From Haloactinomyces albus (GTDB taxonomy: Bacteria; Actinomycetota; Actinomycetes; Mycobacteriales; Pseudonocardiaceae), in NCBI RefSeq assembly GCF_031458135.1, contig NZ_JAVDXW010000001.1, forward strand, positions 3,100,001-3,164,000: a stretch of DNA of 64,000 nucleotides, written 5' to 3'. Both the position numbers and the translations under genes were made by a program. How positions within the stretch are numbered: the stretch's first letter is position 1; every line of letters begins with the position of its first letter. The notes under the pieces are model-generated. The model was given only the letters and a program-made list of their open reading frames with translations, ran no database searches and was not told the DNA's origin. This document shows, piece by piece, positions 1 through 64,000 of this stretch.

Positions 1-756
1 CTCCAGCGCTCTCCAAGTCGCCTCCGAGTCTCCTGTCTTCGCTGCGGCCCAAGCGGCACGTTCCAGAAACAGGGCACGCACTACGGGAGTGGCTTCTCGG
101 GCTCCCTGGACAGCGGTTCGAGCCAACAGGGCAGCGTCAGTGGGGTTGCCGACATTGGCGATCTGGTAACTCAGGCTCGACAGGAGCTGTGCTCCGAGCA
201 CTCTGTCGTGCGCTTCGTTCGCTGCTGCGACTCCGGACAGGTAGAGCCGCTGAGCTTGTCGGTACCGACCGGCATCACCGGCCACCCATCCGGCAAGCTG
301 GGACAGCTCTCCGACAGCGGTGAACAACCGCTTGCCGACAGGCTCTGTGAAGTTGGCACAGCGAACCAAGTTCTCGGCCTCGCTGAGCTCCTTGGCAATG
401 ACCGGTCCGAGCTCCTCACTGCTCACCGTGTCGTCAAGGTGTCTCAGTTCCACCACACGAGCCTCCAGCTCACTGGCAAGGGAAGCCCCGACCGTCCGCC
501 CCGAGTGGGTCTGTACGGCCATCGGAGAGGCCGAGACCAGCCACTCATGCGCGAGGCGCACCGGATCGTCCTGCGGGGGACTCAGCGGCTTACCGAGGGC
601 CTGTTCATAGGCACTGATGACCTCGGCAGCGATCGAGCGCTTACCTGTCTCGATCATGGATAGGTGGGACTTTGTGAAGTGGGTCCGGTCAGCCATCCGA
701 GCAAGGCTGATCCCTGCCTCTTCCCGGAGTGCCCCGAGGTCTGCTCCTGTCGCCAT
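1..756 (-). CDS. XRE-family HTH regulator with helical (TPR-like) C-terminal region, 3' end outside window
   Basis: Cytoplasmic DNA-binding regulator. Reading in from an ATG at 756 there are 252 codons without a stop, so the gene runs off the left edge. Residues about 5-55 form a helix-turn-helix (LREEAGISLARMADRTHFTK, then SHLSMIETGKR). The rest is Ala/Leu-rich helical sequence with TPR character (GRYRQAQRLYLSGVAAANEA), the layout of a common actinobacterial regulator family whose ligand is usually unknown. It is divergent from the small genes starting at 904. Its upstream region carries two TTGTGAAC direct repeats that could be its operator. The family is clear; the target is not. Confidence 0.85.
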   Translation of the reverse strand, partial: MATGADLGALREEAGISLARMADRTHFTKSHLSMIETGKRSIAAEVISAYEQALGKPLSPPQDDPVRLAHEWLVSASPMAVQTHSGRTVGASLASELEARVVELRHLDDTVSSEELGPVIAKELSEAENLVRCANFTEPVGKRLFTAVGELSQLAGWVAGDAGRYRQAQRLYLSGVAAANEAHDRVLGAQLLSSLSYQIANVGNPTDAALLARTAVQGAREATPVVRALFLERAAWAAAKTGDSEATWRALE

Positions 757-767
757 CACTGCCTCAC

Positions 768-826
768 TTGTGAACCCTTGTGAACGGCTCGACTCTACCG
801 TGCACCGACCGTAGTTCCGAAACTAC
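768..826. promoter_or_regulatory. Divergent regulatory region: TTGTGAAC direct repeats and GTAGTT/AACTAC inverted repeat
   Basis: TTGTGAAC occurs at 768-775 and again at 778-785, a 10-bp period that places both copies on one face of the helix, just upstream of the XRE start at 756. GTAGTT (811-816) and AACTAC (821-826) form a 6-bp inverted repeat around CCGA. Both lie between the XRE gene and the opposite-strand small genes, where an autoregulatory operator is expected. Binding is inferred. Confidence 0.45.
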
Positions 827-903
827 TTACAGGACAGTTCCCGTCGTTGAGGAGATTCCCCGACATGCTCCGCCCCCGTCTTCGGCGGGGACTGTCCATC
901 CAC

Positions 904-1173
904 ATGAGTGAATCGGAAAGGCGGGAAACGATGCGGGTTCGCTATCGCGAGGGGGAGGCATCCGAAGTTGAGCGAGTGGTGCACAGAACGGACGAACAGT
1001 TACCGGGGTGTCTGTTGCGCACCCGGTGCGGTATCCGACTCGAAGCCGGTCGGGTCGAACGCATCGACATCGGCGGTCCCTGCTGCGAAGGGTGTCAAAG
1101 CGCGTCGGTGTGGCGCTACCACGGCAGAAACGACGAGGTAACCAGTGACCGAGGGAGCCCCCTCCAGGTCTGA
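904..1173 (+). CDS. Small cysteine-containing hypothetical protein (89 aa)
   Basis: I do not recognise a named family. The ATG at 904 opens an 89-residue frame with Cys residues near the middle (PGCLLRTRCG) and a CCEGC cluster, suggesting a metal-binding fold like the tiny zinc-finger proteins that often sit beside XRE regulators in Pseudonocardiales. It is divergent from the XRE gene and overlaps the next possible frame (GTG at 1145). An upstream in-frame start at 847 exists, but 904 gives a more natural N-terminus. Function unknown. Confidence 0.5.
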   Translation: MSESERRETMRVRYREGEASEVERVVHRTDEQLPGCLLRTRCGIRLEAGRVERIDIGGPCCEGCQSASVWRYHGRNDEVTSDRGSPLQV

Positions 1174-1459
1174 TGGTCGACCAAGCGGGTATCGGACCCT
1201 GTTTCAGGGAGACCTCGCAGGCGATGTACCCACGCAACGACACATCCCCGTCCCCGCGTGCGCGGGCAGATGGGTGCCGGTCGACCACGAGGTTTTGTCG
1301 GCCGTGCTGCGAGGTTTGAACAATCTCCAACCACGAAGGAGACAGGAGCATTCGCAATATGGGCGAAACGGTGGAAGCAATACCGAGAGTGGAACCGCAC
1401 CAAGAAGACACGCAAGCGCGTGTATCTCTGAGCTTCGATCAATGGCAGCAGGTAGCTAA
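1145..1459 (+). CDS. Possible small hypothetical protein (104 aa), doubtful 3' end
   Basis: The GTG at 1145 overlaps the end of the preceding small gene. Residues about 35-60 (PVPACAGRWVPVDHEVLSAV) look like genuine protein. The frame then overlaps the better supported gene at 1359 by about 100 nt and becomes Arg/Ser-rich. The real gene probably ended near 1330 and lost its stop by a small mutation, or the tail is non-coding. It belongs to a run of degenerating small accessory genes. Unrecognised. Confidence 0.3.
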   Translation: MTEGAPSRSDGRPSGYRTLFQGDLAGDVPTQRHIPVPACAGRWVPVDHEVLSAVLRGLNNLQPRRRQEHSQYGRNGGSNTESGTAPRRHASACISELRSMAAGS

Positions 1460-1652
1460 AGCCATCATCCGGGAAGGACTGAACCCGCACGGGGTGAGTG
1501 TTCCTGACGAGGACTTCCGAGCGTGGGTCAAGGCTCTCGACGAGTCCTACGAGGCCGAATCACTCCAGGAGGAAAGTGCAATGGCGGACATGCAAGAAGG
1601 TCTCTGCCATCAGCATGGCGATCGAGAAGCTGGACAGCAACGCGAGCGGTAA
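1359..1652 (+). CDS. Small hypothetical protein (97 aa)
   Basis: The ATG at 1359 follows an AGGAGACAGGAG ribosome-binding region. Residues 20-75 read as a compact helical protein (VSLSFDQWQQVAKAIIREGL, then a DEDFRAWVKALDESYEAE stretch). The last 20 residues (from about QEGLCHQHGD) look out of frame, and they overlap the next gene remnant at 1615, so the 3' end may be altered. Not recognised. Confidence 0.45.
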   Translation: MGETVEAIPRVEPHQEDTQARVSLSFDQWQQVAKAIIREGLNPHGVSVPDEDFRAWVKALDESYEAESLQEESAMADMQEGLCHQHGDREAGQQRER

Positions 1653-1867
1653 CGCGCTGCGCCAGTACGAAGAACTCGAACAGCTCCTTCGAAGCCTCAA
1701 CGGCGTCCCCGCCTACGAGCCAGGCCGCCCAAGCCTACAACGGTCTGACAGCCTCCCTGCGGGAGGAAACGGTCACCGAGCAACAGCTCCAACAAGTCCC
1801 GGAGCGAGCGAAGGCCACGTTTCACGGGGGCTTTACTAGCGAACTCCTCAGTAACTTGCGCTGCTGA
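1615..1867 (+). pseudogene. Frameshifted small helical protein
   Basis: The ATG at 1615 opens MAIEKLDSNASGNALRQYEE and continues to a leucine-rich helix (LEQLLRSLNGV). From about 1710 the coding signal moves to another frame (AQAYNGLTASLREETVTEQQ, then LQQVPERAKATF) and ends at 1867. Joining the two frames gives one plausible helical protein of about 85 residues, so a single indel between about 1700 and 1725 has broken it. No family is recognised. Confidence 0.45.
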
Positions 1868-2000
1868 GCCCGGGAGGGCGTGCCCAGCACTGCTTGGGAA
1901 ACCTGTCAACCGGCACCGCTGCTGACGGCACGCCTTCCGAAGCGGCCGGACGTGGGACGGTCGATCCTCGGCCGAGACGGTCTGCGGCGTTTCCGCGCCG

Positions 2001-2150
2001 ATGACAGCCGAGCGGGAGGACCGGACCTACCGGCCGACGTGCGGGTACTGCTGGGAGCTCTGATTCCGGAGCAGTGGGGGAACGATGTACAAGACTCCAC
2101 CGAAGTGCCCGTGCTGCCAGAGGCACCACTGCATCCGTCCGAGCAAGTAA
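2001..2150 (+). pseudogene. Tiny zinc-ribbon protein interrupted by an in-frame TGA
   Basis: One frame holds two zinc-knuckle-like halves. ATG at 2001 gives a 20-residue peptide with TCGYCWEL, then TGA at 2061-2063. The same frame then restarts at an ATG at 2085 after GGGGGAA and encodes MYKTPPKCPCCQRHHCIRPS ending at 2150. CxxC plus CPCC...C would make a normal zinc ribbon if the TGA were a sense codon. It may be a nonsense-broken gene or two coupled micro-ORFs. A strong hairpin follows at 2172. Confidence 0.3.
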
Positions 2151-2171
2151 AACCCCTGGGACGCAAGAAAT

Positions 2172-2193
2172 CCCCCGGCCCGAAGGCCGGGGG
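2172..2193. terminator. Strong GC hairpin, probable bidirectional terminator
   Basis: CCCCCGGCC (2172-2180) pairs perfectly with GGCCGGGGG (2185-2193) around a CGAA loop. It sits between the small plus-strand genes and the convergent membrane-protein gene ending at 2205, as a shared terminator would. There is no long T tract, which is usual in high-GC actinobacteria. Confidence 0.75.
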
Positions 2194-2204
2194 AGTGGTG
2201 GCTG

Positions 2205-2867
2205 TCATGCAGGCGTACGGTTCACTTCTGCCACCTTGCAAGTGATGGACTCGGGGGTCTCCGTGAGAGATGTGGAGGCCTTCATGCCGGAAGCCGTGGT
2301 TTTCTGTCCGGGAGCAAGGTTGTTCGAGATCGTGTGAATCTCGCCGAGCCGGTCACCGTTCGGGCCGTTGACGGCAATGGTCGTCCAGTAGCTTTGCGGT
2401 TGGTCGGTGTTGTTCGTAGTGACCACCGTCGCCTGAGCCGACGTCATGCCGTACTCCACGCTCACCGTGCAGTCCGTGATCTGCACGTCCTTGAGTGCGG
2501 ATGACGGAGCGAAACCGGTTGTCCCGTCCATCGGGCTTGCGCCGTCCATCGGGCTTGCGCCGTCCAGCTGCTTGTCCACCTCGGCGGCGAACGCACCGAA
2601 GACGACGATCGACACGACGAACGCCACGACACCGAGCACCAGACCGGCGTAGCTCATGCCCTTGTTCGTCGCCGTGCCCTTGTGAGCTCTGACGACAGCG
2701 ATCACACCGAAGATGATCGCCAAAGCTCCGAGGATGAACCCGAAGAACCCGATGATCGGGATCCACGCAAGCAGGATGCCAACGATGCCCAGCACCAGAG
2801 CGGTGATGCCCATCCCGTTCCTGGGTTGCGGGGGCGAGTACTGGGGCGCCTGCTGCGGGTACGTCAT
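2205..2867 (-). CDS. DUF4190-type membrane protein with extracytoplasmic C-terminal domain (220 aa)
   Basis: Envelope protein of unknown function. A short Pro/Gln-rich cytoplasmic N-terminus (PQQAPQYSPPQPRNG) precedes two hydrophobic segments: residues about 20-50 (ITALVLGIVGILLAWIPIIG) and about 70-95 (YAGLVLGVVAFVVSIVVFGA). A linker with the duplicated DGASPM hexapeptide follows, then a beta-rich DUF4352-like domain with VTTNNTDQPQSYW. The ATG at 2867 has a GGGAG ribosome-binding site 8 nt upstream; longer upstream starts lack one. An 18-nt tandem duplication in the linker accounts for the repeated DGASPM. Confidence 0.8.
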   Translation of the reverse strand: MTYPQQAPQYSPPQPRNGMGITALVLGIVGILLAWIPIIGFFGFILGALAIIFGVIAVVRAHKGTATNKGMSYAGLVLGVVAFVVSIVVFGAFAAEVDKQLDGASPMDGASPMDGTTGFAPSSALKDVQITDCTVSVEYGMTSAQATVVTTNNTDQPQSYWTTIAVNGPNGDRLGEIHTISNNLAPGQKTTASGMKASTSLTETPESITCKVAEVNRTPA

Positions 2868-3026
2868 GCTGTTTTCTCCCTTCGCGTGCGCCCGGTGGCG
2901 CATCCGACAGTTCCATCGGTCCCGACAGCCACGGCGTTTCGGGCACACGGTCACGAGTTGGATACGTCTTGCTCTCGCTGCCGTTTCCGTTGCGTATGCG
3001 CTGAATGCGCGCACTCATCGGGCTAG

Positions 3027-3849
3027 GAGCTGTTTAAGAACGGGGGGCGCTGTCGGTAAGGGGAGGGGTCTCCGGTAGAGGGATCAACGACCAAGGAGGT
3101 CAACTCCCGGAGACCTCGGTGGGTGGCGTATCGGTCGGCGTGCGCAAGGACCTGACGGACCGGCAGTGGCGAGCGTTTCAACGCGTTCTCCCGCCTCAAC
3201 CGCAGGTAGGGAGGCGTCCGAAATGGACGCGACGCCAATTGTTCAACGGAATTCGCTGGCGGGTGCGGGTCGGGGCCCGTGGCGGGATGTGCCGGAGCGG
3301 TACGGGCATTGGCAGTCGATCTATCAGCTGTTTCGCCGCTGGCAACGGGACGGTGTCTGGGCCTGGCTCTGGGTGCAGTTGCAGGCATTGGCCGATGCAG
3401 CAGGGCTGATTACCTGGCAGGTGTCGGTGGATTCCACGGTCAACCGGGCCCATCAGCACGCCGCCGGGGCCCGCCACCGCCCCGATGCCCAGGTCGAACC
3501 ACCCGGTGACGAGCCCGGTGATCTTGCGTTGGGTCGTTCCCGGGGCGGGTTGTCCACGAAGATCCACCTGGCCTGCGAGCAGAGCCGGAAACCGTTATCG
3601 CTGCTGCTCGCGGCCGGCCCAGCCGGTGACAGCCCACAGATGATCCGGGTGCTGGAGGCCATCCGCGTGCCCCGACTGCGGCGTGGCCACCCGCGTAGCC
3701 GCCCCGAGCGGGTCCTGGCCGACAAGGCCTACTCATCCGCGGCCAACCGGCGTTACCTGCGGCGACGCAGAACCCCGGCCACGATCGCGATCCCCAAAGA
3801 CCAGCTCGCCCACCGCGCCGTGCCCGTGGCGCGGCCGGAGGTCGCCCGC
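3027..3849 (+). mobile_element. IS5-family element, copy 1, right end missing
   Basis: It starts directly after a CTAG (3023-3026) with the terminal repeat GAGCTGTTTAAGAA, the same left end as the complete copy at 20198. It matches that copy to about 3849 with only about three differences noticed (near 3050 and 3527-3531). Transposase fragments are in two frames: an N-terminal part (VRKDLTDRQWRAFQRVLPPQ) and a downstream part (GPWRDVPERYGHWQSIYQLF) to about 3849. The right third, including the last catalytic region and right terminal repeat, is absent. The sequence joins an unrelated zinc-ribbon remnant. It cannot move by itself. Confidence 0.85.
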
Positions 3850-3861
3850 TGCGGCCGCTGA

Positions 3862-4410
3862 GCGGCCAAGGCCGCCAATTGGGAAGGCCCGATCTGTCGG
3901 ACCTGCTTCGACCACGCCGTCCACACCTGGGGCGACTGCCCCGACTGCGGCGTCCACCGGCTGCTGCCCGGCCGCCGGAATCTGGGTGATGCGGACTCGG
4001 TCTGCCGGGATTGCGCGGGCATCACCCGCGATTTCTTCTGCGATCGCTGCGGATTCGAGGGCTGCCTGCTTCGCGGGCGCCTCTGCGAGCGCTGCACCCT
4101 GGCCGACCTGCTCCGCGACCTGCTCACCGCACGCACCACATCCACCGGAGCGAACCGCGAATCGGACTGGCTGTTCCCCGGCCGCCAACCAGGCCACCCT
4201 CTTCAGCACCGCAGCCTCGGCGACGCCCTCCGCCGCCACGACATCCCCATCCAAACCGGACGCACCTCAGCCCTGCGCCACCTCGTGCTCCAAGCCCCAC
4301 CACCCGTCGTCGCCACCATGCTCAGCTTCCACGACAAACACACCACCCACGTCCTGACCGAAGCCGGAGGAACCTGGAACCGCTACGCCCCCAGCCACCA
4401 CAACCAGTGA
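3862..4410 (+). pseudogene. C-terminal remnant of a multi-CxxC zinc-ribbon, recombinase-like protein
   Basis: An open frame without a start encodes a run of zinc knuckles (ICRTCFD, GDCPDCGVHRLLPGRR, VCRDCAGITRDFFCDRCG, LCERCTLADLL). A C-terminal segment follows (TSALRHLVLQAPPPVVATML) ending near WNRYAP. This cysteine pattern is typical of actinobacterial proteins often labelled site-specific integrase or recombinase-like; here only the tail survives. The step from the zinc region to the C-terminal segment is shorter than I would expect, so an internal deletion is likely. Its last codons and downstream DNA recur inverted at 18585-18673. Confidence 0.6.
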
Positions 4411-4469
4411 CCACCCACCACAACCCCGACCGAATTCAGGTCACTCGAATACAAGAGCTCACCAGACTC
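4361..4469 (+). repeat. Inverted long repeat, copy A (pairs with 18585-18673)
   Basis: From AAGCCGGAGGAACCTGGAAC to the final CACCAGACTC, this segment is identical to the reverse complement of 18585-18673, except for 20 extra bases here. The extra bases lie between two copies of CACCACAACC, so copy B looks like a slippage deletion of copy A. It covers the 3' end of the zinc-ribbon remnant and the start of its downstream spacer. Confidence 0.9.
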
Positions 4470-4605
4470 GCGCCCCGTGCTCGCCTATCTGATATGGGGC
4501 CGCTGATCCGGCTGGACGGTGCACTATGGTGTAAATCACGGCCAAAACGAGAACCACGACGGCTCCCGCGTCGACCTTCCCGATGTGCGGGCAGGAGCAG
4601 CAGGC

Positions 4606-5151
4606 GTGAATGAGCCGGACGAAGCGCGCCTGCTTCGGCGGATGAGCCGGGGCGACCGGACTGCGTTCGAAGAGTTCTACCGGCGGACCTCGCCATGGCT
4701 CTACGCGCGGCTACGCGGCCGCTGCCGGGACCAGCATCTTGTCGGCGAGGTCCTGCAGGACACCTACCTGGCCGTGTGGCGGGGCGCGGGCTCCTTCGCT
4801 GACGGCCCCGCCGACGGCGACGCTCTCGGTTGGTTGTGGACGGTCGCCGCCAGACGTCTGGTCGACGCGTTCCGCAGGGAGAGCCGTCACCGGAAAGTGG
4901 TGCTTGCAGTCGCCGAGCTGGCCGAACCCGATGCGGCCGGGACGGAGGAGCGTGCGCTGGACTCCGTTCTGTCCCCCGCTCTCAGCGAGGCGCTTGCTCA
5001 GCTTGCGCCAGAGCTGCGGGAGGTGCTGCGCGCGATGGTGCTGGACGGGCTGAGCGTGCACGAGACGTCCGCGCTGCTGGGAATTCCGGAAGGCACGGTC
5101 AAGACCAGAGCCAGGCGGGCACGGATGGCGATGCGGAAGGCGATGTCATGA
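4606..5151 (+). CDS. ECF-type RNA polymerase sigma factor (181 aa)
   Basis: Alternative sigma factor that directs RNA polymerase to a stress-specific regulon. Sigma-70 region 2 lies at residues about 8-75 (FEEFYRRTSPWLYARLRGRC, VLQDTYLAVWRGAG, WLWTVAARRLVDAFRRESR). Region 4 lies at about 120-178 (LAPELREVLRAMVLDGLSVH, LGIPEGTVKTRARRARMAM). The GTG start at 4606 is preceded by AGGAG; an upstream ATG at 4519 would add an unlikely tail. Its stop overlaps the anti-sigma start (ATGA), so the two are translationally coupled. It heads a five-gene operon to 8745. Confidence 0.93.
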   Translation: MNEPDEARLLRRMSRGDRTAFEEFYRRTSPWLYARLRGRCRDQHLVGEVLQDTYLAVWRGAGSFADGPADGDALGWLWTVAARRLVDAFRRESRHRKVVLAVAELAEPDAAGTEERALDSVLSPALSEALAQLAPELREVLRAMVLDGLSVHETSALLGIPEGTVKTRARRARMAMRKAMS

Positions 5152-5978
5152 GCAGATCACCGGGAGCTCACGCGAGCCAGGAACTGATCACGAGCTACGT
5201 ACTCGGGGAGGCTTCTCAGCCGCCCGAGCGGATGTGGGCGTTGGAGACCCACCTGGATGACTGCGCTCGGTGCAGGCAGCGGGTGGCCGAGGCCACGGCT
5301 ACCCAGGTGCCTGACGTGGCCCGGATGCTCGACGGGCTGTGGCCTGTTGTGGAGGCCGCTGCGGTCGGCACTCCCGCTCCGTCCCGGTCGAGGTTGCTCC
5401 GACACGCTCGGAGGTGGGCTCCCCCGTCGGTGCTGCCGTGGCTGCTGATGAGCGTGCTGGTCGTGGGCGCCGCGATGGTGCTTGACTTGCTGGGCGCCAG
5501 CGGCCATGTTCCGTCGCTGGTCCTGCTACTCGGCCCTGTGACTCCCCTCGCAGCGGTGGCGGCTGCGTGGAGCGGGCGGCTGGACCCGATGGCGGAGCTG
5601 ACCATGGCCAGCCCGCGTGCCGGGTTGGCCATGGTGCTGCGCCGGACTGCGGCGGTGCTGGCCGTGCTGATCCCGACGCTGGCCGCGGCCGGCGGCCTGA
5701 CCGGTGCGTCGTGGGCACTGAGCCTGCTACCGGGCCTCGCGTTCACCCTTGGCGCGCTCGCTCTGGGAAGTGTGGTCGGCGTCGACCGTGCGGCGACGGC
5801 GCTCGGTTCCTTGTGGACGGTCGCCGTGGTGCTACCGAGCCTGTTCACGACCAGCCTGCCGGTGCTGTTGGCGCAGGCCAGTGTGCCGCTGTGGGCGCTG
5901 GCCGCCGTCACCGCCGCACTGATTACCGCGCTGCGTGCGGGGGCGTTCGCCACAACGTTCCGCTCGGCCGCGCGCTGA
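5148..5978 (+). CDS. Zinc-finger anti-sigma factor with polytopic membrane domain (276 aa)
   Basis: Expected to hold the preceding sigma factor at the membrane until a signal arrives. Residues about 10-55 form a zf-HC2 module with the HxxxCxxC motif (ETHLDDCARCRQRV). The rest has about six hydrophobic segments (VLPWLLMSVLVVGAAMVLDL, LVLLLGPVTPLAAVAAAW and others), many more than the single helix of classical ZAS proteins. The membrane part may therefore itself sense a signal or contact the ABC transporter encoded next. Confidence 0.85.
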   Translation: MSRSPGAHASQELITSYVLGEASQPPERMWALETHLDDCARCRQRVAEATATQVPDVARMLDGLWPVVEAAAVGTPAPSRSRLLRHARRWAPPSVLPWLLMSVLVVGAAMVLDLLGASGHVPSLVLLLGPVTPLAAVAAAWSGRLDPMAELTMASPRAGLAMVLRRTAAVLAVLIPTLAAAGGLTGASWALSLLPGLAFTLGALALGSVVGVDRAATALGSLWTVAVVLPSLFTTSLPVLLAQASVPLWALAAVTAALITALRAGAFATTFRSAAR

Positions 5979-6014
5979 GATCACTGGGGACCTACACACA
6001 GAAGGAGGACATCC

Positions 6015-6821
6015 GTGGTCCGTGACATACCGGACGCCGAATCGGCAGCCGATACTTACGAGTGGCATATCCAGACAGCCGACCTTCGGGTCCGGGCAGG
6101 CAAGCGGCTCGCGGTCGCCGACCTCAGCCTGCGGCTCGGGCAGGGCGTGCATGGCCTGCTCGGCCCGAACGGTGCGGGAAAGACCACCCTGATTCGCTCC
6201 CTGGCCACCGTTCAGAGACCCGCCGGCGGTCACCTGAGCCTGCTGGGCAGGCAACAGGACGGGCGTGCCGAGCTACGGGCGTTGCGCCGGAGGCTGGGCT
6301 ACCTGCCCCAGGAGTTCGGCTACTATCCGCGCTTCACCGTGCGGGAGTTCGTCGAGTACATGGCCTGGCTGAAGGAGTTGGAGCCTTCCCGGGTTCCGGA
6401 CGCCGTCCAGCACGCGCTCGACCGGGTCGGGCTCACCGACCGGGCCGAGGACCGGATGAAGTCCCTCTCCGGTGGCATGCTGCGTCGCGCCGGCATCGCC
6501 CAGGCAATCGTGAACGATCCGGAGGTGTTGCTGCTCGACGAGCCCACCGTCGGCCTGGATCCCGCACAGCGGTTGGAGTTCCGCAACCTGCTGCGCGAGC
6601 TGGGGGAGCACGCGTGTGTGGTTGTGTCCACCCACCTCGTCGAGGACGTCGCGGCGGCCTGCACCACGGTGGTGATTGTGGACGAGGGCCGAATGGTCTT
6701 CCAGGGCACCCCGGCCGGCCTGGCCGCAAGCGGCGATGCGGGGGACGTCGGTGACAACGCGCAGGAGCGTGGCTATACCGCCTTGCTGTCCCGGCACCGC
6801 GCCCAGCAGGGGGTGGCGTGA
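6015..6821 (+). CDS. ABC transporter ATP-binding protein (268 aa)
   Basis: ATPase of an ABC-2-type exporter. Walker A is GLLGPNGAGKTTL (residues about 49-61), the Q-loop YLPQEFGYYP, the signature LSGGMLRRAGIAQAIV, Walker B VLLLDEPTVGLDP, and the H-loop VVVSTHLVEDV. The GTG at 6015 follows a near-perfect AAGGAGGA site. The gene overlaps the following permease. It lies in the sigma/anti-sigma operon, so the exporter is probably both the target and part of the sensing circuit. Confidence 0.93.
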   Translation: MVRDIPDAESAADTYEWHIQTADLRVRAGKRLAVADLSLRLGQGVHGLLGPNGAGKTTLIRSLATVQRPAGGHLSLLGRQQDGRAELRALRRRLGYLPQEFGYYPRFTVREFVEYMAWLKELEPSRVPDAVQHALDRVGLTDRAEDRMKSLSGGMLRRAGIAQAIVNDPEVLLLDEPTVGLDPAQRLEFRNLLRELGEHACVVVSTHLVEDVAAACTTVVIVDEGRMVFQGTPAGLAASGDAGDVGDNAQERGYTALLSRHRAQQGVA

Positions 6822-8146
6822 TGACCGGCCGGATTCTGCGCACCGAGCTACGGCGCTCCGCGGCGCCGGTCGCGGGTGCACTGACGGCGGCGCTGGGCGC
6901 CGCGGGCCTCTACGCCCTCGTACTGTCCGGGCAGAGTGCCCTGTGGGATGCACAGTGGACAACGCTGGCGGGTTTCCAGCGCGTCATGCTGGTCCTGCTC
7001 TGGCCGCTGGCACTGGGCGCGGGAGCCTGGCAGGCACGCCGCGACCGCCGGTCGCGTATGGAGGAGCTACTCGGCAGCGTCTCGCGACCCGAGTGGCAGC
7101 GGCCCTTGCCGGCCGCCGTGGCGCTGGCGACTTTCCTGGTCACAGGCTACGCGCTGGTTTTCGCTGCGGGCGCGGTGCGGGTAGCCGCCAACGCGAGCTA
7201 TTCGACATTGAGTTGGCTGCCGATGTTCGCCGTCGGGGCGCTGTCGCTGGTCGCCGCGGGATGGATCGGGATGGGTGCGGGTCGCCTGCTGCCCTCTCCC
7301 TACACCCCGCCCATACTGGTGGTCGCGGGATTCTTGCTGTTGATCACGCCCGTACAGCTGGCCAAGGGCTCAGCGGGGGGTCCGAGCATGCTACTGGTGC
7401 CGAACCTCACCGACACCGTGGACGAGTTCAGCACCGTGTCGTCGGCCTTCAGCGTGGCGCAGGCGGTGTGGTTCACCGGGCTGGCGCTCGGCGGCCTGGT
7501 GTTGCTGCTGGCCCGGCGTCGTGCCGCGCCGACCGCCCTGCTCCCGGCTGCGCTCGCCGTAGTGCTGGCATTGTCGCTCGGCGCGTCGGCCCTTCCGTCG
7601 GGCATCGTAGCCGAGCCGGCTGCCCGCGCCGAAATTTGCACCCACGACGGCGGCCCGCGTGTCTGCGTCACCGGGGCCCACCAGGATGGGCTGGCCGAAC
7701 TGAAAGGACCGGCCAGGCGGGCGCTGCGCCTGCTGGAGGTGTTGCCGAACGCGCCCACCTCGGTACACGAGGTGTCCAGCGACATCCCCGGACCGCAACC
7801 GGTGGACGAGCTCTGGTTGGACAGCGACAACTACGAGACAGGACACGGCTGGCGGGGCTCCTCCCACGGCGAGTTGCTCATGCGCTTGCTGGCAGGGGCA
7901 GGAACGCGCCCGTGCGGCGGTCCCGCCTACCGCACGAGGGTGATCGCCGCCGCGTGGCTGATCGGCCAGTACCCCCCGCCCGGTTCCGCCGACGTGCAGA
8001 AGCAGGAAGCGGCCAAACGGCGGGAGCTGTGGAAGGCGCTGCGGGCACTTCCCCGCAGTGAACAGACCCGCCGGATCGCCGAGATCAGGCGGATCGGCCT
8101 CACCTGCGGTGACGTGAGCACGGTACTGCCGGGAACCAGCTCATGA
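6821..8146 (+). CDS. ABC-2-type permease with large extracytoplasmic C-terminal domain (441 aa)
   Basis: Membrane subunit paired with the ATPase just upstream (stop and start overlap). About seven hydrophobic segments occupy residues 15-255 (for example VMLVLLWPLALGAGAW, LATFLVTGYALVFAAGAVRV, ILVVAGFLLLITPVQ, ALAVVLALSLGASALP). They are followed by a soluble region of about 185 residues beginning EICTHDGGPRVCVTG and containing further Cys (PCGGPAYRTR, IGLTCGD). The Cys pattern suggests disulfides outside the cell. This soluble domain is not part of standard ABC-2 permeases and may be a sensor or substrate receptor. Confidence 0.8.
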   Translation: MTGRILRTELRRSAAPVAGALTAALGAAGLYALVLSGQSALWDAQWTTLAGFQRVMLVLLWPLALGAGAWQARRDRRSRMEELLGSVSRPEWQRPLPAAVALATFLVTGYALVFAAGAVRVAANASYSTLSWLPMFAVGALSLVAAGWIGMGAGRLLPSPYTPPILVVAGFLLLITPVQLAKGSAGGPSMLLVPNLTDTVDEFSTVSSAFSVAQAVWFTGLALGGLVLLLARRRAAPTALLPAALAVVLALSLGASALPSGIVAEPAARAEICTHDGGPRVCVTGAHQDGLAELKGPARRALRLLEVLPNAPTSVHEVSSDIPGPQPVDELWLDSDNYETGHGWRGSSHGELLMRLLAGAGTRPCGGPAYRTRVIAAAWLIGQYPPPGSADVQKQEAAKRRELWKALRALPRSEQTRRIAEIRRIGLTCGDVSTVLPGTSS

Positions 8147-8745
8147 TCCGGCCCGGTGCCCTGTACCTGCGCAGCCGTCAGGTCCAGTGGTCGCTGCCCG
8201 CAGCCGTCGCCGGTATCGCGTTGCTGTCCTTGCCCATTGGCGATCCCGGCGCGCCGGGACGCGCGACCGTGCTGGCGGTGCTGGCGCTGGCACTCGGTTT
8301 CGGCGTGCTCGGCCAGGGACTGGGTAGCCCGGACGTCGCGCTGGAGAGCACAGGAGCGATCCCGTGGGCCCGCTGGCGGCTGGCGCACGTCGTCGCGATC
8401 GCGGGTGCCGTACTCGCCACCGTGCTCGTCTTCTTCGCCCTGCCCACCGGCCTGGCGGCACGCGACGCTATCGGTCTTGCCGGGCTCACCGCACTCGGCG
8501 CCACCCTGTTCGGCGGCCAGCTGGCCTGGCTGCTGCCGGTCGGCTGGGCGGGAGCGTCCGCGGTCGTCCCACCGCTGAGCGAACCGGACCTGCTGGCAGT
8601 GCTGACCTGGCCGATGCAGCCTGCGGACTCCCTCCCGGCCGCGCTCACCGCAGCGACCCTTGCCTGCGGGGTGATCGCCTACGCCATCAAGGGCAGCCGC
8701 TCCTCCACTTCGGACAAGAATTCGGGATTTCGCGGTGTCTCATGA
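8143..8745 (+). CDS. Polytopic membrane protein, second permease-like subunit (200 aa)
   Basis: It starts at an ATG overlapping the stop of the previous permease (ATGA), so it is coupled to it. About six hydrophobic segments (VAGIALLSLPIGD, VLAVLALALGFGVLGQGLG, VVAIAGAVLATVLVFFALP, IGLAGLTALGATLFGGQLAW, LLPVGWAGASAVVPPL, AALTAATLACGVIAYAI) fill nearly all of it. It probably forms the second half of the exporter's membrane channel. It is the last gene of the ECF/ABC operon; IS debris begins within 50 bp. Confidence 0.75.
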   Translation: MIRPGALYLRSRQVQWSLPAAVAGIALLSLPIGDPGAPGRATVLAVLALALGFGVLGQGLGSPDVALESTGAIPWARWRLAHVVAIAGAVLATVLVFFALPTGLAARDAIGLAGLTALGATLFGGQLAWLLPVGWAGASAVVPPLSEPDLLAVLTWPMQPADSLPAALTAATLACGVIAYAIKGSRSSTSDKNSGFRGVS

Positions 8746-8868
8746 CATCTGAGTTTCCGCACTTTTGGTCAGTGGATCTTGGAGCGTTCGGCGTGGCGGC
8801 GTGATCAAGGCCGGAAAATGGTGGAAGCATCGGCGTGCTTCAACTCTTCGCACACGGAGGATTCGCCG

Positions 8869-8985
8869 ATGCTTCCACCGGTGACGGTACCCGCTGGGCT
8901 GATGCGTGTGGTGGAGATGGCCCGCGGCGCGTTCACCGCGCCCACCTTCGCGACGTTCGTCGCGCTGGTCACGGGGCGCGAGTAG
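8869..8985 (+). pseudogene. N-terminal fragment of a DDE transposase
   Basis: Thirty-eight residues (MLPPVTVPAGLMRVVEMARG, then AFTAPTFATFVALVTG) match the start of an actinobacterial DDE transposase group and then meet a stop. The rest of the element is missing. A broken IS701-type element starts about 85 bp downstream, so a later insertion or deletion removed the body. Confidence 0.6.
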
Positions 8986-9069
8986 CAGCCGTACAGGATC
9001 TGGCGTTAAGCCTGATGTCGTTGTGCTGAGAGAAATCACGACGGTGGCACGGTCGCTTCGGCGAAGGTG

Positions 9070-10450
9070 ACCAGTACTCCAGCAGCACTTTGTGATCTTC
9101 GTGGTGTAGTCTGTTGATCTTGTGCAGACGGATGAGGATCTTGCGGTGTTGCGGGCGGGTCTGAAGGACCTGCTGAGACGGGTGGCTGACCGGTTTTTCC
9201 GGGTGGAGTCGCGGCGTCGGGCGGGGGCCGATCTGTGCGGGGGCTGTTGGCGCCGTTGGCCGACAACAACGGGTGGACATTGGCCGAAGCCAGTGGGGAT
9301 GTGACGCCGGATGGGATGCAGCGGCTGCTCAACGGCGCGAACTGGGATGTTGACGGGCTGCGCGATGACGTGCGTGCCTATGTCGCCGGGCATCTCGGTC
9401 AGGCCGACGGTGTGCTGATCGTCGGTGAGACCGGATTTCTGAAGAAGGGCACCAAGTCTGCCGGGGTGCAATGCCAGTGCTCCGGCACCGCCGGGCGGAT
9501 GGAGAACTGCCAGCTCGGGGTGTTTCTGGCCTACACAGCAGGGGAAAACCGGGCTCTGATCGACCGGGAGCTGGATCTGTGCCGAAGTCCTGGATCGCCG
9601 ACCGCGATCGCTGCCGCGAGGCCGGTATCGGCGACGAGACCGAGTTCGCCACCAAGGCCGTGCTGGCGCGCGGCATGATTGAACGCGCTGTGACTGCCGG
9701 GGTCCCGGCCAGCTGGGTCACCGGCGATGAGGCCTATGGGCAGGACTCGAAGTTCCGCGCTTGGTTGGAGTCCCGACGCATCGGTTACGTCGTCGCGGTG
9801 CCGGAACCAGACCATTCCGGCCGTGGCCGGCAGCTCCCGCGCCGATCACCTCGTCGCTCGGGCGCCGGAGCAGGCGTGGAAACGCCGCTCGGCCGGCGAT
9901 GGGGCCAAAGGTCGGCGGCTCTACGACTGGGCCGTGGCCGAATTACCCGTGGATGACGACACCACCCCAGCAGGCTGGCAACGATGGCTGCTGGTGCGCC
10001 GCCAGATCACCAGCGAGGACACCGAGCCCGAGCCGGCCTGTTCCCTGTGCTTCGCCCCGGCCGGCACCACCGACGACGAGCTCGTCAGCGTGGCCGGTGC
10101 CCGCTGGGCGATCGAAGAATGCTTCCAGACCGCCAAAAACGAAGTCGGACTCGACCACTACCAGGTCCGGCGCTACGACGCGTGGTACCGCCACATCACC
10201 CTGGCCATGCTCGCCGCCGCCTTCCTGGCCGTCACCGCCGCCACAGCCCCAAAAGCCCTGGAAGCGGGCTCATCCCGCTCACCGGCGCCCGAGATCCGAC
10301 GTCTCCTGGCACATCTGATCCACACCCCACCCAGCCTCTCCCTGACCAGGATCTGGTCAGGGTGGCGCCGACGCCACCAGTACCGCTCTCAACAAGCTCA
10401 TTACCAGCGAAGACACCTCCAACACAACGAAGTGCTGCTGGAGTACCAGT
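9070..10450 (+). mobile_element. Degenerate IS701-type element bounded by inverted repeats
   Basis: GTACTCCAGCAGCACTT at the left end (about 9074-9090) recurs inverted at the right end (about 10430-10446) within a slightly longer imperfect inverted repeat. The interior is a single broken transposase gene on the plus strand. The element lies between the ECF/ABC operon and the recombinase gene. No target-site duplication was confirmed. Confidence 0.8.
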
Positions 10451-10452
10451 AG
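9122..10452 (+). pseudogene. IS701-family transposase, frameshifted
   Basis: Homologous sequence moves through several frames: an N-terminal part near 9122-9230, then 9235 to about 9580 ([14 protein letters not shown]), about 9580-9830 ([29 protein letters not shown]), and about 9830-10452 (ISSU-type tail with ARWAIEECFQTAKNEVGLDH). At least three indels are needed. The first catalytic motif reads VGETG where the family usually has VDETG, so the first catalytic Asp also appears lost. The gene is inactive. Confidence 0.8.
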
Positions 10453-10472
10453 GGATAGCCCGGTCCTCGTTT

Positions 10473-10607
10473 TCAGGTCAGCCCGCCGTCGTGGCTTGTC
10501 TCGAACACCGCAAGTTCGCGGTCGCGGTCGGCTCCCTCGCGGCAACCCTGGCAGTACACGGCGCCAGCCTCGGCGGCCAAACCGCACCCTGCGATGCATT
10601 CGGCCAT
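10473..10607 (-). CDS. Cysteine-rich microprotein (44 aa)
   Basis: The ATG at 10607 lies 8 nt after a strong AAAGGAGG ribosome-binding site. The protein begins MAECIAGCGLAAEAGAVYCQ and continues GCREGADRD, giving CxxxC and CxxC pairs that suggest a mini zinc knuckle. It lies 55 nt downstream of the serine recombinase on the same strand, probably in its operon. The right end of the IS701-type element begins about 20 bp past its stop. No family recognised; the strong ribosome-binding site argues it is translated. Confidence 0.6.
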   Translation of the reverse strand: MAECIAGCGLAAEAGAVYCQGCREGADRDRELAVFETSHDGGLT

Positions 10608-10662
10608 GTCGTCTCACCTCCTTTCCGTGCTGTGTATCGACTGTGCATGACGACACCGACAC

Positions 10663-11586
10663 TTACCCGACGTGTGGCTCGACGAGCCGCAGTAGGGCTT
10701 CTTGTCGGGTGCGCCACTGTCCTGGCAGGGAGGCCTTGTGCGGGCCTTGGGCCTGCCACTTTCGGCCCTGCCGGTCGAGAAACCCCACCAGCACCGACTC
10801 ACCCTTGCGCGAGGTGGCGAGCACGCGGGTGCCGATCGCACGCGGCCCGATCTCGACCGGGGCCGCATCGGATGCGGCGGCCGCGGGTGTGGCCCGCTCG
10901 GCCGGTGCGGGTATCTCGGGGCTCTGGGGTGTGTCCTGGTCTGGCTCGTCGTGGGTGGCTCCCTCCGGGGCGGTGGTGTCGTCGGCGTCGGTGTGTTCAC
11001 CGTCCGCTGCGCCGGCGGGGTCGGTGGGCTGCTCGGCCTCGTGCAGGATGCGGTGGACGACAGCAGTGGAGACACCGACGCCGCGGGCGATCTGTCGGAT
11101 GGATTCGCCCTCGTCGCGGCGGGCCAGGATCGCCCGACGCCGGTCGTTGGTGACCACCGTGGGCCGGCCACCCTTACTGCCGCGCTTGGCCGCGGCGTCC
11201 AGCCCGTTCTTCGTTTTGCGGGAGATGTCGCGACGGCGATCCTCGGCCAACGCGAGCGCTAGATCCAAGATCAGGGAGCGTTCGGTGTGCTCGCCGGCGG
11301 CGATGCCGTCCAATACCTTGACGCTGATGCCGCGCTGGAACAGCTCGGACAGCGTCAGCAACCCGTCCAGGAGGTTGCGTCCCAGTCGGTCGACCTCTTG
11401 GACGGTGAGCAGGTCGCCGGGGCGGAGATAATCCAACGCATCCCGCAAGCCGAGCCGGTCGGTGGCCTTACGGGTGCCGCTGATCGTTTCCTCGAACACC
11501 CGCACACAGACCGAGTCGAGCGCGTCGTGCTGCCGCTGCACCTCTTGCCGGTCGGTGCTGACGCGGACGAGCCCGATAAGCGCCAT
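10663..11586 (-). CDS. Serine recombinase (resolvase/invertase family) with C-terminal extension (307 aa)
   Basis: Site-specific recombinase that cuts and rejoins DNA through a serine nucleophile. The resolvase domain spans residues about 1-140, with the nucleophile in MALIGLVRVSTDRQ, YLRPGDLLTVQEVDRLGRNL and the RSLILDLALALAEDRRRDIS helix. A Hin-type HTH follows (GRPTVVTNDRRRAILARR, IRQIARGVGVSTAVVHRIL). Residues 185-307 are an acidic/Pro-rich linker plus a small domain (IGTRVLATSRKGESVLVGFL) beyond the usual size of about 190 residues. The ATG at 11586 has GGAGG upstream. It is probably a relic of an integrative or plasmid element. Confidence 0.88.
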   Translation of the reverse strand: MALIGLVRVSTDRQEVQRQHDALDSVCVRVFEETISGTRKATDRLGLRDALDYLRPGDLLTVQEVDRLGRNLLDGLLTLSELFQRGISVKVLDGIAAGEHTERSLILDLALALAEDRRRDISRKTKNGLDAAAKRGSKGGRPTVVTNDRRRAILARRDEGESIRQIARGVGVSTAVVHRILHEAEQPTDPAGAADGEHTDADDTTAPEGATHDEPDQDTPQSPEIPAPAERATPAAAASDAAPVEIGPRAIGTRVLATSRKGESVLVGFLDRQGRKWQAQGPHKASLPGQWRTRQEALLRLVEPHVG

Positions 11587-11834
11587 CCCGACCCTCCAAT
11601 TGTTCGAGAAACGAATGATTTCCGAACAGATCACGGGCGAACGGTGCGGGTGACGTTGCCCATCCTCGTTGAGTTCTTCGTATATCTTCTCTACCGGCGC
11701 CTCAGAGCGCAGATGTGACGCTGCGGATCTCGACACTTGGTGTCACGAGCGGTCGCCGTCTCGGCTGCTGTCCGCGACACGACGGTGACATTTCATGGAT
11801 GTCATTCGGACATGGATTCGGGAACGTCGACTGT

Positions 11835-12614
11835 ATGAGCAAAGGTACGAAGCTTCTGACCGCGACATGTGCGCTATTACTAGCGACTGTCGGTGCATGT
11901 TCACAGAGCAACCAAGCCGACACGTCCGCTGCCAACGGGACATCCCCGTCCGAGCAGGTGCCCAAGGTGTTGTGGGTCGGGGACTCGGTGGCAGCGCAAC
12001 TGGCGAAACCGCTTACCGCCGCCGCTAAGGCCAGTGAACTACCGTTCAAGTCCATCGCCGCCGCAGGCGGCGGCAACGTGTCGGGACGCGAGAAACTGAC
12101 GCAATCAACATTTCAGCGCCTGAACAAGGCACTGGACTCGTACAGCCCGGACGTGGTGACCTACCAGGTATCCACGTACGACTGGGGAACCGAAAAGGAG
12201 CAGCGCGCGGCGTACGAAAAGCTACTGAAGACAGTCGCAGACTCCGGCGCGAAGCTCGCGATCGTGACGATGCCCCCGATCAAACCCGATGACTTCTACA
12301 AGGACCACATGGACGAGCTCGAGCGCACCACCCGATTGGTCAAGGAGGTGGCCGCGGGCTCGGACGGCAAGGCCGTGGTCTTCGACAGCGCACAGGTGTG
12401 GGGTGAAGAGTTCCAGAAGGAGCGCAACGGCGAACTTTACCGCAAATCCGACGGCATCCACACCTGCCCGCAGGGAGCGGCTCAGTTCACCGACTGGCTG
12501 ATGGAGAAGCTCGCCAAGCACTTCGGCGGGTTCACCCCTGCGAAACCCGCGTCCTGGGCCAACGCGGGCTGGTCCGGCGATTCCAAGTTCGAAGGTTGCC
12601 AAACCAAGGCCTGA
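11835..12614 (+). CDS. SGNH-hydrolase-like lipoprotein (259 aa)
   Basis: Predicted surface-anchored acyl hydrolase or acyltransferase. An N-terminal signal ends in a lipobox at Cys22 (LLLATVGAC). The SGNH block I motif VLWVGDSVAA places the nucleophile at Ser51; the Gly-rich AAAGGGNVSG resembles block II, and SDGIHTCPQGA carries the DxxH of block V. The start at 11835 is chosen because it begins the signal peptide. It converges with the acyltransferase-3 gene at 13011. OafA-like enzymes often carry a fused SGNH domain, and the neighbouring one does not, so the two may act together on a cell-wall glycan. Confidence 0.8.
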   Translation: MSKGTKLLTATCALLLATVGACSQSNQADTSAANGTSPSEQVPKVLWVGDSVAAQLAKPLTAAAKASELPFKSIAAAGGGNVSGREKLTQSTFQRLNKALDSYSPDVVTYQVSTYDWGTEKEQRAAYEKLLKTVADSGAKLAIVTMPPIKPDDFYKDHMDELERTTRLVKEVAAGSDGKAVVFDSAQVWGEEFQKERNGELYRKSDGIHTCPQGAAQFTDWLMEKLAKHFGGFTPAKPASWANAGWSGDSKFEGCQTKA

Positions 12615-12645
12615 CCGCCGCGTCTGCTGGATGCTGAGTGCCGCT

Positions 12646-12687
12646 TTCGGCATGTCGCGCACCGACTTCGGTGCGCGACATGCCGAA
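12646..12687. terminator. Perfect 19-bp stem hairpin between convergent genes
   Basis: TTCGGCATGTCGCGCACCG (12646-12664) pairs perfectly with 12669-12687 around the loop ACTT. It lies just after the SGNH gene and before the convergent acyltransferase gene, so it likely terminates transcription. The remaining 320 bp to 13010 show no convincing gene. Confidence 0.85.
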
Positions 12688-13010
12688 TCCGCGTATCAGC
12701 ATCACCACGGTTTTCTAGCGGGAATCATGCGGAGCCGACGGAATCGGCGGGCAGATACTTACTCCGGACCGAGAACGGGGACGCTGCCGTTGCCGGTCCA
12801 GGAGTCGTCACCCAGCAGTGCGGCGGATATCCTGGCGATATCCCGTGTGGCACAGGCGGGAGCACCACGACTGTCGCGGCTGCCCCATCACCAGAGGCCG
12901 AGGGGCCGCTCGTAGAAGGCGACAGGATCGTGCTGACACCGTGCCCCTCGCCGCGTAGGGTGCTTTGCGCGGTTGGCGAACACCTGTACAAGTGGGACTC
13001 TGACCACCCG

Positions 13011-14231
13011 TCAGTCCAGGTTACTGACGTCCACCGTGGGCGGATCGGGAGTGGGCAGTGTCAGCCACAGCATCGCCATCCCGGCCATGAGCGCGACGAA
13101 CGCGACCAACCCTTTGCGTCCCCTCGCCCACTCGGCGCGGAACCGGATCGGGTCCTCGATCAGGTACTTCGACAGTGCGGCCAAGCCGATCGAGACAGCG
13201 CACACCACGGCGGTCAGCGCCCACCCGTCGAGCCCGGTCCGTTCCGGAGACAGCAGCACGATGACGGGCCAGTGCCACAGGTACAGGCTGTAGGAGATCA
13301 GTCCCAGCCACCGCAGCGGCTGCCAGGCGAGGACCTTGGCGAGCAGCGCGTGCGGTGTCTGCGCACACAGCCCGATCAGCAAGGCAGCGGCCAGGGAGTG
13401 CGCGAAGAGTCCGCCGTTGTACAGCCACAGCGACTCCTTACCGGCGGCAAACGCCCATATGGCGCCGATTCCGACCGCCAGCACCACCAGCGCGGCACCC
13501 GCCCAACGGTCGACGGCACGGGCCAGCACGGCACGCACCCACGGGGTGGCGACCATGGCGCCGAGCAACAGCGAGAAGGCCCTGGTGTCGGTTCCGGTGT
13601 AGACGCGCGTCGGATCCACCGGGCTGACCAGCACAATCATCAACACCAGTGAGACAGCCGAGCACACGGCAGCGAGCACGGCGACCCGGCGATCCACCCG
13701 TAGGACTCCCCGAGTGACGAGCAACAGCAGCACCGGCCACACGAGATAGAACTGCTCCTCAACCGCGATGCTCCACAGGTGTTCGAACACCCGCTCCTGC
13801 CCGAAGCTGTTCCAGTAGCTGGCCGATTCCGCCAGCAGGTGCCAGTTCATCAGGTTCAGCTGTACCCACGGGGCGTCCGCGAGTGTCGTGCGCACCATCC
13901 CGGGTGTTGCCACCAGCCATACCAGCACGGTGACACCGACGAGCACGGTCGCGAGCGCGGGCAGCAGCCTGCGGATCCGCCTGCCCCAGAAGGTGACCAG
14001 CGACACCGTTCCCGTTGCCTCGACTTCCCGCAGCAGCAACTCGGTGATGAGGTAGCCGGACAACGCGAAGAACAGGTCCACACCGAGGAAACCACCGGGC
14101 AGGTGGTCGGTGTGAAACAGCAGCACCCCCAGTATCGCGATGCCCCGCAGCCCGTCCAGCGCGGGTTGATACGGCTTCCCGGTCTTCTGTTGAGCAGCCG
14201 TATTCGGCTGGGCCTTCGTCATGGCATCCAC
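13011..14231 (-). CDS. Acyltransferase-3 family (OafA-like) integral membrane O-acyltransferase (406 aa)
   Basis: It transfers acyl groups to surface or secreted glycans. The N-terminus carries the family signature: PALDGLRGIAILGVLLFHTD (putative catalytic His), then LGVDLFFALSGYLIT and ELLLREV, GRRIRRLLPALATVLV. About ten membrane segments follow, with no C-terminal SGNH domain. ATG at 14231 or 14222 are both possible. Only 72 bp separate it from the lipoprotein gene upstream on the same strand, so it may be the last gene of the two-component operon 16893-13011. Confidence 0.88.
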   Translation of the reverse strand: MDAMTKAQPNTAAQQKTGKPYQPALDGLRGIAILGVLLFHTDHLPGGFLGVDLFFALSGYLITELLLREVEATGTVSLVTFWGRRIRRLLPALATVLVGVTVLVWLVATPGMVRTTLADAPWVQLNLMNWHLLAESASYWNSFGQERVFEHLWSIAVEEQFYLVWPVLLLLVTRGVLRVDRRVAVLAAVCSAVSLVLMIVLVSPVDPTRVYTGTDTRAFSLLLGAMVATPWVRAVLARAVDRWAGAALVVLAVGIGAIWAFAAGKESLWLYNGGLFAHSLAAALLIGLCAQTPHALLAKVLAWQPLRWLGLISYSLYLWHWPVIVLLSPERTGLDGWALTAVVCAVSIGLAALSKYLIEDPIRFRAEWARGRKGLVAFVALMAGMAMLWLTLPTPDPPTVDVSNLD

Positions 14232-14303
14232 TGTGCTGTGCCCGTGTCAGGATGCCGTCCGCGTCATGTCGCGGGTTTGTCGCAACCGGGTGTTCGCGGG
14301 GTA

Positions 14304-14798
14304 CTACTGCCCCAGTACTGGACAGGTGCGCGGTTCGGTTGGCCTGTCCGTAGTGAACGTCAGCACTACCTGGCTGGAGGGGGACCCACCGCGCTGGATG
14401 TGTACGGCGAGCACGGTGCATACGATCTGATCGATACCTTTGGCCCCGTAAACCCTCCGGCGCGGTATCGGTAGCCGAACCGTGATCGTGTCGCCCGAAA
14501 TGGTCGCCGGAATGTCCAGCGCAGTAGGCACGGAGCCCAGATGCACGCGTGAGTGTAGGGCTCCCGCATCGGGATCCGTTCCGGTGAACAGCAGCCGCAG
14601 GGCCTGGCCGATGGTGCCGAGGCTGCTTGTCGGTCGCCGTAGCACCAGGTCCCCTTCGGAGTCCAGCAGGTACACGGGAGTGCCCTTCGCGATGCCCGTC
14701 GCCGCATCTCCCCCGTCGAACACCCCGCTCGGACGCACCGTGCATCCGGTGAGCAGCACAACCAGCAGCACGCACAGCGCCGAGGCCGTTCGTTTCAT
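14304..14798 (-). CDS. Small lipoprotein of GerMN/LpqB type, partner of sensor kinase (164 aa)
   Basis: A signal peptide with lipobox (LCVLLVVLLTGC) is followed by a GerMN-like domain: PVYLLDSEGDLVLRRPTSS, LRLLFTGTDPDAGALHSRVH, ISGDTITVRLPI. GerMN lipoproteins such as LpqB work with sensor kinases at the membrane (known for MtrB); a similar modulatory role is inferred. The ATG at 14798 overlaps the kinase stop (ATGA) and has GGAGG upstream, so it is translationally coupled. Confidence 0.8.
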   Translation of the reverse strand: MKRTASALCVLLVVLLTGCTVRPSGVFDGGDAATGIAKGTPVYLLDSEGDLVLRRPTSSLGTIGQALRLLFTGTDPDAGALHSRVHLGSVPTALDIPATISGDTITVRLPIPRRRVYGAKGIDQIVCTVLAVHIQRGGSPSSQVVLTFTTDRPTEPRTCPVLGQ

Positions 14799-16219
14799 GT
14801 TTCCTCCGACCAGCGCGGCAGCCTGACCGCGAACCGGGCTCCCGCACCGTCGGCATTGCCCGCCTCGATGGTGCCGCCGTGCAGCCACACGTTCTCCGCG
14901 GTGATCGCCATCCCGAGACCGCTCCCCGCGGATCGGCCGCGCGAGGAGTCCGCCTTGTGGAAGCGGGCGAACAGCTGCGCCGCGACCCCCTCCGGCAGCC
15001 CCGGGCCGTTGTCGATCACCTCGAGGTGCACCTCCTGTTCGTCCGCGCTCAACCGCACCACTACCGGTGGCTCCCCGTGCCGGAGTGCATTGCCGACAAG
15101 GTTCGCCACGATCACATCCAGTCGGCGCCGATCCAGCACGGCGGCCAGCTCCTCCGGCGAGTCCAGCCGCACCTGCTCGGTCCAGGACCGCGACCGCAGG
15201 CACTCCCGCACCACACCGGGTATGTCCACCCGTTCCAGGTGTGGCTGCGCGGCGCCCGCATCGAACCGGGCGATCTCCATCAGGTCCTCGACGAGCGACG
15301 CCAGCCGCCGGGTTTCGGCGATGGCAAGCTCGATGGAGGCCCGTGCGTCGGACGGCATCCGCTCCAGATCCTCTTCCAGCATCTCGGCAACGGAGGTCAG
15401 AGTGGTGAGTGGCGTGCGTAGCTCGTGTGACACGTCGGCGACGAACCGGCGGGAGTCGGCTTCCATTCTGGCCAGCTCGCTGATGGAGGACTGCAACGAG
15501 GCCGCGGTGTCGTTGAACGTGGTGGCGAGCTCGGCCAACTCGTCGACGCCGCTGGGCCGTAACCGGGCGTCGAGGTCGCCCGCGGCCAGTTTGCGTGCGG
15601 TTCCGCGGAGCTCGCGCACCGGCCGCAGCACGCCACGCGCCGCCAGCAGGGCCAGCAGCACGGCGACCGGTAGCGCGAGCGCGCTTGTCCATATCGCGTT
15701 CCGGGTGAGCGCGTTCACCTGCCGCACCACGTCACCGAGGTCACGCACCAGATACACCTCGATCCCGGACGGCCGCTGTTGCCCGTCCACACCGGTGATC
15801 AGCACCGGGACGCCGACGAGCAGCTTCATCCCGGTGGCAGAGTCCGCCCGCTGCAGCGCAAGGTGATCTCCGCCATGTACGGCGGTGCGCAGTTGCTCGG
15901 TGATCGCCGCTGTCTCGCCGGCGTGTACGCGCAGCGACTCGTATGTCACCACGACAGGCCCATCGAGGGCATCCCGGATCTTGCGTAGGTCACCGGTGTC
16001 CGGCGGGTAGACGAGCGCAGGCGCGGTGTCGGTGATCCGCCGCGCAGCGGTGTCCGCGATCCGCTGTTGGGTCGACCGCAGCAGCGAGTTGCTGGCCGAG
16101 GCCGCACTCGCCCAGGACGCCGTCGCGGCTGCGAGTACGGCAACCGCGACGCACGCGGCGATCAATCTGGCGCGCAGCCCGCGCAGCGCCCGCACATCAC
16201 GCGGCGAACGTCGCCTCAT
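14795..16219 (-). CDS. Sensor histidine kinase, AfsQ2-like (474 aa)
   Basis: Membrane sensor that phosphorylates the adjacent response regulator. One TM helix near residues 15-40, an extracytoplasmic region to about 165, a second TM helix (TSALALPVAVLLALLAARGV), HAMP (RPVRELRGTARKLAAGDLDA), a HisKA H-box near residue 260 (FVADVSHELRTPLTTL), then N-box (VANLVGNALRHG), G1 (DNGPGLPEG) and G2 (GRSAGSGLGMAI). It starts at 16219, overlapping the regulator stop. The AfsQ2 label rests on the regulator's similarity to AfsQ1. Confidence 0.9.
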   Translation of the reverse strand: MRRRSPRDVRALRGLRARLIAACVAVAVLAAATASWASAASASNSLLRSTQQRIADTAARRITDTAPALVYPPDTGDLRKIRDALDGPVVVTYESLRVHAGETAAITEQLRTAVHGGDHLALQRADSATGMKLLVGVPVLITGVDGQQRPSGIEVYLVRDLGDVVRQVNALTRNAIWTSALALPVAVLLALLAARGVLRPVRELRGTARKLAAGDLDARLRPSGVDELAELATTFNDTAASLQSSISELARMEADSRRFVADVSHELRTPLTTLTSVAEMLEEDLERMPSDARASIELAIAETRRLASLVEDLMEIARFDAGAAQPHLERVDIPGVVRECLRSRSWTEQVRLDSPEELAAVLDRRRLDVIVANLVGNALRHGEPPVVVRLSADEQEVHLEVIDNGPGLPEGVAAQLFARFHKADSSRGRSAGSGLGMAITAENVWLHGGTIEAGNADGAGARFAVRLPRWSEET

Positions 16220-16893
16220 ACCGGGCCGAACCGGTAGCCGAACCCGCGCACCGTCTGCACGAACACCGGCCGCGCGGGCTCGTCCTCGATCTTCGCGCGC
16301 AACCGCTGCACACAGTTGTCCACCAGGCGGGAGTCGCCGAGGTAGTCGTACTCCCACACCAGTTCGAGCAGCTGCATGCGACTGAGCACCTGACCGGGCG
16401 AGCGGGACAGTTCCAGCAGCACGCGCAGCTCGGTCGGAGTCAGCGCGAGCTGCTGATCGCCCTTGGTGACGGTGAGCGCGGCGCGGTCGATGGTCAGGTC
16501 GCGGTAGCGGCCGGACTGTGTCTGCTCGGCGAACGTCCCTCTGCGCAACACCGCACGAATGCGCGCGTCGAGCACCCTCGGCTGTACGGGTTTGATCACG
16601 TAGTCGTCCGCACCGGCCTCGAGGCCGCCGACCACGTCGAAGTCGTCGCCGCGCGCGGTGAGCATGATGATGGGTACTGCGGACTTCGCGCGGATGCGCC
16701 GACACACCTCGAAGCCGTCCATTCCGGGCAGCATCAGATCCAGCACCACGACATCCGGTTCCGCCGAGGCCAGCATACGGAGACCGTCCTCTCCGGTGCC
16801 CGCTTCGCGTATCTCGTGCCCGTGCCTACCAAGGGCGAGCGCGAGGCTGGTACGGATGGACTGATCGTCCTCGATCAACAAGGTCTGCGCCAT
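16216..16893 (-). CDS. OmpR-family response regulator, AfsQ1-like (225 aa)
   Basis: DNA-binding output of the two-component system. The receiver has the acidic pair at Asp9/Asp10, phosphoacceptor Asp52 (VVVLDLMLPGMDGFEVCRR), Thr (PIIMLTAR) and Lys (DDYVIKPVQ). The winged helix reads LALTPTELRVLLELSRSPGQ, LVWEYDYLGDSRLVDNCVQR and TVRGFGYRF. From memory these blocks closely follow Streptomyces AfsQ1, a regulator of antibiotic production and nitrogen/glutamate response. It is divergent from the polysaccharide deacetylase at 17007, a possible target. Confidence 0.9.
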   Translation of the reverse strand: MAQTLLIEDDQSIRTSLALALGRHGHEIREAGTGEDGLRMLASAEPDVVVLDLMLPGMDGFEVCRRIRAKSAVPIIMLTARGDDFDVVGGLEAGADDYVIKPVQPRVLDARIRAVLRRGTFAEQTQSGRYRDLTIDRAALTVTKGDQQLALTPTELRVLLELSRSPGQVLSRMQLLELVWEYDYLGDSRLVDNCVQRLRAKIEDEPARPVFVQTVRGFGYRFGPV

Positions 16894-17006
16894 TACCGCG
16901 ATTTTCAGGGAAAACGGACCGCTCTTACGGGAGCGGGGCCTGATTACGACACGATCGAGACATCACGACGACCGGATCGCCAAGGTCGTAGCGGACCTTC
17001 GGTTCC

Positions 17007-17669
17007 ATGACCAAGACTACGTCGTGGCGCCGTGTCGTTACCGGACTGATCCCGCTCCTGTGCGCCGTTGTGCTCGCCGGATGTGCCGTGCCCGCACAAG
17101 CAGGCAGTGATACCAAACCGCTGTACCTGACCTTCGATGACGGGCCGTCGAACGCCACCGACGAGATCCTGACCGTGCTGAACGGCAATGACGTCCGGGC
17201 GACGTTCTTCACACTCGGCAAGAACCTGGCCGAAAATCACGAGCTCGCTCAGCGCATGCTGGCCGAGGGCCACGTCGTGGCGACGCACACCTGGAACCAC
17301 CGAAACCTCACCAAGCTCAGCCCCGCGGAGCTGGACAGCCAGCTACGGCGCTCCGTGAACGAGGTGCGTGCTGTCGGCTCGGACAGCGACTGCATACGCC
17401 CCCCGTACGGCGCCACCAACGATGCCGTCCAGGATGCGCTCGCCGAACACGACCTGCGGTCGGTACTGTGGAACGTCGACCCGAAGGACTGGAAGCGCCC
17501 GGATGCCGAGGCGCTCGCCGACCGCTTGGTGGAGACGGCCTACCCACGCGCCGTGGTGCTCCTGCACGACGGCGGAGGCAACCGCGAGAAAACCATCCAG
17601 GCACTACGCACCGCCCTGCCCGAGTTGCGCGCCAAGGGCTACGAGTTCCGTCCCGTGCCGGGGTGTTGA
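17007..17669 (+). CDS. Polysaccharide deacetylase (NodB homology, CE4) lipoprotein (220 aa)
   Basis: Metal-dependent removal of N-acetyl (or similar) groups from a cell-envelope polysaccharide. Lipobox VVLAGC near residue 25. NodB motifs: YLTFDDGPSN (catalytic and metal Asp), HTWNHRNL (metal His pair), RPPYGATND, and LLHDGGGNR near the C-terminus. The length fits a single CE4 domain. It is divergent from the AfsQ1-like regulator with 113 bp between them. A terminator hairpin overlaps its stop. Confidence 0.92.
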   Translation: MTKTTSWRRVVTGLIPLLCAVVLAGCAVPAQAGSDTKPLYLTFDDGPSNATDEILTVLNGNDVRATFFTLGKNLAENHELAQRMLAEGHVVATHTWNHRNLTKLSPAELDSQLRRSVNEVRAVGSDSDCIRPPYGATNDAVQDALAEHDLRSVLWNVDPKDWKRPDAEALADRLVETAYPRAVVLLHDGGGNREKTIQALRTALPELRAKGYEFRPVPGC

Positions 17670-18208
17670 GAGCTGGCGAACGCCAGCTCTGGCGTCCGTA
17701 TTCGGTTGCCTCGCAGATCGCCGACAAGATCCGCAGGTTCGCGCGTCAGCGCGACGACGAGATCTGGGAACTGTGCCCGCAAACCCACGACGCGATCACC
17801 GCAGCGCTGAAGACCGAGCCCGAGAAAGTCGAACGCGGGTCGCAAGTCACAGCTCCGCAACGCCAGTAACACCCGTCGAGATCCACACGACGGGTCAATC
17901 ATCATATCTCGCAAGGCGCACGGGCACCGGGCCACCCGCACCGGTCCGACTCCGGCGTGCAGGAACTCGACCACGGCCTGTTCGCTGCCGAGGTTGATCA
18001 GCGACAACGCCACCGGCACCGGGGCTTCGCCGTCCGGGATGCGCCCGACCGCCACGACACCCTCGCCGCGTGGCTCGACCCAGAGGTCGAGGCGTTGTTC
18101 GCTGGACAGGTTCATCGCGGACTCGATCGCCTGGAGATCCGGCAGCTCCTGCGCACTGCGGTAGACCTCGCGGCCCGCGATGTGGACGTGGCTACGCATG
18201 CTACGCAT
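17639..18208 (-). CDS. Hypothetical protein, C-terminal part doubtful (up to 189 aa)
   Basis: The ATG at 18208 lies inside the stop region of the preceding gene (overlap of 8 nt). Residues 1-95 are convincing (HIAGREVYRSAQELPDLQAI, EPRGEGVVAVGRIPDGEAPV, SEQAVVEFLHAGVGPVRVAR). After about residue 98 (plus-strand position 17915) the sequence loses coding character and runs through the opposite-strand remnant and the deacetylase terminator. The native 3' end has probably been replaced by a rearrangement. Paired with the gene at 18201-18557; function unknown. Confidence 0.5.
   Translation of the reverse strand: MRSMRSHVHIAGREVYRSAQELPDLQAIESAMNLSSEQRLDLWVEPRGEGVVAVGRIPDGEAPVPVALSLINLGSEQAVVEFLHAGVGPVRVARCPCALRDMMIDPSCGSRRVLLALRSCDLRPAFDFLGLGLQRCGDRVVGLRAQFPDLVVALTREPADLVGDLRGNRIRTPELAFASSQHPGTGRNS
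17669..17690 (+). terminator. Hairpin terminator of the deacetylase gene
   Basis: AGAGCTGGCG (17669-17678) pairs perfectly with CGCCAGCTCT (17681-17690). It begins at the last base of the deacetylase stop codon and marks the boundary to the IS-rich segment. Confidence 0.75.
17693..17869 (+). pseudogene. C-terminal remnant of an unidentified protein
   Basis: An open frame with no start reads as ordinary protein for about 58 residues (SVASQIADKIRRFARQRDDE, then IWELCPQTHDAITAALKTEP) and stops at 17869. It follows the deacetylase terminator directly, so the beginning of its gene is missing. It is probably a leftover of an accessory gene cut by rearrangement. Confidence 0.35.
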
Positions 18209-18557
18209 GATCCGCCCTCGCTCTGTCCGCCGCCCGCCACTGCTCGCTCCGGGTGTGCTCGGCCATGCGGTCCGCCAGCCCGGCCACGTCGGTGTCGGGC
18301 TCGACGGCGTAGTCGCCCGCGCCGTGCTCGACGGCGTAGCGCAGCCGGGCGAGCTTCTCCTCACGACGGGCCTCACCGTGACTGCGCTCCTCCTCCTCGG
18401 CGGTCTGCGAGGGGGCATCGAACGGGCCGAGATCCACGAGATCCTGGAACGCCTCGCGCATCAACTCAATGTTGCGTTCGTGCTCGCCACGTTGCCGGGA
18501 CAGCTCGGCGCTGAACTCGCGGGCTCGCTCTGCCTGCTCCCAGGGCCAGGAGGTCAT
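18201..18557 (-). CDS. Small charged coiled-coil-like protein (118 aa)
   Basis: Unrecognised. ATG at 18557 with a GGAGGGAG ribosome-binding site. Almost entirely helical and charged (WEQAERAREFSAELSRQRGE, AEEEERSHGEARREEKLARL), likely a coiled coil. It is followed by an overlapping partner gene. Upstream is repeat copy B, which includes the last codons of a zinc-ribbon recombinase-like protein, so this pair probably once lay downstream of such a gene in an integrated element. Confidence 0.6.
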   Translation of the reverse strand: MTSWPWEQAERAREFSAELSRQRGEHERNIELMREAFQDLVDLGPFDAPSQTAEEEERSHGEARREEKLARLRYAVEHGAGDYAVEPDTDVAGLADRMAEHTRSEQWRAADRARADHA

Positions 18558-18584
18558 GGTGCCGCTCCCTCCGTGTTCGGGTCT

Positions 18585-18673
18585 GAGTCTGGTGAGCTCT
18601 TGTATTCGAGTGACCTGAATTCGGTCGGGGTTGTGGTGGCTGGGGGCGTAGCGGTTCCAGGTTCCTCCGGCTT
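18585..18673 (-). repeat. Inverted long repeat, copy B (pairs with 4361-4469)
   Basis: The reverse complement equals 4361-4469 apart from a 20-bp deletion between CACCACAACC repeats. On the minus strand it holds the last codons of the zinc-ribbon protein (GGTWNRYAPSHHN) and the spacer leading to the gene at 18557. The IS3 fragment begins directly at its outer end. Confidence 0.9.
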
Positions 18674-18717
18674 TGGGGCTCCCCGGGTTTGATGGAGGTG
18701 GTGGGGCTTGGGTAGGG

Positions 18718-19013
18718 ATGGAGTCGATGGCGGCGCCGAACAAGTATCCGGTGGAGTTGAAGCAGCGGGCTGTGCGGATGGTGCGTGACCTGCAACGATC
18801 CGAGGGCGAAGGGCGTGGTGAGATCACACGGGTAGCCCGGCAACTGGGCATCAACCCCGAGAGCCTGCGCAATTGGGTTCGCAAGGACGACCAGGGCACC
18901 CGCCCGTCGGGTGAGATCGTGCCGGAGTCGGACTCGGCCAAGGATGCCCGCATCGCCGAGCTGGAACGGAAACTGGCCGAGTCGCAGCGGGCCAATGAGA
19001 TTCTCAAGGCGGC
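18718..19013 (+). pseudogene. IS3-family OrfA transposase fragment
   Basis: HTH transposase subunit (MAAPNKYPVELKQRAVRMVR, VARQLGINPESLRNWVRKDD) with leucine zipper (IAELERKLAESQRANEILKA) typical of IS3 OrfA. It breaks off at NEILKAAS, where the frame runs into an IS30 fragment on the opposite strand. OrfB is absent. The element's left end lies near 18674, flush with repeat B. Confidence 0.8.
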
Positions 19014-19190
19014 ATCGCCGGATTCGAGGGGTCGATGCAACGGCGGCCTCAAGCGTATCAGCCGGAGTGGCATAGCCGAGTGTTTTGCGCGGTCGGGTGT
19101 TGAGTTTGTCGGCGATGACGTTGAGGTCGGCTTGGGTGCAGGTGGATAGGTCGGTGCCTTTCGGTAGATATTGGCGCAGCAGGCCGTTGA
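19014..19190 (-). pseudogene. C-terminal fragment of an IS30-family transposase
   Basis: The minus strand encodes INGLLRQYLPKGTDLSTCTQ followed by ADLNVIADKLNTRPRKTLGY and ATPADTLEAAVA, the conserved end of IS30 transposases containing the last catalytic region. About 58 residues remain; the rest is missing, and it is fused back to back with the IS3 fragment. Confidence 0.8.
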
Positions 19191-19200
19191 TGCTTCTATG

Positions 19201-20126
19201 TCAAGCGGCGTGTTGATGGTGTGTGGTTTGGTGTTGCCAGGATGCTCGGTCGGTGGTCATGGCTCGGTGGATGACGTCGATGAGGTGGCGTTGCAGGATG
19301 CGTCGGGCGCCGCGGTTGCCTTCGCTGGGTTCGTGGCGGGCCAGTAGCGCTTGCGCGGCGGGGTGGCGGCGTTTTTGCACGATGGCTGCGGTGTAGAGCA
19401 CGCTGTTGAGTCGGCGGTTGCCGCCTCGGTGCAGGCGGTGGCGCTGTTTGTCGGAGGAGTAGACCGGGATCGGGGTGCTGCCGGTGTAGCGGGCGAGTTT
19501 GGCCGAGCTGGGGAAACGGGTGATGTCGCCGATCTCTGTGCTCATGTCGGTGAGCACTTGGCGGATGTGGGTGCTCAGCGGTGTTGTCTCCAGTAGTGCG
19601 GTCAGCGAGGTCAGTGCTTTGGGCCGGGCGAGGTCTGCCGGGGTGTGGTCGAGCCAGACGTGCAGGTGCGCCTTGAGTTGGTTGATCACCATGGTGCGGC
19701 GCTTGATGAGATCGGCACGGTAGTCGACCAGGACACGCAGTTCCCGCACTGGCTCGTCGATGCGGTGCCGATCCAGGTTCGGGGTGGCCATGGCGGCGTG
19801 GGCAGCTGCGGCGGCGTCGACCGGATCGGACTTGGCTCCGGTGGCGGCATGGAGTTTGCGGTGGGCGGCGGTGAGCCGGGCTGGAACCCAGACCACCTCA
19901 TGGGGCCGGCCAGCAGCAGGCCGTCGGCGAGGCGGCGGGCGAACCCGCGGCCGTCCTCGATGGCCCAGGTGGCGGGCGCCTCGTCAGTGATCGTCCGGAT
20001 CCACCTGAGCAGCACGGTAATCATGAACGCGTCATTGTTCACGGTCACCGGCTTGCCGATCTGCCTGCCGGTGGCATCGACGGCGACGTGGACGTGTTTG
20101 TGCGGGTCGATGCCTACTGTCATCAT
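19201..20126 (-). pseudogene. IS110-family transposase, frameshifted and internally deleted
   Basis: The DEDD domain starts at 20126 (MTVGIDPHKHVHVAVDATGR, WAIEDGRGFARRLADGLLLA). Near 19900 the frame changes: where WVPARLTAAHRKLHAATGAK should follow LAG, two extra bases in a C run shift it. Coding then continues to 19201 with the Transposase_20 region (IGDITRFPSSAKLARYTGST, YSSDKQRHRLHRGGNRRLNS). About 60 residues that normally precede IGDITRF appear deleted (the sequence jumps from QVLTDMST). The gene is inactive. Confidence 0.8.
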
Positions 20127-20197
20127 CGAGAAGTCCTCTCGTCTGTTGTCGCGGATGACGGGACAGACGCGAGGCCCTGGTCAGGGGACAGACCTAG

Positions 20198-21206
20198 GAG
20201 CTGTTTAAGAACGGGGGGCGTTGTCGGTAAGGGGAGGGGTCTCCGGTAGAGGGATCAACGACCAAGGAGGTCAACTCCCGGAGACCTCGGTGGGTGGCGT
20301 ATCGGTCGGCGTGCGCAAGGACCTGACGGACCGGCAGTGGCGAGCGTTTCAACGCGTTCTCCCGCCTCAACCGCAGGTAGGGAGGCGTCCGAAATGGACG
20401 CGACGCCAATTGTTCAACGGAATTCGCTGGCGGGTGCGGGTCGGGGCCCGTGGCGGGATGTGCCGGAGCGGTACGGGCATTGGCAGTCGATCTATCAGCT
20501 GTTTCGCCGCTGGCAACGGGACGGTGTCTGGGCCTGGCTCTGGGTGCAGTTGCAGGCATTGGCCGATGCAGCAGGGCTGATTACCTGGCAGGTGTCGGTG
20601 GATTCCACGGTCAACCGGGCCCATCAGCACGCCGCCGGGGCCCGCCACCGCCCCGATGCCCAGGTCGAACCACCCGGTGACGAGCCCGGTGATCATGTGT
20701 TGGGTCGTTCCCGGGGCGGGTTGTCCACGAAGATCCACCTGGCCTGCGAGCAGAGCCGGAAACCGTTATCGCTGCTGCTCGCGGCCGGCCCAGCCGGTGA
20801 CAGCCCACAGATGATCCGGGTGCTGGAGGCCATCCGCGTGCCCCGACTGCGGCGTGGCCACCCGCGTAGCCGCCCCGAGCGGGTCCTGGCCGACAAGGCC
20901 TACTCATCCGCGGCCAACCGGCGTTACCTGCGGCGACGCAGAACCCCGGCCACGATCGCGATCCCCAAAGACCAGCTCGCCCACCGCGCCGTGCCCGTGG
21001 CGCGGCCGGAGGTCGCCCGCCCGCGTTCGATCCCAGACGCTACCGGCAGCGTCACGCCGTGGAATGTGGCATTAACCAGCTCAAACACCACCGCGCCGTC
21101 GCCAGCCGCTACGACAAACTCGCCGTCCGATACGAAGCCACACTGCACGTCGCCACCATCGACACCTGGCTACGAGCCCTCACCAAGATCACTTCTTAAA
21201 CAGCTC
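20198..21206 (+). mobile_element. IS5-family element, copy 2, complete ends (1009 bp)
   Basis: CTAG (20194-20197) and CTAG (21207-21210) flank terminal repeats GAGCTGTTTAAGAA and TTCTTAAACAGCTC, consistent with a 4-bp CTAG target duplication of the IS427 type. The transposase is spread over frames: N-terminal (WRAFQRVLPPQPQVGRRPKW), middle (GPWRDVPERYGHWQSIYQLF to about 21000), and C-terminal ([36 protein letters not shown]) ending at 21199. The first shift may be programmed, as in many IS5 elements; the second is unusual. Insertion lies exactly at the stop codon of the VOC gene. Confidence 0.88.
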
Positions 21207-21599
21207 CTAGCTGGGGGGCTTCTCGGAGTCCTCAAGGTCCTGCACGGCACGGAGGAGCAGGCAGAACTCGTTGCCCTCCGGATCGGCGAGTACCACCCAG
21301 GTCACGTCGGGCGCCTGACCGACGTCCACACGCTGAGCTCCCAAACCGATCAGACGCTCAAGCTCATCCGCCGTGGAGACGCCATCAGCGCGCAGATCGA
21401 GATGCAGGCGGTTCTTACCCGCCTTGTGCTCGGGGACCGAGAAAACGTCAATCCCTGGCCATGCACCACTCGGCGGTGCGATCGTGACACCTTCAGCGGA
21501 CTCCTCAACGATTCGCCAATCGAGCACCCGAGACCAGAAGTCAGCAACCACCTTCGGATTAACGGCGTCGATGGCGAGTACTGCGATACGGCTCGGCAC
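21207..21599 (-). CDS. VOC-superfamily (glyoxalase-like) protein (130 aa)
   Basis: Single-chain vicinal oxygen chelate fold, likely a metal-dependent lyase/dioxygenase or resistance-type binding protein. N-terminal VLAIDAVNPKVVADFWSRVL, central KNRLHLDLRADG (metal His), C-terminal VLADPEGNEFCLL (metal Glu), the usual glyoxalase-like layout. The GTG at 21599 is preferred; upstream sequence lacks family similarity. The TAG stop coincides with the CTAG target site of the adjacent IS, and would have existed before the insertion. Confidence 0.85.
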   Translation of the reverse strand: MPSRIAVLAIDAVNPKVVADFWSRVLDWRIVEESAEGVTIAPPSGAWPGIDVFSVPEHKAGKNRLHLDLRADGVSTADELERLIGLGAQRVDVGQAPDVTWVVLADPEGNEFCLLLRAVQDLEDSEKPPS

Positions 21600-21665
21600 T
21601 CGGGGAGTATCACCCACGCACGGGGAAGGATCAAGACAACCGCAATGTCTCAGTTTGGAGAACCG

Positions 21666-21983
21666 ATGGAGATCAAGAAGGAAGAGCAGGCTCACTACTG
21701 GGCGCCGATACCGAACCCGGAGAACCGGCGGCACGCCTTCCGGGACGCTCGTCGATGGGACGGTTGCCGGAGCGGAGAGACAGCCTGCGGCGTAACCGTG
21801 CCGATGGCACAGCCGAGCGAGATGGACTGGATCATGATCCCGACGTGCGGAGTCTGTTGGACCGCACTGATCACCGAGCAGGTGGAGAGCCTGCCGACAG
21901 TTCGTGGCGAACCTCGGCACGAGACCGGCGGATCCGTTTCTGCGGCGGGCTTGTTGTCGTCGCCGTCCTGCCACTCGTGCTGA
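21666..21983 (+). CDS. Small actinobacterial zinc-finger protein (105 aa)
   Basis: ATG at 21666 after GGAGA. The first 75 residues follow a pattern common in Pseudonocardiales accessory proteins: YWAPIPNPENRRHAFRDARR, GETACGVTV and PTCGVCWTALI, with His and Cys ligands spaced as a zinc knuckle. The C-terminal 30 residues (from about VESLPTVRGE) are weaker and overlap a hydrophobic reading frame. Role unknown; such genes usually flank XRE or mobile loci. Confidence 0.65.
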   Translation: MEIKKEEQAHYWAPIPNPENRRHAFRDARRWDGCRSGETACGVTVPMAQPSEMDWIMIPTCGVCWTALITEQVESLPTVRGEPRHETGGSVSAAGLLSSPSCHSC

Positions 21984-22111
21984 ACCTGATAGGCCTTTCC
22001 TTGCCGGTAGGTCTGGTCGTGTACCTGACCATTGCCGTTCCTTGGTGCGTGTACATGTCCCGGTGGGAGAGGCGCCGGCGGCATCATCAGCGGCACGACG
22101 AGGCCGAGTAG
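21908..22111 (+). CDS. Possible small membrane protein, start unclear
   Basis: One frame overlapping the end of the zinc-finger gene encodes two adjacent hydrophobic stretches (VVVAVLPLVLNLIGLSLPVG, LVVYLTIAVPWCVYM) and a basic tail (RWERRRRHHQRHDEAE) ending at 22111. This is the composition of a real two-helix membrane protein, but no good ATG/GTG with a ribosome-binding site was found. It may be translationally coupled, or have lost its start by a frameshift. Confidence 0.35.
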   Translation, partial: RTSARDRRIRFCGGLVVVAVLPLVLNLIGLSLPVGLVVYLTIAVPWCVYMSRWERRRRHHQRHDEAE

Positions 22112-22207
22112 CCGGGGTACTCGCCGCTGCCGGAAAGTTTCCGACGAACCGAGGTCTTTCCCGGCGCTGTCCTCCCGCTGTTCGACCGGGTTGGCTAGGG
22201 TTCGGGC

Positions 22208-22984
22208 ATGATCTCCTCTGCGATGTCCTGGGCCGACGGGCCGCTTGCGGCCTTCGATGTGGAATCCACCGGTGTGGACACGGACACCGACCGAATCGTG
22301 ACCGCGACCCTCGTCGCCATCACTCCGGGGCAACAGCCGGTGGTGCGCACGTGGCTGGCCGACCCGGGCATGGAGATCCCCGCCTCGGCGACCGAGGTGC
22401 ACGGCATCAGCACCGAGTACGCGCGGACCCACGGTCGTGCGGCGGGCACCGTGGTCACCGAGCTCGTCGAAGCTCTGGCCGAGGTGTGGACCGCCACGAC
22501 TCCACTGTGCGCGTTCAACGCCAGTTTCGACCTGTCGCTGCTGGCCGCCGAGTTGCACCGCCATCACCAGCAGGAGCTGACCATCTCCGGCCCCGTGGTG
22601 GATCCACTGTGTCTGGACAAATACCTGGACCGCTACCGCAAGGGCAAACGCACCCTCGCCGCTCTGTGTGAGCACCACCGGGTCCGACTCGAGGACGCCC
22701 ACAGCTCCGCCGGTGACGCCCTGGCCTGCGCTCGCCTGGCCTGGCGCCTGGCCAAGAGCTACCCCGAGCAGGTAGGCGCTCTTGAACCGGCCGTGCTGCA
22801 CGAGCAGCAAACCGGCTGGTATCGCACCCAACAGCACAGTTTCGCCGACTACCTCGACCACTTGGCGGGCAGGCAGCAGGACGCCCACGAGGCCGAGCAG
22901 CTTCGCCGCCGCGCCACCGACGTGCGGGACAGCGCCGAACACTGGCCGTTGCGCCCCGTCCGTTCCGGCAGCGAAGCCGCATAA
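22208..22984 (+). CDS. DEDDh 3'-5' exonuclease, DnaQ-like (258 aa)
   Basis: Nuclease of the DNA polymerase III epsilon type, probably in repair or RNA/DNA trimming. Exo I is LAAFDVESTGVD (Asp, Glu), Exo II CAFNASFDLSLLA, Exo III AHSSAGDALACARLAW (His and Asp). The domain covers residues 10-180. The C-terminal 75 residues (QQTGWYRTQQHSFADYLDHL) are an extension seen in standalone actinobacterial DnaQ-like proteins. TAGGGT (22196-22201) ends 6 nt before the ATG, suggesting a leaderless mRNA. Confidence 0.9.
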   Translation: MISSAMSWADGPLAAFDVESTGVDTDTDRIVTATLVAITPGQQPVVRTWLADPGMEIPASATEVHGISTEYARTHGRAAGTVVTELVEALAEVWTATTPLCAFNASFDLSLLAAELHRHHQQELTISGPVVDPLCLDKYLDRYRKGKRTLAALCEHHRVRLEDAHSSAGDALACARLAWRLAKSYPEQVGALEPAVLHEQQTGWYRTQQHSFADYLDHLAGRQQDAHEAEQLRRRATDVRDSAEHWPLRPVRSGSEAA

Positions 22985-23105
22985 GCCGCTGCGAGAGCAA
23001 AGTCCTGCATCGCGGAAGGGCCCGCCGGACCACCGCAACGGGCACGGATTGTCGGGTCGGCGCGGTGTCCGTGCTTCTAACGTCGAGCGTGGGAAGGAGG
23101 TCACC

Positions 23106-23969
23106 ATGCTCGATCGCCTCAACGAGGCCATGGATCACATGGAAAGCCACGTGGCCGATGAGCTCGACGTGCGAACACTCGCCAGGATCGCGCAAACCTC
23201 GGAGTACCACTTCCGGCGAATGTTCTCCGCTCTGGCGGGCATTCCGCTGTCGGAGTACATCCGCAGGCGCCGGTTGACGCTGGCGGGAGGGCGCGTGCTT
23301 TCTGGCGAGCAGCCCCTGCTCGATATCGCCGTCACCTACGGATACGGCTCGGGTGAGGCGTTCGCACGGGCATTCCGTGCCATGCACGGTGTCGGACCGG
23401 CCGAAGCGAGACGTTCCGGCATGGTCCTCCGCTCTCAACCACGAATGACATTCCATCTCACCATCGAAGGGAGCACACCGATGGACTACCGAATCGTCGA
23501 CAAAGACGCCTTCCGTATCCTCGGGCACAGCACCGTTGTTCCGATCATCCACGTGGGACCGAACAGCGCCATCAACGACTTCGTGTCCGGAATCGGCGCC
23601 GATGAGCTGGCCCGCCTGAAAGCTCTCTCGGACCAGGAACCACGCGGCATCGTCGCCGCCGTGGAATCCCTCGACGCCTCACGGGAAGAAGGTGCCCGGG
23701 TGCACTACCTGCACGGGGTCGTGTCCTCGGCGCCGACACCGCAGGGAGCGAGCGAATGGGACATGCCCGCGAGCACGTGGGCCGTGTTCACCGGAGAGGG
23801 CGAGGCACCGGAAGCCATCCAGTACCTGTGGCGGGATGTCTTCACCCAGTGGTTCCCCTCGAATCCCTACCGCAGCGTGCCGGGGCCGGAGATCCTGCGG
23901 ACCGAGCTTTCGGCGAACAAGGCCGAGATGTCCTACGAGCTCTGGATTCCCGTCGAGTACGTCGAGTAG
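23106..23969 (+). CDS. AraC-family regulator with GyrI-like effector-binding domain (287 aa)
   Basis: Ligand-responsive transcription activator. AraC HTH domain at residues about 5-105 (VADELDVRTLARIAQTSEYH, FRRMFSALAGIPLSEYIRRR, DIAVTYGYGSGEAFARAFR). GyrI-like domain from about 125 (MDYRIVDKDAFRILGHSTVV) to YELWIPVEYVE, with WDMPASTWAVFTGEGEAPEA. Such Rob/SoxS-like fusions sense small hydrophobic molecules and control efflux or detoxification. ATG at 23106 with GGAGG upstream; a hairpin terminator follows. Confidence 0.93.
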   Translation: MLDRLNEAMDHMESHVADELDVRTLARIAQTSEYHFRRMFSALAGIPLSEYIRRRRLTLAGGRVLSGEQPLLDIAVTYGYGSGEAFARAFRAMHGVGPAEARRSGMVLRSQPRMTFHLTIEGSTPMDYRIVDKDAFRILGHSTVVPIIHVGPNSAINDFVSGIGADELARLKALSDQEPRGIVAAVESLDASREEGARVHYLHGVVSSAPTPQGASEWDMPASTWAVFTGEGEAPEAIQYLWRDVFTQWFPSNPYRSVPGPEILRTELSANKAEMSYELWIPVEYVE

Positions 23970-23998
23970 GGCGGCCGTGGCGCGGGACGAGGATGTGG

Positions 23999-24031
23999 CC
24001 CGCCATGGCACACCGTGTGTGCCATGGCGGG
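23999..24031. terminator. Perfect 15-bp hairpin between convergent genes
   Basis: CCCGCCATGGCACAC (23999-24013) pairs with GTGTGCCATGGCGGG (24017-24031) around a 3-nt loop, midway between the AraC-type gene and the minus-strand zinc-ribbon gene ending at 24057. It likely works in both directions. Confidence 0.85.
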
Positions 24032-24056
24032 ATCGAAGTTTTCCGGAAACTTCCGC

Positions 24057-24248
24057 TCAGACCGTGCCAATGTGGTGGGCGCCGCAGACGCCGCAGACCA
24101 GACGATCGGACAGCCCGGTGGCGTACTCGTGCGGGGTGGCTTCTTCCAGAGCGTGGTGACCGCACACCTCGCAGGCCACCTCGGAGGGAACCGCCGGGTC
24201 GGTACCGTCGCGCGGCGCAGTGAACAGGGCACGAAAATCGAAGGCCAT
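24057..24248 (-). CDS. Small zinc-ribbon protein (63 aa)
   Basis: Two CxxC pairs (VACEVCGHHALEE and RLVCGVCGAHHIGTV) flank a short helix, giving a stand-alone zinc ribbon. MAFDFRALFTAPRDGTD begins at ATG 24248. It is a monocistron-like gene convergent with the AraC-type regulator. No function can be assigned. The 230 bp upstream (24249-24479) show no gene. Confidence 0.7.
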   Translation of the reverse strand: MAFDFRALFTAPRDGTDPAVPSEVACEVCGHHALEEATPHEYATGLSDRLVCGVCGAHHIGTV

Positions 24249-24479
24249 CAGCAGCTCCCAACATCAGGATTGAATCGTTGGCAGCTAGTGCTCAACCGCC
24301 TCATCGGGGACAACACCTCTCCGGCGCCGAATGTTCCCCCGCGCGGGGATATTCCGCATGCCCGTGCGCCGGGTTGGAACAGCCGAGTGGCGCGTGTCTC
24401 GTGGTAACCACGCGGGCTGAGCACGATCGATCACCGAGGTAGTCATTTCGGTGTTACCGCGCTCACATCCGGTACGACC

Positions 24480-25088
24480 CTACAGTCGGTGGAGCAGTTT
24501 CGCTTTCTGCGTCGCGAACTCCTCCTCGGTGAGCACGCCGGCATCGCGAAGTTTGCCGAGACGCTCCAGCCTGTCCAGCGGGTCCGATTCCGTTGACGAG
24601 CCCGAGCCCTGCTGTGCCGGTGGGGCAGGCCGTGCCGGAGCTTCGGGACCGGTCCGGTTCGGCTTCGGGGAATGCTTCCGCGCGCGGTTCAACTTCTTCC
24701 TGGCCGCGTCGATGAAGCGCCTCGCGTCGGCCTTGTTCACGCTCTCGATTTCGGACCGCTCACGGCCTTTGTCCTGCAGATGAACGCCCTCGACCTGGTC
24801 GAAGGGAAAGTCCTCCGACCTGGAATCGACCCACCCTTCGTAGACGTACAGGACCCGCCGGTCGGTCAGCGCGAGCACTCCGAAGTCGCCTCCGCACAAG
24901 CCGATCGCGAGTTCTCCGACAGTCTCGTCGCTGTACAGGTACTTGGGCAGTCGGCGGATGTCCCGCTTGCCGCCGAACACGTTTTTCAGCCGCGCGGCGG
25001 CCTGGGCCAATCCCGGATATGTCGGATACTCCTCCTCGCCGACCCTCCCGGAGCCCTCCCCGCCGACGCCGAGAGCCAGCGTAGCCAT
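24480..25088 (-). CDS. Bacterial PH-domain protein with SHOCT C-terminal motif (202 aa)
   Basis: Residues about 30-120 form a bPH-like domain (KRDIRRLPKYLYSDETVGEL, GVLALTDRRVLYVYEGWVDS, DFPFDQVEGVHLQDKGRERS). A basic Pro-rich linker follows (KKLNRARKHSPKPNRTGPEA). The last 30 residues are a SHOCT motif (LERLGKLRDAGVLTEEEFAT). SHOCT tails are thought to mediate oligomerisation or membrane association. The start is chosen at ATG 25088; the upstream extension is Arg-rich and unlikely. Role unknown. Confidence 0.82.
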   Translation of the reverse strand: MATLALGVGGEGSGRVGEEEYPTYPGLAQAAARLKNVFGGKRDIRRLPKYLYSDETVGELAIGLCGGDFGVLALTDRRVLYVYEGWVDSRSEDFPFDQVEGVHLQDKGRERSEIESVNKADARRFIDAARKKLNRARKHSPKPNRTGPEAPARPAPPAQQGSGSSTESDPLDRLERLGKLRDAGVLTEEEFATQKAKLLHRL

Positions 25089-25126
25089 TCGCCCCGGAGA
25101 TGTGTGCGGCCTCGTGGAGACGTTAC

Positions 25127-25458
25127 TCAGCCGTAAAGGTGGTTGGCGTATTCGGGGCCGTAGTAGCGTTCCAGCTCTTCGAGGCTGTCGTCGGGACGGT
25201 CGAGGGCCTTGGCGATCCGTGCGCGCGAGGGGAGTGCCTCGGGAGTCCCGTTTCCGGCTTCCACAGCGCCGACTGCAGGAATGCCTTGGCACAGTGGTGG
25301 AACACCTGCTCGATGTCCACGACGAGGGCCACGGGAGGCCGATGGCCCTGGACGGTCATCTCGTCGAAGAACGGCGCATCGCGCACCGGACGGGCGCGGC
25401 CGTTGATGCGCAATGTGTCACCACGGCCGGGCTGATCGGAGTTGATCAGCACTCGCAT
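25127..25458 (-). pseudogene. Truncated and frameshifted pyridoxamine-5'-phosphate-oxidase-like protein
   Basis: The reading starts mid-protein (PGRGDTLRINGRARPVRDAP, FFDEMTVQGHRPPVALVVDI, EQVFHHCAKAFLQSALW), matching the C-terminal half of flavin-binding PNPOx-like proteins of about 200 residues. The FMN-binding N-terminal half is absent. Near 25250 the frame changes; the better continuation is in another frame (ALPSRARIAKALDRPDDSLE, ELERYYGPEYANHLYG) to 25127. Two lesions make it a pseudogene. Confidence 0.7.
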
Positions 25459-25462
25459 CGTA

Positions 25463-25582
25463 TCAGCGGTGGCGGTTCGACGAATCGTCCGCGCGGCTCG
25501 GCAGTGCCCACAGGAGTACCAACGGGCCGAGGAGCAATGCGGCGGTGAGGAACCACGGCATCAGTACGATCGGAGCGCTCAT
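25463..25582 (-). CDS. Tiny single-pass membrane protein (39 aa)
   Basis: ATG at 25582 encodes MSAPIVLMPWFLTAALLLGP followed by LVLLWALPSRADDSSNRHR: one transmembrane helix with a short polar tail. It ends 5 bp before the PNPOx-like remnant begins, in the same direction. No ribosome-binding site is obvious. Unrecognised. Confidence 0.4.
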   Translation of the reverse strand: MSAPIVLMPWFLTAALLLGPLVLLWALPSRADDSSNRHR

Positions 25583-25706
25583 ACCCGCACCATCGGCCGC
25601 CACGACGGTTCTGTTGAGAGCGGAAGTGTCCCCTTTTCGGGGGAGTCGTGACCACGTGTGGAGAGCCGCGGAGCTGCGGAATGCCGGCCACGATATGCTC
25701 CTGGCT

Positions 25707-26039
25707 CTACGCGCTGCCCGGTATGATCAGTGATCCGGGGGTGCGGTCGTCGGGGAGATCGAGCAGGTCGTCGATCACCTCGCACACGGAGCCGGTGGAC
25801 TGCCAGGACACTCTGGTCGGAGCGAGGATGTTCTCCTCGCTTCCGGGCATCCTGGTGGCCACGACATCGTTTTCGTCCTGCAGGCGGATCGCGTCGATGA
25901 CGTTGTCGTGGGCGCGGACGCCGACCACGGCCAGAATCTCGCCCTGCTCGTCACGCGGGTGCATGAACCGGAAACCCCGTGCGACGAGCCGACGCAGGCG
26001 TTCGTCCGCGGCGGAAGTGGTGTCAGTGGAGGACGTCAT
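25707..26039 (-). CDS. Hypothetical protein coupled to DUF397 gene (110 aa)
   Basis: ATG at 26039 (or GTG 26048) overlaps the end of the DUF397 gene. Soluble alpha/beta protein with RLRRLVARGFRFMHPRDEQG, VVGVRAHDNVIDAIRLQDEN and VCEVIDDLLDLPDDRTPGSL. It probably forms a two-gene unit with DUF397, downstream of the XRE regulator. I recognise no domain. Confidence 0.7.
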   Translation of the reverse strand: MTSSTDTTSAADERLRRLVARGFRFMHPRDEQGEILAVVGVRAHDNVIDAIRLQDENDVVATRMPGSEENILAPTRVSWQSTGSVCEVIDDLLDLPDDRTPGSLIIPGSA

Positions 26040-26262
26040 CGAACTCACCGTCCTTGGCGCCTGCCAGGAAAGCGGCCATCTCGGCGCGGGTGTAGATCAG
26101 CGCGGGGCCATCGGGATGACGTGAGTTGCGCATCGCGATCTCGTCGCCGCCGAGGGAGGCGATCTCCACGCAATTACCGATCGCGCCGCTGCGTGTGCTC
26201 TTGCGCCACGCCGCTCCGGCGAGCAGCGAAGCCGACGTGCTACTGCGAATTTCGTCCGCCAT
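26023..26262 (-). CDS. DUF397 protein (79 aa)
   Basis: Carries the family core GAAWRKSTRSGAIGNCVEIA and GDEIAMRNSRHPDGPALIYT followed by RAEMAAFLAGAKDGEFDD. DUF397 proteins pair with XRE/DUF5753 regulators in actinomycetes (the BldB/WhiJ-like networks of Streptomyces) and are thought to modulate them. The regulator lies 250 bp upstream on the same strand. Its promoter region has TGCACGTGCA palindromes. Confidence 0.92.
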   Translation of the reverse strand: MADEIRSSTSASLLAGAAWRKSTRSGAIGNCVEIASLGGDEIAMRNSRHPDGPALIYTRAEMAAFLAGAKDGEFDDVLH

Positions 26263-26291
26263 GGTTGTCACCTTCTCGACGATCTGCCGGA

Positions 26292-26356
26292 TGCATATGC
26301 ACGTGCATTTGACCGTGCGGATGAATATAACATGGATCACAGCAACTGCACGTGCA
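26292..26356. promoter_or_regulatory. Candidate XRE operators: TGCACGTGCA palindromes upstream of DUF397
   Basis: TGCACGTGCA occurs at 26298-26307 and 26347-26356, and TGCATATGCA at 26292-26301 overlaps the first. The copies are 49 bp apart, near five helical turns. The segment is noticeably AT-richer than its surroundings and lies between the XRE gene and DUF397, as expected for an operator. Binding by the XRE protein is inferred. Confidence 0.5.
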
Positions 26357-26511
26357 CTTGCACAGATGAACCCGTTTGTGGGACTTTCGGCTGTTGCGGA
26401 ACGGACAGCCGGGCAACCGGAAATGGCAGCTGCGGCAGAAGTGTCGGCGTGGACGAAAACGGGCAGGTCCTCGATTCGGCGCCGGAACCGATGTCGGAGA
26501 TGTCGGAGTTG

Positions 26512-27411
26512 TCAGAATTCGGCGCGCATCTTGGTGAGCAACTGCCGGGTCTGCTCGGGAGTCTCGGCATCCACCGCCAACCGATCGAGCACCCTGCTGT
26601 ACAGCTCGATCTCCTCCGGCTTCTCCAGGTAGAGAGCCCCGGAGAGGTGTTCGATGTAGACCAGGTCGGGCAATTCGGACTCGGTGAATCGCAGCAGGCT
26701 GAACGCGCCTTCTGCCGCGTATCCGCTGAGCCGGTACGGCACGACCTGAAGCGTGACATGGGGCAGCTTGGTGATCTCCAGCAGTTGTTCGATCTGGGCC
26801 CGCATCACCTGCCGTCCCCCGATCGGTCGATGCAGCACGGACTCGTCGATCACCGCCCACAGGCGCGGTGCACCCGGTCGAGCGAGTAGTTTCTGGCGGT
26901 GCATGCGCAGGGCGACGCGGCGCTGAACATCCTCGCCTGCCAGCTCCGGGCGACCGTGGCCGGCGACCGCCCGCGCGTAGTCCTCGGTCTGCATCAGGCC
27001 CGGAACGAATTGCAGCTCGTAGGTCTGAATCCGCGAGACCGACTCCTCCAAACCGACGTAGTCCTGGAACCACTCGGGCATCAGATCGGTGTAGCGGTGC
27101 CACCAGCCGGGCTCGTTGGAGCGTTTGACCATGTCGAGAAATCCTTCGCGCTCACCGGCGTCGGTCACCCCGTACATGGTCAGCAGGTCGCTGACGTCGC
27201 GTTCCTTGAAGCTCACCCGGCCGAGTTCGATCCTGCTGATCTTCGACCCCGAAGCGCGGATGGAGTAGCCGGCGTCGGCTCGGGAGATCTCGGCCGCCTC
27301 CCGGAGTCGGCGTAGTTGTGCGCCCAGTACGATGCGCCGAGCTGTGGGGCCGCCGCTGTGCGCATCGGCTTGGCCGCCATCGGCCGAGTCAGGGGAACCA
27401 ACCGTGGCCAT
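26512..27411 (-). CDS. XRE-family regulator with DUF5753 domain (299 aa)
   Basis: HTH at residues about 28-85 (LGAQLRRLREAAEISRADAG, IRASGSKISRIELGRVSFKE). The DUF5753 region follows (IQTYELQFVPGLMQTEDYAR, WAVIDESVLHRPIGGRQVMR, LPHVTLQVVPYRLSGYAAEG) to MRAEF. GGGAGGAG lies 4 nt before the ATG at 27411; the upstream GTG at 27441 would lack this. It works with the DUF397 protein downstream and is divergent from the methyltransferase at 27608. Confidence 0.94.
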   Translation of the reverse strand: MATVGSPDSADGGQADAHSGGPTARRIVLGAQLRRLREAAEISRADAGYSIRASGSKISRIELGRVSFKERDVSDLLTMYGVTDAGEREGFLDMVKRSNEPGWWHRYTDLMPEWFQDYVGLEESVSRIQTYELQFVPGLMQTEDYARAVAGHGRPELAGEDVQRRVALRMHRQKLLARPGAPRLWAVIDESVLHRPIGGRQVMRAQIEQLLEITKLPHVTLQVVPYRLSGYAAEGAFSLLRFTESELPDLVYIEHLSGALYLEKPEEIELYSRVLDRLAVDAETPEQTRQLLTKMRAEF

Positions 27412-27607
27412 TGCTGCTCCTCCCGTGCGTGCTGCGGTCACGCGGGTCCGTACTGCGCCGGTCCAGTACCGGACGAGGTTCGATCATTGCCTGCTATCGC
27501 GGTGGTCCGCGACGAATTGCCACAGTCGCATTTACCGTTCGCGTTTGGGGACCTACGCTCAGTGCGCCGTGATCAATACCCGTACCTTAACGCCTTGAGA
27601 GGCCCCG

Positions 27608-28444
27608 ATGCCCGCTAGCAACTTCCCGACCGACGAGGCGGCCCCCGTCCACATCGACACCACCAAGGCGAGCATCGCCAGGGTCTACGACGCGTTTCTG
27701 CACGGCAAGGACAACTATGAGGTCGATCGTGAGGTCTTCCGGCGAGTTCAGCGGGTTGCGCCGGAAGCAGCTACTCTCGCCTGGGACAATCGGGACTTTT
27801 TGATCCGTGTCACTCGTTTCATCGCCAGCCAGACCGGCGTGGCCCAGTTCCTCGACTGTGGATCGGGGCTGCCGACCGCGGAGAACACCCACCAGGTCGC
27901 CCAGCGACTGCAACCGGATGCGCGCGTGGTGTACGTCGACAACGATCCCGTGGTGCTCGCGCACGGGCGGGCGCTGCTCGAGGAGAACGATCAGACCCAC
28001 TTCACCGCGGCCGAGATCTTCGAGCCCCGCGAGGTCCTCGAGGACGAGGTCGTACGCAAACACCTCGACTTCTCCGAGCCGATCGCACTGTTCCAGCTCG
28101 GCACGTTGCATCACTACGACGGCGAGCGCAGCCCGGCCGACATCATGCGCGAGTACATCGATGCCCTGCCCTCGGGGTCCTATGTGGCGCTGAGCCACTT
28201 CTTCGATCCCGAGACCGATGAGTACAGCGATCTCGCCCGCCGGATGGAGGAGACCTTCCTGCACAGCCCGATGGGAACCGGGGTGTTCCGTACCCGCGCC
28301 CGGATCGAGGGGATGTTCCCCGGCCTCGAGCTCGTCGAGCCCGGCCTGACGTTGTGCGCCGACTGGTGGCCGGACGGCCCGCGGCTCAAGCAGTTGGATT
28401 CGGTGTCGCACTGCATCGTCGGTGCCGTCGGCCGCAAACCCTGA
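27608..28444 (+). CDS. SAM-dependent methyltransferase of the DUF574 / Methyltransf_19 family (278 aa)
   Basis: Predicted class I methyltransferase of unknown substrate. Family marks: TTKASIARVYDAFLHGKDNY near the N-terminus, the SAM-binding VAQFLDCGSGLPTAENTHQV, acidic VVYVDNDPVVLAHGRALL, and C-terminal LTLCADWWPDGP. In actinomycetes this family is repeatedly found divergent from XRE/DUF5753 genes, as here with 196 bp between the starts, so shared control is likely. Two large palindromes follow its stop. Confidence 0.9.
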   Translation: MPASNFPTDEAAPVHIDTTKASIARVYDAFLHGKDNYEVDREVFRRVQRVAPEAATLAWDNRDFLIRVTRFIASQTGVAQFLDCGSGLPTAENTHQVAQRLQPDARVVYVDNDPVVLAHGRALLEENDQTHFTAAEIFEPREVLEDEVVRKHLDFSEPIALFQLGTLHHYDGERSPADIMREYIDALPSGSYVALSHFFDPETDEYSDLARRMEETFLHSPMGTGVFRTRARIEGMFPGLELVEPGLTLCADWWPDGPRLKQLDSVSHCIVGAVGRKP

Positions 28445-28473
28445 CGTCACCGTAGCCTCGCCCGAGCAAAAAA

Positions 28474-28549
28474 TGCAGTTTCGCGCGAAACTGCAAAAAT
28501 CGAGTGAGGGTCGCCCCGTACCGATTCCTGCCCGATATCGGGCAGGAAT
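28474..28549. repeat. Two perfect palindromes (22 bp and 26 bp)
   Basis: At 28474-28495 the half-site TGCAGTTTCGC is followed directly by its reverse complement. At 28524-28549 the half-site ATTCCTGCCCGAT is followed directly by its reverse complement. With no loop they are better operators than terminators, and no T tract follows. They lie between the methyltransferase and the small gene at 28588. Confidence 0.9.
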
Positions 28550-28587
28550 ATTGCCTTTGAACGTGGCCGCTGCCAGTCTTCGAAGCC

Positions 28588-28857
28588 ATGAACCAGTGGG
28601 TCCCGGCCGAGTTGGTCCGTCACGTGGCCGAATCCACCGGACTGCCGCCATCCACTGCGGCTCGCGTCGCCGCCGATGTCATCGCGTACTTCGACGAAAC
28701 CACCGAGCAATACGTGCGGCGCAGGCACGCCGAGCTGCAGCGGCGCGGCTACAGGAACGCCGAGGTATGGACGGCGATCACCGCGGAGCTCGCACAACGC
28801 CCGGTTGCTCCGCCGGAGCTGTCCGAACGCCGCCTCCGGCGCATCGTCTACGGCTGA
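28588..28857 (+). CDS. Small hypothetical protein upstream of glmS (89 aa)
   Basis: MNQWVPAELVRHVAESTGLP begins at ATG 28588. An all-helical protein (STAARVAADVIAYFDETTEQ, YVRRRHAELQRRGYRNAEVW) with an ATP-cone-like or HTH-like feel but no firm family. Only 21 bp separate it from glmS, so the two are likely co-transcribed. Palindromes at 28474-28549 may control both. Confidence 0.65.
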   Translation: MNQWVPAELVRHVAESTGLPPSTAARVAADVIAYFDETTEQYVRRRHAELQRRGYRNAEVWTAITAELAQRPVAPPELSERRLRRIVYG

Positions 28858-28878
28858 GCCGAGCGGAAAGGGATAGCC

Positions 28879-30705
28879 ATGTGCGGAATCGTCGGTTATG
28901 TCGGCAGCCGGGAAAGTACTCCGATCCTCATCGAGGGCCTGCACCGGCTGGAGTACCGGGGCTACGACTCGGCCGGATTGGCGGTGGCCCGGCGAGGCCG
29001 CCTGCGGGTCACCAAAACCGCCGGATGTGTGCAGGACCTGCGGGACCGGCTCGGCAAGAACACCACGGGGACGGTGGGTCTCGCGCACACGCGGTGGGCC
29101 ACACACGGAGAGCCGAGCGATCTCAACGCTCATCCCCATGTGGACCCCGGCGGACGCATCGCCGTCGTGCACAACGGAGTCCTCGAGAACGCGGAACCAC
29201 TCCGGAAAAAGTTGATCGACGACGGCGTGCAGCTCGCCTCGGACACCGACACCGAGATCCTGGCCCACCTGATCGCTGCGACGGTGGATGCCGGTGGCGC
29301 ATCACTGGAGGACGCGGTCCGCGCCGTTCTGCAGCGCGTCGAGGGAACCTACGGGTTGCTCGTGCTCGATGCCCGCAATCCGCGTGAACTGGTGGTGGCC
29401 CGCAACGGGAGTCCGATCGTGCTCGGCATCGGCGACGGTGAGATGTTCGCCACCTCCGATATGGCCGCACTGGTGCGGCACACCAACCGCATGGTCCACC
29501 TGGATGACGGTGAGCTCGCCACCATCAGCGCCGATGCCTACCGAACCAGCACCATGCAGGCCGACCCCACGGACAAGGTCCCGGCGGCCGTCGACCTGGC
29601 CGACGAGGACTACCAGCTGAACGGCTTCCCCGATTTCATGCGCAAGGAGATCCACGACCAGACCAGGGCCGGTCACCGTGCACTGCGTGGGCGACTCGAC
29701 GAGCGGTTCGCCACGGCACGCCTCGACGGTCTCGGCCTGGATGCCCGGGAACTGCGCGCTGTCCGACGGGTGAAGTTCCTCGGCTGCGGATCGGCCTACT
29801 ACGCGGGACAGCTCGGTGCCAACCTCGTCGAGGAACTGGCCCGGCTGCCCGCCGACGCCGAACCGGCCTCGGAGTTCCGCTACCGCAATCCCGTCATCGA
29901 GGAGGGCACGCTCTACGTCGCCGTCAGCCAGTCCGGTGAAACCCTGGACACGCTCGCGGCCGTCCAGGAGCTCAAGCGCAAGGGCGGTCAGGTGGTCGGC
30001 CTGGTCAACGCGGTCGGCAGTGCCATCGCCAGGGAATGCGGCAGCGGCGTCTTCCTCCATGCGGGGCCGGAAGTGTCCGTGGCCTCGACCAAGGCCGTCA
30101 CGAACATGTCCCTGTCCTTCGCGCTGTTGGCGCTGCTGCTCGGCCGGGTACGCGATCTTTCGATGGCGCACGGCAGGCGGCTCGTGGCTGCGCTCGCGGC
30201 GATTCCCGATCGAATCACGGACGTCCTGGCAGCGGAAGAGCAGGCAATCGCAGCCGCCGAGCGCTATGCCGGTACCGAGCACATGTTCTTCGTGGGACGG
30301 GTCCGTGGCTGGCCGGTCGCTCGTGAGGGCGCCCAGAAGCTCAAGGAGATCTCCTACGTCCACGCCGAAGCCTACGAGGCGGCCGAGCTCAAGCACGGGC
30401 CGCTGGCGCTGATCGATCACACCATGCCTTCGGTGGTGATCGTCCCCGACGACGAGCTGCTGGCCAAGAACATCGGCACGATCGAGCAGATCAGGGCCAG
30501 GAACGGCCCGGTCATCGCGATCACGAACGCGGACCTGCCGGAAGGTCTCGCCGAGACGGTGATCCGGCTTCCGCGTGGTGAGCCGGAACTCGATCCGATC
30601 CTGTTCACGGTCCCGCTCCAGCTGTTCGCGTATCACCTGGCCACCGCACTGGGACGGAATGTCGACAAGCCGCGCAACCTGGCCAAGAGCGTGACGGTCG
30701 AATGA
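28879..30705 (+). CDS. glmS: Glutamine-fructose-6-phosphate aminotransferase, isomerising (608 aa)
   Basis: Makes glucosamine-6-phosphate from fructose-6-phosphate and glutamine, the entry to UDP-GlcNAc for peptidoglycan and mycothiol. Cys2 is the glutaminase nucleophile (MCGIVGYVGSRESTPILIEG); HTRWATHGEPSDLNAHPH is the glutamine-binding part. Two SIS domains follow (FLGCGSAYYAGQLGANLVEE, VSQSGETLDTLAAVQELKRK, SVASTKAVTNMSLSFALLAL), with the C-terminal AYHLATALGRNVDKPRNLAK loop. Full family length. No glmS ribozyme was seen upstream. Confidence 0.97.
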   Translation: MCGIVGYVGSRESTPILIEGLHRLEYRGYDSAGLAVARRGRLRVTKTAGCVQDLRDRLGKNTTGTVGLAHTRWATHGEPSDLNAHPHVDPGGRIAVVHNGVLENAEPLRKKLIDDGVQLASDTDTEILAHLIAATVDAGGASLEDAVRAVLQRVEGTYGLLVLDARNPRELVVARNGSPIVLGIGDGEMFATSDMAALVRHTNRMVHLDDGELATISADAYRTSTMQADPTDKVPAAVDLADEDYQLNGFPDFMRKEIHDQTRAGHRALRGRLDERFATARLDGLGLDARELRAVRRVKFLGCGSAYYAGQLGANLVEELARLPADAEPASEFRYRNPVIEEGTLYVAVSQSGETLDTLAAVQELKRKGGQVVGLVNAVGSAIARECGSGVFLHAGPEVSVASTKAVTNMSLSFALLALLLGRVRDLSMAHGRRLVAALAAIPDRITDVLAAEEQAIAAAERYAGTEHMFFVGRVRGWPVAREGAQKLKEISYVHAEAYEAAELKHGPLALIDHTMPSVVIVPDDELLAKNIGTIEQIRARNGPVIAITNADLPEGLAETVIRLPRGEPELDPILFTVPLQLFAYHLATALGRNVDKPRNLAKSVTVE

Positions 30706-30737
30706 ACGGTTGACAGTGCACTAGACTCGCGGTCGCC

Positions 30738-30822
30738 ACGGGAGTCCAGTGTGCTGGGCTGAGAGGAGGGTGCAGGAGCCCTCGACCGTCCACCTGAACC
30801 GGATCATGCCGGCGCAGGGAGG
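30738..30822 (+). promoter_or_regulatory. TPP riboswitch (THI element)
   Basis: The leader of the thiamine transporter operon contains the conserved THI-box blocks: GGGCTGAGAGG for the pyrimidine-sensing side and ACCTGAACCGGATCATGCCG then GGCGCAGGGAGG for the pyrophosphate-sensing side, with pairing GGGAGTCC flank. TAGACT (30722-30727) is a reasonable -10 box placing the start near 30734. Thiamine pyrophosphate binding is known to shut off such operons in bacteria. Confidence 0.93.
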
Positions 30823-30873
30823 CGCTGCGATCAGCTCGACGTGCGCACGCGTGGCATGATCTCGGGAGGATCG

Positions 30874-31932
30874 TTGAACCGTTTGCTGCGCCGTTCGGCT
30901 CGGCTCGCGGGTGTGGTCGTCGTGGCCGCACTCACCGCAGGCTGCTCTCTCATCGGTGCCCAGGGCAGTGAGCAGGGCACGCGCACGGTCACCCTGGTGA
31001 CCCACGACTCGTTCGCCGTCGCCGACGAGACGCTGGCGAACTTCGAGCGCCGTTCCGGAATCGAGGTGACGATCCAGCGCCGTGGTGATGCGGGCGCGCT
31101 GACCAACAAGCTGGTGTTGACCAAGGCGAACCCGATCGGCGATGTCGCCTACGGCATCGATTCGACCTTCGCCTCGCGGGCGCTGGACGAGGGTGTCTTC
31201 GTGCCCTACGAGCCCGCCGGGGCGAAGAAGATCCCCCAGCGCTACTCGATTGGTTCCGGTAACCGGCTGACTCCCATCGATGCCGGCGACGTGTGCGTCA
31301 ACATCGACACCCGGTGGTTCGCCGAGCACCGGATCCCCGAGCCGACGAGCCTGCGCGACCTGACCGAACCGCGCTACCGGGGACTGCTCGCCGTCCCGAG
31401 CCCGGCGACGTCCTCGCCGGGACTGGCGTTCCTGCTCAACACCATCACCACGTTCGGCGAGTCCGGTTGGAAGGAGTACTGGCGCGGTCTGGTCGCCAAC
31501 GACGTGCGAATCACCTCCGGGTGGCAGCAGGCGTACAACCAGGACTTCTCCGGGTCCGCAGGCCGGGGCTCGCGCCCGATCGTGCTGTCCTACGCGTCCT
31601 CACCCGCCGCCGAGGTGCGACCGGATGGCACCTCGCGCACCCGAGCACTGCTCGACACCTGCTATCGGCAGGTCGAGTACGCCGGGGTACTGGCGGGAGC
31701 CGAACATCCCGAGGCGGCACGCGCGGTGATGGATTTCCTGGTTTCGCGGCGGTTCCAGGCACAGGTCTCCGAGCAGATGTACGTCTATCCGGTGGTGCGG
31801 GGAGTGGCACTGCCGGAGAGCTGGCAGAAAGTGGCTCCCCGGCCGCAGCGGCCGGCCGAGATGAGCCCCGACCGGATCGAGCGGAACCGGCAGCGCTGGG
31901 TGCAGCAGTGGCGCACCCTGGTTCGGGGCTGA
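30874..31932 (+). CDS. thiB: Thiamine ABC transporter substrate-binding lipoprotein (352 aa)
   Basis: Captures thiamine or a phosphate ester outside the membrane. TTG at 30874 is preferred because GGGAGGA lies 3 nt upstream and it begins the signal peptide (LLRRSARLAGVVVVAALTAG, Cys); 30841 or 30856 are alternatives. The periplasmic-binding fold reads VTLVTHDSFAVADETLANFE, NPIGDVAYGIDSTFASRALD, VCVNIDTRWFAEHRIPEPTS and SPGLAFLLNTITTFGE, matching ThiB/TbpA. It is followed 3 bp later by the permease and lies behind a TPP riboswitch. Confidence 0.93.
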   Translation: MNRLLRRSARLAGVVVVAALTAGCSLIGAQGSEQGTRTVTLVTHDSFAVADETLANFERRSGIEVTIQRRGDAGALTNKLVLTKANPIGDVAYGIDSTFASRALDEGVFVPYEPAGAKKIPQRYSIGSGNRLTPIDAGDVCVNIDTRWFAEHRIPEPTSLRDLTEPRYRGLLAVPSPATSSPGLAFLLNTITTFGESGWKEYWRGLVANDVRITSGWQQAYNQDFSGSAGRGSRPIVLSYASSPAAEVRPDGTSRTRALLDTCYRQVEYAGVLAGAEHPEAARAVMDFLVSRRFQAQVSEQMYVYPVVRGVALPESWQKVAPRPQRPAEMSPDRIERNRQRWVQQWRTLVRG

Positions 31933-31934
31933 CG

Positions 31935-33632
31935 GTGGCGGTTCTCGGGAAAACCGCGCCGTCGAAAAACGTGCCGCCGAGGACCACCTCGGCCAACGGA
32001 GCCGGTCCCCGCTCCGGTTCGTCCGGGCATCGGAAGTACTCCATCGCCCTGGGGATGGCCGCGACCGCTGTCCTGGGGTTTCTGGGGTTGTTTTTCGCCT
32101 GGCCGGTCGTGGCGATCATCGGGCTCGGGCTCGACGGTGGTGTGGCCGAGGTGCTCACCAGCGCCCGGACCTGGGATCTCGTCGCCTTCACCCTGGGGCA
32201 GGCTGCCGTGTCGACGGTGCTGGCGCTGTTGGCCGGTATGCCGGTGGCCTATGTGCTGGCACGCGTCGCGGTGCCCGGAAAGACACTGCTGCGCGCGGTG
32301 GTCACGGTCCCGTTCGTACTGCCGACGCTCGTGGTGGGGATGGCGTTCCGCGCGCTTCTCGGTGCCGAGGGCGGCGGCGGTGCTTCCGGCCTGCTGGGGA
32401 TCGTGCTGGCCAACGCGTTCTTCAATGTCTCGGTCGTGGCCCGGACCGTGGGAGGACTGTGGACGCATCTCGATCGACGCACCGAGGACGCCGCCCGCTC
32501 GCTCGGGGCGTCCCGCCTGCGGGCGTTCATCTCGGTGACCCTGCCCGCACTGCGGCCCGCCCTGGGATCGGCGATGGCGATCGTGTTCCTGTTCTGCTCC
32601 ACCAGTTTCGGTGTCGTGCTCGTCCTCGGTGGCGGCACCTACCGGACCCTGGAAACCGAGATCTACCTGCGTACCGTGCGCCTGCTCGACCTGTCCGGGG
32701 CGGCGGCACTGTCGTTGCTGCAACTCGCGGCGGTGCTGGCTGCGCTGGTGATCGCCGCGGTGGCGCGGCGGCGCCGGGAGGCGGCGCTGCGGTTGCGCAG
32801 CGCAGGCGACACCGCGCGGCGACCCCAGGGGGCGGAATGGTGCGTGGTGGGAGCAGCGGTCCTGGTGGTACTGGGATTGCTGGTCCCCATCGCGGGTCTC
32901 CTCGCCCGCTCGGTGTCCACCCGTGACGGCTGGAGTCTGGCGGGCTATCGGGCCCTGGCCGGGAGCGGGGACAACGGCACGCTCGCGGTATCGGGTTGGG
33001 AGGCCGCCTGGAACTCCCTGCGTACGGCGGCCGACGCGACCTGGATGGCGCTGCTGCTGGGTATCCTCGCCTCCATTGTGCTGGTCGGGCTCCGGCGCCG
33101 TGTCGCGGCGGAGATGATGGATGCGGCCCTGATGCTGCCGCTGGGAGTCTCGGCGGTGACGGTCGGTTTCGGCTACCTGATCACCTTGGACACACTGCCC
33201 GGTGACCTGCGCACCTCGCCACTGCTCGTGCCGTTCGCGCAGGCACTGTTGGTGACCCCGCTGGTCATCCGCATGGTGCTGCCGGTGCTGCGGTCGATCG
33301 ACGGGAGGCTGCGGGAGGCCGCGGCAACGCTCGGTGCGAGCCCGTGGCGGGTGAGGTGGGAGATCGATGCCCCGTTGGCTGCGCGGGCCGTGCTGGCCGC
33401 AGCCGGATTCGGGTTCGTCGTCGCTCTCGGTGAGTTCGGCGCCACCAGTTTCCTGGCCAGACCCGAGGCGCCGACCCTGCCGGTGGTGATCGCCCGGTTG
33501 CTCGCGCGGCCCGGCGAGCTGAACCTTCAGATGGCCTACGCCGCATGTGCCCTGTTGATGCTGGTCACCGCGCTCGCCGTGCTCGTCATCGAGCGCATGC
33601 GAGTGCGTACCGAGACGGTGGGAGAGTTCTAG
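31935..33632 (+). CDS. thiP: Thiamine ABC transporter permease (565 aa)
   Basis: Double-length inner-membrane channel with two permease halves. GTG at 31935, 3 nt after the thiB stop. The first half carries VLALLAGMPVAYVLARVAVP, the EAA-loop TEDAARSLGASRLRAFISVT and LFCSTSFGVVLVLGGGTYRT. The second half has a matching LREAAATLGASPWRVRWEID loop and GFGFVVALGEFGATSFLARP. About 12 TM segments. The length and two EAA loops are as expected for ThiP. Confidence 0.93.
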   Translation: MAVLGKTAPSKNVPPRTTSANGAGPRSGSSGHRKYSIALGMAATAVLGFLGLFFAWPVVAIIGLGLDGGVAEVLTSARTWDLVAFTLGQAAVSTVLALLAGMPVAYVLARVAVPGKTLLRAVVTVPFVLPTLVVGMAFRALLGAEGGGGASGLLGIVLANAFFNVSVVARTVGGLWTHLDRRTEDAARSLGASRLRAFISVTLPALRPALGSAMAIVFLFCSTSFGVVLVLGGGTYRTLETEIYLRTVRLLDLSGAAALSLLQLAAVLAALVIAAVARRRREAALRLRSAGDTARRPQGAEWCVVGAAVLVVLGLLVPIAGLLARSVSTRDGWSLAGYRALAGSGDNGTLAVSGWEAAWNSLRTAADATWMALLLGILASIVLVGLRRRVAAEMMDAALMLPLGVSAVTVGFGYLITLDTLPGDLRTSPLLVPFAQALLVTPLVIRMVLPVLRSIDGRLREAAATLGASPWRVRWEIDAPLAARAVLAAAGFGFVVALGEFGATSFLARPEAPTLPVVIARLLARPGELNLQMAYAACALLMLVTALAVLVIERMRVRTETVGEF

Positions 33633-34363
33633 TGGGCTTGGAAGTGCGCGATCTGTCCGTCCGGTTCGGGCCCTTGACGGCCGTGTCCGGTGTGGACCTG
33701 TCGGCCGCCGATGGCGAGGTGCTCGGACTGCTCGGGCCGTCCGGGTGCGGCAAGTCGACGCTGCTGCGCGCGGTAGCGGGACTGGAGCGCCCCTCGGCCG
33801 GTGAGATCACCTGGAACGGTGCCGATCTCGACCGTGTCCCGGTGCATCGGCGCGGGTTCGGCATGGTATTCCAGGACGGGCAGTTGTTCCCCCACCGTGA
33901 TGTGGCGGGCAATGTCGAATTCGGCCTGCGTATGCGGTCGGTCGGCCGGGCTCGCCGCACCGAGCGGGTCGCCGAGCTACTGGACCTCGTCGGTCTCTCC
34001 GGATACCAGCGGCGGTCGGTGACGGAACTGTCCGGTGGCGAGGCGCAGCGGGTCGCGCTGGCCCGTGCGCTGGCCGCCGATCCCCGGTTGCTGCTGCTGG
34101 ACGAGCCGCTCGCGGCGCTGGACCGAAGGCTGCGGGAGCAGCTCGCCGTCGACCTGGCCGAGCTGCTGGCCGACCGGAGCACCACCGCGATCGTCGTGAC
34201 CCACGATCACGACGAGGCGTTCACCCTGGCCGATCGCGTCGCGGTGATGACACACGGGCGGATACTGCAGGTCGACACGCCCGAACGGCTCCGGCAGTAC
34301 CCTGTCGACGAGGAGGTCGCGGAGTTTCTCGGTCTGGAGACGGTGCGGGGAAGGCGCGGCTGA
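33632..34363 (+). CDS. thiQ: Thiamine ABC transporter ATP-binding protein (243 aa)
   Basis: ATPase that powers thiamine uptake. GTG at 33632 overlaps the thiP stop by one base. Walker A LLGPSGCGKSTLLRAVAGLE, Q-loop GMVFQDGQLFPHRDVAGNVE, signature ELSGGEAQRVALARALAADP, Walker B LLLLDEPLAALD, H-loop IVVTHDHDEAFTLADRVAVM. Single NBD without a TOBE extension, as usual for ThiQ. Last gene of the riboswitch operon, converging on the DinB-like gene with 21 bp between. Confidence 0.93.
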   Translation: MGLEVRDLSVRFGPLTAVSGVDLSAADGEVLGLLGPSGCGKSTLLRAVAGLERPSAGEITWNGADLDRVPVHRRGFGMVFQDGQLFPHRDVAGNVEFGLRMRSVGRARRTERVAELLDLVGLSGYQRRSVTELSGGEAQRVALARALAADPRLLLLDEPLAALDRRLREQLAVDLAELLADRSTTAIVVTHDHDEAFTLADRVAVMTHGRILQVDTPERLRQYPVDEEVAEFLGLETVRGRRG

Positions 34364-34384
34364 GTCGAAGTTTTCCCCATGGGA

Positions 34385-34939
34385 TCACCCTGTCTCGCTC
34401 AGTGCTTCTTCCGTGGCTTGCATCAGCGAAAACGCGCTTGCTCCGTCCAGCGACTCGCGGATGATGTCGGCGTGCCCGGCGTGCCGTGCGGTTTCCTCGA
34501 TCAGATGCAGCAGTACCCACCGTGCCGACCAGTTCTCGGAACCGGGGACCGGTGGTGCGTCCGCGGGAAGCGGCAACGGTGTTCCGAGGTCGGTGACCTC
34601 GTGCACGATCGACTCGGTCTCCTCGGTCACTGCCGCGTACGTGTCGAGCAAGCTCGCCGACGTCTCACCCGGGTCGATGCGGAAATCGGCGTCCGGATCC
34701 CGCATCGGCCACAGCTCGGGCAGTGCGCGCTGGGCGATCAGCACCACGACCCATCGCCGCTCCGTTCGTGCCGCGTGCTTGAGCAGCGCTGCGAGGCTCA
34801 GTGCGCTCGCGGTCGAAGTCCGTACGGCTTGTTCCTCGGTCAGGCCGTGCACAGCGGCCCGCAGGGCGTTGCGCTGTTTCTCCAGGAATGCGAGCAGGCC
34901 GTCGCGTTCGTCGGTGACGGGCCGGACCATAAAAGGCAT
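34385..34939 (-). CDS. DinB-like DUF664 protein (184 aa)
   Basis: Four-helix-bundle protein with a likely metal site. DUF664 marks: ERDGLLAFLEKQRNALRAAV, GLTEEQAVRTSTASALSLAA, LLKHAARTERRWV (His/Arg) and ARWVLLHLIEETARHAGHAD (His triad region). DinB-fold proteins often act as thiol-dependent transferases, including mycothiol-dependent ones in actinobacteria; whether this one does is not known. ATG at 34939. Monocistronic, converging with thiQ. Confidence 0.88.
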   Translation of the reverse strand: MPFMVRPVTDERDGLLAFLEKQRNALRAAVHGLTEEQAVRTSTASALSLAALLKHAARTERRWVVVLIAQRALPELWPMRDPDADFRIDPGETSASLLDTYAAVTEETESIVHEVTDLGTPLPLPADAPPVPGSENWSARWVLLHLIEETARHAGHADIIRESLDGASAFSLMQATEEALSETG

Positions 34940-35026
34940 GACGATCCTCTCCTCGTGGTGATGTGGTCACACTGCGTTGGCGATGACCGGCGCAGTATGA
35001 CACGCCCCACCGACAATCCTCCGGCC

Positions 35027-35905
35027 TCAGAGGTCCTTGGTGGCCATGCGGGCGATCGTGGCCGACACGCCGACCAGGATGTAGCACCCCGCGCGCCAGA
35101 GGCTGGTGAGCAGGTCGCCGGTGGCGATCGGATCGCGCAGGAAGTCCGCGATGGAGTACCAGCCGGTGGTGACGAGGAAGGGTTGCAGCCATTCCAGGGA
35201 CGGGATCGCGGCCAGCACCCCGAACACGATCAGCGTTCCCAGGGTCACGGCGAGCACGACCAGTGGATGATCGGTCAACGACGAGATCGCCAGCGCGATG
35301 GCGCCGATGGCGACCATCTGGACCGAGCACCAGCCGACGGCCAGCGCCACGCGCCCGAGGGCCTCCCCGAGCGGCAGTGTCGTGCCGGACAGCGTCACCA
35401 GGCCGTCGCTGCCGACGACCACCAGCCCGGTGAGCACCCCGCTGACGGCGATCACGGTCACCGCCAGCACCGTCATCACCAGCACCCCGGTGGCCTTGAC
35501 CCACACCAGTCGCACGCGGCTCACCGGTGCCAGCAACAATCCACGCAGGGTGCCGTGCGAGGACTCTCCGGCCAGTGCATCGGCCGCCACCATCGCGGAG
35601 ACCAGCGGCAGCAGCAGATTCTGCGTCAGCATCAGCGTGACGATCGGCAGCACCAGCCCGTTTCCCGCCACCGAGGCCAGCAGCGGCGGCCCGTCGCCGG
35701 GCGAGGGCCCGCCGGTGAGGGCGATGACCGTGCCGATCAGTACCGGAAGAGCGGCCAATCCGAGCAGGGCGAGCAGGTTGCGGGGGCGTCGTAGTATCCA
35801 CCGCAGTTCGGCGAGCAGAACCCGCCCGAGTGGTGCCGCGCTTCGGGCAGGCGGAGCAGCCGCCCCCGTGGCCGCCCCAGTGGGCGCCGTCGTGGTCGTG
35901 GTCAC
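35027..35905 (-). CDS. ABC-2 transporter permease (292 aa)
   Basis: Membrane part of an exporter encoded with the ATPase at 35902-36885 (ATGA overlap). A Pro/Ala-rich cytoplasmic N-terminus (TTTTTAPTGAATGAAAPPAR) precedes about six TM segments, including LLALLGLAALPVLIGTVIAL, LLPLVSAMVAADALAGESSH, VLVMTVLAVTVIAVSGVLTG and LVVLAVTLGTLIVFGVLAAI. Substrate unknown; the LolA-like first gene suggests a lipid or lipoprotein-related role. Confidence 0.88.
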   Translation of the reverse strand: MTTTTTAPTGAATGAAAPPARSAAPLGRVLLAELRWILRRPRNLLALLGLAALPVLIGTVIALTGGPSPGDGPPLLASVAGNGLVLPIVTLMLTQNLLLPLVSAMVAADALAGESSHGTLRGLLLAPVSRVRLVWVKATGVLVMTVLAVTVIAVSGVLTGLVVVGSDGLVTLSGTTLPLGEALGRVALAVGWCSVQMVAIGAIALAISSLTDHPLVVLAVTLGTLIVFGVLAAIPSLEWLQPFLVTTGWYSIADFLRDPIATGDLLTSLWRAGCYILVGVSATIARMATKDL

Positions 35906-36885
35906 GATTCCTCCTCGGTGAGCCGGGCGAAGATGTCCTCGAGACCGGCCCGGCCACGGCGTGCCTCGTACACTCCGACACCCGCCTGCACCAGTGCGGC
36001 GATCACTTCTGGGGAATCCACATCGGTCAGTTCCACGCGCAGATTTCCGTTCTCCTCCCGCGCGGCGATTCCGACTCCACGCAGGGCTTCCAAGCCCGCT
36101 GTGTTGTCCGCCGTGGACACGAGAAGGTTCGGGCCGCCCGCTTCCAGCAGCGCGGTGAGCGCACCTTGCGCGACGAGGGAGCCCTTGTGCAACACCGCCG
36201 CGTGCGTGCAGGTGGCCTCGACCTCGGCAAGCAGGTGGGAGGACACCAGAACGGTCGTGCCCGCGGCGTGGAGCTCGGCGATGATGCGTCGGATCTCCTT
36301 GGTCCCGGCCGGGTCCAGGCCGTTGGTCGGCTCGTCGAGCACGACCAGATCGCGGGGAACCAGCAGCGCGGCGGCCAGGCCGAGACGCTGTTTCATCCCC
36401 AGGGAGTACCCCCGATACTTGCGGTTCGCGGCATCGGCGAGCCCGACGCGCTCCAGCGCCTCGTCGACCGCTTGGCGAAGCACGGAGCTGTGCAGGGCCG
36501 GTTCCATCGCGGCACAGCGCAGCAGGTTCTCCCGTCCGGACAGGAACGGATGGAAGCCCGGACCCTCCACCAGGGCCCCGACCCGGGGCAGGGCCCGACC
36601 GGCGTGCTCGGGCACGGAATGACCGAGCAGTTCGATCGAGCCCGCCGTGGGCGAGGTCAGACCGAGCAGCATCCGGATCGTGGTGGTTTTGCCGGACCCG
36701 TTCGGGCCGAGCACCCCGAGCACGGCCCCGTGCGGCACGGACAGATCGACCCCGGAGACGGCCACGGTGCGGCCGTAGGTCTTGCGGAGCCCGCTGGTCC
36801 GTGCGGCGAGCTCGGTGGATTCGTCTCCCGGGGCGGGGGCGGCCGCAGCCGTACCCGCCCCGGAGATCTTGGTGGCGCCGACCAT
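35902..36885 (-). CDS. ABC transporter ATP-binding protein (327 aa)
   Basis: Exporter ATPase. Walker A GVLGPNGSGKTTTIRMLLGL, Q-loop VGALVEGPGFHPFLSGRENL, signature YSLGMKQRLGLAAALLVPRD, Walker B LVVLDEPTNGLDPAGTKEIR, H-loop VLVSSHLLAEVEATCTHAAV, and a C-terminal accessory domain (LRVELTDVDSPEVIAALVQA). The LGMKQRLG signature is typical of the BcrA/CcmA drug- and peptide-exporter group. Its ATG shares one base with the stop of the LolA-like gene (TGATG). Middle gene of a three-gene operon facing a two-component system. Confidence 0.92.
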   Translation of the reverse strand: MVGATKISGAGTAAAAPAPGDESTELAARTSGLRKTYGRTVAVSGVDLSVPHGAVLGVLGPNGSGKTTTIRMLLGLTSPTAGSIELLGHSVPEHAGRALPRVGALVEGPGFHPFLSGRENLLRCAAMEPALHSSVLRQAVDEALERVGLADAANRKYRGYSLGMKQRLGLAAALLVPRDLVVLDEPTNGLDPAGTKEIRRIIAELHAAGTTVLVSSHLLAEVEATCTHAAVLHKGSLVAQGALTALLEAGGPNLLVSTADNTAGLEALRGVGIAAREENGNLRVELTDVDSPEVIAALVQAGVGVYEARRGRAGLEDIFARLTEEES

Positions 36886-37964
36886 CAGGGGTGCCTCATC
36901 GCTTCGGTCAGGACCTGCCCGGGCACAGCGCCGACCGCGAGGCGTCCATCGGAGGTCAGCAGCCCGGAACCGGCCTTGCTGCTGATGATCCAACCGTTAC
37001 CCCAGGGCCCGCTGACCTGCTTGCCTGCCCGTTCGACGAAACCACGCAGGCCGGGGCGCTGTTGCTCCTCGGAACCCTGCCGGGTCTCGCGCTGCTGGAG
37101 GGCTTGCTGCGGAACTCGGGTCACCAGGACGCTGTCCCAGCCGTCACCGACCACGCGGGGTTTCGGGTGGGTGCCCGAATCGGCATCCCGGCGCTCGTGC
37201 TGCTCGCCTTGCCGCACCTGAGCTCCGGCAGGAGGGGTGAATCGGAACAGTTCCGCGTCCTGCGGAGCCACCTCGAGTTTCGAGAAACCCGCCTGCAATG
37301 CCGGGTCGTCGGAACCGTTGGTGTTGACCGTGATCCGCAGCGGGATGCGCTTTTCGGCTCCCACCGCGATGCGTACTTCGCGCAGCACGGTGCGCTCGGT
37401 GGACTTGGGGGTGAGCACGAGTTCGTAGGCGTCTCGCCCGGCCACACTGGCGGTCCCGTCCACGGCGACCTTGCTGCTTTGACGCAGGGTGTCGATGATG
37501 CGCTTCGCGGTCGCCGTCGGGTTGGCCGGTGCCGAGCGGTGGGGCGTATCGGATTCCGCACCGGTGTCGTGCCGGTACTTGGTCACCGTGTTTTCGGCGG
37601 AGTTCCACTTCCAGACCGTCGTGCCATCGTTGATCACCGTCGTTTCCTCGCCGGTGGAGGGAATCGACAACCGCTGTTTGCCCTGACCGTCCGTCCAGAC
37701 ACGCATCGTGCTCGTTCCGCCCGACAGCGCGGTGGACGAACCCTCGAGCCCCGGTATCGCGGGCAGCCCGAGATTGTTGTCGACCTTGACCGTTCCCGCC
37801 ATCGCCGGTGGCTGCGCCGTCATGACCGAGGCCACCAGCTTCTCCGGCGCGATCGCGGGGAGGTTCGGATCCGCCGCCCCGGCGGGCAGGGCCGGAACGG
37901 TCAGCCCCAGCACTCCCGCCGCGGCTCCGACCGCCGCCGTACCTGCGACACGTTTGCGTTTCAT
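36885..37964 (-). CDS. Secreted LolA-fold protein (359 aa)
   Basis: Exported lipid- or lipoprotein-binding protein. Signal peptide KRVAGTAAVGAAAGVLGLTV to PAGAADP. The LolA/RseB/MucB-like fold is suggested by MRVWTDGQGKQRLSIPSTGE, TTVINDGTTVWKWNSAENTV, YELVLTPKSTERTVLREVRI and PLRITVNTNGSDDPALQAGF. The C-terminal 100 residues (GWDSVLVTRVPQQALQQRET) contain a low-complexity Gln/Arg linker. First gene of the operon with the ABC exporter; divergent from the response regulator at 38163, so it is a likely target of that system. Confidence 0.85.
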   Translation of the reverse strand: MKRKRVAGTAAVGAAAGVLGLTVPALPAGAADPNLPAIAPEKLVASVMTAQPPAMAGTVKVDNNLGLPAIPGLEGSSTALSGGTSTMRVWTDGQGKQRLSIPSTGEETTVINDGTTVWKWNSAENTVTKYRHDTGAESDTPHRSAPANPTATAKRIIDTLRQSSKVAVDGTASVAGRDAYELVLTPKSTERTVLREVRIAVGAEKRIPLRITVNTNGSDDPALQAGFSKLEVAPQDAELFRFTPPAGAQVRQGEQHERRDADSGTHPKPRVVGDGWDSVLVTRVPQQALQQRETRQGSEEQQRPGLRGFVERAGKQVSGPWGNGWIISSKAGSGLLTSDGRLAVGAVPGQVLTEAMRHP

Positions 37965-38023
37965 GTGAGTCTCCCGCTGTCGTCGCCTCGTGCTCCAACG
38001 CCTCCGAGCATGCCCCGCTGCTG

Positions 38024-38160
38024 CTGAGAGCCGCCTGAGAGCGTGTTCCGGGACCTGGTTGGTGGGGTCTCACTTCTGCTCAGGCAGGTCACGTGAGCAG
38101 AAAAGAGCCTGCGCACCGAACAGGATCTCAGAGATACCGCGAAGCTGAGAAACAGCTGAG
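38024..38160. promoter_or_regulatory. Two 11-bp-spaced direct repeats between LolA/ABC operon and two-component operon
   Basis: CTGAGAG occurs at 38024-38030 and 38035-38041 (11 bp apart). AGCTGAG occurs at 38143-38149 and 38154-38160 (also 11 bp apart). OmpR-family regulators bind tandem half-sites with 10-11-bp spacing, and both pairs share the core CTGAG. One pair is near each divergent start, so the adjacent regulator probably controls both operons. Binding is inferred. Confidence 0.55.
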
Positions 38161-38162
38161 GC

Positions 38163-38912
38163 ATGGTGCACAGCATGGCCGATCACCGGCATGCTGGCCG
38201 TGTGGGCGGTCATGACGGTCTCAACGGTGGAGGCGCACGGGTGCTGGTGGTCGACGACGAGCCGGGAGTGCGGTCGGCACTGCGCCGGGGGCTGTCCGCC
38301 GAAGGCATGGAGATCACTCTCGCGGAAGAGGGAACGGAGGCGTTGAAACTCGCCTCCACGGGTTCCTTCGACGTCGTGGTCCTGGACGTGATCCTGCCGG
38401 GGCTGTCCGGATACCGGGTGCTGGAGCGATTGCGTGCCCGGGGAGTCGGCACCCCGGTTCTCATGATCTCGGCCAAGGACGGTGAGGTGGACCAGGCCGA
38501 CGGGCTCGATCTCGGGGCGGACGGCTATCTCGTCAAACCGTTCTCCTTCCTGGTCCTGGCCGCGCAGGTGCGCGCGCTCGCTCGGCGCGGGGAAACCGCC
38601 CGGCAGGACGACCTGCACGTCGGTGACCTGGAGATCGACCGCAGTGCGCGGGAGGTCCGTTGGGCCGGTGAGCTGGTCGGGCTGTCCCCGCGCGAGTACG
38701 AGCTGTTGGTGGCCCTGGCGGAACATCCGGAAACGGTGGTCACCAAGGAGGAGCTGCTGCGTGCGGTCTGGGGCCGGGAGCAGGGTGCCACGCGCAATGT
38801 CGTCGAGGTCTACATCGGCTACCTGCGCCGTAAACTCGCCGCGGTCGGTGCGGGGCACGTGGTGCAGACGGTGCGCGGACACGGGTACCGGGTCGGTGAC
38901 GAGCAGGCATGA
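38163..38912 (+). CDS. OmpR-family response regulator (249 aa)
   Basis: Receiver domain with acidic residues in VLVVDDEPGVRSALRRGL, phosphoacceptor Asp75 (FDVVVLDVILPGLSGYRVLE), VLMISAKDGEVDQADGLDLG and LVKPFSF. Winged helix: GLSPREYELLVALAEHPETV, RNVVEVYIGYLRRKLAAVGA and VQTVRGHGYRVG. The first 25 residues are not conserved; GTG at 38241, 7 nt after GGAGG, or ATG at 38175, may be the true start. Its stop overlaps the kinase start. Confidence 0.92.
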   Translation: MVHSMADHRHAGRVGGHDGLNGGGARVLVVDDEPGVRSALRRGLSAEGMEITLAEEGTEALKLASTGSFDVVVLDVILPGLSGYRVLERLRARGVGTPVLMISAKDGEVDQADGLDLGADGYLVKPFSFLVLAAQVRALARRGETARQDDLHVGDLEIDRSAREVRWAGELVGLSPREYELLVALAEHPETVVTKEELLRAVWGREQGATRNVVEVYIGYLRRKLAAVGAGHVVQTVRGHGYRVGDEQA

Positions 38913-40264
38913 GACGCCTGTTCGAATGGGCACGCAGGTGGAAATCACGCCGCACGGTCCAGTTCCGTACCAGTCTCGTCGCGGCCGGGGTCGCACTGAT
39001 CGGGCTCGCCGTGATCGTGCGGATCAGCGTCGGGTTCATCGGGTGGTTGTCGCTGCGATCCGTCGACACCGAACTGCGTAGCCAGTCCGTGGCCGCCGCG
39101 AACAAGCTCGCGGCGGGGGCTCGACCTGCCGAACTGGCCGCAGTCGACCTTCGTGTTCTGGACTCCACGGGAGAGCCGGTCGACGGTCTGCCCGGGACCG
39201 ACCTGAGACCTCAGGAGATCGACGAGCTCAAGGCGGGCCACGGGGTTACCGGGTCCGTGCGGTACTCCAACCAGTACCGATGGGTCGGTACGGTCGTACC
39301 GGATCAGCGGGGAAGGCCCCGGCTGGTGCTCGCGGGCACCGACCTGAGCGCGTACAATGATCTTCGCAGCACGGCGAAGAGCCTGCTGGCGCTCGGATCG
39401 ATCGCGGCTGCCGCGACCGTCGGACTGGCCACGTGGGTGGTGGTGCGGCGGGCGCTCCGGCCGGTGGAACGCATGCGTCTCGCCGCTGTCTCCCTGCCGG
39501 AGGGGGAGCGGCTGCCGGTGCCGGACCCCCCCGATGAGCTGCGGGCACTCGCCGAAGGGCTCAACGGGATGCTGGCGCGGCGGGACGCGGACACCGAGTG
39601 GCTGCGGCGGTTCACCGGCGATGCCGCGCATGAACTGCGCAACCCGATCGGTTCCATCCGCGCTCAGGCGGAAGTGGCCGTCGTTCACCCCGATCCGGAC
39701 CTCGCGCAGGAGACCCTGCAGGAGATATCCGTGGAGGCGGAACGGCTCTCGGAGATGGTCACCGGTCTGTTGGCTCTCGCCCGTGCCGAGGCCGGGACAC
39801 AGCCACCGGCACGCCCCGTGGAGCTGGTTGCCGCGGCACGTCTGGCCGTGGACCGGCTGAACGCGCGAGGTGTACGGCCTCGAGTGCAACTGGCGGCCCC
39901 CGCCGCGGCGATGGTGGTCATGGCCACGCCCGCGGAAGTGGCCACGGTGCTGGACAACCTGCTCACCAATGCGCTGCGCTACGCCCGGGCTCTGGTCCGG
40001 ATCTCGTTGCTGCCCGCAGTGGGGTCGGTGCGACTGCTGGTGGATGACGACGGGCCGGGTATTCCGGAGGAGCAGCGCGCTCGGGTGTTCGAGCGGTTCC
40101 ACCGTGCGCAGCCGAACCACGCCACCACGGGCGGTTCCGGCCTCGGCTTGGCACTGGTGGCCGAGGCGGTGCGACGCCGGGACGGCTTCGTCCGAGCGTC
40201 GGCCTCCCCGGAGGGTGGCGCGCGCATCGAGGTCCGATGGCTCCTCCCGAAGGGCTCGGCATGA
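38909..40264 (+). CDS. Sensor histidine kinase (451 aa)
   Basis: Membrane kinase paired with the regulator at 38163. TM1 (TSLVAAGVALIGLAVIVRIS), an extracytoplasmic loop of about 110 residues, TM2 (LLALGSIAAAATVGLATWVV), HAMP (RRALRPVERMRLAAVSLPEG), H-box (FTGDAAHELRNPIGSIRAQA), N-box (VLDNLLTNALRYA), G1 (DDDGPGIPEEQRARVFERFH) and G2 (GGSGLGLALVAEAV). All core catalytic motifs are present. Likely envelope-stress sensing, given the LolA/ABC operon opposite. Confidence 0.92.
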   Translation: MRRLFEWARRWKSRRTVQFRTSLVAAGVALIGLAVIVRISVGFIGWLSLRSVDTELRSQSVAAANKLAAGARPAELAAVDLRVLDSTGEPVDGLPGTDLRPQEIDELKAGHGVTGSVRYSNQYRWVGTVVPDQRGRPRLVLAGTDLSAYNDLRSTAKSLLALGSIAAAATVGLATWVVVRRALRPVERMRLAAVSLPEGERLPVPDPPDELRALAEGLNGMLARRDADTEWLRRFTGDAAHELRNPIGSIRAQAEVAVVHPDPDLAQETLQEISVEAERLSEMVTGLLALARAEAGTQPPARPVELVAAARLAVDRLNARGVRPRVQLAAPAAAMVVMATPAEVATVLDNLLTNALRYARALVRISLLPAVGSVRLLVDDDGPGIPEEQRARVFERFHRAQPNHATTGGSGLGLALVAEAVRRRDGFVRASASPEGGARIEVRWLLPKGSA

Positions 40265-40306
40265 TTCTCCCCGAACCGGTGGCGGGAGAGCGGTGGCAGG
40301 AGAGCG

Positions 40307-41206
40307 GTGGCAGGATGCGGACACGTGGCGACAGTGCGCAGTACGGGATGGATCGATGCCCCGGTCAACACGGTCGGGGCCGCTCTCCGGCACACCCGCA
40401 CCGCGGAGCGCGGACTCGGCGCTTCGAGGGTGGTGCGTGGGCGCGCCGCCGCCGGGACCGGTGAACTGTTCGTGCCCGGCGACGAGATCACGTTCCGGCT
40501 ACCGCCCGCCGGGCTCTCCGTGGGAATGCGGATGCGACTGGAGCGTGCGGATGCACAGGCACTGAGTTCGGTTCTGGTGCAGGGGCCGCTGCGGCAACTA
40601 CGGCACGAATCGATGCTCGCCGGGACGAACCGCCGTACGCTGGTCACCGAGTCGCTGGAGTGGACCGCTCCGTTCGGAGCATTCGGTCGTCTTGTAGCCA
40701 CCGCCGTCCTCCGGCGATGGATACTGGGCATGCTGGCCCAGCGCATCGGCACGGTGCGTGCTCTCGCGCAGGAATGGGCCAGGAGACCGGTCGTCGTCGG
40801 CACCGCGATCGTCCACCGGGGGCGGTTGCTCGCGCAGCAACGGCATTACCCGGCACGGCATGCGGGCCGGTGGGAGTTGCCGGGCGGACGTGTCGAACCG
40901 GGTGAGTCCGAACACGACGCCGTGGTCCGGGAGTGCAAGGAGGAGCTGGACCTGGAGGTCGTGCCGACCGGTCGGGTCGGCACGGATGTCCCGATCGGTG
41001 GCGAACCGTCCGCTGCGGGTGTATCGGCCGGTGGCATGCTGCTGCGCCTGTACACGGCCGAGCCCGCCGAGCCGTCGCCGGCTCCGAGGGCCGTGGAACA
41101 TCGGGCGCTGCGGTGGGTCGATGCTTCCGAATTGGCCCGGCTGGACTGGCTGGAAACCGATCGCCTGCTCGTGCACTCCCTGCGGAGGCTGCTGCACCGG
41201 CACTGA
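40307..41206 (+). CDS. Fusion of SRPBCC-like domain and Nudix hydrolase (299 aa)
   Basis: Residues about 10-155 look like a START/SRPBCC ligand-binding domain (TGWIDAPVNTVGAALRHTRT, RLPPAGLSVGMRMRLERADA, LVTESLEWTAPFGAFGRLVA). Residues about 165-295 are a MutT-type Nudix domain with the box GGRVEPGESEHDAVVRECKE followed by ELDLE. The Nudix half resembles dNTP pyrophosphohydrolases that clean oxidised nucleotides. The start may be GTG 40307 or 40325. The fusion suggests that ligand binding modulates the hydrolase. Confidence 0.82.
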   Translation: MAGCGHVATVRSTGWIDAPVNTVGAALRHTRTAERGLGASRVVRGRAAAGTGELFVPGDEITFRLPPAGLSVGMRMRLERADAQALSSVLVQGPLRQLRHESMLAGTNRRTLVTESLEWTAPFGAFGRLVATAVLRRWILGMLAQRIGTVRALAQEWARRPVVVGTAIVHRGRLLAQQRHYPARHAGRWELPGGRVEPGESEHDAVVRECKEELDLEVVPTGRVGTDVPIGGEPSAAGVSAGGMLLRLYTAEPAEPSPAPRAVEHRALRWVDASELARLDWLETDRLLVHSLRRLLHRH

Positions 41207-41304
41207 ACCACCGAAATAGCGTTCGAGCAGGACTCACGTTTTCGGTGGGGTTCGCCGTCGCCCGGTGTTCGCTTTCTCCGGAGCGACGGCGTTAAAGTGA
41301 AAGA

Positions 41305-41613
41305 ATGTACGTTGTACTGCAGCACTACACCGCACCTTTGGCAGATGTCGATGAGTTGCTGGCGGACCATTCGGAATGGATCTCGAACCATTACGAGTCC
41401 GGCGACTTCATCGCCGCCGGGCGCCGCCACCCCCGAACCGGCGGGGTCATCATCGCGCGCGCCATGTCGCGCGGCAGGCTGGACGCGATCCTGGCGACCG
41501 ACCCGTTCGCGGTGCACAAGGTGGCCAAGCAGGAGGTGATCGAGTTTCAGGCACTGCGGACGATCCCGGAACTGGCCGAGTACGCCGACCATCTGGCGGC
41601 CACGGGCGAGTAG
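41305..41613 (+). CDS. YciI-like protein (102 aa)
   Basis: Small ferredoxin-like-fold protein of the YCII family: MYVVLQHYTAPLADVDELLA, HSEWISNHYESGDFIAAGRR, GGVIIARAMSRGRLDAILAT and DPFAVHKVAKQEVIEFQALR. The family His/Asp pair at H22 and D74 is present. YCII proteins include dehydrochlorinase-like enzymes, but most have no known reaction. GTGAAAGA precedes the ATG. Confidence 0.88.
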   Translation: MYVVLQHYTAPLADVDELLADHSEWISNHYESGDFIAAGRRHPRTGGVIIARAMSRGRLDAILATDPFAVHKVAKQEVIEFQALRTIPELAEYADHLAATGE

Positions 41614-42027
41614 TCCGGGCCGATGCGTGTCCCGGTGCGCACTGTGCCGGTGCGCACCGGGAGGAGTCGGTCCGAGTCGGTCCGACTTTTTTCGAAAAAT
41701 CCTTGTTGTCGCATTTACTCGCCTTTTTGATTTCGCCTGCTTTCGAGTCCTTCGAAGTTTTGCGCGAAGGCCGGGGAAACGGCGTGCACGGGGCAGCCGT
41801 GCATGTCGATATTTCCGGTGGCTTCGGATCGTGTTTTTTCGCCCGTATCGCTTCGACCGACCGCCCGTGGCCACCGCGCGGAGATCCTGCTCGCCGGGTT
41901 CGCCCTCCGAGCCCGAACGGGACACGAGCCCGCGAAACCGCCCTGTCCGTAGGCTGTGCCCTGCAGGCTCCCTGCAGTACCGAGCCGCGGACCGCGTACC
42001 GGCCTACCGGCCTATGAGGAGGCGTCG
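41614..42027. other. Intergenic region with AT-rich core, no gene seen
   Basis: No convincing coding region. About 41685-41860 is clearly richer in A/T than the rest of the window (for example TTTTTTCGAAAAATCC near 41692, and TTTGATTTCGCCTGCTTTCG). A short inverted repeat (GTGCACGGGGCAGCCGTGCA) lies near 41789. The composition suggests promoter-terminator DNA or recently acquired sequence. A GAGGAGG ribosome-binding site appears at its end for the next gene. Confidence 0.5.
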
Positions 42028-42927
42028 ATGTCCGACCGAGCAGACGACTCGGCGCACCTTGCCGACGGGCGGCACGACCTGCGGGCGGACTGCGGTCGCT
42101 GCGCGGGGCTGTGTTGCGTGGCCCCGGCTTTCGCGGCCTCTGCCGACTTCGCCGTGGACAAGCCCGCAGGGCAGCCGTGCCGGAACCTGCTCGCGGACTT
42201 CGGTTGCGGTATCCACGACAGCCTCCGCGACCGAGGCTTCCCGGGTTGTGCCGTGTTCGACTGTTTCGGTGCAGGCCAGCAGGTCACTCAGGTGACCTTC
42301 GGTGGGCGGGACTGGCGAGGAACCCCGGAGATCGCGACGTCGATGTTCACGGTGTTCACGGTGATGCGGCAGCTCCGGGAACTGCTCTGGTATCTCACCG
42401 AAGCCCTGGAGCTCCTGCCTGACTGCCCGCTGTCTTCCGAGCTCGACCGTGCCCGAGAGCGGACCGAACGCCTCACCGGCGCAAGCCCCGACGAACTCGC
42501 TGCCTTTGACGCCACCGCGTATCGGCAGGAGATCGGTCCGTTGCTGACGCGAGTCAGTGAGGTGGTGCGCGCCGAGGTCCGTGACTCCGCGCCCGACCGC
42601 AGCGGTGCCGACCTGATCGAGGCGAACCTTCGGGGCGCGGACCTGCGCGGCACCGGCCTACGTGGTGCCTATCTCCTCGGCGCCGATCTGCGGGGTGCGG
42701 ACCTGCGGAAGGCCGATCTCCTCGGTGCCGATCTGCGGGTCGCCGACCTGCGCGGGGCGTTTCTCGGCGAGAGCCTCTTCCTCACCCAACCCCAGCTCGA
42801 TGCGGCCAACGGGGACGCGGCGACGACGATCCCGCCGTCGCTCACCCGCCCTCGGCACTGGTCCACCTCGGCCACGCCCGCCGATCCCACCACCGCCCGG
42901 CCACGCCGGCGCCGACGTCGACGTTGA
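42028..42927 (+). CDS. Pentapeptide-repeat protein with YkgJ-like cysteine domain (299 aa)
   Basis: The N-terminal domain has a dense Cys pattern (DCGRCAGLCCVAPAFA, QPCRNLLADFGCGIH, GFPGCAVFDCFGAGQ), as in CxxCxGxCC iron/zinc-chelating YkgJ-type proteins. A helical middle follows, then about ten pentapeptide repeats (ANLRGADLRGTGLRGAYLLG, ADLRGADLRKADLLGADLRV) from about residue 200. The tail is Pro/Arg-rich. ATG at 42028 with GAGGAGG. Pentapeptide coils can mimic DNA; the Cys domain may sense redox or metal. This combination recurs in Streptomyces. Confidence 0.85.
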   Translation: MSDRADDSAHLADGRHDLRADCGRCAGLCCVAPAFAASADFAVDKPAGQPCRNLLADFGCGIHDSLRDRGFPGCAVFDCFGAGQQVTQVTFGGRDWRGTPEIATSMFTVFTVMRQLRELLWYLTEALELLPDCPLSSELDRARERTERLTGASPDELAAFDATAYRQEIGPLLTRVSEVVRAEVRDSAPDRSGADLIEANLRGADLRGTGLRGAYLLGADLRGADLRKADLLGADLRVADLRGAFLGESLFLTQPQLDAANGDAATTIPPSLTRPRHWSTSATPADPTTARPRRRRRRR

Positions 42928-42952
42928 CCAGCACAGCCAACGCCACCGGCGA

Positions 42953-43042
42953 GTGCTCCCCGTGTATGCGGGGGTGGGTCGTTGGGAAATTTCGCGAGAA
43001 ATTGGTCGCACCAGGAGTCCCCGCGCAGGTGGGGTGAGCTCC
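42953..43042. repeat. Possible vestigial CRISPR-like repeat pair (I-E geometry)
   Basis: A 29-bp unit at 42953-42981 with a TCCCCGTGTATGCGGGGG hairpin core and a weaker 29-bp unit at 43014-43042 with CCCCGCGCAGGTGGGG are separated by 32 bp. A 29/32 layout and CCCCGnGnA...GGGG cores are the style of actinobacterial type I-E arrays. The two units match at only about 18 of 29 positions, and no cas gene is nearby. The spacer contains a chromosomal motif, AATTTCGCGAGAAATT. It may be chance. Confidence 0.2.
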
Positions 43043-43178
43043 TTGATCTGGCCCGTGGTGGGGTGGAGGGCTGCCCGGCACCCTCGGGGGCAGGTGTCGG
43101 GCAGCCGGCGGACCGGCGCCGGACGGGTTCGGGGGTCGACGGCGCCGGGCCGGGTCCGCTGGCGGATGGTGCAGCGGG

Positions 43179-43475
43179 TTACAGGTTGTGCAGTCCGTCG
43201 AGGACGCGGCGCAGCGTCGGCAGGTCCACCGGCGCCCACGTGCCGGTGGGTGCGTCCGGGTCGGTGGTGGGCCAGGCGATCGACGCATCCGGCAGGTCCG
43301 GAGGGATCATCGGAAGCCGCTCGGTGCGGTCCTGCTCGCGGGACTGGGCCAGCAACTGGGCCACCGTCAGCGCACCGGCACCGGCGTGCTGGGGCTGCGG
43401 CGCGGTGGCCCACACGACACCGAGCACCGGTGCGACCAGCAACAGCGCGGCAATGGCGAGGGCGAGGGCGGTCAC
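43179..43475 (-). CDS. Small single-pass membrane or secreted protein (98 aa)
   Basis: MTALALAIAALLLVAPVLGV is a signal anchor or secretion signal. The rest is polar and Pro-rich (ALTVAQLLAQSREQDRTERL, PMIPPDLPDASIAWPTTDPD) and ends in a short helix (LPTLRRVLDGLHNL). The ATG at 43475 overlaps the stop of the upstream gene (ATGA). Third gene of a three-gene micro-operon. Not recognised. Confidence 0.6.
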   Translation of the reverse strand: MTALALAIAALLLVAPVLGVVWATAPQPQHAGAGALTVAQLLAQSREQDRTERLPMIPPDLPDASIAWPTTDPDAPTGTWAPVDLPTLRRVLDGLHNL

Positions 43476-43660
43476 CGGTGCTGCCCGCGCTCATCGGGAC
43501 GAATACCGTCGCAGACGGCCTCGTGGGCATCCAACACCAGCGCCTCGGGCTCCTCATGCCCGCACCGGTAGCAGGAACGCGCACACCGGGCGATGCGCTC
43601 GGCCTCGGTCTCACCCCCACGCCGATACATGTGCGGCTTGATGTGCGATTCGGTACTCAT
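43472..43660 (-). CDS. Small zinc-binding protein (62 aa)
   Basis: Cys residues in RIARCARSCYRCGHEEPEA and a final AHEAVCDG make a plausible zinc-binding module. ATG at 43660 overlaps the end of the upstream gene and its stop overlaps the next start, so all three small genes are translationally coupled. Function unknown. Confidence 0.6.
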   Translation of the reverse strand: MSTESHIKPHMYRRGGETEAERIARCARSCYRCGHEEPEALVLDAHEAVCDGIRPDERGQHR

Positions 43661-43890
43661 CGCCCCTCCCCAGCGGTAGCGGCGAGCACACGCAGGCAGT
43701 CCGGGCAGCACCGACGCCGCGTGGCGACATGACCGGGCTTGGCCCACATCACCGGCTGACCACACGCACCCGGCCCAAACCGATCCCGAGACCAATGGGT
43801 GTACGGATCCCGCAGATGCGTACCGGGCAACCAACGCGGCCACACCTCCGGGCGCAACTCGGGAACCGGCGGAGCAATCGGCAGTGACAT
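43657..43890 (-). CDS. Small zinc-finger protein (77 aa)
   Basis: Belongs to the actinobacterial small zinc-finger group: HLRDPYTHWSRDRFGPGACG, HVATRRRCCPDCLRVLAATA. The ATG at 43890 is preceded by GGAGG. First gene of the coupled three-gene unit, divergent from the XRE/DUF397 pair at 44025. Such tiny genes commonly neighbour DUF397 loci, but no role is known. Confidence 0.65.
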   Translation of the reverse strand: MSLPIAPPVPELRPEVWPRWLPGTHLRDPYTHWSRDRFGPGACGQPVMWAKPGHVATRRRCCPDCLRVLAATAGEGR

Positions 43891-43899
43891 CACACACCC

Positions 43900-44024
43900 T
43901 CCAGTCGTTGATCATTCGAAACAGTCGCTGTTACGTGAAACAGCATGGCGATTCGAGTAACAAGTGATCAATCGCCTGAACGGGTGATCGTTTGTCGCGT
44001 ACGGACTCGCCTAGGATTTGTTAC
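43900..44024. promoter_or_regulatory. Divergent control region with repeated TGATCA and GTTAC motifs, leaderless promoter
   Basis: TTGATCATTCG, AGTGATCAATCG and GGTGATCGTTTG recur, as do TGTTAC (43929 area), GTAACAAG and TTGTTAC (before 44025), with the last two inverted. TAGGAT (44012-44017) ends 7 nt before the XRE start codon, so the XRE mRNA is probably leaderless and the XRE protein may bind these repeats itself. Inference from position and repetition. Confidence 0.5.
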
Positions 44025-44879
44025 ATGCGACGAAACAGCGGGGGTACCCCGAAAGCCCGCGCTCTTGGCGCTGAACTGCGAGAAGTCCGTGACACTGCCG
44101 GATACAGCCTGCGCGAGTTGGGACGCGAACTTGAAACGAACCACGTAAAGCTCCAGCGGTACGAATCCGGCGAGATCGTTCCATCGTCCGAGCTCGTGGC
44201 CGCCTACGTCGCCTCACTCGGTGCTTCAGCTCAGACACGTGAACGTCTCGTGGAGATGGCACGAGACGCCGACCAACCCGATTGGCTCTCGACCGCGAAG
44301 TCAGGGGCTCGCAAAGAGTTGACGACACTGATCGAGTTCGAACGCACAGCGACACGCATCACGGATGTGACGACCGGCGTGATTCCCGGACTGCTGCAAA
44401 CATCGGATTACGCGCGTGCGGTCATGCAACGACTCTCGTCCGACGAAGTCGAAACGATGGTCCTGATGCGGGTTGGGCGCCGCGAAATCCTGACCACGAA
44501 GAACGCGCCGCAGTTCGTCGCGTTCATCGCCGAGTCCGCGATGAACGAGCCGATCGGCGGTCACGCGATCATGGCCGAGCAGTTGCGGCACGTGGTCAAA
44601 ATGTCCGACTGGGAGAATGTCGCCATTCACGTCCTGCGCAGCGGAGCAACCACGTTGCATCCGGCGCATTTGGGTTCGTTCGTGCTCTTCGAGTTCCCCA
44701 AGGCGACACCGATCGTGCATATGGAGCATTACCACTCGTCCGTGTCCCTGCACAATCCGGGTACCGCTGCGGCGTATCAGGATGCGGTTACTAGCCTGCA
44801 CGAGTTGGCGATGAGCCCCGAGGCGTCGGCAGAGTTCATCGCCAATCGCGCGAGTGAATTGGAGGACAGTGCATCATGA
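44025..44879 (+). CDS. XRE-family regulator with DUF5753 domain (284 aa)
   Basis: HTH at residues about 12-70 (LGAELREVRDTAGYSLRELG, RYESGEIVPSSELVAAYVAS). DUF5753 follows (RITDVTTGVIPGLLQTSDYA, FVAFIAESAMNEPIGGHAIM, PIVHMEHYHSSVSLHNPGTA). The ATG at 44025 directly follows a TAGGAT -10 box; upstream in-frame GTGs are not conserved. It overlaps the DUF397 gene start by 4 nt, forming a fixed regulator/partner pair. Confidence 0.93.
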   Translation: MRRNSGGTPKARALGAELREVRDTAGYSLRELGRELETNHVKLQRYESGEIVPSSELVAAYVASLGASAQTRERLVEMARDADQPDWLSTAKSGARKELTTLIEFERTATRITDVTTGVIPGLLQTSDYARAVMQRLSSDEVETMVLMRVGRREILTTKNAPQFVAFIAESAMNEPIGGHAIMAEQLRHVVKMSDWENVAIHVLRSGATTLHPAHLGSFVLFEFPKATPIVHMEHYHSSVSLHNPGTAAAYQDAVTSLHELAMSPEASAEFIANRASELEDSAS

Positions 44880-45067
44880 CCATACAACCTCTTGGGTGGC
44901 GCAAATCCAGCCGCTCCGGTCAGCGCACCAACTGCGTCGAGGTCGGCCGTGTCGGCGATGGTGCCGCCGTGCGCGACACGAAGGACCGCGCCGCCGGCTA
45001 CTTCACCGCTGACCGCATGCAGTGGCAGGCGTTCGTGGCAGCGGTCAAGGCGGATCGCTTCGCCTGA
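44876..45067 (+). CDS. DUF397 protein (63 aa)
   Basis: Family core LGWRKSSRSGQRTNCVEVGR, GAAVRDTKDRAAGYFTADRM, then WQAFVAAVKADRF. Starts inside the stop region of the XRE gene (ATGA overlap), so it is made in proportion to it. Second XRE/DUF397 pair in the window, here with the DUF397 gene downstream in the same operon. Confidence 0.93.
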   Translation: MTIQPLGWRKSSRSGQRTNCVEVGRVGDGAAVRDTKDRAAGYFTADRMQWQAFVAAVKADRFA

Positions 45068-45141
45068 CGCGCAGGCAGTACATCGCCCCCGGTATCCCCT
45101 ATACTGGGGGCTGCTGCCCTGCCCCGGACCAAGGTATGCCC

Positions 45142-45209
45142 AGTCGGTTTTGACCCGGTCGGTTTTGACCCGGTCGGTTTTGACCGGGTTGGTTTTGACC
45201 GGGTTGGTC
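45142..45209. repeat. 15-bp tandem repeat, about 4.5 copies
   Basis: Units follow GGTCGGTTTTGACCC with small changes: 45142-45156, 45157-45171, 45172-45186, 45187-45201 and a partial copy. Each unit contains a GGTC/GACC inverted pair around GGTTTT. The minus strand can be read as a PGQNQ-type repeat, but the surrounding frame is not convincing. It lies in the 570-bp gap before typA. Confidence 0.9.
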
Positions 45210-45639
45210 CTCGTGGGGCCCGGCCTTGACGGAGCCGGAGTTGTCCCGAAAAACCGGCAAGTCCACTCGCTCGATTGTCGCCGATTTTCCGGTCACCACG
45301 GGTCGAGTCGATGTTGCGCTGAACACGTGCCTGCGGGAGGCGTGTGTCTCGTGCACTAGAATGGGTGGTGCCGCGTGTCGATACCGCCCATCAGGTCGGA
45401 ACCGTCGGACCCGTTCCGGTCGGATCGGACTTGAAGTAGTAGGGCTCAACAGCGGTGGGTCCGGAAACAGCAGGCCCGACAAGAAGTAGGGTGCCGCGCC
45501 CACACGAACCGCCACAGCGCCGGGGCGGCGGCATCAGCTCCGTAGCGGCGGCCGCAACGAAGCCGCAGCCGATCTCGTCGACCGGCACCGTCGCCTCGCA
45601 GCTTGCTACGACAGCCATACGATAGCCAGGAGTATTCGC
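45210..45639. other. Upstream region of typA, no convincing gene
   Basis: Several overlapping frames are open, but none has a ribosome-binding site plus family-like sequence. TAGAAT (45356-45361) is a possible -10 box for typA. With the 15-bp repeats just before it, this 570-bp region is a long leader or promoter area. Confidence 0.5.
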
Positions 45640-47547
45640 GTGCCCGCCACCAGCGTCGCCCCAAACCAGCGCACCCGCACGGACCTGCGCAATGTCGCGA
45701 TCGTCGCGCACGTCGATCACGGCAAGACCACTCTGGTGGATGCCATGCTCCAGCAGTCGGGTGCCTTCTCCGAGCATGCCGACCCCGTCGATCGGGTCAT
45801 GGACACCAATGACCTGGAGCGGGAAAAGGGCATCACGATTCTGTCGAAGAACACCGCGATCCGGCGGAAGACCTCGGACGGGCCGGTCACCATCAACGTG
45901 GTCGACACCCCGGGGCACGCCGACTTCGGCGGTGAGGTCGAGCGTGGCCTGTCCATGGTCGACGGCGTGGTGCTGCTGGTCGATGCCAGCGAGGGACCGC
46001 TGCCGCAGACGCGCTTCGTACTGCGCAAAACCCTCGCAGCCGGACTGCCGGTGATCCTCGTGGTGAACAAGGTCGACCGCCCGGACGCCCGCGTGTCCGA
46101 GGTCGTCGACGAGGTTCACGATCTTCTGCTCGACCTGGCCACCGATGTGGGGGCCGACGAGTCCGTGCTCGACATCCCGGTCGTCTACGCCTCGGCACGT
46201 TCCGGCCGGTCGAGCCTGACCGCCCCGGAGCAGGGGGAACTTCCCCCCGGCGACGACATGACCGCCATGTTCGACACCCTCCTGGAGCATGTGCCCGCGC
46301 CGGTCGGTGACTGGGAAGCCCCGCTGCAGGCGCTGGTGACCAACCTCGACGCCTCCGCGTATCTCGGGCGGATCGCGCTGTGCCGGATCTACTCCGGCAA
46401 GCTGCGCAAGGGCCAGACCGTCGGCTGGTGCCGCGAGGACGGAACGGTCGAAAAGGTGCGGCTCACCGAGTTGTTCGTCACCGAGAACCTCGACCGGGTG
46501 CCCGCCGAGGAGGCCGCCGCGGGGAACATCGTGGCGATCGCGGGCATCCCCGACATCACCATCGGCGACACCCTCGCCGATCCCGAGAACCCGGAACCGC
46601 TGCCCCGGATCACCGTTGACGCCCCGGCGATCTCCATGACCATCGGGACGAACACCTCGCCGCACGCCGGGCGCAACGGCGGCACCAAGGTCACCGCACG
46701 ACTGGTCAAGAATCGGCTGGACAGCGAGCTGATCGGCAACGTCAGCATGCGGGTCGTACCCACCGAGCGCCCGGACACCTGGGAGGTGCAGGGCCGTGGC
46801 GAGCTGGCCCTGGCCGTGCTGGTGGAGACGATGCGTCGAGAGGGCTTCGAGATCACCGCGGGCAAGCCGCAGGTGGTCACCAAGACCATCGACGGCAAGC
46901 TGTGCGAGCCGTTCGAGCGACTGAGCCTCGATGTCCCCGAGGAGCACCTCGGCGGAGTCACCCAGCTCCTGGCCGCCCGCAAGGGGCGTATGGAGACGAT
47001 GGACGGCCACGGTACCGGCCGGATCAAGATGGAGTACATCATCCCGGCGCGGGGACTGATCGGGTTCCGGACCGATTTCCTCACCGAGACGCGGGGTGGC
47101 GGCATCGCCAACCACGTCTTCGAGGGGTACTTCGGCTGGGCCGGTGAGCTGCGCACACGCAGCAGCGGATCGCTGGTGGCCGACCGCTCCGGCCCGGTGA
47201 CCACGTACGCGCTGCTGCAGTTGGCCGACCGCGGCACCTTCTTCGTCGAGCCGACCGCCGAGGTCTACGAGGGCATGGTCGTCGGGGAGACCCAGCGTCC
47301 CGAGGACCTCGACGTCAACGTGACCAAGGAGAAGAAGCTCACGAACATGCGCTCCGCCGCCGGGGAGGAGCTGGAGCGACTGGCCCGGCCCCGGACGCTG
47401 GGTCTGGAGGAAGCGCTGGAGTTCTGCTCCGTCGACGAGTGCGTGGAGGTCGGGCCCGAGAAGGTCCGCGTACGCAAGGTGACTCTCGACGGCAACCAGC
47501 GCGCCCGTGAGCGCTCGCGCGCCAAGTCCCGCGACAACCAGGCCTGA
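45640..47547 (+). CDS. typA: Translational GTPase TypA/BipA (635 aa)
   Basis: Ribosome-associated GTPase used in stress and cold adaptation and 50S assembly. G1 VAIVAHVDHGKTTLVDAMLQ, switch I LEREKGITILSKNTAI, G3 NVVDTPGHADFGGEVERGLS, G4 VVNKVDRPDA, and the BipA-type C-terminal domain with GGIANHVFEGYFGWAGELRT, TEVYEGM-like TAEVYEGMVVGETQRPEDLD. GTG at 45640. A perfect 16-bp terminator follows. The typA to lpqW order is the same as in mycobacteria. Confidence 0.97.
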   Translation: MPATSVAPNQRTRTDLRNVAIVAHVDHGKTTLVDAMLQQSGAFSEHADPVDRVMDTNDLEREKGITILSKNTAIRRKTSDGPVTINVVDTPGHADFGGEVERGLSMVDGVVLLVDASEGPLPQTRFVLRKTLAAGLPVILVVNKVDRPDARVSEVVDEVHDLLLDLATDVGADESVLDIPVVYASARSGRSSLTAPEQGELPPGDDMTAMFDTLLEHVPAPVGDWEAPLQALVTNLDASAYLGRIALCRIYSGKLRKGQTVGWCREDGTVEKVRLTELFVTENLDRVPAEEAAAGNIVAIAGIPDITIGDTLADPENPEPLPRITVDAPAISMTIGTNTSPHAGRNGGTKVTARLVKNRLDSELIGNVSMRVVPTERPDTWEVQGRGELALAVLVETMRREGFEITAGKPQVVTKTIDGKLCEPFERLSLDVPEEHLGGVTQLLAARKGRMETMDGHGTGRIKMEYIIPARGLIGFRTDFLTETRGGGIANHVFEGYFGWAGELRTRSSGSLVADRSGPVTTYALLQLADRGTFFVEPTAEVYEGMVVGETQRPEDLDVNVTKEKKLTNMRSAAGEELERLARPRTLGLEEALEFCSVDECVEVGPEKVRVRKVTLDGNQRARERSRAKSRDNQA

Positions 47548-47560
47548 CCTGGTCCTCGAC

Positions 47561-47602
47561 GGGATGATGCGGCAGTCGTGCCGCACACTGCCGCATCATC
47601 CC
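47561..47602 (+). terminator. typA terminator, 16-bp perfect stem
   Basis: GGGATGATGCGGCAGT (47561-47576) pairs with ACTGCCGCATCATCCC (47587-47602) around a 10-nt loop, 14 bp after the typA stop. No T tract. Confidence 0.88.
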
Positions 47603-47800
47603 GGTACCACCGTGCGGTGACGTGGTGGTGCCGGAAAGGCGAGAGTGGCGCCCGCCCGGTGTCTCGCGGCACGAAGGCACACGCAACCATGAGGGAGTGG
47701 GGAACGTCCCCTACAGGAGCCCGTCCGGGCTCCGGCGCTGCCGTGCCGCCTGGTGAACGGCAGGCTGGTCAGCGATGTCACAAGGGGAGGTCCACGCAAC

Positions 47801-49555
47801 GTGTACCAGCGTCGATGCCGCCCGTTCACCGCGGTGTTCCTGCTGCTGTTGGCGTTGAGCGTGCTGGCGGGATGCACGAATGCACCGCCTCCCCCGCTGG
47901 TGGAGTCGACCACGCGGACCCCCTCGCCGAGACCGAGTGTGCCGCAGAAGCCGCCGAAGCCCACCGTGGTCGTAGCCGGTGTCGGTGACCTGAGCGGCGG
48001 GTTCAACCCGCATGCACTGGCCGATCTGTCCCCGGCGACGGCGGCGCTGTCCAACCTCATGCTGCCGTCGGTGTTCGAAGCGGGCCCGAAGGGGAAACCG
48101 CAGCTCAACACCACCCTCATGGAATCCGCCGAGGTGGTGCCCGATACCGAGAAGTTCACCGTCCGCTATCGGATCCGCACCGATGCCGGTTGGTCCGATG
48201 GCGCTCCGATCGCAGCCGAGGATTTCGTCTACCTGTGGCAGCAGATGCGCTCCCGGGCCGGTGTGGTCAACCCGGCAGGCTATCGGCTGATCACCGATGT
48301 CGCTTCCCGCCAGGGCGGCAAGACCGTCGTGGTGACCTTCGCCGAGCCCTACCCCGGCTGGAAAACCCTCTTCGACGACCTGCTGCCCGCTCACCTGGTC
48401 AAGGACGCGCCCGGCGGATGGACCGATGCGCTCGACGACGGCTATCCCGCCTCCGGAGGACCGTTCGCCGTTCGCCAGATCGACCTGGAACGCGGTGAGA
48501 TCATCCTGATGCGCAACGAGCGCTACTTCGGACCCCCTGCAGCGTCCGACCGCATCGTGTTGCGCGCCAACGATCAGCGTGGACAGGTCGCGGCGTTGCG
48601 CAGTGGAGACACCGATGTCGCCGTGTTCAACGCGGACACTGCCACGATGGATGCCCTGCGCGGACTGGGTGATTCGGTGGAGATCACCACCGTTCCCCGG
48701 CCGAGCACCACGCAACTGCTCGTACGCCCCGATACACCACAACTGGACGATCCCCGAGTACGCAAGGCGATCTTCGCGGCGCTGGATCGCACAGCATTGA
48801 TCGGCACCGGAACCGGGGGTGGACCCGCCGAGCAGCTTCGGTCGCATGCGCACGTGCTCGCCCCGTCGGAGGACGGATACACCCCGACCGAGCCTGCGGA
48901 ACTCCTCTCGGAACACGCCGAGCCCCAACGGGTCGAGAAGCTGCTCGGTGAAGCCGGGTTCCAGCGCAGCGGAGGAACCTGGGCACGTGACGGCCGCCCC
49001 TTGAAGCTGGTCATCGCCGCGCAGTTCCGCAATGAGCAGTACGTGCGGATCGCCGAGGCAGCCGCCGAGCAGCTCCGCAACCGGGGAATACAGGCGACGG
49101 TGATCACACCGACCGGTGATGAGCTGTTCACCACGATGCTGCCGAGCGATCCCTCGGCCGGGAAAGCCGGTGCGAGCGCCGAGGTCGACATGGCGGTGGT
49201 TCCGCGGCCGGCTGCGGGAGATCCGGCATCGGTGATGGCGGCCCAGTGGGGGTGCCGGCGCGTGAACACCGACAGCGGGCAGCCGTTCCCCGCCAATATG
49301 GCGGGTTTCTGCGATCGGATGCTGCAACCGACGATCGAGGCGGCACTGACCGGACGGATGCCGTTCGACGAAGCCTCCGCGAGGGTGGAGTCCGTGCTGT
49401 GGTCGCAGGCACTGGCCCTGCCGCTGTATCAGCAGACGCAGGTACTGGCAGTGCGTCGCGAAATCACCGGCGTCGATCCGGGGAGCGGTTTCGCCGGACC
49501 GTTCGCCTCGGCGGGTCGGTGGGTCGGGACCCCCGGCGAGAGCTACGACTGGTGA
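47801..49555 (+). CDS. lpqW: LpqW-like lipoprotein, ABC solute-binding family 5 fold (584 aa)
   Basis: Lipoprotein with the SBP_bac_5 fold. Signal and lipobox TAVFLLLLALSVLAGC near residue 25. Conserved stretches: ADLSPATAALSNLMLPSVFE, VRYRIRTDAGWSDGAPIAAE, DFVYLWQQMRSRAGVVNPAG, DDGYPASGGPFAVRQIDLER, QLDDPRVRKAIFAALDRTAL. In mycobacteria LpqW lies between typA and mshB and tunes PIM/LAM synthesis; the same order here supports the name, though that exact role is not proven in this organism. GTG at 47801 has GGGGAGG about 10 nt upstream. Confidence 0.82.
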   Translation: MYQRRCRPFTAVFLLLLALSVLAGCTNAPPPPLVESTTRTPSPRPSVPQKPPKPTVVVAGVGDLSGGFNPHALADLSPATAALSNLMLPSVFEAGPKGKPQLNTTLMESAEVVPDTEKFTVRYRIRTDAGWSDGAPIAAEDFVYLWQQMRSRAGVVNPAGYRLITDVASRQGGKTVVVTFAEPYPGWKTLFDDLLPAHLVKDAPGGWTDALDDGYPASGGPFAVRQIDLERGEIILMRNERYFGPPAASDRIVLRANDQRGQVAALRSGDTDVAVFNADTATMDALRGLGDSVEITTVPRPSTTQLLVRPDTPQLDDPRVRKAIFAALDRTALIGTGTGGGPAEQLRSHAHVLAPSEDGYTPTEPAELLSEHAEPQRVEKLLGEAGFQRSGGTWARDGRPLKLVIAAQFRNEQYVRIAEAAAEQLRNRGIQATVITPTGDELFTTMLPSDPSAGKAGASAEVDMAVVPRPAAGDPASVMAAQWGCRRVNTDSGQPFPANMAGFCDRMLQPTIEAALTGRMPFDEASARVESVLWSQALALPLYQQTQVLAVRREITGVDPGSGFAGPFASAGRWVGTPGESYDW

Positions 49556-49675
49556 ACATGAGTCCTCCGGGCTGCGTGCGTAGTGATGTCGGCGGCGGAA
49601 CCGGGCGGACCTCGGGCGTCCGGTCCGCGTGACCACCTTTCCGTGGGGGAGTACCCGGACGATTACGCTGGACCG

Positions 49676-50590
49676 GTGACGCTGACGGCCCCACCGCGGT
49701 TGTTGCTGGTACACGCACACCCCGATGACGAGACATTGTGGACAGGCGGGACCATTGCCCGCTACGCCGCCCGCGGCGTGCAGGTGACGGTGGTGACCTG
49801 CACTCTCGGCGAGGAAGGCGAGGTCATTCCCGAGAGCCTGCGCGGCCTGGCTTCCGAGCAGGCCGATCAGCTCGGCGGTTACCGCCTCGGCGAGCTGCGC
49901 TCCGCCTGCTCGGCCCTTCGCGTCGCCGGGCATCGTTTTCTGGGGGGGATCGGGCGGTGGCGCGACTCCGGCATGGTCTGGCAGGAGCCGGGCAAGGCCG
50001 CGGGCACGGTCGCCGACGCCCACCCTCGTGCGTTCGTCAACGGTGACCTCGCGGAGCAGTCCGACTCGCTGGAAGCCGTGCTCCGGGAGGTGAAGCCGCA
50101 GGTGGTGGTGACCTACGCCGCCGACGGCGGCTACGGCCATCCCGATCACATCCGTGCCCACGACGTGACGATGGCCGCCACGGCGAAGGTGCCCGACGTG
50201 CTGCGCGTATTCCATGTGGTGCCCTCGCGGGAGGCGGTCCGGGAGGGGCTGGACCGCTTGGCCCGGGCCGAGGGAATGCCGTTCACGCTGCCACGGCTGC
50301 ACGAATTGCCGCATGTCGATGACGAGTCGGTCACCACCGTTGTCGATGTCGGCGAACACCTGCCCGCCAAGATCAATGCACTGCGCGCCCACGGCACCCA
50401 GGTCCGGGTGTGGCTCGACCAGTGGGACAACGGTACCGGAGTCGCAGGATACGCTCTGTCCAACGATGTCGGGCAGCCGCTGGCGAACACGGAGCACTAC
50501 GTGCTGGCACGGGGTGCGGAACAGGGCGCCTCGACCGACCTTTTCGGGGGTCTCGGGGTCAGCGGGACCGAACCGGTGAGCGAGCGCTGA
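49676..50590 (+). CDS. mshB: Mycothiol biosynthesis deacetylase MshB (304 aa)
   Basis: Zinc enzyme that removes acetate from GlcNAc-inositol to give GlcN-Ins, the second pathway step after MshA-derived GlcNAc-Ins-P is dephosphorylated. Metal motif RLLLVHAHPDDETLWTGGTI (His15, Asp18 region) and VVVTYAADGGYGHPDHIRAH; the insert GIGRWRDSGMVWQEPG and VFHVVPSREAV are also MshB-like. GTG at 49676 has TACGCT (49664-49669) 6 nt upstream, so the message is probably leaderless. The following gene starts on its stop codon. Confidence 0.94.
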   Translation: MTLTAPPRLLLVHAHPDDETLWTGGTIARYAARGVQVTVVTCTLGEEGEVIPESLRGLASEQADQLGGYRLGELRSACSALRVAGHRFLGGIGRWRDSGMVWQEPGKAAGTVADAHPRAFVNGDLAEQSDSLEAVLREVKPQVVVTYAADGGYGHPDHIRAHDVTMAATAKVPDVLRVFHVVPSREAVREGLDRLARAEGMPFTLPRLHELPHVDDESVTTVVDVGEHLPAKINALRAHGTQVRVWLDQWDNGTGVAGYALSNDVGQPLANTEHYVLARGAEQGASTDLFGGLGVSGTEPVSER

Positions 50591-50991
50591 TGACCTCCCG
50601 GGGGAGAGTGCTCGACCGGGTGGTGATCGGCTTCCTGCTGCTCGACGCCGTGCTGTTGGCGGTGCTCGAGCTGCTGTTCCTGCCTTCCTACCTCGGTGAC
50701 ATGCCTTTCCCCAGCACCACGGCGCTGGCGGCGGTGACCACACCGCTGCTGGTCGCACAAGCGGGTAAGCTCTCCCGCCGCCGAGGCGTTGCCGCCGCGC
50801 CGCTGGTGGCATGGTTCGTGACGGTGTTCGTCTTCGGCCTCGCAGGTCCCGGCGGGGACGTGCTGCTGCTTGCCAATGACTGGCGCACGTACCTGTTCCT
50901 CGCCGCCGGGGCGATCCCCGGTGCCCTGATGCTCGGGATTGTGCAGGGACGCCGGGGAGTCGAGCCGGTGCGGCCCCGGGACACGAGGTGA
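50590..50991 (+). CDS. Small four-helix membrane protein, Rv1171-like position (133 aa)
   Basis: Conserved actinobacterial membrane protein next to mshB. Four hydrophobic segments: VVIGFLLLDAVLLAVLELLF, TTALAAVTTPLLVAQAG, APLVAWFVTVFVFGLAG and YLFLAAGAIPGALMLGIVQG. The ATG shares a base with the mshB stop (TGATG), so translation is coupled. Function unknown; gene order matches the mycobacterial mshB neighbourhood. Confidence 0.82.
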   Translation: MTSRGRVLDRVVIGFLLLDAVLLAVLELLFLPSYLGDMPFPSTTALAAVTTPLLVAQAGKLSRRRGVAAAPLVAWFVTVFVFGLAGPGGDVLLLANDWRTYLFLAAGAIPGALMLGIVQGRRGVEPVRPRDTR

Positions 50992-51003
50992 ACGGGAGGC
51001 ACG

Positions 51004-51891
51004 GTGGCCGAGGTACTGACCGACGAGCGCATCGCCGCGGTGCTGCGGCCGTTCGTGCGCGCCACCGCACCGGTTCTGCAGGCTCTGCGAGAGGCCGATC
51101 CACTGCGGCTGCGCCGCCGGTTTCGTGGTGGGGACGAGGTGACCGCGGAACCACCCCCCGAGCCGCAGGAGTTCGATCCCGCCGAAGAGCCTTCCGAGGA
51201 GGAGCATCCCGGTGGGAAAAGTGCCGGCGGGCAGGAGGACCCCGGCGAGCCCGGCAGACTGGACAGGTTGATGCGCAGGCTCGATTCGATGCAGTTGCCC
51301 GGTAGCTCGGCCTGGGATGCGATGACCATCGACCAGCGCTGCGACTGGTGGGCACGGAGGGTGGGCCGGTTTCTCGCGTTACTGGCCGGCCTGCCGAACT
51401 TCGGCGGTGTGATCACATCACGGTTGCCGATCCGCAACGCACTCGGGACGGTCGGTCAGGGACTGGTGTTGTCGGCCATCGCCTCCGAGCACGGCGTGCA
51501 CGATCAGGCCCACCAGGTTCGGCTGATCGCCGAGGTGGTCCTCGACCGTGCTCTTCCGCGCACGGTCGCGGAGGGGACCGGCACGGGTGCGCGAGAGCAC
51601 GATGACGAACGCACCGCCGAGCTCACCGAGGAGCTGGAGGCATCCCGCCGCGAGCACGGGCGCCCGACATCCGCAGCGGTGGCGAATACGGTGTGGCGAA
51701 TGGCACGCACCCTGTGGGAAATCGATTCCGAACTCGACAAGCGACCGCAGGGACGGTTCCACCACGAGGCGATCGGTTCGGTTCCCGTCCTCGGTGTGGT
51801 GGGCGGTTACCTGGGAGAACGTTCGGCACTGCGCCGGGTGGCACGGCATGGCTCGAAGTGGCTTCGCCGCAATCCACCTCCGGCCGTGTGA
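51004..51891 (+). CDS. Conserved hypothetical protein (295 aa)
   Basis: No named domain recognised. GTG at 51004, 12 bp after the membrane protein. N-terminal helices (ERIAAVLRPFVRATAPVLQA), an acidic Pro/Glu linker (EPPPEPQEFDPAEEPSEEEH), then a helical domain (LPGSSAWDAMTIDQRCDWWA, RRVGRFLALLAGLPNFGGVI, VLSAIASEHGVHDQAHQVRL) and a C-terminal GYLGERSALRRVARHGSKWL. Probably co-transcribed with mshB. The hydrophobic central helices could bind the membrane. Confidence 0.7.
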   Translation: MAEVLTDERIAAVLRPFVRATAPVLQALREADPLRLRRRFRGGDEVTAEPPPEPQEFDPAEEPSEEEHPGGKSAGGQEDPGEPGRLDRLMRRLDSMQLPGSSAWDAMTIDQRCDWWARRVGRFLALLAGLPNFGGVITSRLPIRNALGTVGQGLVLSAIASEHGVHDQAHQVRLIAEVVLDRALPRTVAEGTGTGAREHDDERTAELTEELEASRREHGRPTSAAVANTVWRMARTLWEIDSELDKRPQGRFHHEAIGSVPVLGVVGGYLGERSALRRVARHGSKWLRRNPPPAV

Positions 51892-52090
51892 GATTGGCCC
51901 GCCCCGTGTCGGGGTATGACGCGTGTGCCCATGATGTGTCCCGAAGTAGAGTCACGGGAGCCCCGGCCGTGGAGCTTCTCGTGAAGTGGGAGCCACTTAC
52001 GTATCCGGGGTGGTAACGAGGGATACTGTCAGCGACCGTGCCAGGTGATCCTGTGCGCGGAGGACGAACGTTTCTAGCAGGAGAGCAACC

Positions 52091-52411
52091 GTGACCTACG
52101 TGATCGCCGAGCCCTGCGTCGACGTGCTCGACAAGGGCTGCATCGAGGAATGCCCCGTCGACTGCATCTACGAGGGCGGGCGGATGCTCTACATCCACCC
52201 CGATGAGTGCGTCGACTGCGGCGCCTGCGAACCGGTTTGCCCGGTCGAGGCCATCTACTACGAGGACGACGTGCCGGAGGAGTGGGCTGCCTACACGCAG
52301 GCCAATGTGGACTTCTTCGACGACCTCGGATCGCCTGGCGGCGCGGCCAAGGTGGGACGGGTCAACAAGGACGTCGAGCCCGTCACCAGCCTGCCTCCGC
52401 AAGGCGAATGA
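52091..52411 (+). CDS. fdxA: 7Fe/8Fe ferredoxin (106 aa)
   Basis: Low-potential electron carrier with one [3Fe-4S] and one [4Fe-4S] cluster. Ligands lie in [32 protein letters not shown] and [20 protein letters not shown]. Length and the C-terminal [18 protein letters not shown] tail fit actinobacterial FdxA/FdxC. GTG at 52091 after CAGGAGAG. Its stop overlaps the dapC start, an order conserved in mycobacteria. Confidence 0.95.
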
Positions 52412-53538
52412 GTCCCGCCGACCACCCGGGCGGTACGGGACCGTCCGGGCGGCGCGGCCCCGATCTGCCGAGCTTCCCCTGGGACTCCCTGTCCGGGTAC
52501 GCATCGGTGGCGCGGGCCCATCCGGAAGGCGTCGTCGACCTCTCGGTCGGGACGCCGGTCGACCCGGTCCCACCCGTGCTGCAGCGGGCGCTGTCCGCTG
52601 CAGCCGATTCCCCCGGCTATCCGGCGACGCACGGCACGGAGCAGCTCCGCGAGGCGGCAGTGGATTCGCTGGATCGCCGCTACGGAATCCGCGGCCTTGC
52701 CGCCGACGCGGTACTGCCGACGCTCGGATCGAAGGAACTCGTGGCCTGGCTGCCGATGTTGCTCGGGGTCCGGCCGGGAGACCTCGTGGCGATCCCGGAC
52801 CTGGCCTACCCGACCTATGAGGTCGGTGCGCGGCTCGCGGGTGCCGAAACCGTGCGACTGAGCCCCGGCCAGGCTCCACCTGCCGGGACCGCACTGGTGT
52901 GGTTGAACTCCCCGTCGAACCCGACCGGCCGTGTCCTGGATGCCGAGCAACTCGCCACGTCGGTGCGCGCGGCCCGCGACGTCGGTGCCGTCGTGGCTTC
53001 CGACGAGTGCTATCTGTCGCTGGGGTGGGAGGCCGAACCCGTCTCCGTACTGCACCCCTCCGTATGCGGAGACTCCTTCGAGGGTCTGCTCGCGGTGCAC
53101 TCGCTGTCGAAGTCCTCGAACTTCGCCGGATACCGCGCAGGTCTGGTCACCGGTGATTCCGAATTGGTGCGTGGCCTCCTGGAACTGCGCAAGCACGCCG
53201 GGATGATCGTGCCGCGCCCGGTGCAGGAGGCGATGACCGTCGCTTTCCGTGATGACGACCACGTGCGCGTGCAGCGTGATCTCTACGCCTCGCGACGCGC
53301 GGTGCTGTGGCCGGAACTGGAACGGGCGGGCTTCACCGTCGAGCACTCGCGCGGTGGGCTCTACCTGTGGGCGACGCGCGGGGAGGACGCGTGGCAGACG
53401 GTGGACTGGCTGGCACAGCGCGGCATCCTCGCCGCTCCCGGCACCTTCTACGGACCCGGTGGTGGCGAGCACGTGCGTATCGGGCTCACCGCCACCGACG
53501 AGCGGGTCGACGCCGCCGCGAAGCGCCTCGCCGAGTGA
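52408..53538 (+). CDS. dapC: Succinyldiaminopimelate transaminase DapC (376 aa)
   Basis: PLP-dependent fold-type-I aminotransferase making N-succinyl-LL-DAP in lysine/peptidoglycan synthesis. PLP Lys lies in [20 protein letters not shown]; also [20 protein letters not shown] (Asn), [15 protein letters not shown] (Asp/Tyr) and [15 protein letters not shown] (Arg). ATG at 52408 overlaps the fdxA stop. A DapC-like name is supported by the ferredoxin-dapC order and the nearby dapD and dapE. Confidence 0.94.
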
Positions 53539-53602
53539 CGTCCGCTCGCGGCGTCGGTCGGTTTCGTGCGAAGTCGGCAACGATCGTGCCGAACCCGGCA
53601 CC

Positions 53603-53645
53603 GTGGGGCGCTTCCGCCCGCCTTTGTCCGGTGGAGGCGCCCCAC
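53603..53645. terminator. Hairpin between convergent dapC and dapD
   Basis: GTGGGGCGC (53603-53611) pairs with GCGCCCCAC (53637-53645) around a 25-nt loop, between the two convergent gene ends. Loop size is large, so this is a moderate call. Confidence 0.55.
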
Positions 53646-53658
53646 GTTCCGGAGTGAC

Positions 53659-54663
53659 TCAGTCGTTGGCGTGCAGTGCGGCGTTGAGTTCGACCTTGCC
53701 GCCGGTGCGGGGCACGACCTCGACGGCGCCCGTGGTGGAGTTACGACGGAACAGCAGACCGTCGTTCCCGGAGACCTCGGAGGCCTTGGTCAGGGTTCCG
53801 TCCGGAAGGGTGATCTTGGTGCCTGCCGTGACGTACAGGCCCGCCTCCACGACGCAGTCGTCACCGAGGGAGATGCCCACGCCGCCGTTGGAGCCGATCA
53901 GGCAGCGTTGACCCACCGAGATGACCTCCTTGCCGCCGCCGGAGAGCGTCCCCATGATCGACGCGCCACCGCCGACGTCGGAACCGTCCCCGATGACCAC
54001 CCCGGCCGAGATACGTCCCTCGACCATCGAGGCACCCAGAGTGCCCGCGTTGAAGTTGATGAAACCCTCGTGCATGACGGTGGTTCCGCCGGCCAGGTGG
54101 GCACCGAGCCGCGCCCGGTCGGCATCGCCGATCCGGACTCCGGAGGGAATGACGTAATCGACCATCCGGGGGAACTTGTCGATGCTGTAGACGGTGACCG
54201 CCCCGCGTGCCCGCAGCCGTAGGCGGGTCGCCTCGAAGCCCTCCACCGGGCAGGGGCCGTGATTGGTCCACACGACATTGGACAGCAGACCGAAGATGCC
54301 TTCGAGGTTCTGCCCGTGCGGGCGCACCAGGCGGTGCGACAGCAGGTGCAGCCGCAGGTAGACCTCGTGCGTGTCGGCCGGTGCATCGGACAAGCGAGCC
54401 ACGCCGGTGCGCACCGCGACCACCTCGACGCCGCGGGCATCGTCTCGGCCGAGCAGGTCGGCGCTCGCGGAACCGAGCGTGTCGGAGACCTCCTGCGGGG
54501 ACAGCCGGGTGCTACCGACCTGGTCGGGATCACCCAGCTTGACGATGGGGAACCAGGTGTCCAGCACCGTGCCGTCGTCGGTGACAGTGGCCAGGCCCAC
54601 ACCGTGGGCGCCCGTGGCCTGTGGGTCGGGATTCTGCGGGCTGGTCGTGGACGCGCTGTTCAT
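53659..54663 (-). CDS. dapD: Tetrahydrodipicolinate N-succinyltransferase DapD (334 aa)
   Basis: Transfers succinate from succinyl-CoA to tetrahydrodipicolinate. N-terminal domain with [20 protein letters not shown]; left-handed beta-helix hexapeptide repeats ([60 protein letters not shown]), including the [14 protein letters not shown] loop of the actinobacterial DapD type. ATG at 54663 lies back to back with dapE (105 bp apart). Confidence 0.95.
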
Positions 54664-54767
54664 GGTTGAAAACAGTAATCGGTGCAGGTGGCCGAAGCCC
54701 GTGCAGGGTGAGGTCGTGGCCGGTGGGAACGCAGGCCGCCGCGGGCGGGCGGGTATCCTGCGCAACC

Positions 54768-55844
54768 GTGACCGCACGCTTGGATCTCACCGCCGACCCT
54801 GTCGAATTGACCGCCGCGCTGGTGGATGTTCCCAGTGTTTCCGGTGAGGAGACCGATCTCGCCGACGCGGTGGAGCAGGCCCTGCGAACGCAGGCTCCAC
54901 ACCTGGACGTGGTGCGCAACGGCGATGCGGTGCTGGCTCGGACGAACCGGGGGTGCGACTCCCGCGTCGTGCTCGCCGGGCACCTGGACACCGTGCCGAT
55001 CAACGGAAATCTTCCGCTGCATCGCACCGGCACCGGCGACGAGGAGGTGCTGCACGGCTGCGGCACGGTGGACATGAAGGGTGGAGTCGCGGTGATGCTG
55101 CACATCGCCGCGGCATTGACCGAACCGCGTCACGACCTGACTTTCGTGTTCTACGACTGTGAGGAGATCGCTGCCGAGTACAACGGACTCAACCGCATCG
55201 AGCGGGAACTGCCCGACTGGTTGGCGGGAGATCTGGCCGTGGTGGGCGAGCCGTCGAACGCCTCGATCGAGGCGGGCTGCCAGGGCACCCTCAGGGTCGA
55301 GGTGCGTACGCAGGGACGTCGTGCGCACACTGCCCGTGCGTGGATGGGTGAGAATGCCATCCACGCGGCCGAGCCGGTGTTGCGGCGGCTCACCGAGTAC
55401 ACGCCCCGGCAGCCCGAGATCGACGGGATGCACTTTCACGAGGGGCTCCAGGCGGTGCGTGTGGAAGGCGGCATTGCGGGCAACGTCGTCCCGGACGCCT
55501 GCGTGGTGACGGTCAATCACCGCTTCGCGCCGGACACGTCGCTCGCCGCCGCCGAGGAACACGTGCGGGAGGTGTTCGACGGATTCGACGTCACCGTCGT
55601 GGACGCCTCGCAGGGGGCCCTGCCCGGGTTGACCGAGCCCGCCACCGCCGAGCTGGTGCGTGCCGCGGGTGGAGAGCCGGTGGCCAAGCTGGGATGGACG
55701 GATGTCGCCCGCTTCGCCAAGCGAGGTCTGCCCGCCGTGAACTTCGGCCCCGGCTCGCCGACCCTTGCCCACACCCGGGAGGAGAACGTCGCGACGAGCG
55801 ACATCCGACACTGCGCGGATGTACTACGGCGATTCCTGAGCTGA
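54768..55844 (+). CDS. dapE: Succinyl-diaminopimelate desuccinylase DapE (358 aa)
   Basis: Di-zinc M20-family amidase releasing LL-DAP and succinate. Zinc/catalytic motifs [14 protein letters not shown] (His, Asp), [35 protein letters not shown] (Glu pair), [16 protein letters not shown] and the C-terminal [20 protein letters not shown] (His). GTG at 54768 has TATCCT (54754-54759) 8 nt upstream, indicating a leaderless mRNA. Confidence 0.95.
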
Positions 55845-55851
55845 GCGGGAC

Positions 55852-56796
55852 TCAGATCACTTCCCGGGAAGTGGTCGGGGGCGGCAGCGCCGGGTCGAGG
55901 GGAGCGTCGGCGGGTTTCCGCGGTTCGGGTGCCGTTGCGGCGTCCGGCGTGACCCGAAGGTCCGCCCCGTCCGTATGCTGCCCGTCCGCGCTCGATGCCG
56001 ACTGCGCCTGCTGCTCCGGGGCACGCTGTTCCCCGTGCTGCCCGTCCCGGGCCTGCTCGACGAAGCGCAGCAATTCGACGGGGAACGGCAGGACGAGCGT
56101 GGAGTTCTTCTCCGCTGCCACCTCCACCACGGTCTCCAGCAGCCGCAGTTGCAGCGCGGACGGAGTGTCGGCCATGACGGTGGCGGCCTCGGACAGCTTG
56201 CGGGAGGCCTGGAACTCGCCGTCGGCGGAGATGATGCGCGAGCGCCTCTCCCGTTCGGCCTCGGCCTGGCGGGCGATCGAGCGCTTCATCGTTTCCGGCA
56301 GCGAGACGTCCTTGATCTCCACTCGGTCGATGTGCACGCCCCAGTTCAGTGCGGGACTGTCGATCATCAGCTCCAGGCCCTGGTTGAGCTTCTCCCGGTC
56401 CGACAACAGGTCGTCGAGATCGCTCTTGCCGATGATGGAGCGCAGCGAGGACTGGGCGACCTGTCCCATCGCGAACAGGTAGTCCTCGACATTGATCACC
56501 GCACGGATGGGGTCGGTGACGTTGAAGTAGACGACGGCATCGACCCGCACGGTCACGTTATCCCGGGTGATGCCCTCCTGGGCGGGCACGGGCATCGTGA
56601 CGATCTGCATGGTGACTTTGCGGAGACGATCGATCCCGGGAACGATCAGCGTCAGTCCCGGGCCCCGTACCTGCTGCTGGAGGCGACCGAATCGTAGGAC
56701 GACTCCGCGCTCGTACTGTTTGATGACCTTCACACTGGCCGCGGCGGCAAGCACGCCGAGGACGAGAACCACGATCAGTACGTTGATGAGAATCAT
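55852..56796 (-). CDS. SPFH/Band-7 (slipin-like) membrane protein (314 aa)
   Basis: Organises membrane microdomains or protease regulation. One N-terminal helix (ILINVLIVVLVLGVLAAAAS), then the SPFH domain VKVIKQYERGVVLRFGRLQQ, GPGLTLIVPGIDRLRKVTMQ, TVRVDAVVYFNVTDPIRAVI, LRSIIGKSDLDDLLSDREKL and the helical stalk LPETMKRSIARQAEAERERR. The C-terminal 65 residues are disordered Gln/Ala/Pro. ATG at 56796 with GGGAG. Converges with dapE with only 7 bp between. Confidence 0.93.
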   Translation of the reverse strand: MILINVLIVVLVLGVLAAAASVKVIKQYERGVVLRFGRLQQQVRGPGLTLIVPGIDRLRKVTMQIVTMPVPAQEGITRDNVTVRVDAVVYFNVTDPIRAVINVEDYLFAMGQVAQSSLRSIIGKSDLDDLLSDREKLNQGLELMIDSPALNWGVHIDRVEIKDVSLPETMKRSIARQAEAERERRSRIISADGEFQASRKLSEAATVMADTPSALQLRLLETVVEVAAEKNSTLVLPFPVELLRFVEQARDGQHGEQRAPEQQAQSASSADGQHTDGADLRVTPDAATAPEPRKPADAPLDPALPPPTTSREVI

Positions 56797-57131
56797 GCCG
56801 GACTCCCGGGGCCGATGGTGTTCGTGCCCGACGACCGGTCGCCGACTGCAAGCCACTGCGTAGATCACATACGATCTGCGGGTGGGTCCTGCCGCGCCCG
56901 TCGTTTGACGGGCCTGTCGCTTGACGGGCCTGTCGGCAACACCCGATCCTTACTCGTATGGTACGCCGCGAACGCCCGAAATGAAGTCCTTCCGACCAGC
57001 ATTTTCATCGGCCATTGACGGTGCGGATGCTCGGCCGGTGGGGTTCCATACTCGGCATCGTCGACGGATGGGTACTGCGCGGAGCCGGGCGGCTCATTCG
57101 AGGTTCACCCGGGCTGCCTACGCTCATCGGC
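56797..57131. other. Divergent promoter region with 16-bp-period repeat
   Basis: TTGACGGGCCTGTCG occurs at 56905-56919 and again at 56921-56935. TACGCT (57119-57124) lies 7 nt before the start of the LOG gene, suggesting a leaderless transcript. No coding sequence is convincing in this 335-bp gap. Confidence 0.6.
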
Positions 57132-57971
57132 ATGACGATCGAAGGGCCCGGGGACTCCTTGTACAGCACCGAGGACGACGGTGGCGAGAACGGCGAGGAC
57201 ACCGGCAATACCGGAAACGGAAGTGACCATTCGCCCGAGAAACGGCGCGGTCCGGTGGTGCTGCGCCGGTCCAGGCTGCAGGAACCGACCACGACCGACC
57301 AGCGGCTCCTCGACTCGCGTGGACCCTCGGACTGGGTGCACACGGATCCATGGCGGGTGCTGCGGATCCAGGCGGAGTTCGTCGAGGGATTCGGTGCGCT
57401 GGCAGAGGTCCCGCGCGCGACCACGGTGTTCGGTTCCGCACGGACCTCGCGTGAGCATCCCGAGTACCAGGCCGGGCTCGAGCTGGGGGCGGCGCTGGCC
57501 GGGATCGGCTGTGCCGCGATCACCGGTGGTGGGCCGGGTACGATGGAAGCGGTCAATCGGGGTGCTTCCGAGGCCGGTGGCCTGTCGATCGGGCTGGGTA
57601 TCGAGTTGCCGTTCGAGCAGGGACTCAATCCCTGGGTCGATCTCGGCGTCAACTTCCGCTACTTCTTCACGCGCAAGACGATGTTCGTCAAGTACGCGCA
57701 GGCGTTCGTCTGCTTGCCGGGCGGCTTCGGCACGATGGACGAGCTGTTCGAGTCGCTCACTCTCGTGCAGACCAAGAAGGTCACGAAGTTCCCCGTGGTG
57801 ATGTTCGGCCGGTCCTACTGGCAAGGGCTGTACGACTGGATACGGGACACGATGTACGGGACGGGCAAGATCGGGGAGAAGGATCTGGCTCTGCTGCATC
57901 TGACCGACGATTTGGAGGACGCCGTGCGCGTCGTGGAGGAGGCATACCAGGCATGGGAGGACACGCACTGA
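57132..57971 (+). CDS. LOG-family protein (TIGR00730-type nucleotide phosphoribohydrolase) (279 aa)
   Basis: Rossmann-like hydrolase related to cytokinin-activating LOG enzymes, which cleave nucleoside 5'-monophosphates to base and ribose phosphate. Motifs ATTVFGSARTSREHPEYQAG, AAITGGGPGTMEAVNRGASE, VCLPGGFGTMDELFESLTLV (GGxGTxxE) and YFFTRKTMFVKYAQAFV. The acidic N-terminal 60 residues are extra. ATG at 57132. Overlaps a second LOG gene. Confidence 0.9.
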   Translation: MTIEGPGDSLYSTEDDGGENGEDTGNTGNGSDHSPEKRRGPVVLRRSRLQEPTTTDQRLLDSRGPSDWVHTDPWRVLRIQAEFVEGFGALAEVPRATTVFGSARTSREHPEYQAGLELGAALAGIGCAAITGGGPGTMEAVNRGASEAGGLSIGLGIELPFEQGLNPWVDLGVNFRYFFTRKTMFVKYAQAFVCLPGGFGTMDELFESLTLVQTKKVTKFPVVMFGRSYWQGLYDWIRDTMYGTGKIGEKDLALLHLTDDLEDAVRVVEEAYQAWEDTH

Positions 57972-58585
57972 GCAGCCCGGAAGCAGCGAGCCCGGAAGCA
58001 GCGAGCCCGGAAGCAGCGAGCTCTGAAGCGGCGAGCCCGGAGGCCGGATGGCAGGTTTCGGTCTGTGTCTACTGCGCGTCGCGTCCTGTCGACGAGCGTT
58101 ACGTGCACCTGGCAGGGGAGGTCGGTGCGTCCATCGCCAAGCGGGGTTGGACGCTGGTTTCCGGTGGTGGCCGGGTGTCGATGATGGGGGAGGTCGCCCG
58201 ATCGGCTCGCTCCGGTGGGGCGCGCACGGTCGGGGTCATACCGCGCGAACTCGTCGACCGGGAGGTGGCCGATACCGAGGCGGACGAACTGCTGGTCGTG
58301 GACACCATGCGCGAGCGCAAGGGGTTGATGGACGCCCATGCCACGGCTTTTCTGGCGCTGCCCGGCGGTATCGGAACTTGCGAGGAGCTGTTCGAGGTGT
58401 GGACCTCCCGCTACATCGGTATGCACGACAAGCCGGTGGTGATACTCGATCCGGACGGCCACTACCGGGGGCTGCTGGATTGGGTGCGCGAGCTGGTCGG
58501 CAGCGGTTTCGCTTCCCAGCGCAGTCTCGATGCGCTGACCGTGGTCACCGATGTCGAGGCCGCCCTCGATGCCTGCGCGGGGTGA
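57953..58585 (+). CDS. Second LOG-family protein with repeat-built N-terminus (210 aa)
   Basis: Same enzyme family as the preceding gene but a different branch: VCVYCASRPVDERYVHLAGE, LVSGGGRVSMMGEVARSARS (PGGGRxxxMG), FLALPGGIGTCEELFEVWTS. The ATG at 57953 overlaps the previous gene by 19 nt. Its first 30 residues are a run of PEAAS units encoded by a 15-bp tandem repeat, likely a disordered tail. Two LOG paralogues in tandem are typical of this actinobacterial neighbourhood. Confidence 0.88.
   Translation: MGGHALSSPEAASPEAASPEAASSEAASPEAGWQVSVCVYCASRPVDERYVHLAGEVGASIAKRGWTLVSGGGRVSMMGEVARSARSGGARTVGVIPRELVDREVADTEADELLVVDTMRERKGLMDAHATAFLALPGGIGTCEELFEVWTSRYIGMHDKPVVILDPDGHYRGLLDWVRELVGSGFASQRSLDALTVVTDVEAALDACAG
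57974..58048 (+). repeat. 15-bp tandem repeat inside LOG gene, five units
   Basis: AGCCCGGAAGCAGCG units at 57974-57988, 57989-58003, 58004-58018, a variant at 58019-58033 and a degenerate fifth at 58034-58048. The first three are identical, so copy number can change by slippage without breaking the frame. Confidence 0.92.
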
Positions 58586-58689
58586 GGCGGAGCTGCCCGG
58601 AGATACCGATTTCCTGGCTGAGGCATGAACTACCTCCTCGACGCCCATGTCGCTTCCGAGTTGCCTCGGCGTTCCCCGAACCGGTTCCT

Positions 58690-58716
58690 GTGAGCGCTGG
58701 TCCGCCCAGCGCTCAC
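58690..58716. terminator. 11-bp stem hairpin between convergent genes
   Basis: GTGAGCGCTGG (58690-58700) pairs with CCAGCGCTCAC (58706-58716) around a 5-nt loop, just before the minus-strand gene end at 58721 and after the LOG gene. Confidence 0.82.
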
Positions 58717-58720
58717 AAGG

Positions 58721-59092
58721 TCAGAACAGGCTGCTGATCAGGCTCGCGATCGAAGCCACCGAGCCTATCGTGCCCACCGTCTCGAGCATCGGTTCCAGCC
58801 GCGACCAGCGGTTTTTGATGTGCTCTGCGTTCGGTTGCTCGTCTTCCAGTAGCTCGGAGAGTTCTTCGGTCCGCCAGCGGGCTTCGCCACCGTCGAGGTT
58901 CGATTCCGGTTCGGCGTGCAGAGTTCGTACGAGCTGCCGCACGAGGTGCCGAAGTTGCTCCAGGTCCTCCTGGTGGGGGTTTCCGGAACCGAACACCTGC
59001 TCGGCATGTGCTTTCGAGCGGGAACCCCAGCTGTGTGCACCGACGAAACTTCCGCCACTGATGTTGATCCGTTGTTTCTCGTCGTCACTCAT
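58721..59092 (-). CDS. Small protein with N-terminal GGSFVGAHSWGS motif and hydrophobic C-terminus (123 aa)
   Basis: Start ATG 59092 overlaps the stop of the larger membrane protein (ATGA), so it is translationally coupled to it. Residues about 9-22 (INISGGSFVGAHSWGSRSK) match the C-terminal motif of that protein; the coding DNA is identical for 28 bp. The middle is helical and charged (EDLEQLRHLVRQLVRTLHAE, ELSELLEDEQPNAEHIKNRW). The last 20 residues (LETVGTIGSVASIASLISSL) are hydrophobic and Gly/Ser-rich, like a membrane-active helix. No known family. See findings. Confidence 0.8.
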   Translation of the reverse strand: MSDDEKQRINISGGSFVGAHSWGSRSKAHAEQVFGSGNPHQEDLEQLRHLVRQLVRTLHAEPESNLDGGEARWRTEELSELLEDEQPNAEHIKNRWSRLEPMLETVGTIGSVASIASLISSLF

Positions 59093-60864
59093 GTGTGCTC
59101 CCTCGATTCGGTGGCTGCCGGAGACGGAGCCGGTGCGGCGGCTACCGTGCCGGTACTGGCGGTCGAGTGGGAACCCCAGCTGTGTGCACCGACGAACTGC
59201 CCGCCCCGGATGGTCGTGGTGTTGTTGATGATGTGAGTGCTTTGCCGGTCCAGTTCCTCGGTGCTGTAGCCGCGTTCGGTCAGGTGGTTGCGGACCGCCG
59301 AGAACATCCGTTTCTCCAGTAGCCTGATGTGGCGCTGGCCGTCGAGATCCTGGAACTCGCCACCACACTGGTCGTCGGCGGCCATTTCCCGGATGCTCTC
59401 GATGTTGCGACGGGCGTAGGTGGGGTCGGTCGCTCCGAGCCGGGTGGGCGCGGCGCGCAGGCCGTGTGCCATCTGCCGGATGGTGCGCCAGCGTCGTGCG
59501 ATGCTGCCCAGCAGCTGCAGGAACTCGAGCGTGGCCAGACTTACCGCGTGGGACGCCGATGGGTCGACATGGCCACCCCTGCGGTACTCCGGAGCGATCG
59601 GGAACAGGCAGTAGGCGTTCCATTCGAGGTAGAGCGTGCGGTTGTCACAACCGATGTTGAGAAACGTGGAGACGACCAGGTCGGAGTCCCAGCTCGGCAC
59701 ACTGCTGCGCTGGAAATGCCGAACCCACTCCTGATCCTGGTCCATCAGGCTCAGCAAGGTCTCGTTCCGAAGCGCGATGGCGGGACGTCCGCTGTGGTCG
59801 GGCAGTAGCTCGTGCGCCAACGGGCTGTCCCGGTGCCTGCGGAGGCCCTGACTGGAGGCCACGACCAGGGGCTCCACCGTCAGGTCGCGGAGACGTCCGC
59901 CGGGGGCGAGCAGGTCGGCTTCGCGCATGTTGCACAGTTCGGTGCTGACCGCTTCGTACAGTTCCTGGGGACGCAGCGGTGTGGCTTCGTCGGAGTTCTG
60001 CTCCCGGCGGCGGAGGACCAGGGGAAGCGTCCAGGCGCTGACGCGGTGGCCATGAGCGACGAAGGCGTCCCAGCCACTGTGGACGAGGATGTTGCCGCTC
60101 GCCGACCGGTGAGCCACCTCGTCCAGCAGCGGCCCGTGGCGGGAAACGACCGCCGAAATCAGGCGGTTGATCAGGTTGGCGATCAGCGGGGATGGCTGCG
60201 GCGGTGGGGCAGGACTGCTATGCGTGGCCAGCAGCTGCTGCACGACACGCTTGTCCGCCAGCAACACCAGGTAGATCGCGGCCACGGCCGGCAGAAATAC
60301 CAGCGCGAGGAGGAACCAGGCCACGCCCGGCGAACCCCCGCTTCCGAGGGCGCTCGCGATCAGCATGGTGGAGAACAGGAAGAACAGTCCGCCACCGAGC
60401 AGCCAGACCAGGAACAGCACTGTGGCGGCCATGCCGACGAAGCTGACCCCGCTCTCCTCGTCGCGGGTGTCCGGGTCTTCTCGCCGCGGAGTTCGTCGCA
60501 GGCCGACGGTCAACGACCAGAACAGACACATCGCGCCCCAGAACAAGGTGAAGGCGACGCTGTAGGGCAGGACGACGAGTGCGGCCACGAGCATGAGGGC
60601 CAGCACGGTCGCGTCACGTGCCCGGCGCCGTCGCCGGGCTACGAGGGCCTGGGTCAGGATCACCCGGGCGTCCAATCCCAGTGCCGGAGGCAGTGCCTCC
60701 GAAGGGGCGGAGAAATAGGTGTCGATGACGCGGTCGGCGAAGTCGGGCTTGAGATGGACGGCAGCCGTGAGGTGCCGTGTGATTTCGTCGTGGGATTGTG
60801 GAGTGCCGGTTCCTCCGGGCGGACTACTCGGTGCCGCTACGGCCGTCGGTGGTGTCGGGTGCAT
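59089..60864 (-). CDS. Polytopic membrane protein with cytosolic domain and C-terminal GGQFVGAHSWGS motif (591 aa)
   Basis: About four hydrophobic segments lie in residues 85-215 (TVLALMLVAALVVLPYSVAF, FVGMAATVLFLVWLLGGGLF, VAWFLLALVFLPAVAAIYLV). A large soluble region follows (GNILVHSGWDAFVAHGHRVS, WVRHFQRSSVPSWDSDLVVS, NRTLYLEWNAYCLFPIAPEY). From memory this resembles a widespread uncharacterised actinobacterial membrane-protein family. The last 40 residues carry TIRGGQFVGAHSWGSHSTAS. GGAGATCC precedes the ATG at 60864. First gene of a two-gene operon. Confidence 0.82.
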   Translation of the reverse strand: MHPTPPTAVAAPSSPPGGTGTPQSHDEITRHLTAAVHLKPDFADRVIDTYFSAPSEALPPALGLDARVILTQALVARRRRRARDATVLALMLVAALVVLPYSVAFTLFWGAMCLFWSLTVGLRRTPRREDPDTRDEESGVSFVGMAATVLFLVWLLGGGLFFLFSTMLIASALGSGGSPGVAWFLLALVFLPAVAAIYLVLLADKRVVQQLLATHSSPAPPPQPSPLIANLINRLISAVVSRHGPLLDEVAHRSASGNILVHSGWDAFVAHGHRVSAWTLPLVLRRREQNSDEATPLRPQELYEAVSTELCNMREADLLAPGGRLRDLTVEPLVVASSQGLRRHRDSPLAHELLPDHSGRPAIALRNETLLSLMDQDQEWVRHFQRSSVPSWDSDLVVSTFLNIGCDNRTLYLEWNAYCLFPIAPEYRRGGHVDPSASHAVSLATLEFLQLLGSIARRWRTIRQMAHGLRAAPTRLGATDPTYARRNIESIREMAADDQCGGEFQDLDGQRHIRLLEKRMFSAVRNHLTERGYSTEELDRQSTHIINNTTTIRGGQFVGAHSWGSHSTASTGTVAAAPAPSPAATESREHT

Positions 60865-61141
60865 GGATCTCCTCGGTGGTGCCGGTCCGTGCGCGAGGGC
60901 TGCTGTTGATATTGCTCACTCCGGTGAATCCGACGCGAGAAAATGAAATGAACTCATCCGATCGGAGTAAATGGGCTCGGGCGGGCCGGGACAGGATTGC
61001 TGATCGTGAGTTGCGTCCCTCGATCGAGTCACGTTTTTCCGGTGTGCGACCACTCGGAAGGATCAGTGATGCAGGTCACGAAAGCTGCGTACCGGATGAG
61101 GACTTAAGGCTCTTGCCGGGCGCTCGTGACAGTGGCCGCCG

Positions 61142-61495
61142 ATGACCGTAGAGTCGCTACTCGTGAAAGCCGATGCCCTACGTGGTCACCTGGACGGGTT
61201 GCTGCTGGCCACTCTCGACGGTAGGCAGCTCCACGGCTACGCGATCATCGAGGCGCTGCAGCAACGCAGCGGTGGTGCCGTCGATCTCCCCACCGGCACC
61301 GTCTACCCGGCATTGCGCCGGCTGGAACGTGCCGGGTACGTGTGCAGCGAGTGGAGCACCGTCGGCGGGCGCAGGCGACGTACCTACCGCCTGACTCGAT
61401 CCGGGATGGGCACTCTCCATGCCGAACGGCGTGCCTGGCGGGAGTTCACCGCTGCTATCGAAGGTGTACTCGGTGACGTGGTCACTCCTGCCTGA
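61142..61495 (+). CDS. PadR-family transcriptional regulator (117 aa)
   Basis: Winged-helix repressor. LLLATLDGRQLHGYAIIEAL, VDLPTGTVYPALRRLERAGY, GRRRRTYRLTRSGMGTLHAE are the PadR recognition region. ATG at 61142. The short C-terminal helix fits the small PadR-s2 type, usually autoregulating and controlling an adjacent membrane or transporter gene; none is obvious here. Confidence 0.9.
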   Translation: MTVESLLVKADALRGHLDGLLLATLDGRQLHGYAIIEALQQRSGGAVDLPTGTVYPALRRLERAGYVCSEWSTVGGRRRRTYRLTRSGMGTLHAERRAWREFTAAIEGVLGDVVTPA

Positions 61496-61620
61496 AGGTG
61501 GGACGTGTCGAGGTGTTTCGCCGGGCGGGCGACGCCGCCGCTGTTTTCGAGCTGTACACACCCCACCCCGGGATGGCGGCGGTATCCGTGTTCCGTCCCG
61601 TCCGTGCCACGATCTGACCT

Positions 61621-61959
61621 GTGGTTAGCGCACTCATCTACCTCGTCGTCGTACTCGCCGTGGCCGCGGTGATCTACCTGCTCGCCTCCCTGGTATTCGG
61701 TCGTGGTGAGGAAATGGAGCCACTGCCGCCCGGATCGACTCCGACGCGACTGCCGCCCTCGGGGGTCCAGGGCGGCGATGTGCGCGCCTTGCGATTCCAG
61801 CAGGTCTTTCGCGGGTACAAGGCTTCCGAGGTGGACTGGGCGCTGAACCGGTTGGCCGGGGAGCTGGACGAGTTGCGTGGTCAGGTCGCGGTACTCGAAC
61901 GCCAGTTGAACGCGGCGAGCGAGCAGCGCCACCGACCGCCCGCCGACGGAAGGGACTGA
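61621..61959 (+). CDS. Membrane-anchored DivIVA-domain protein (112 aa)
   Basis: One N-terminal helix (ALIYLVVVLAVAAVIYLLAS) anchors a DivIVA-type motif: DVRALRFQQVFRGYKASEVD, WALNRLAGELDELRGQVAVL followed by a coiled coil. DivIVA proteins mark polar growth or septum sites in actinobacteria. GTG at 61621. The same order (LOG genes, DivIVA-domain protein, DUF3117) occurs in mycobacteria. Confidence 0.88.
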   Translation: MVSALIYLVVVLAVAAVIYLLASLVFGRGEEMEPLPPGSTPTRLPPSGVQGGDVRALRFQQVFRGYKASEVDWALNRLAGELDELRGQVAVLERQLNAASEQRHRPPADGRD

Positions 61960-61964
61960 AAGAC

Positions 61965-62447
61965 ATGGGTACTGCCGAGGTGCGGCAGAGCGTGCAGGTT
62001 CAGGAGGCGGCCGAGGTGGTCTGGGCCGCAGCCACCGACTGGAGCAGGCAGCGCGAGTGGATGCTGGGCACTGAAGTGCATGTGACCAGCGGCGACGGTG
62101 CCGGACCCGGAGCGGAACTGATTGCCTTCACCGGACTGGGCGGGATCGGTTTCCTGGATTCGATGGAGATCACCGAATGGGCACCGCCGCTGCGCTGCGT
62201 CGTCCGTCATCGCGGCACCCTGGTGCGGGGAACGGGTGGTTTCCACATCGTGCGCAGCGCTGCGGACGGTTCGACGTTCATGTGGTGGGAGCGGTTCGAA
62301 CTCCCTGCTGTCGGCTCCGCGGTCTGGCCGCTGGTGCGCCCCGGCGTCAGCTGGGGTCTGCGCACGTCGCTGACGCGGTTCGCGAAGTTCTGTCACCGCT
62401 ACCGGAGAGATCACCCCGCCCGGTCCGAGGGGACAGCCGAGGAGTGA
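61965..62447 (+). CDS. SRPBCC (polyketide cyclase/START-like) protein (160 aa)
   Basis: Hydrophobic-ligand-binding fold: EVRQSVQVQEAAEVVWAAAT, DWSRQREWMLGTEVHVTSGD, FLDSMEITEWAPPLRCVVRH and RTSLTRFAKFCHRYRRDHP. Six bp after the DivIVA gene, so likely co-transcribed. Substrate unknown. A stem-loop follows its end. Confidence 0.88.
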   Translation: MGTAEVRQSVQVQEAAEVVWAAATDWSRQREWMLGTEVHVTSGDGAGPGAELIAFTGLGGIGFLDSMEITEWAPPLRCVVRHRGTLVRGTGGFHIVRSAADGSTFMWWERFELPAVGSAVWPLVRPGVSWGLRTSLTRFAKFCHRYRRDHPARSEGTAEE

Positions 62448-62511
62448 GCCGACGAAGACATGACCGGTGCACAGGGATCGGTGCACCGGGACCGGTACGG
62501 GGATGTGGACG

Positions 62512-62563
62512 ATTTCGCGAGAAATTGGCGTTCACCCGAGTGATGGTGAATTTCTCGCGAAAT
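62512..62563. terminator. 15-bp inverted repeat with TTTCGCG core between convergent genes
   Basis: ATTTCGCGAGAAATT (62512-62526) pairs with AATTTCTCGCGAAAT (62549-62563) around a 22-nt loop, between the SRPBCC and enoyl-CoA hydratase genes. The arm also occurs at 42988-43003, so it may be a dispersed element as well as a terminator. Confidence 0.75.
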
Positions 62564-62580
62564 TGCCCGACGTTTCGCGT

Positions 62581-63372
62581 TCAGTGGCCGGTGAACTCGG
62601 GATCGCGCTTGTCGATGAATGCCGAGACCGCCTCCCGATGATCGGCTGTGTTCCCGGACTCGGCCTGGGCCCCCGCTTCCACCGCGAGCGTTTCGTCGAG
62701 CCCCTCGGCTGCCGCGGCGAGCATCGTCTCCTTGATCCGCGCGTACGCGCTGGTCGGACCGGTTGCCATCCGGGTGGCGAGTTCGGTGGCCGCGCCTGCC
62801 GCTTCGCCCGCGGGCACGACGCGATTGACCATGCCGATCCGCAGTGCCTCGTCGGCGGCCACGGGCTCGGCCAGCAACAGCATCTCCATCGCCCGGCCGT
62901 ATCCGATCAGCCGGGGTAACGTCCACGACGCGCCGGAATCCGTGGACAGGCCGACATTGGCGAAAGCCATCAGGAACTTCGCGTTCTCCGCGGCCACTCG
63001 CAGGTCGCAGGCATAGGCCAAGGACGCTCCTGCGCCTGCCGCCGTGCCGTTGACCGCGGCGATCGTCGGCTTGGGCATGGTGGTGACCGCTCGGATAAGC
63101 GGGTTGTAGTGCTCCTCCACCGTGCGTAGTGGTGTGGGATCGTCGGATTCCAACTGGGTGATGTGTTCCTTGAGATCCTGTCCGGCGCAGAATGCCTTTC
63201 CGGCGCCGGTGACCACCACGGCACGCACCGAATCATCGGCTGCCGTGTCCCGCAGAGCCTCGATCAGCCGCTGCTTGAGTTCGACGGTCAGCGAGTTGAA
63301 CGCATCCGGGCGGTTCATCGTGATCCGTCGTACACCGTGGGTGTCTTCGATCAGCAGTACATCGTCGGACAC
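62581..63372 (-). CDS. Enoyl-CoA hydratase/isomerase (263 aa)
   Basis: Crotonase-fold enzyme acting on acyl-CoA. GVRRITMNRPDAFNSLTVEL, FCAGQDLKEH (oxyanion hole), PLIRAVTTMPKPTIAAVNGT, AAGAGASLAYACDLRVAAEN (second oxyanion Gly), FANVGLSTDSGASWTLPRLI. The Asp in STDSG resembles PaaG-type isomerases rather than Glu/Glu hydratases, so ring or isomerisation chemistry is possible. GTG at 63372, AAAGGA upstream; the longer upstream frame is not conserved. Confidence 0.92.
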   Translation of the reverse strand: MSDDVLLIEDTHGVRRITMNRPDAFNSLTVELKQRLIEALRDTAADDSVRAVVVTGAGKAFCAGQDLKEHITQLESDDPTPLRTVEEHYNPLIRAVTTMPKPTIAAVNGTAAGAGASLAYACDLRVAAENAKFLMAFANVGLSTDSGASWTLPRLIGYGRAMEMLLLAEPVAADEALRIGMVNRVVPAGEAAGAATELATRMATGPTSAYARIKETMLAAAAEGLDETLAVEAGAQAESGNTADHREAVSAFIDKRDPEFTGH

Positions 63373-63891
63373 GGGGATCCTTTCGTCGGTGGTGGCCGAC
63401 GCGGCGGGTCTTCGTCCGCCCGCGGCGTCGGTGTCAGGCAGCGTGGCAGCAGAGTGACGGCAGTGTGACAGCGGACACGGTTGCGATGATCGGGGCTTCT
63501 CCACGGTAGTCGTGTTTCGTCCGCGACCGGAACATGCGGCGACGGTGCTCCGGAATGGCACACTCCGGAGTGGACGGTGATCGTCCTCTCCCGAGGGATC
63601 CGGAGGGGGCAAAAGGCGTGGCAGCTCGTGCTGGATCGCGGCGGTGCGGTGCTGTGGCCGGTGATTGCTCGACATCACCCGTGCGCATCAGCCTGCCCCT
63701 GGGGCCGGGAATCACCGAACGAACTCGCACGACGGCTGAGTCTGCCACTTGCCTGCGGTATCGGACCAGCGCAACTCGGACACGCTTTGATCGGTTCGGT
63801 TTCGCGGCTGCATCCGGATGGGGGAGAATGGTGTGGGACCAACTGGTTGTGGCGACCAGTGGGTGGGAAGAGTTCACGGAGGGAGCACGCT
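63373..63891. other. Intergenic region, no gene seen
   Basis: This 519-bp gap lies between the divergent enoyl-CoA hydratase and DUF3117 genes. Open frames on both strands are Arg-rich and lack ribosome-binding sites. The mycobacterial tagA between these positions is not present here. It likely holds two divergent promoters. Confidence 0.55.
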
Positions 63892-64000
63892 ATGGCGGCC
63901 ATGAAGCCCCGGACCGGTGACGGTCCCCTCGAGGTGACGAAGGAGGGACGCGGGATCGTGATGCGCGTTCCGCTCGAGGGCGGTGGGCGCCTCGTCGTCG
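63892..64000 (+). CDS. DUF3117 protein, 5' part
   Basis: MAAMKPRTGDGPLEVTKEGR and GIVMRVPLEGGGRLVV are the N-terminus of the tiny, very conserved actinobacterial DUF3117 family (usually about 55 residues; Rv1211-like). GGAGGGAG lies before the ATG at 63892. The gene is cut by the window edge. Function unknown. Confidence 0.93.
   Translation, partial: MAAMKPRTGDGPLEVTKEGRGIVMRVPLEGGGRLVV

Follow-up and report, generated by a model that had tools for sequence, protein, structure and literature searches.

The closest described relatives of the gene pair analysed here are the bacterial amyloid signalling sequences BASS 1-10 and the Bell effectors, which are associated with NLRs (Dyrka et al. 2020, as cited in PMC7889193, PMC8086366 and PMC12261475) and which, in the accounts given there, have been reported mainly from actinobacteria and cyanobacteria. 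In the NLR/Bell pairs described in PMC7889193, the tag is found at the C-terminus of the effector, a membrane-acting protein. Amyloid signalling motifs provide precedents for stacking and templating as a β-arch (PMC7889193, PMC8086366, PMC9815663, PMC12261475), and fungal PNP_UDP effectors carry such a motif, named PUASM, with an NLR as partner in the description of PMC9815663. Other systems share single components with the family presented below: PMC7159879 presents EADs as adaptors for coupling, and Detocs is described as a three-gene system with a PNP effector (PMC11249213).

The locus lies in the window, that is, the whole stretch of 64,000 nt of DNA under analysis, and consists of two overlapping genes, A and B, whose products carry a nearly identical GGxFVGAHSWGS segment, at the end of A and at the start of B. 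Its features, in coordinates of the window, are as follows:

59089..60864, minus strand: gene A, encoding a 591-aa membrane protein, the constant partner of the pair (ORF)
60244..60606, minus strand: predicted transmembrane part of A, approximately residues 87-207 (suggested by hydropathy and loop charges)
59215..60132, minus strand: conserved soluble part of A, approximately residues 245-550, predicted to be cytosolic (residues invariant in 40 homologs)
59164..59211, minus strand: C-terminal tag of A, IRGGQFVGAHSWGSHS, residues 552-567 (ORF sequence and comparison of pairs)
59089..59092, minus strand: ATGA overlap joining the stop codon of A to the start codon of B (sequence)
58721..59092, minus strand: gene B, encoding a 123-aa partner with an N-terminal tag and a helical body (ORF)
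59015..59068, minus strand: N-terminal tag of B, INISGGSFVGAHSWGSRS, residues 9-26 (ORF sequence)
58727..58978, minus strand: helical body of B, residues 39-122, with four predicted helices, the last of them hydrophobic (AlphaFold2 and hydropathy)

When the sequence was read again, both proteins, their coordinates, the ATGA overlap and the identical 28-bp runs were found as the initial annotation had described them. The region near the C-terminus of A reads TTTIRGGQFVGAHSWGSHS and B opens with MSDDEKQRINISGGSFVGAHSWGSRS; at the DNA level, the longest run common to both genes is 28 bp (59020-59047 and 59169-59196, minus strand). A degenerate pattern of the motif with up to two mismatches identified only two sites in the window, one in A and one in B, and none in 100 shuffles. 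With up to three mismatches, the 5.24-Mb genome yielded again the A and B sites only, and the pattern read backwards gave one match. L003, a weak match considered as a further copy of the tag in the genome, resembled noise and was discarded.

Recurrence of the shared segment was analysed in 120 A proteins from fetched loci, 91 of them at family level and 29 at class level, with other A matches lying outside this set. The last 60 residues of A were compared with the first 60 residues of same-strand downstream ORFs starting between -30 and +400, and a match was called when the best score exceeded 99% of the scores obtained with shuffled tails, which corresponds to a threshold of 41. The 95 family-level A proteins were reduced to 91 by removal of four duplicates, L004-L007, which by sequence are the same genomes as L009-L014, and one of two frames was dropped for each of L095 and L124. 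The motif shared by the end of A and the start of the adjoining B, noticed at first in the window only, recurs in the relatives: 94 of the 120 A genes have a matched downstream ORF (68/91 at family level and 26/29 at class level), and in 53 of these 94 pairs the offset is -3, the type of ATGA overlap seen in the window. The sequence of the tag diverges widely between loci, yet it is alike within each pair, as illustrated by L030 (GGSVGGSFSWGNNVVQ and GGSVGGNFSIGDNVTQ), L062 (GPVISSNIGTSGKARTG and GPVIGSNIGTSGRARTG) and L022 (GGTFSGVNVVGQGN and GGTFSGVTVVGQGN). Because the shuffle null preserves composition, chance or composition was rejected as the source of the matching. Six of the 26 A genes with no match above threshold score 32-40, just under 41. 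A few loci deserve comment. The tail of the A protein at L112 (genome G547) extends beyond the motif, so that the ORF chosen there is not the true B; the real one reaches a score of 86 when the comparison takes in A's last 140 residues. At L103 (G459), the chosen ORF is 41 aa long and contains the motif only; a helical B follows, which reaches 72 when its longer N-terminus is used. L095 had been considered an A-B fusion; in reality the reading frame changes shortly before A ends, and an ordinary B follows.

How specific is the match? We compared 40 non-redundant pairs with A bodies less than 70% identical, drawn from the 71 A proteins (of 91) for which a profile containing the tag had detected a B, which is the reason why A proteins without B are missing from this set. 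The mean tail-head score was 70.0 for own partners, 29.7 for swapped partners and 24.1 for shuffled sequences, and the observed sum of own scores was reached by none of 5,000 permutations. All pairs but one (39/40) exceed the 99% shuffle level, the exception being L057 (own score 32, rank 23), and the own partner ranks first in 28/40 rows and 30/40 columns. Where A bodies are 40-50% identical, the own partner was better in 94.5% of comparisons; closer relatives discriminate less (own better in 71% at 50-60% identity, n=24, and in 69% at 60-70%, n=16). The own B head also outscores 91% of the other A tails, which are the orthologous segment, and does so for all of them in 9 of the 40 cases. These results indicate that the shared segment is, as far as sequences can tell, a pair-specific homotypic tag kept matched across many actinobacterial loci.

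A recent duplication or gene conversion devoid of function would leave nearly identical segments too, and the window pair, with its 28 identical bases and the same codon at 12 of 17 matched residues (7.5 expected), points that way; nevertheless, the protein match holds across the 40 pairs with synonymous codons near the expectation from codon usage, and the matching extends over family and class. In total, 350 of 555 identical matched residues use the same codon, against 309 expected, which implies that most pairs are not fresh DNA copies. We give this explanation next to no weight and consider that the tag match is maintained mainly at the protein level, with a modest codon excess that leaves room for occasional conversion, for instance in the window pair, L018 and L082. 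A 65-base run shared by the two genes of L019 was an artefact of a B start chosen within A.

Genomes with two pairs offer an internal comparison. The two-locus set comprised 24 genomes, 20 with a chosen second locus and four that already had two; G085, with two A genes and no B at L047, lies outside it. A second matched pair was missing in five genomes (G108, G157, G181, G439 and G537). In each of the other 19, both own scores (43-127) were higher than both cross scores (18-44), in a comparison that favours own over cross since own scores, here as in the recurrence set, were taken from the best-scoring of a small number of candidate ORFs. G547 is among the 19 and depends on the wrong ORF mentioned above; without it the result is 18/18. 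Where a genome has two A genes, in most cases these are distant paralogs from different branches of the family. This is the pattern that insulated homotypic channels would look like. Recurrence, pair specificity and the two-pair genomes together exclude the one-off duplication without counterpart at homologous loci that the initial annotation had envisaged as an alternative. Since in about 100 related pairs the tags are alike within a pair and different between pairs, the tag is probably a private, prion-like plug by which one protein switches on the other.

Regarding protein B, AlphaFold2 (five sequences) predicts four helices between residues 39 and 122, with a mean pLDDT of 70.9, and a disordered N-terminus, tag included (pLDDT below 50 over residues 1-10 and 12-35); the tag stands outside the predicted folded part. 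Hydropathy locates a hydrophobic segment at residues 105-123, for which the membrane-perturbing role proposed by the initial annotation is conjectural. A fold search with the helical body found no relative at E 0.001. Profile searches against solved structures returned coiled-coil and helical proteins for B (best E 0.0012) and mostly transmembrane proteins for A (best E 0.0014), none of which we accepted as relatives. Window B belongs to no Pfam or NCBIfam family at cut-off. It reaches 20.7 bits against DUF5955 (PF19380), under the gathering cut-off of 27.1, and 13 of 37 B homologs match this family at E 0.01 or better (best 4e-08). The only PADLOC matches of window B are weak ones to PDC-M14B (best E 5e-5), a profile matched weakly by up to 12 of the 37 B and by no A; a PDC-M14B search over the family gave no matches anywhere, controls included, and is uninformative.

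The domain behind the tag is exchangeable. A census of 112 matched B proteins, 94 from the recurrence set and 18 from 20 further loci, contained by similarity four PNP-like, two EAD1-like and two cyclase-like proteins. The other 104 consist of 100 proteins of 80-200 aa, three short ones and one wrong ORF (L112), and 99 of the 100 bodies of 80-200 aa link to the helical body of window B in a lenient iterative profile search (E 0.01). Pfam identified EAD1 (PF19955) in B of L109, L116 and L119 (E 1e-13 to 8e-15), the last of which has a tag match under threshold, and PNP_UDP_1 (PF01048) in B of L187, L188 and L189, above cut-off (E 1e-16 to 2e-17), beside one further B that is PNP-like by similarity. 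The B bodies of L026 and L037 are, on our reading of the sequence, presumably cyclase-like; Pfam and PDB sequence searches with the L026 protein returned nothing. At L090, the tag is missing from A and likewise from its cyclase-like neighbour. L176 contains a single ORF made of A, one tag and a B body, a single case in which an assembly error is possible. The window pair has no EAD according to Pfam. The earlier statement that no known defence domain is present holds for that pair; it fails for the relatives, whose B can carry EAD1 or PNP_UDP_1.

Protein A is, by sequence comparison, a member of an actinobacterial family without a name. Matches to it were found in 96 of 297 genomes and 22 of 46 genera of the taxonomic family, in 48 of 296 genomes and 18 of 115 genera of the class, and in 10 of 198 genomes of a phylum-wide draw that overlaps the earlier samples, the window's own genome being included in each count. 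Its named relatives in GTDB contigs come from four Actinopolyspora species, with 44-48% identity over the best segment. Window A matches no Pfam or NCBIfam family at cut-off and nothing in PADLOC, which has no cut-offs. Among 40 A homologs, no Pfam family was matched by more than three members, the hits being to zinc ribbons, to DUF7577 and, weakly and singly, to others; NCBIfam and PADLOC gave no matches. Residues invariant over these homologs include F268, G272, R382, W392, P422, R492 and D508. Hydropathy reveals five overlapping segments in window A and three peaks in the family average, the commonest number of hydrophobic segments being four (21/40 homologs); the loop charges (K+R minus D+E) of +3.2, +2.3, -1.6 and +2.2 are compatible with four helices. 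A probably has four transmembrane helices with both ends in the cytosol, in which case the tail of A and the head of B would share one compartment. The AlphaFold2 model of A is poor (pLDDT 42.7, five sequences), and because of this a sensor role of A is a guess. As for the possibility, raised beforehand, that the motif lies inside a globular domain in both families, it does not hold for B, where the tag is predicted to be disordered, and the model of A is too poor to judge the other half.

How could the two proteins work together? The shared segment, its pair-specific co-diversification, the higher scores of own than of crossed partners within genomes and the domain swapping behind the tag are seen in the sequences themselves. 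On balance, we think it probable that A and B constitute an NLR-independent homotypic signalling module, in which A, the hub, would act on B, the output, via an amyloid-type seed. A would serve as the constant hub, anchored in the membrane, with a probably flexible and cytosolic tail that has the short Gly-rich segment at its end, and B would present its copy of this segment at the N-terminus, ahead of an exchangeable output domain that is usually a small helical bundle, replaced in some relatives by EAD1, a cyclase-like domain or a phosphorylase of the PNP_UDP type. A presumed trigger sensed by A would make its tails cluster; once clustered, like segments would stack in register, most likely as a β-arch amyloid-type seed; and the stacked segments of A would template those of B, leading to B polymerisation and to activation of the output domain, putatively in defence or regulated cell death. 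The segment would behave as a lock, with each pair having its own variant that keeps the pairs of one cell apart. We infer cross-β stacking and templating in register as a β-arch by analogy with known amyloid signalling motifs. All the sequence results show matching rather than polymerisation, which would also suit a homotypic docking without amyloid, by defined β-strand addition or as a small oligomer, giving a stable assembly with no templated switching; however, the partners are identical rather than complementary, as happens in known amyloid signalling motifs, and both the location of short Gly-rich terminal tags beside modular domains and the two tag copies carried by B of L123 and L124 are known traits of such motifs. 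We regard docking without amyloid as unlikely and retain the amyloid-type seed as the preferred connector.

Some A clades have no adjacent B. The tag of one such clade, searched against seven genomes, gave nine weak matches outside A in six of them (E 0.17-3.5), each insignificant on its own, compared with two matches in 2/7 genomes for the reversed query, a control that covers this search alone. Six of the nine (L141, L142, L144, L146, L147 and L148) are located shortly upstream of a STAND-type P-loop, and five of these six pass the Pfam cut-off for NB-ARC or NACHT, with L142 below it; the remaining three are L143, L149, where the match forms the C-terminal end of a small protein that looks helical, and L145, which resembles chance. 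A second query, against five genomes of another genus, produced 16 matches outside A (E 0.006-1.3). Among them are, in each genome, one small protein that looks helical and has the tag at its C-terminus (L156-L160), which we take to resemble Bell proteins, four mini-proteins with two transmembrane segments (L161, L163-L165), the C-terminus of L162, a tag upstream of an NB-ARC domain (L166) and tags in L168, which has no Pfam match, and L170. STAND proteins with A-like tags were found in trans only and in other genomes. These matches suggest that A tags may be part of the same motif world as NLR-type amyloid signalling.

In which direction would the signal travel? If the connector is accepted, we incline towards A to B, because outputs that can be exchanged, such as EAD1 and PNP, speak for A as the constant hub and B as the output. 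A membrane protein with the tag at its C-terminus, the arrangement of HET-S and Bell, speaks for the reverse, with A as executor: B, whether helical, EAD1-linked or nucleotide-signalling, would be a trigger or adaptor that is activated first and templates the tails of A, and A would permeabilise or remodel the membrane in the manner proposed for HET-S and Bell proteins. This polarity has the published effector layout on its side (PMC7889193), together with the description of EADs as coupling adaptors (PMC7159879) and the A clades without adjacent B, whose tags resemble segments that, within those genomes, closely precede STAND/NB-ARC/NACHT domains; nevertheless, these trans matches are individually insignificant, a simple pore former would not need the large conserved soluble domain of A, and the PNP_UDP_1 partners of B type resemble outputs. 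All in all, we see the opposite polarity as a serious but rather unlikely alternative to signalling from A to B.

By inspection only, the genes that neighbour the pair within the final 10 kb of the window look like housekeeping genes. In G035, a genome of the same genus, the flanks of the locus are syntenic (82-86% DNA identity) and the A-B cassette is absent. The slot is occupied there by two genes that pass the Pfam cut-offs, one for a Phd/YefM antitoxin (PF02604, E 7.5e-11) and one for a PIN-domain protein (PF01850, E 1e-14), and the window keeps a 92-base stretch (58587-58678) of the start of that PIN gene, 78% identical. Module exchange at a single position is in keeping with a cargo for conflict or defence, without being proof of it. 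Such an occupant of the same slot, as well as the overlapping two-gene operon and the patchy distribution, would suit the view that A and B are merely a toxin with its antitoxin, or a protein with its chaperone, and share the segment by coincidence. The surfaces by which a toxin and its antitoxin bind are generally complementary, whereas the segments of A and B are near-identical, and the tag match is retained while the output domains change; we find this explanation very improbable and keep to the homotypic module.

Do fungi and bacteria have signalling amyloids outside NLR-dependent pathways? The question was asked in 2021 in a review (PMC7889193) whose authors had taken part in the work on the bacterial motifs, and according to which searches to date were biased to NLR/executor layouts. 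The A-B family is a concrete and testable candidate answer, and its interest is high because an explicitly open question becomes testable. Matched and unmatched tags within single genomes represent a natural library for reading out seeding specificity, and the presence of EAD1 and PNP_UDP_1 behind tags would link short amyloid-type motifs to the wider bacterial conflict network. More generally, it is an evenly balanced prospect that actinobacteria possess a widespread NLR-free signalling of prion type, where a constant membrane hub, interchangeable effectors and a freely diversifying amyloid 'address' would keep several channels of one cell insulated from each other.

Searches of openly licensed PMC papers did not turn up the A-B architecture. 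As BASS are described, the A-B pairs resemble them in having a short segment at the C-terminus of one protein and at the N-terminus of the protein encoded by the adjacent or overlapping gene, with many sequence variants in single or repeated copies; the adjacent-gene criterion of BASS, a C-terminal motif on one protein and an N-terminal one on the other, describes A-B pairs as well. They differ in that the partners are a multi-TM A and a small B with exchangeable domains, with no NLR, and in that the N-terminal tag is on B, whereas in BASS it belongs to the NTPase receptor. The absence of an NLR from the pair, pointed out by the initial annotation, is borne out: no NTPase or STAND domain was found in window A or B or among the matches of 40 A homologs, and a single stray AAA_25 match (E 0.0087) appeared among 37 B. 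Pfam profiles of RHIM, HET-S, NACHT_sigma and Ses_B, which are short and insensitive, gave no match at E 0.01 for any of the 40 A or the 37 B proteins. Going by the description of Bell, A is a larger, multi-TM protein. With fungal PUASM, as described, the family shares the coupling of a PNP_UDP-type phosphorylase through a shared amyloid-like motif (B of L187, L188 and L189); the fungal motif is C-terminal on the effector with an NLR as partner, whereas the A-B family has it at the N-terminus of B, with A as partner. The PNP-family output of some B relatives is likewise a point in common with Detocs as described. A constant component with variable outputs, homotypic coupling and occurrence in actinobacteria are also features of the EAD systems and the two-gene membrane System 4 (EACC1 plus caspase) in the account of Kaur et al. 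2020 (PMC7159879), whose domain type EAD1 is found in three B relatives. In contrast, EACC1 of System 4 is described with one TM helix and a caspase or cyclase partner, whereas A has probably four and a soluble part of about 300 residues, EACC1 being absent from the Pfam matches of 40 A and caspase from those of 37 B; and the coupler is a short tag in A-B pairs and a folded EAD in the EAD systems. The coupling principle is already known from NLR-associated bacterial motifs, and the NLR-free A-B architecture is, judging from these comparisons, a new variant of it.

In a same-genus genome (G035) whose flanks are syntenic with the window, the slot held in the window by the membrane protein gene A and its small downstream partner B is occupied by a Phd/YefM-PIN toxin-antitoxin pair (L195, 1743-2419), both members of which score over the Pfam cut-off. 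Comparison with this genome revealed that 92 bases left over from the beginning of the PIN gene survive in the window (58587-58678). Two neighbouring ORFs lie beside the A-B cassette (57015-57971 and 57953-58585) and, from inspection of the sequence by eye, are both presumably of the LOG/TIGR00730 type.

When 40 A homologs were searched against Pfam, a zinc ribbon (PF13240) was matched by three of them, with E 9.4e-05 at best, and DUF7577 by two, with 1e-06 at best. One locus (L047) carries a tandem pair of A genes; a downstream ORF matching the A tag was looked for at both and none was found.

C-terminal tags of the same style are also present on further proteins in relatives. These comprise L156-L160 and L149, which we take to be small, Bell-like helical proteins, the two-TM mini-proteins L161 and L163-L165, and one longer protein (L162).

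Some short ORFs encode scarcely more than the tag itself. A 54-aa ORF in L020, where B is at 895-1281 on the minus strand, and a 41-aa ORF (L103, from 3186) each sit between A and a helical B, and a third, of 66 aa, is found at L193 (2135-2332). It is possible that these tag-only products act as decoys or regulators of the proposed amyloid-type stack. In some B proteins the tag is doubled, with two tandem copies preceding the helical body in L123 and L124, and two tandem copies, judged by eye, in L117 and L127. These doubled tags are reminiscent of the two repeats of HET-s.
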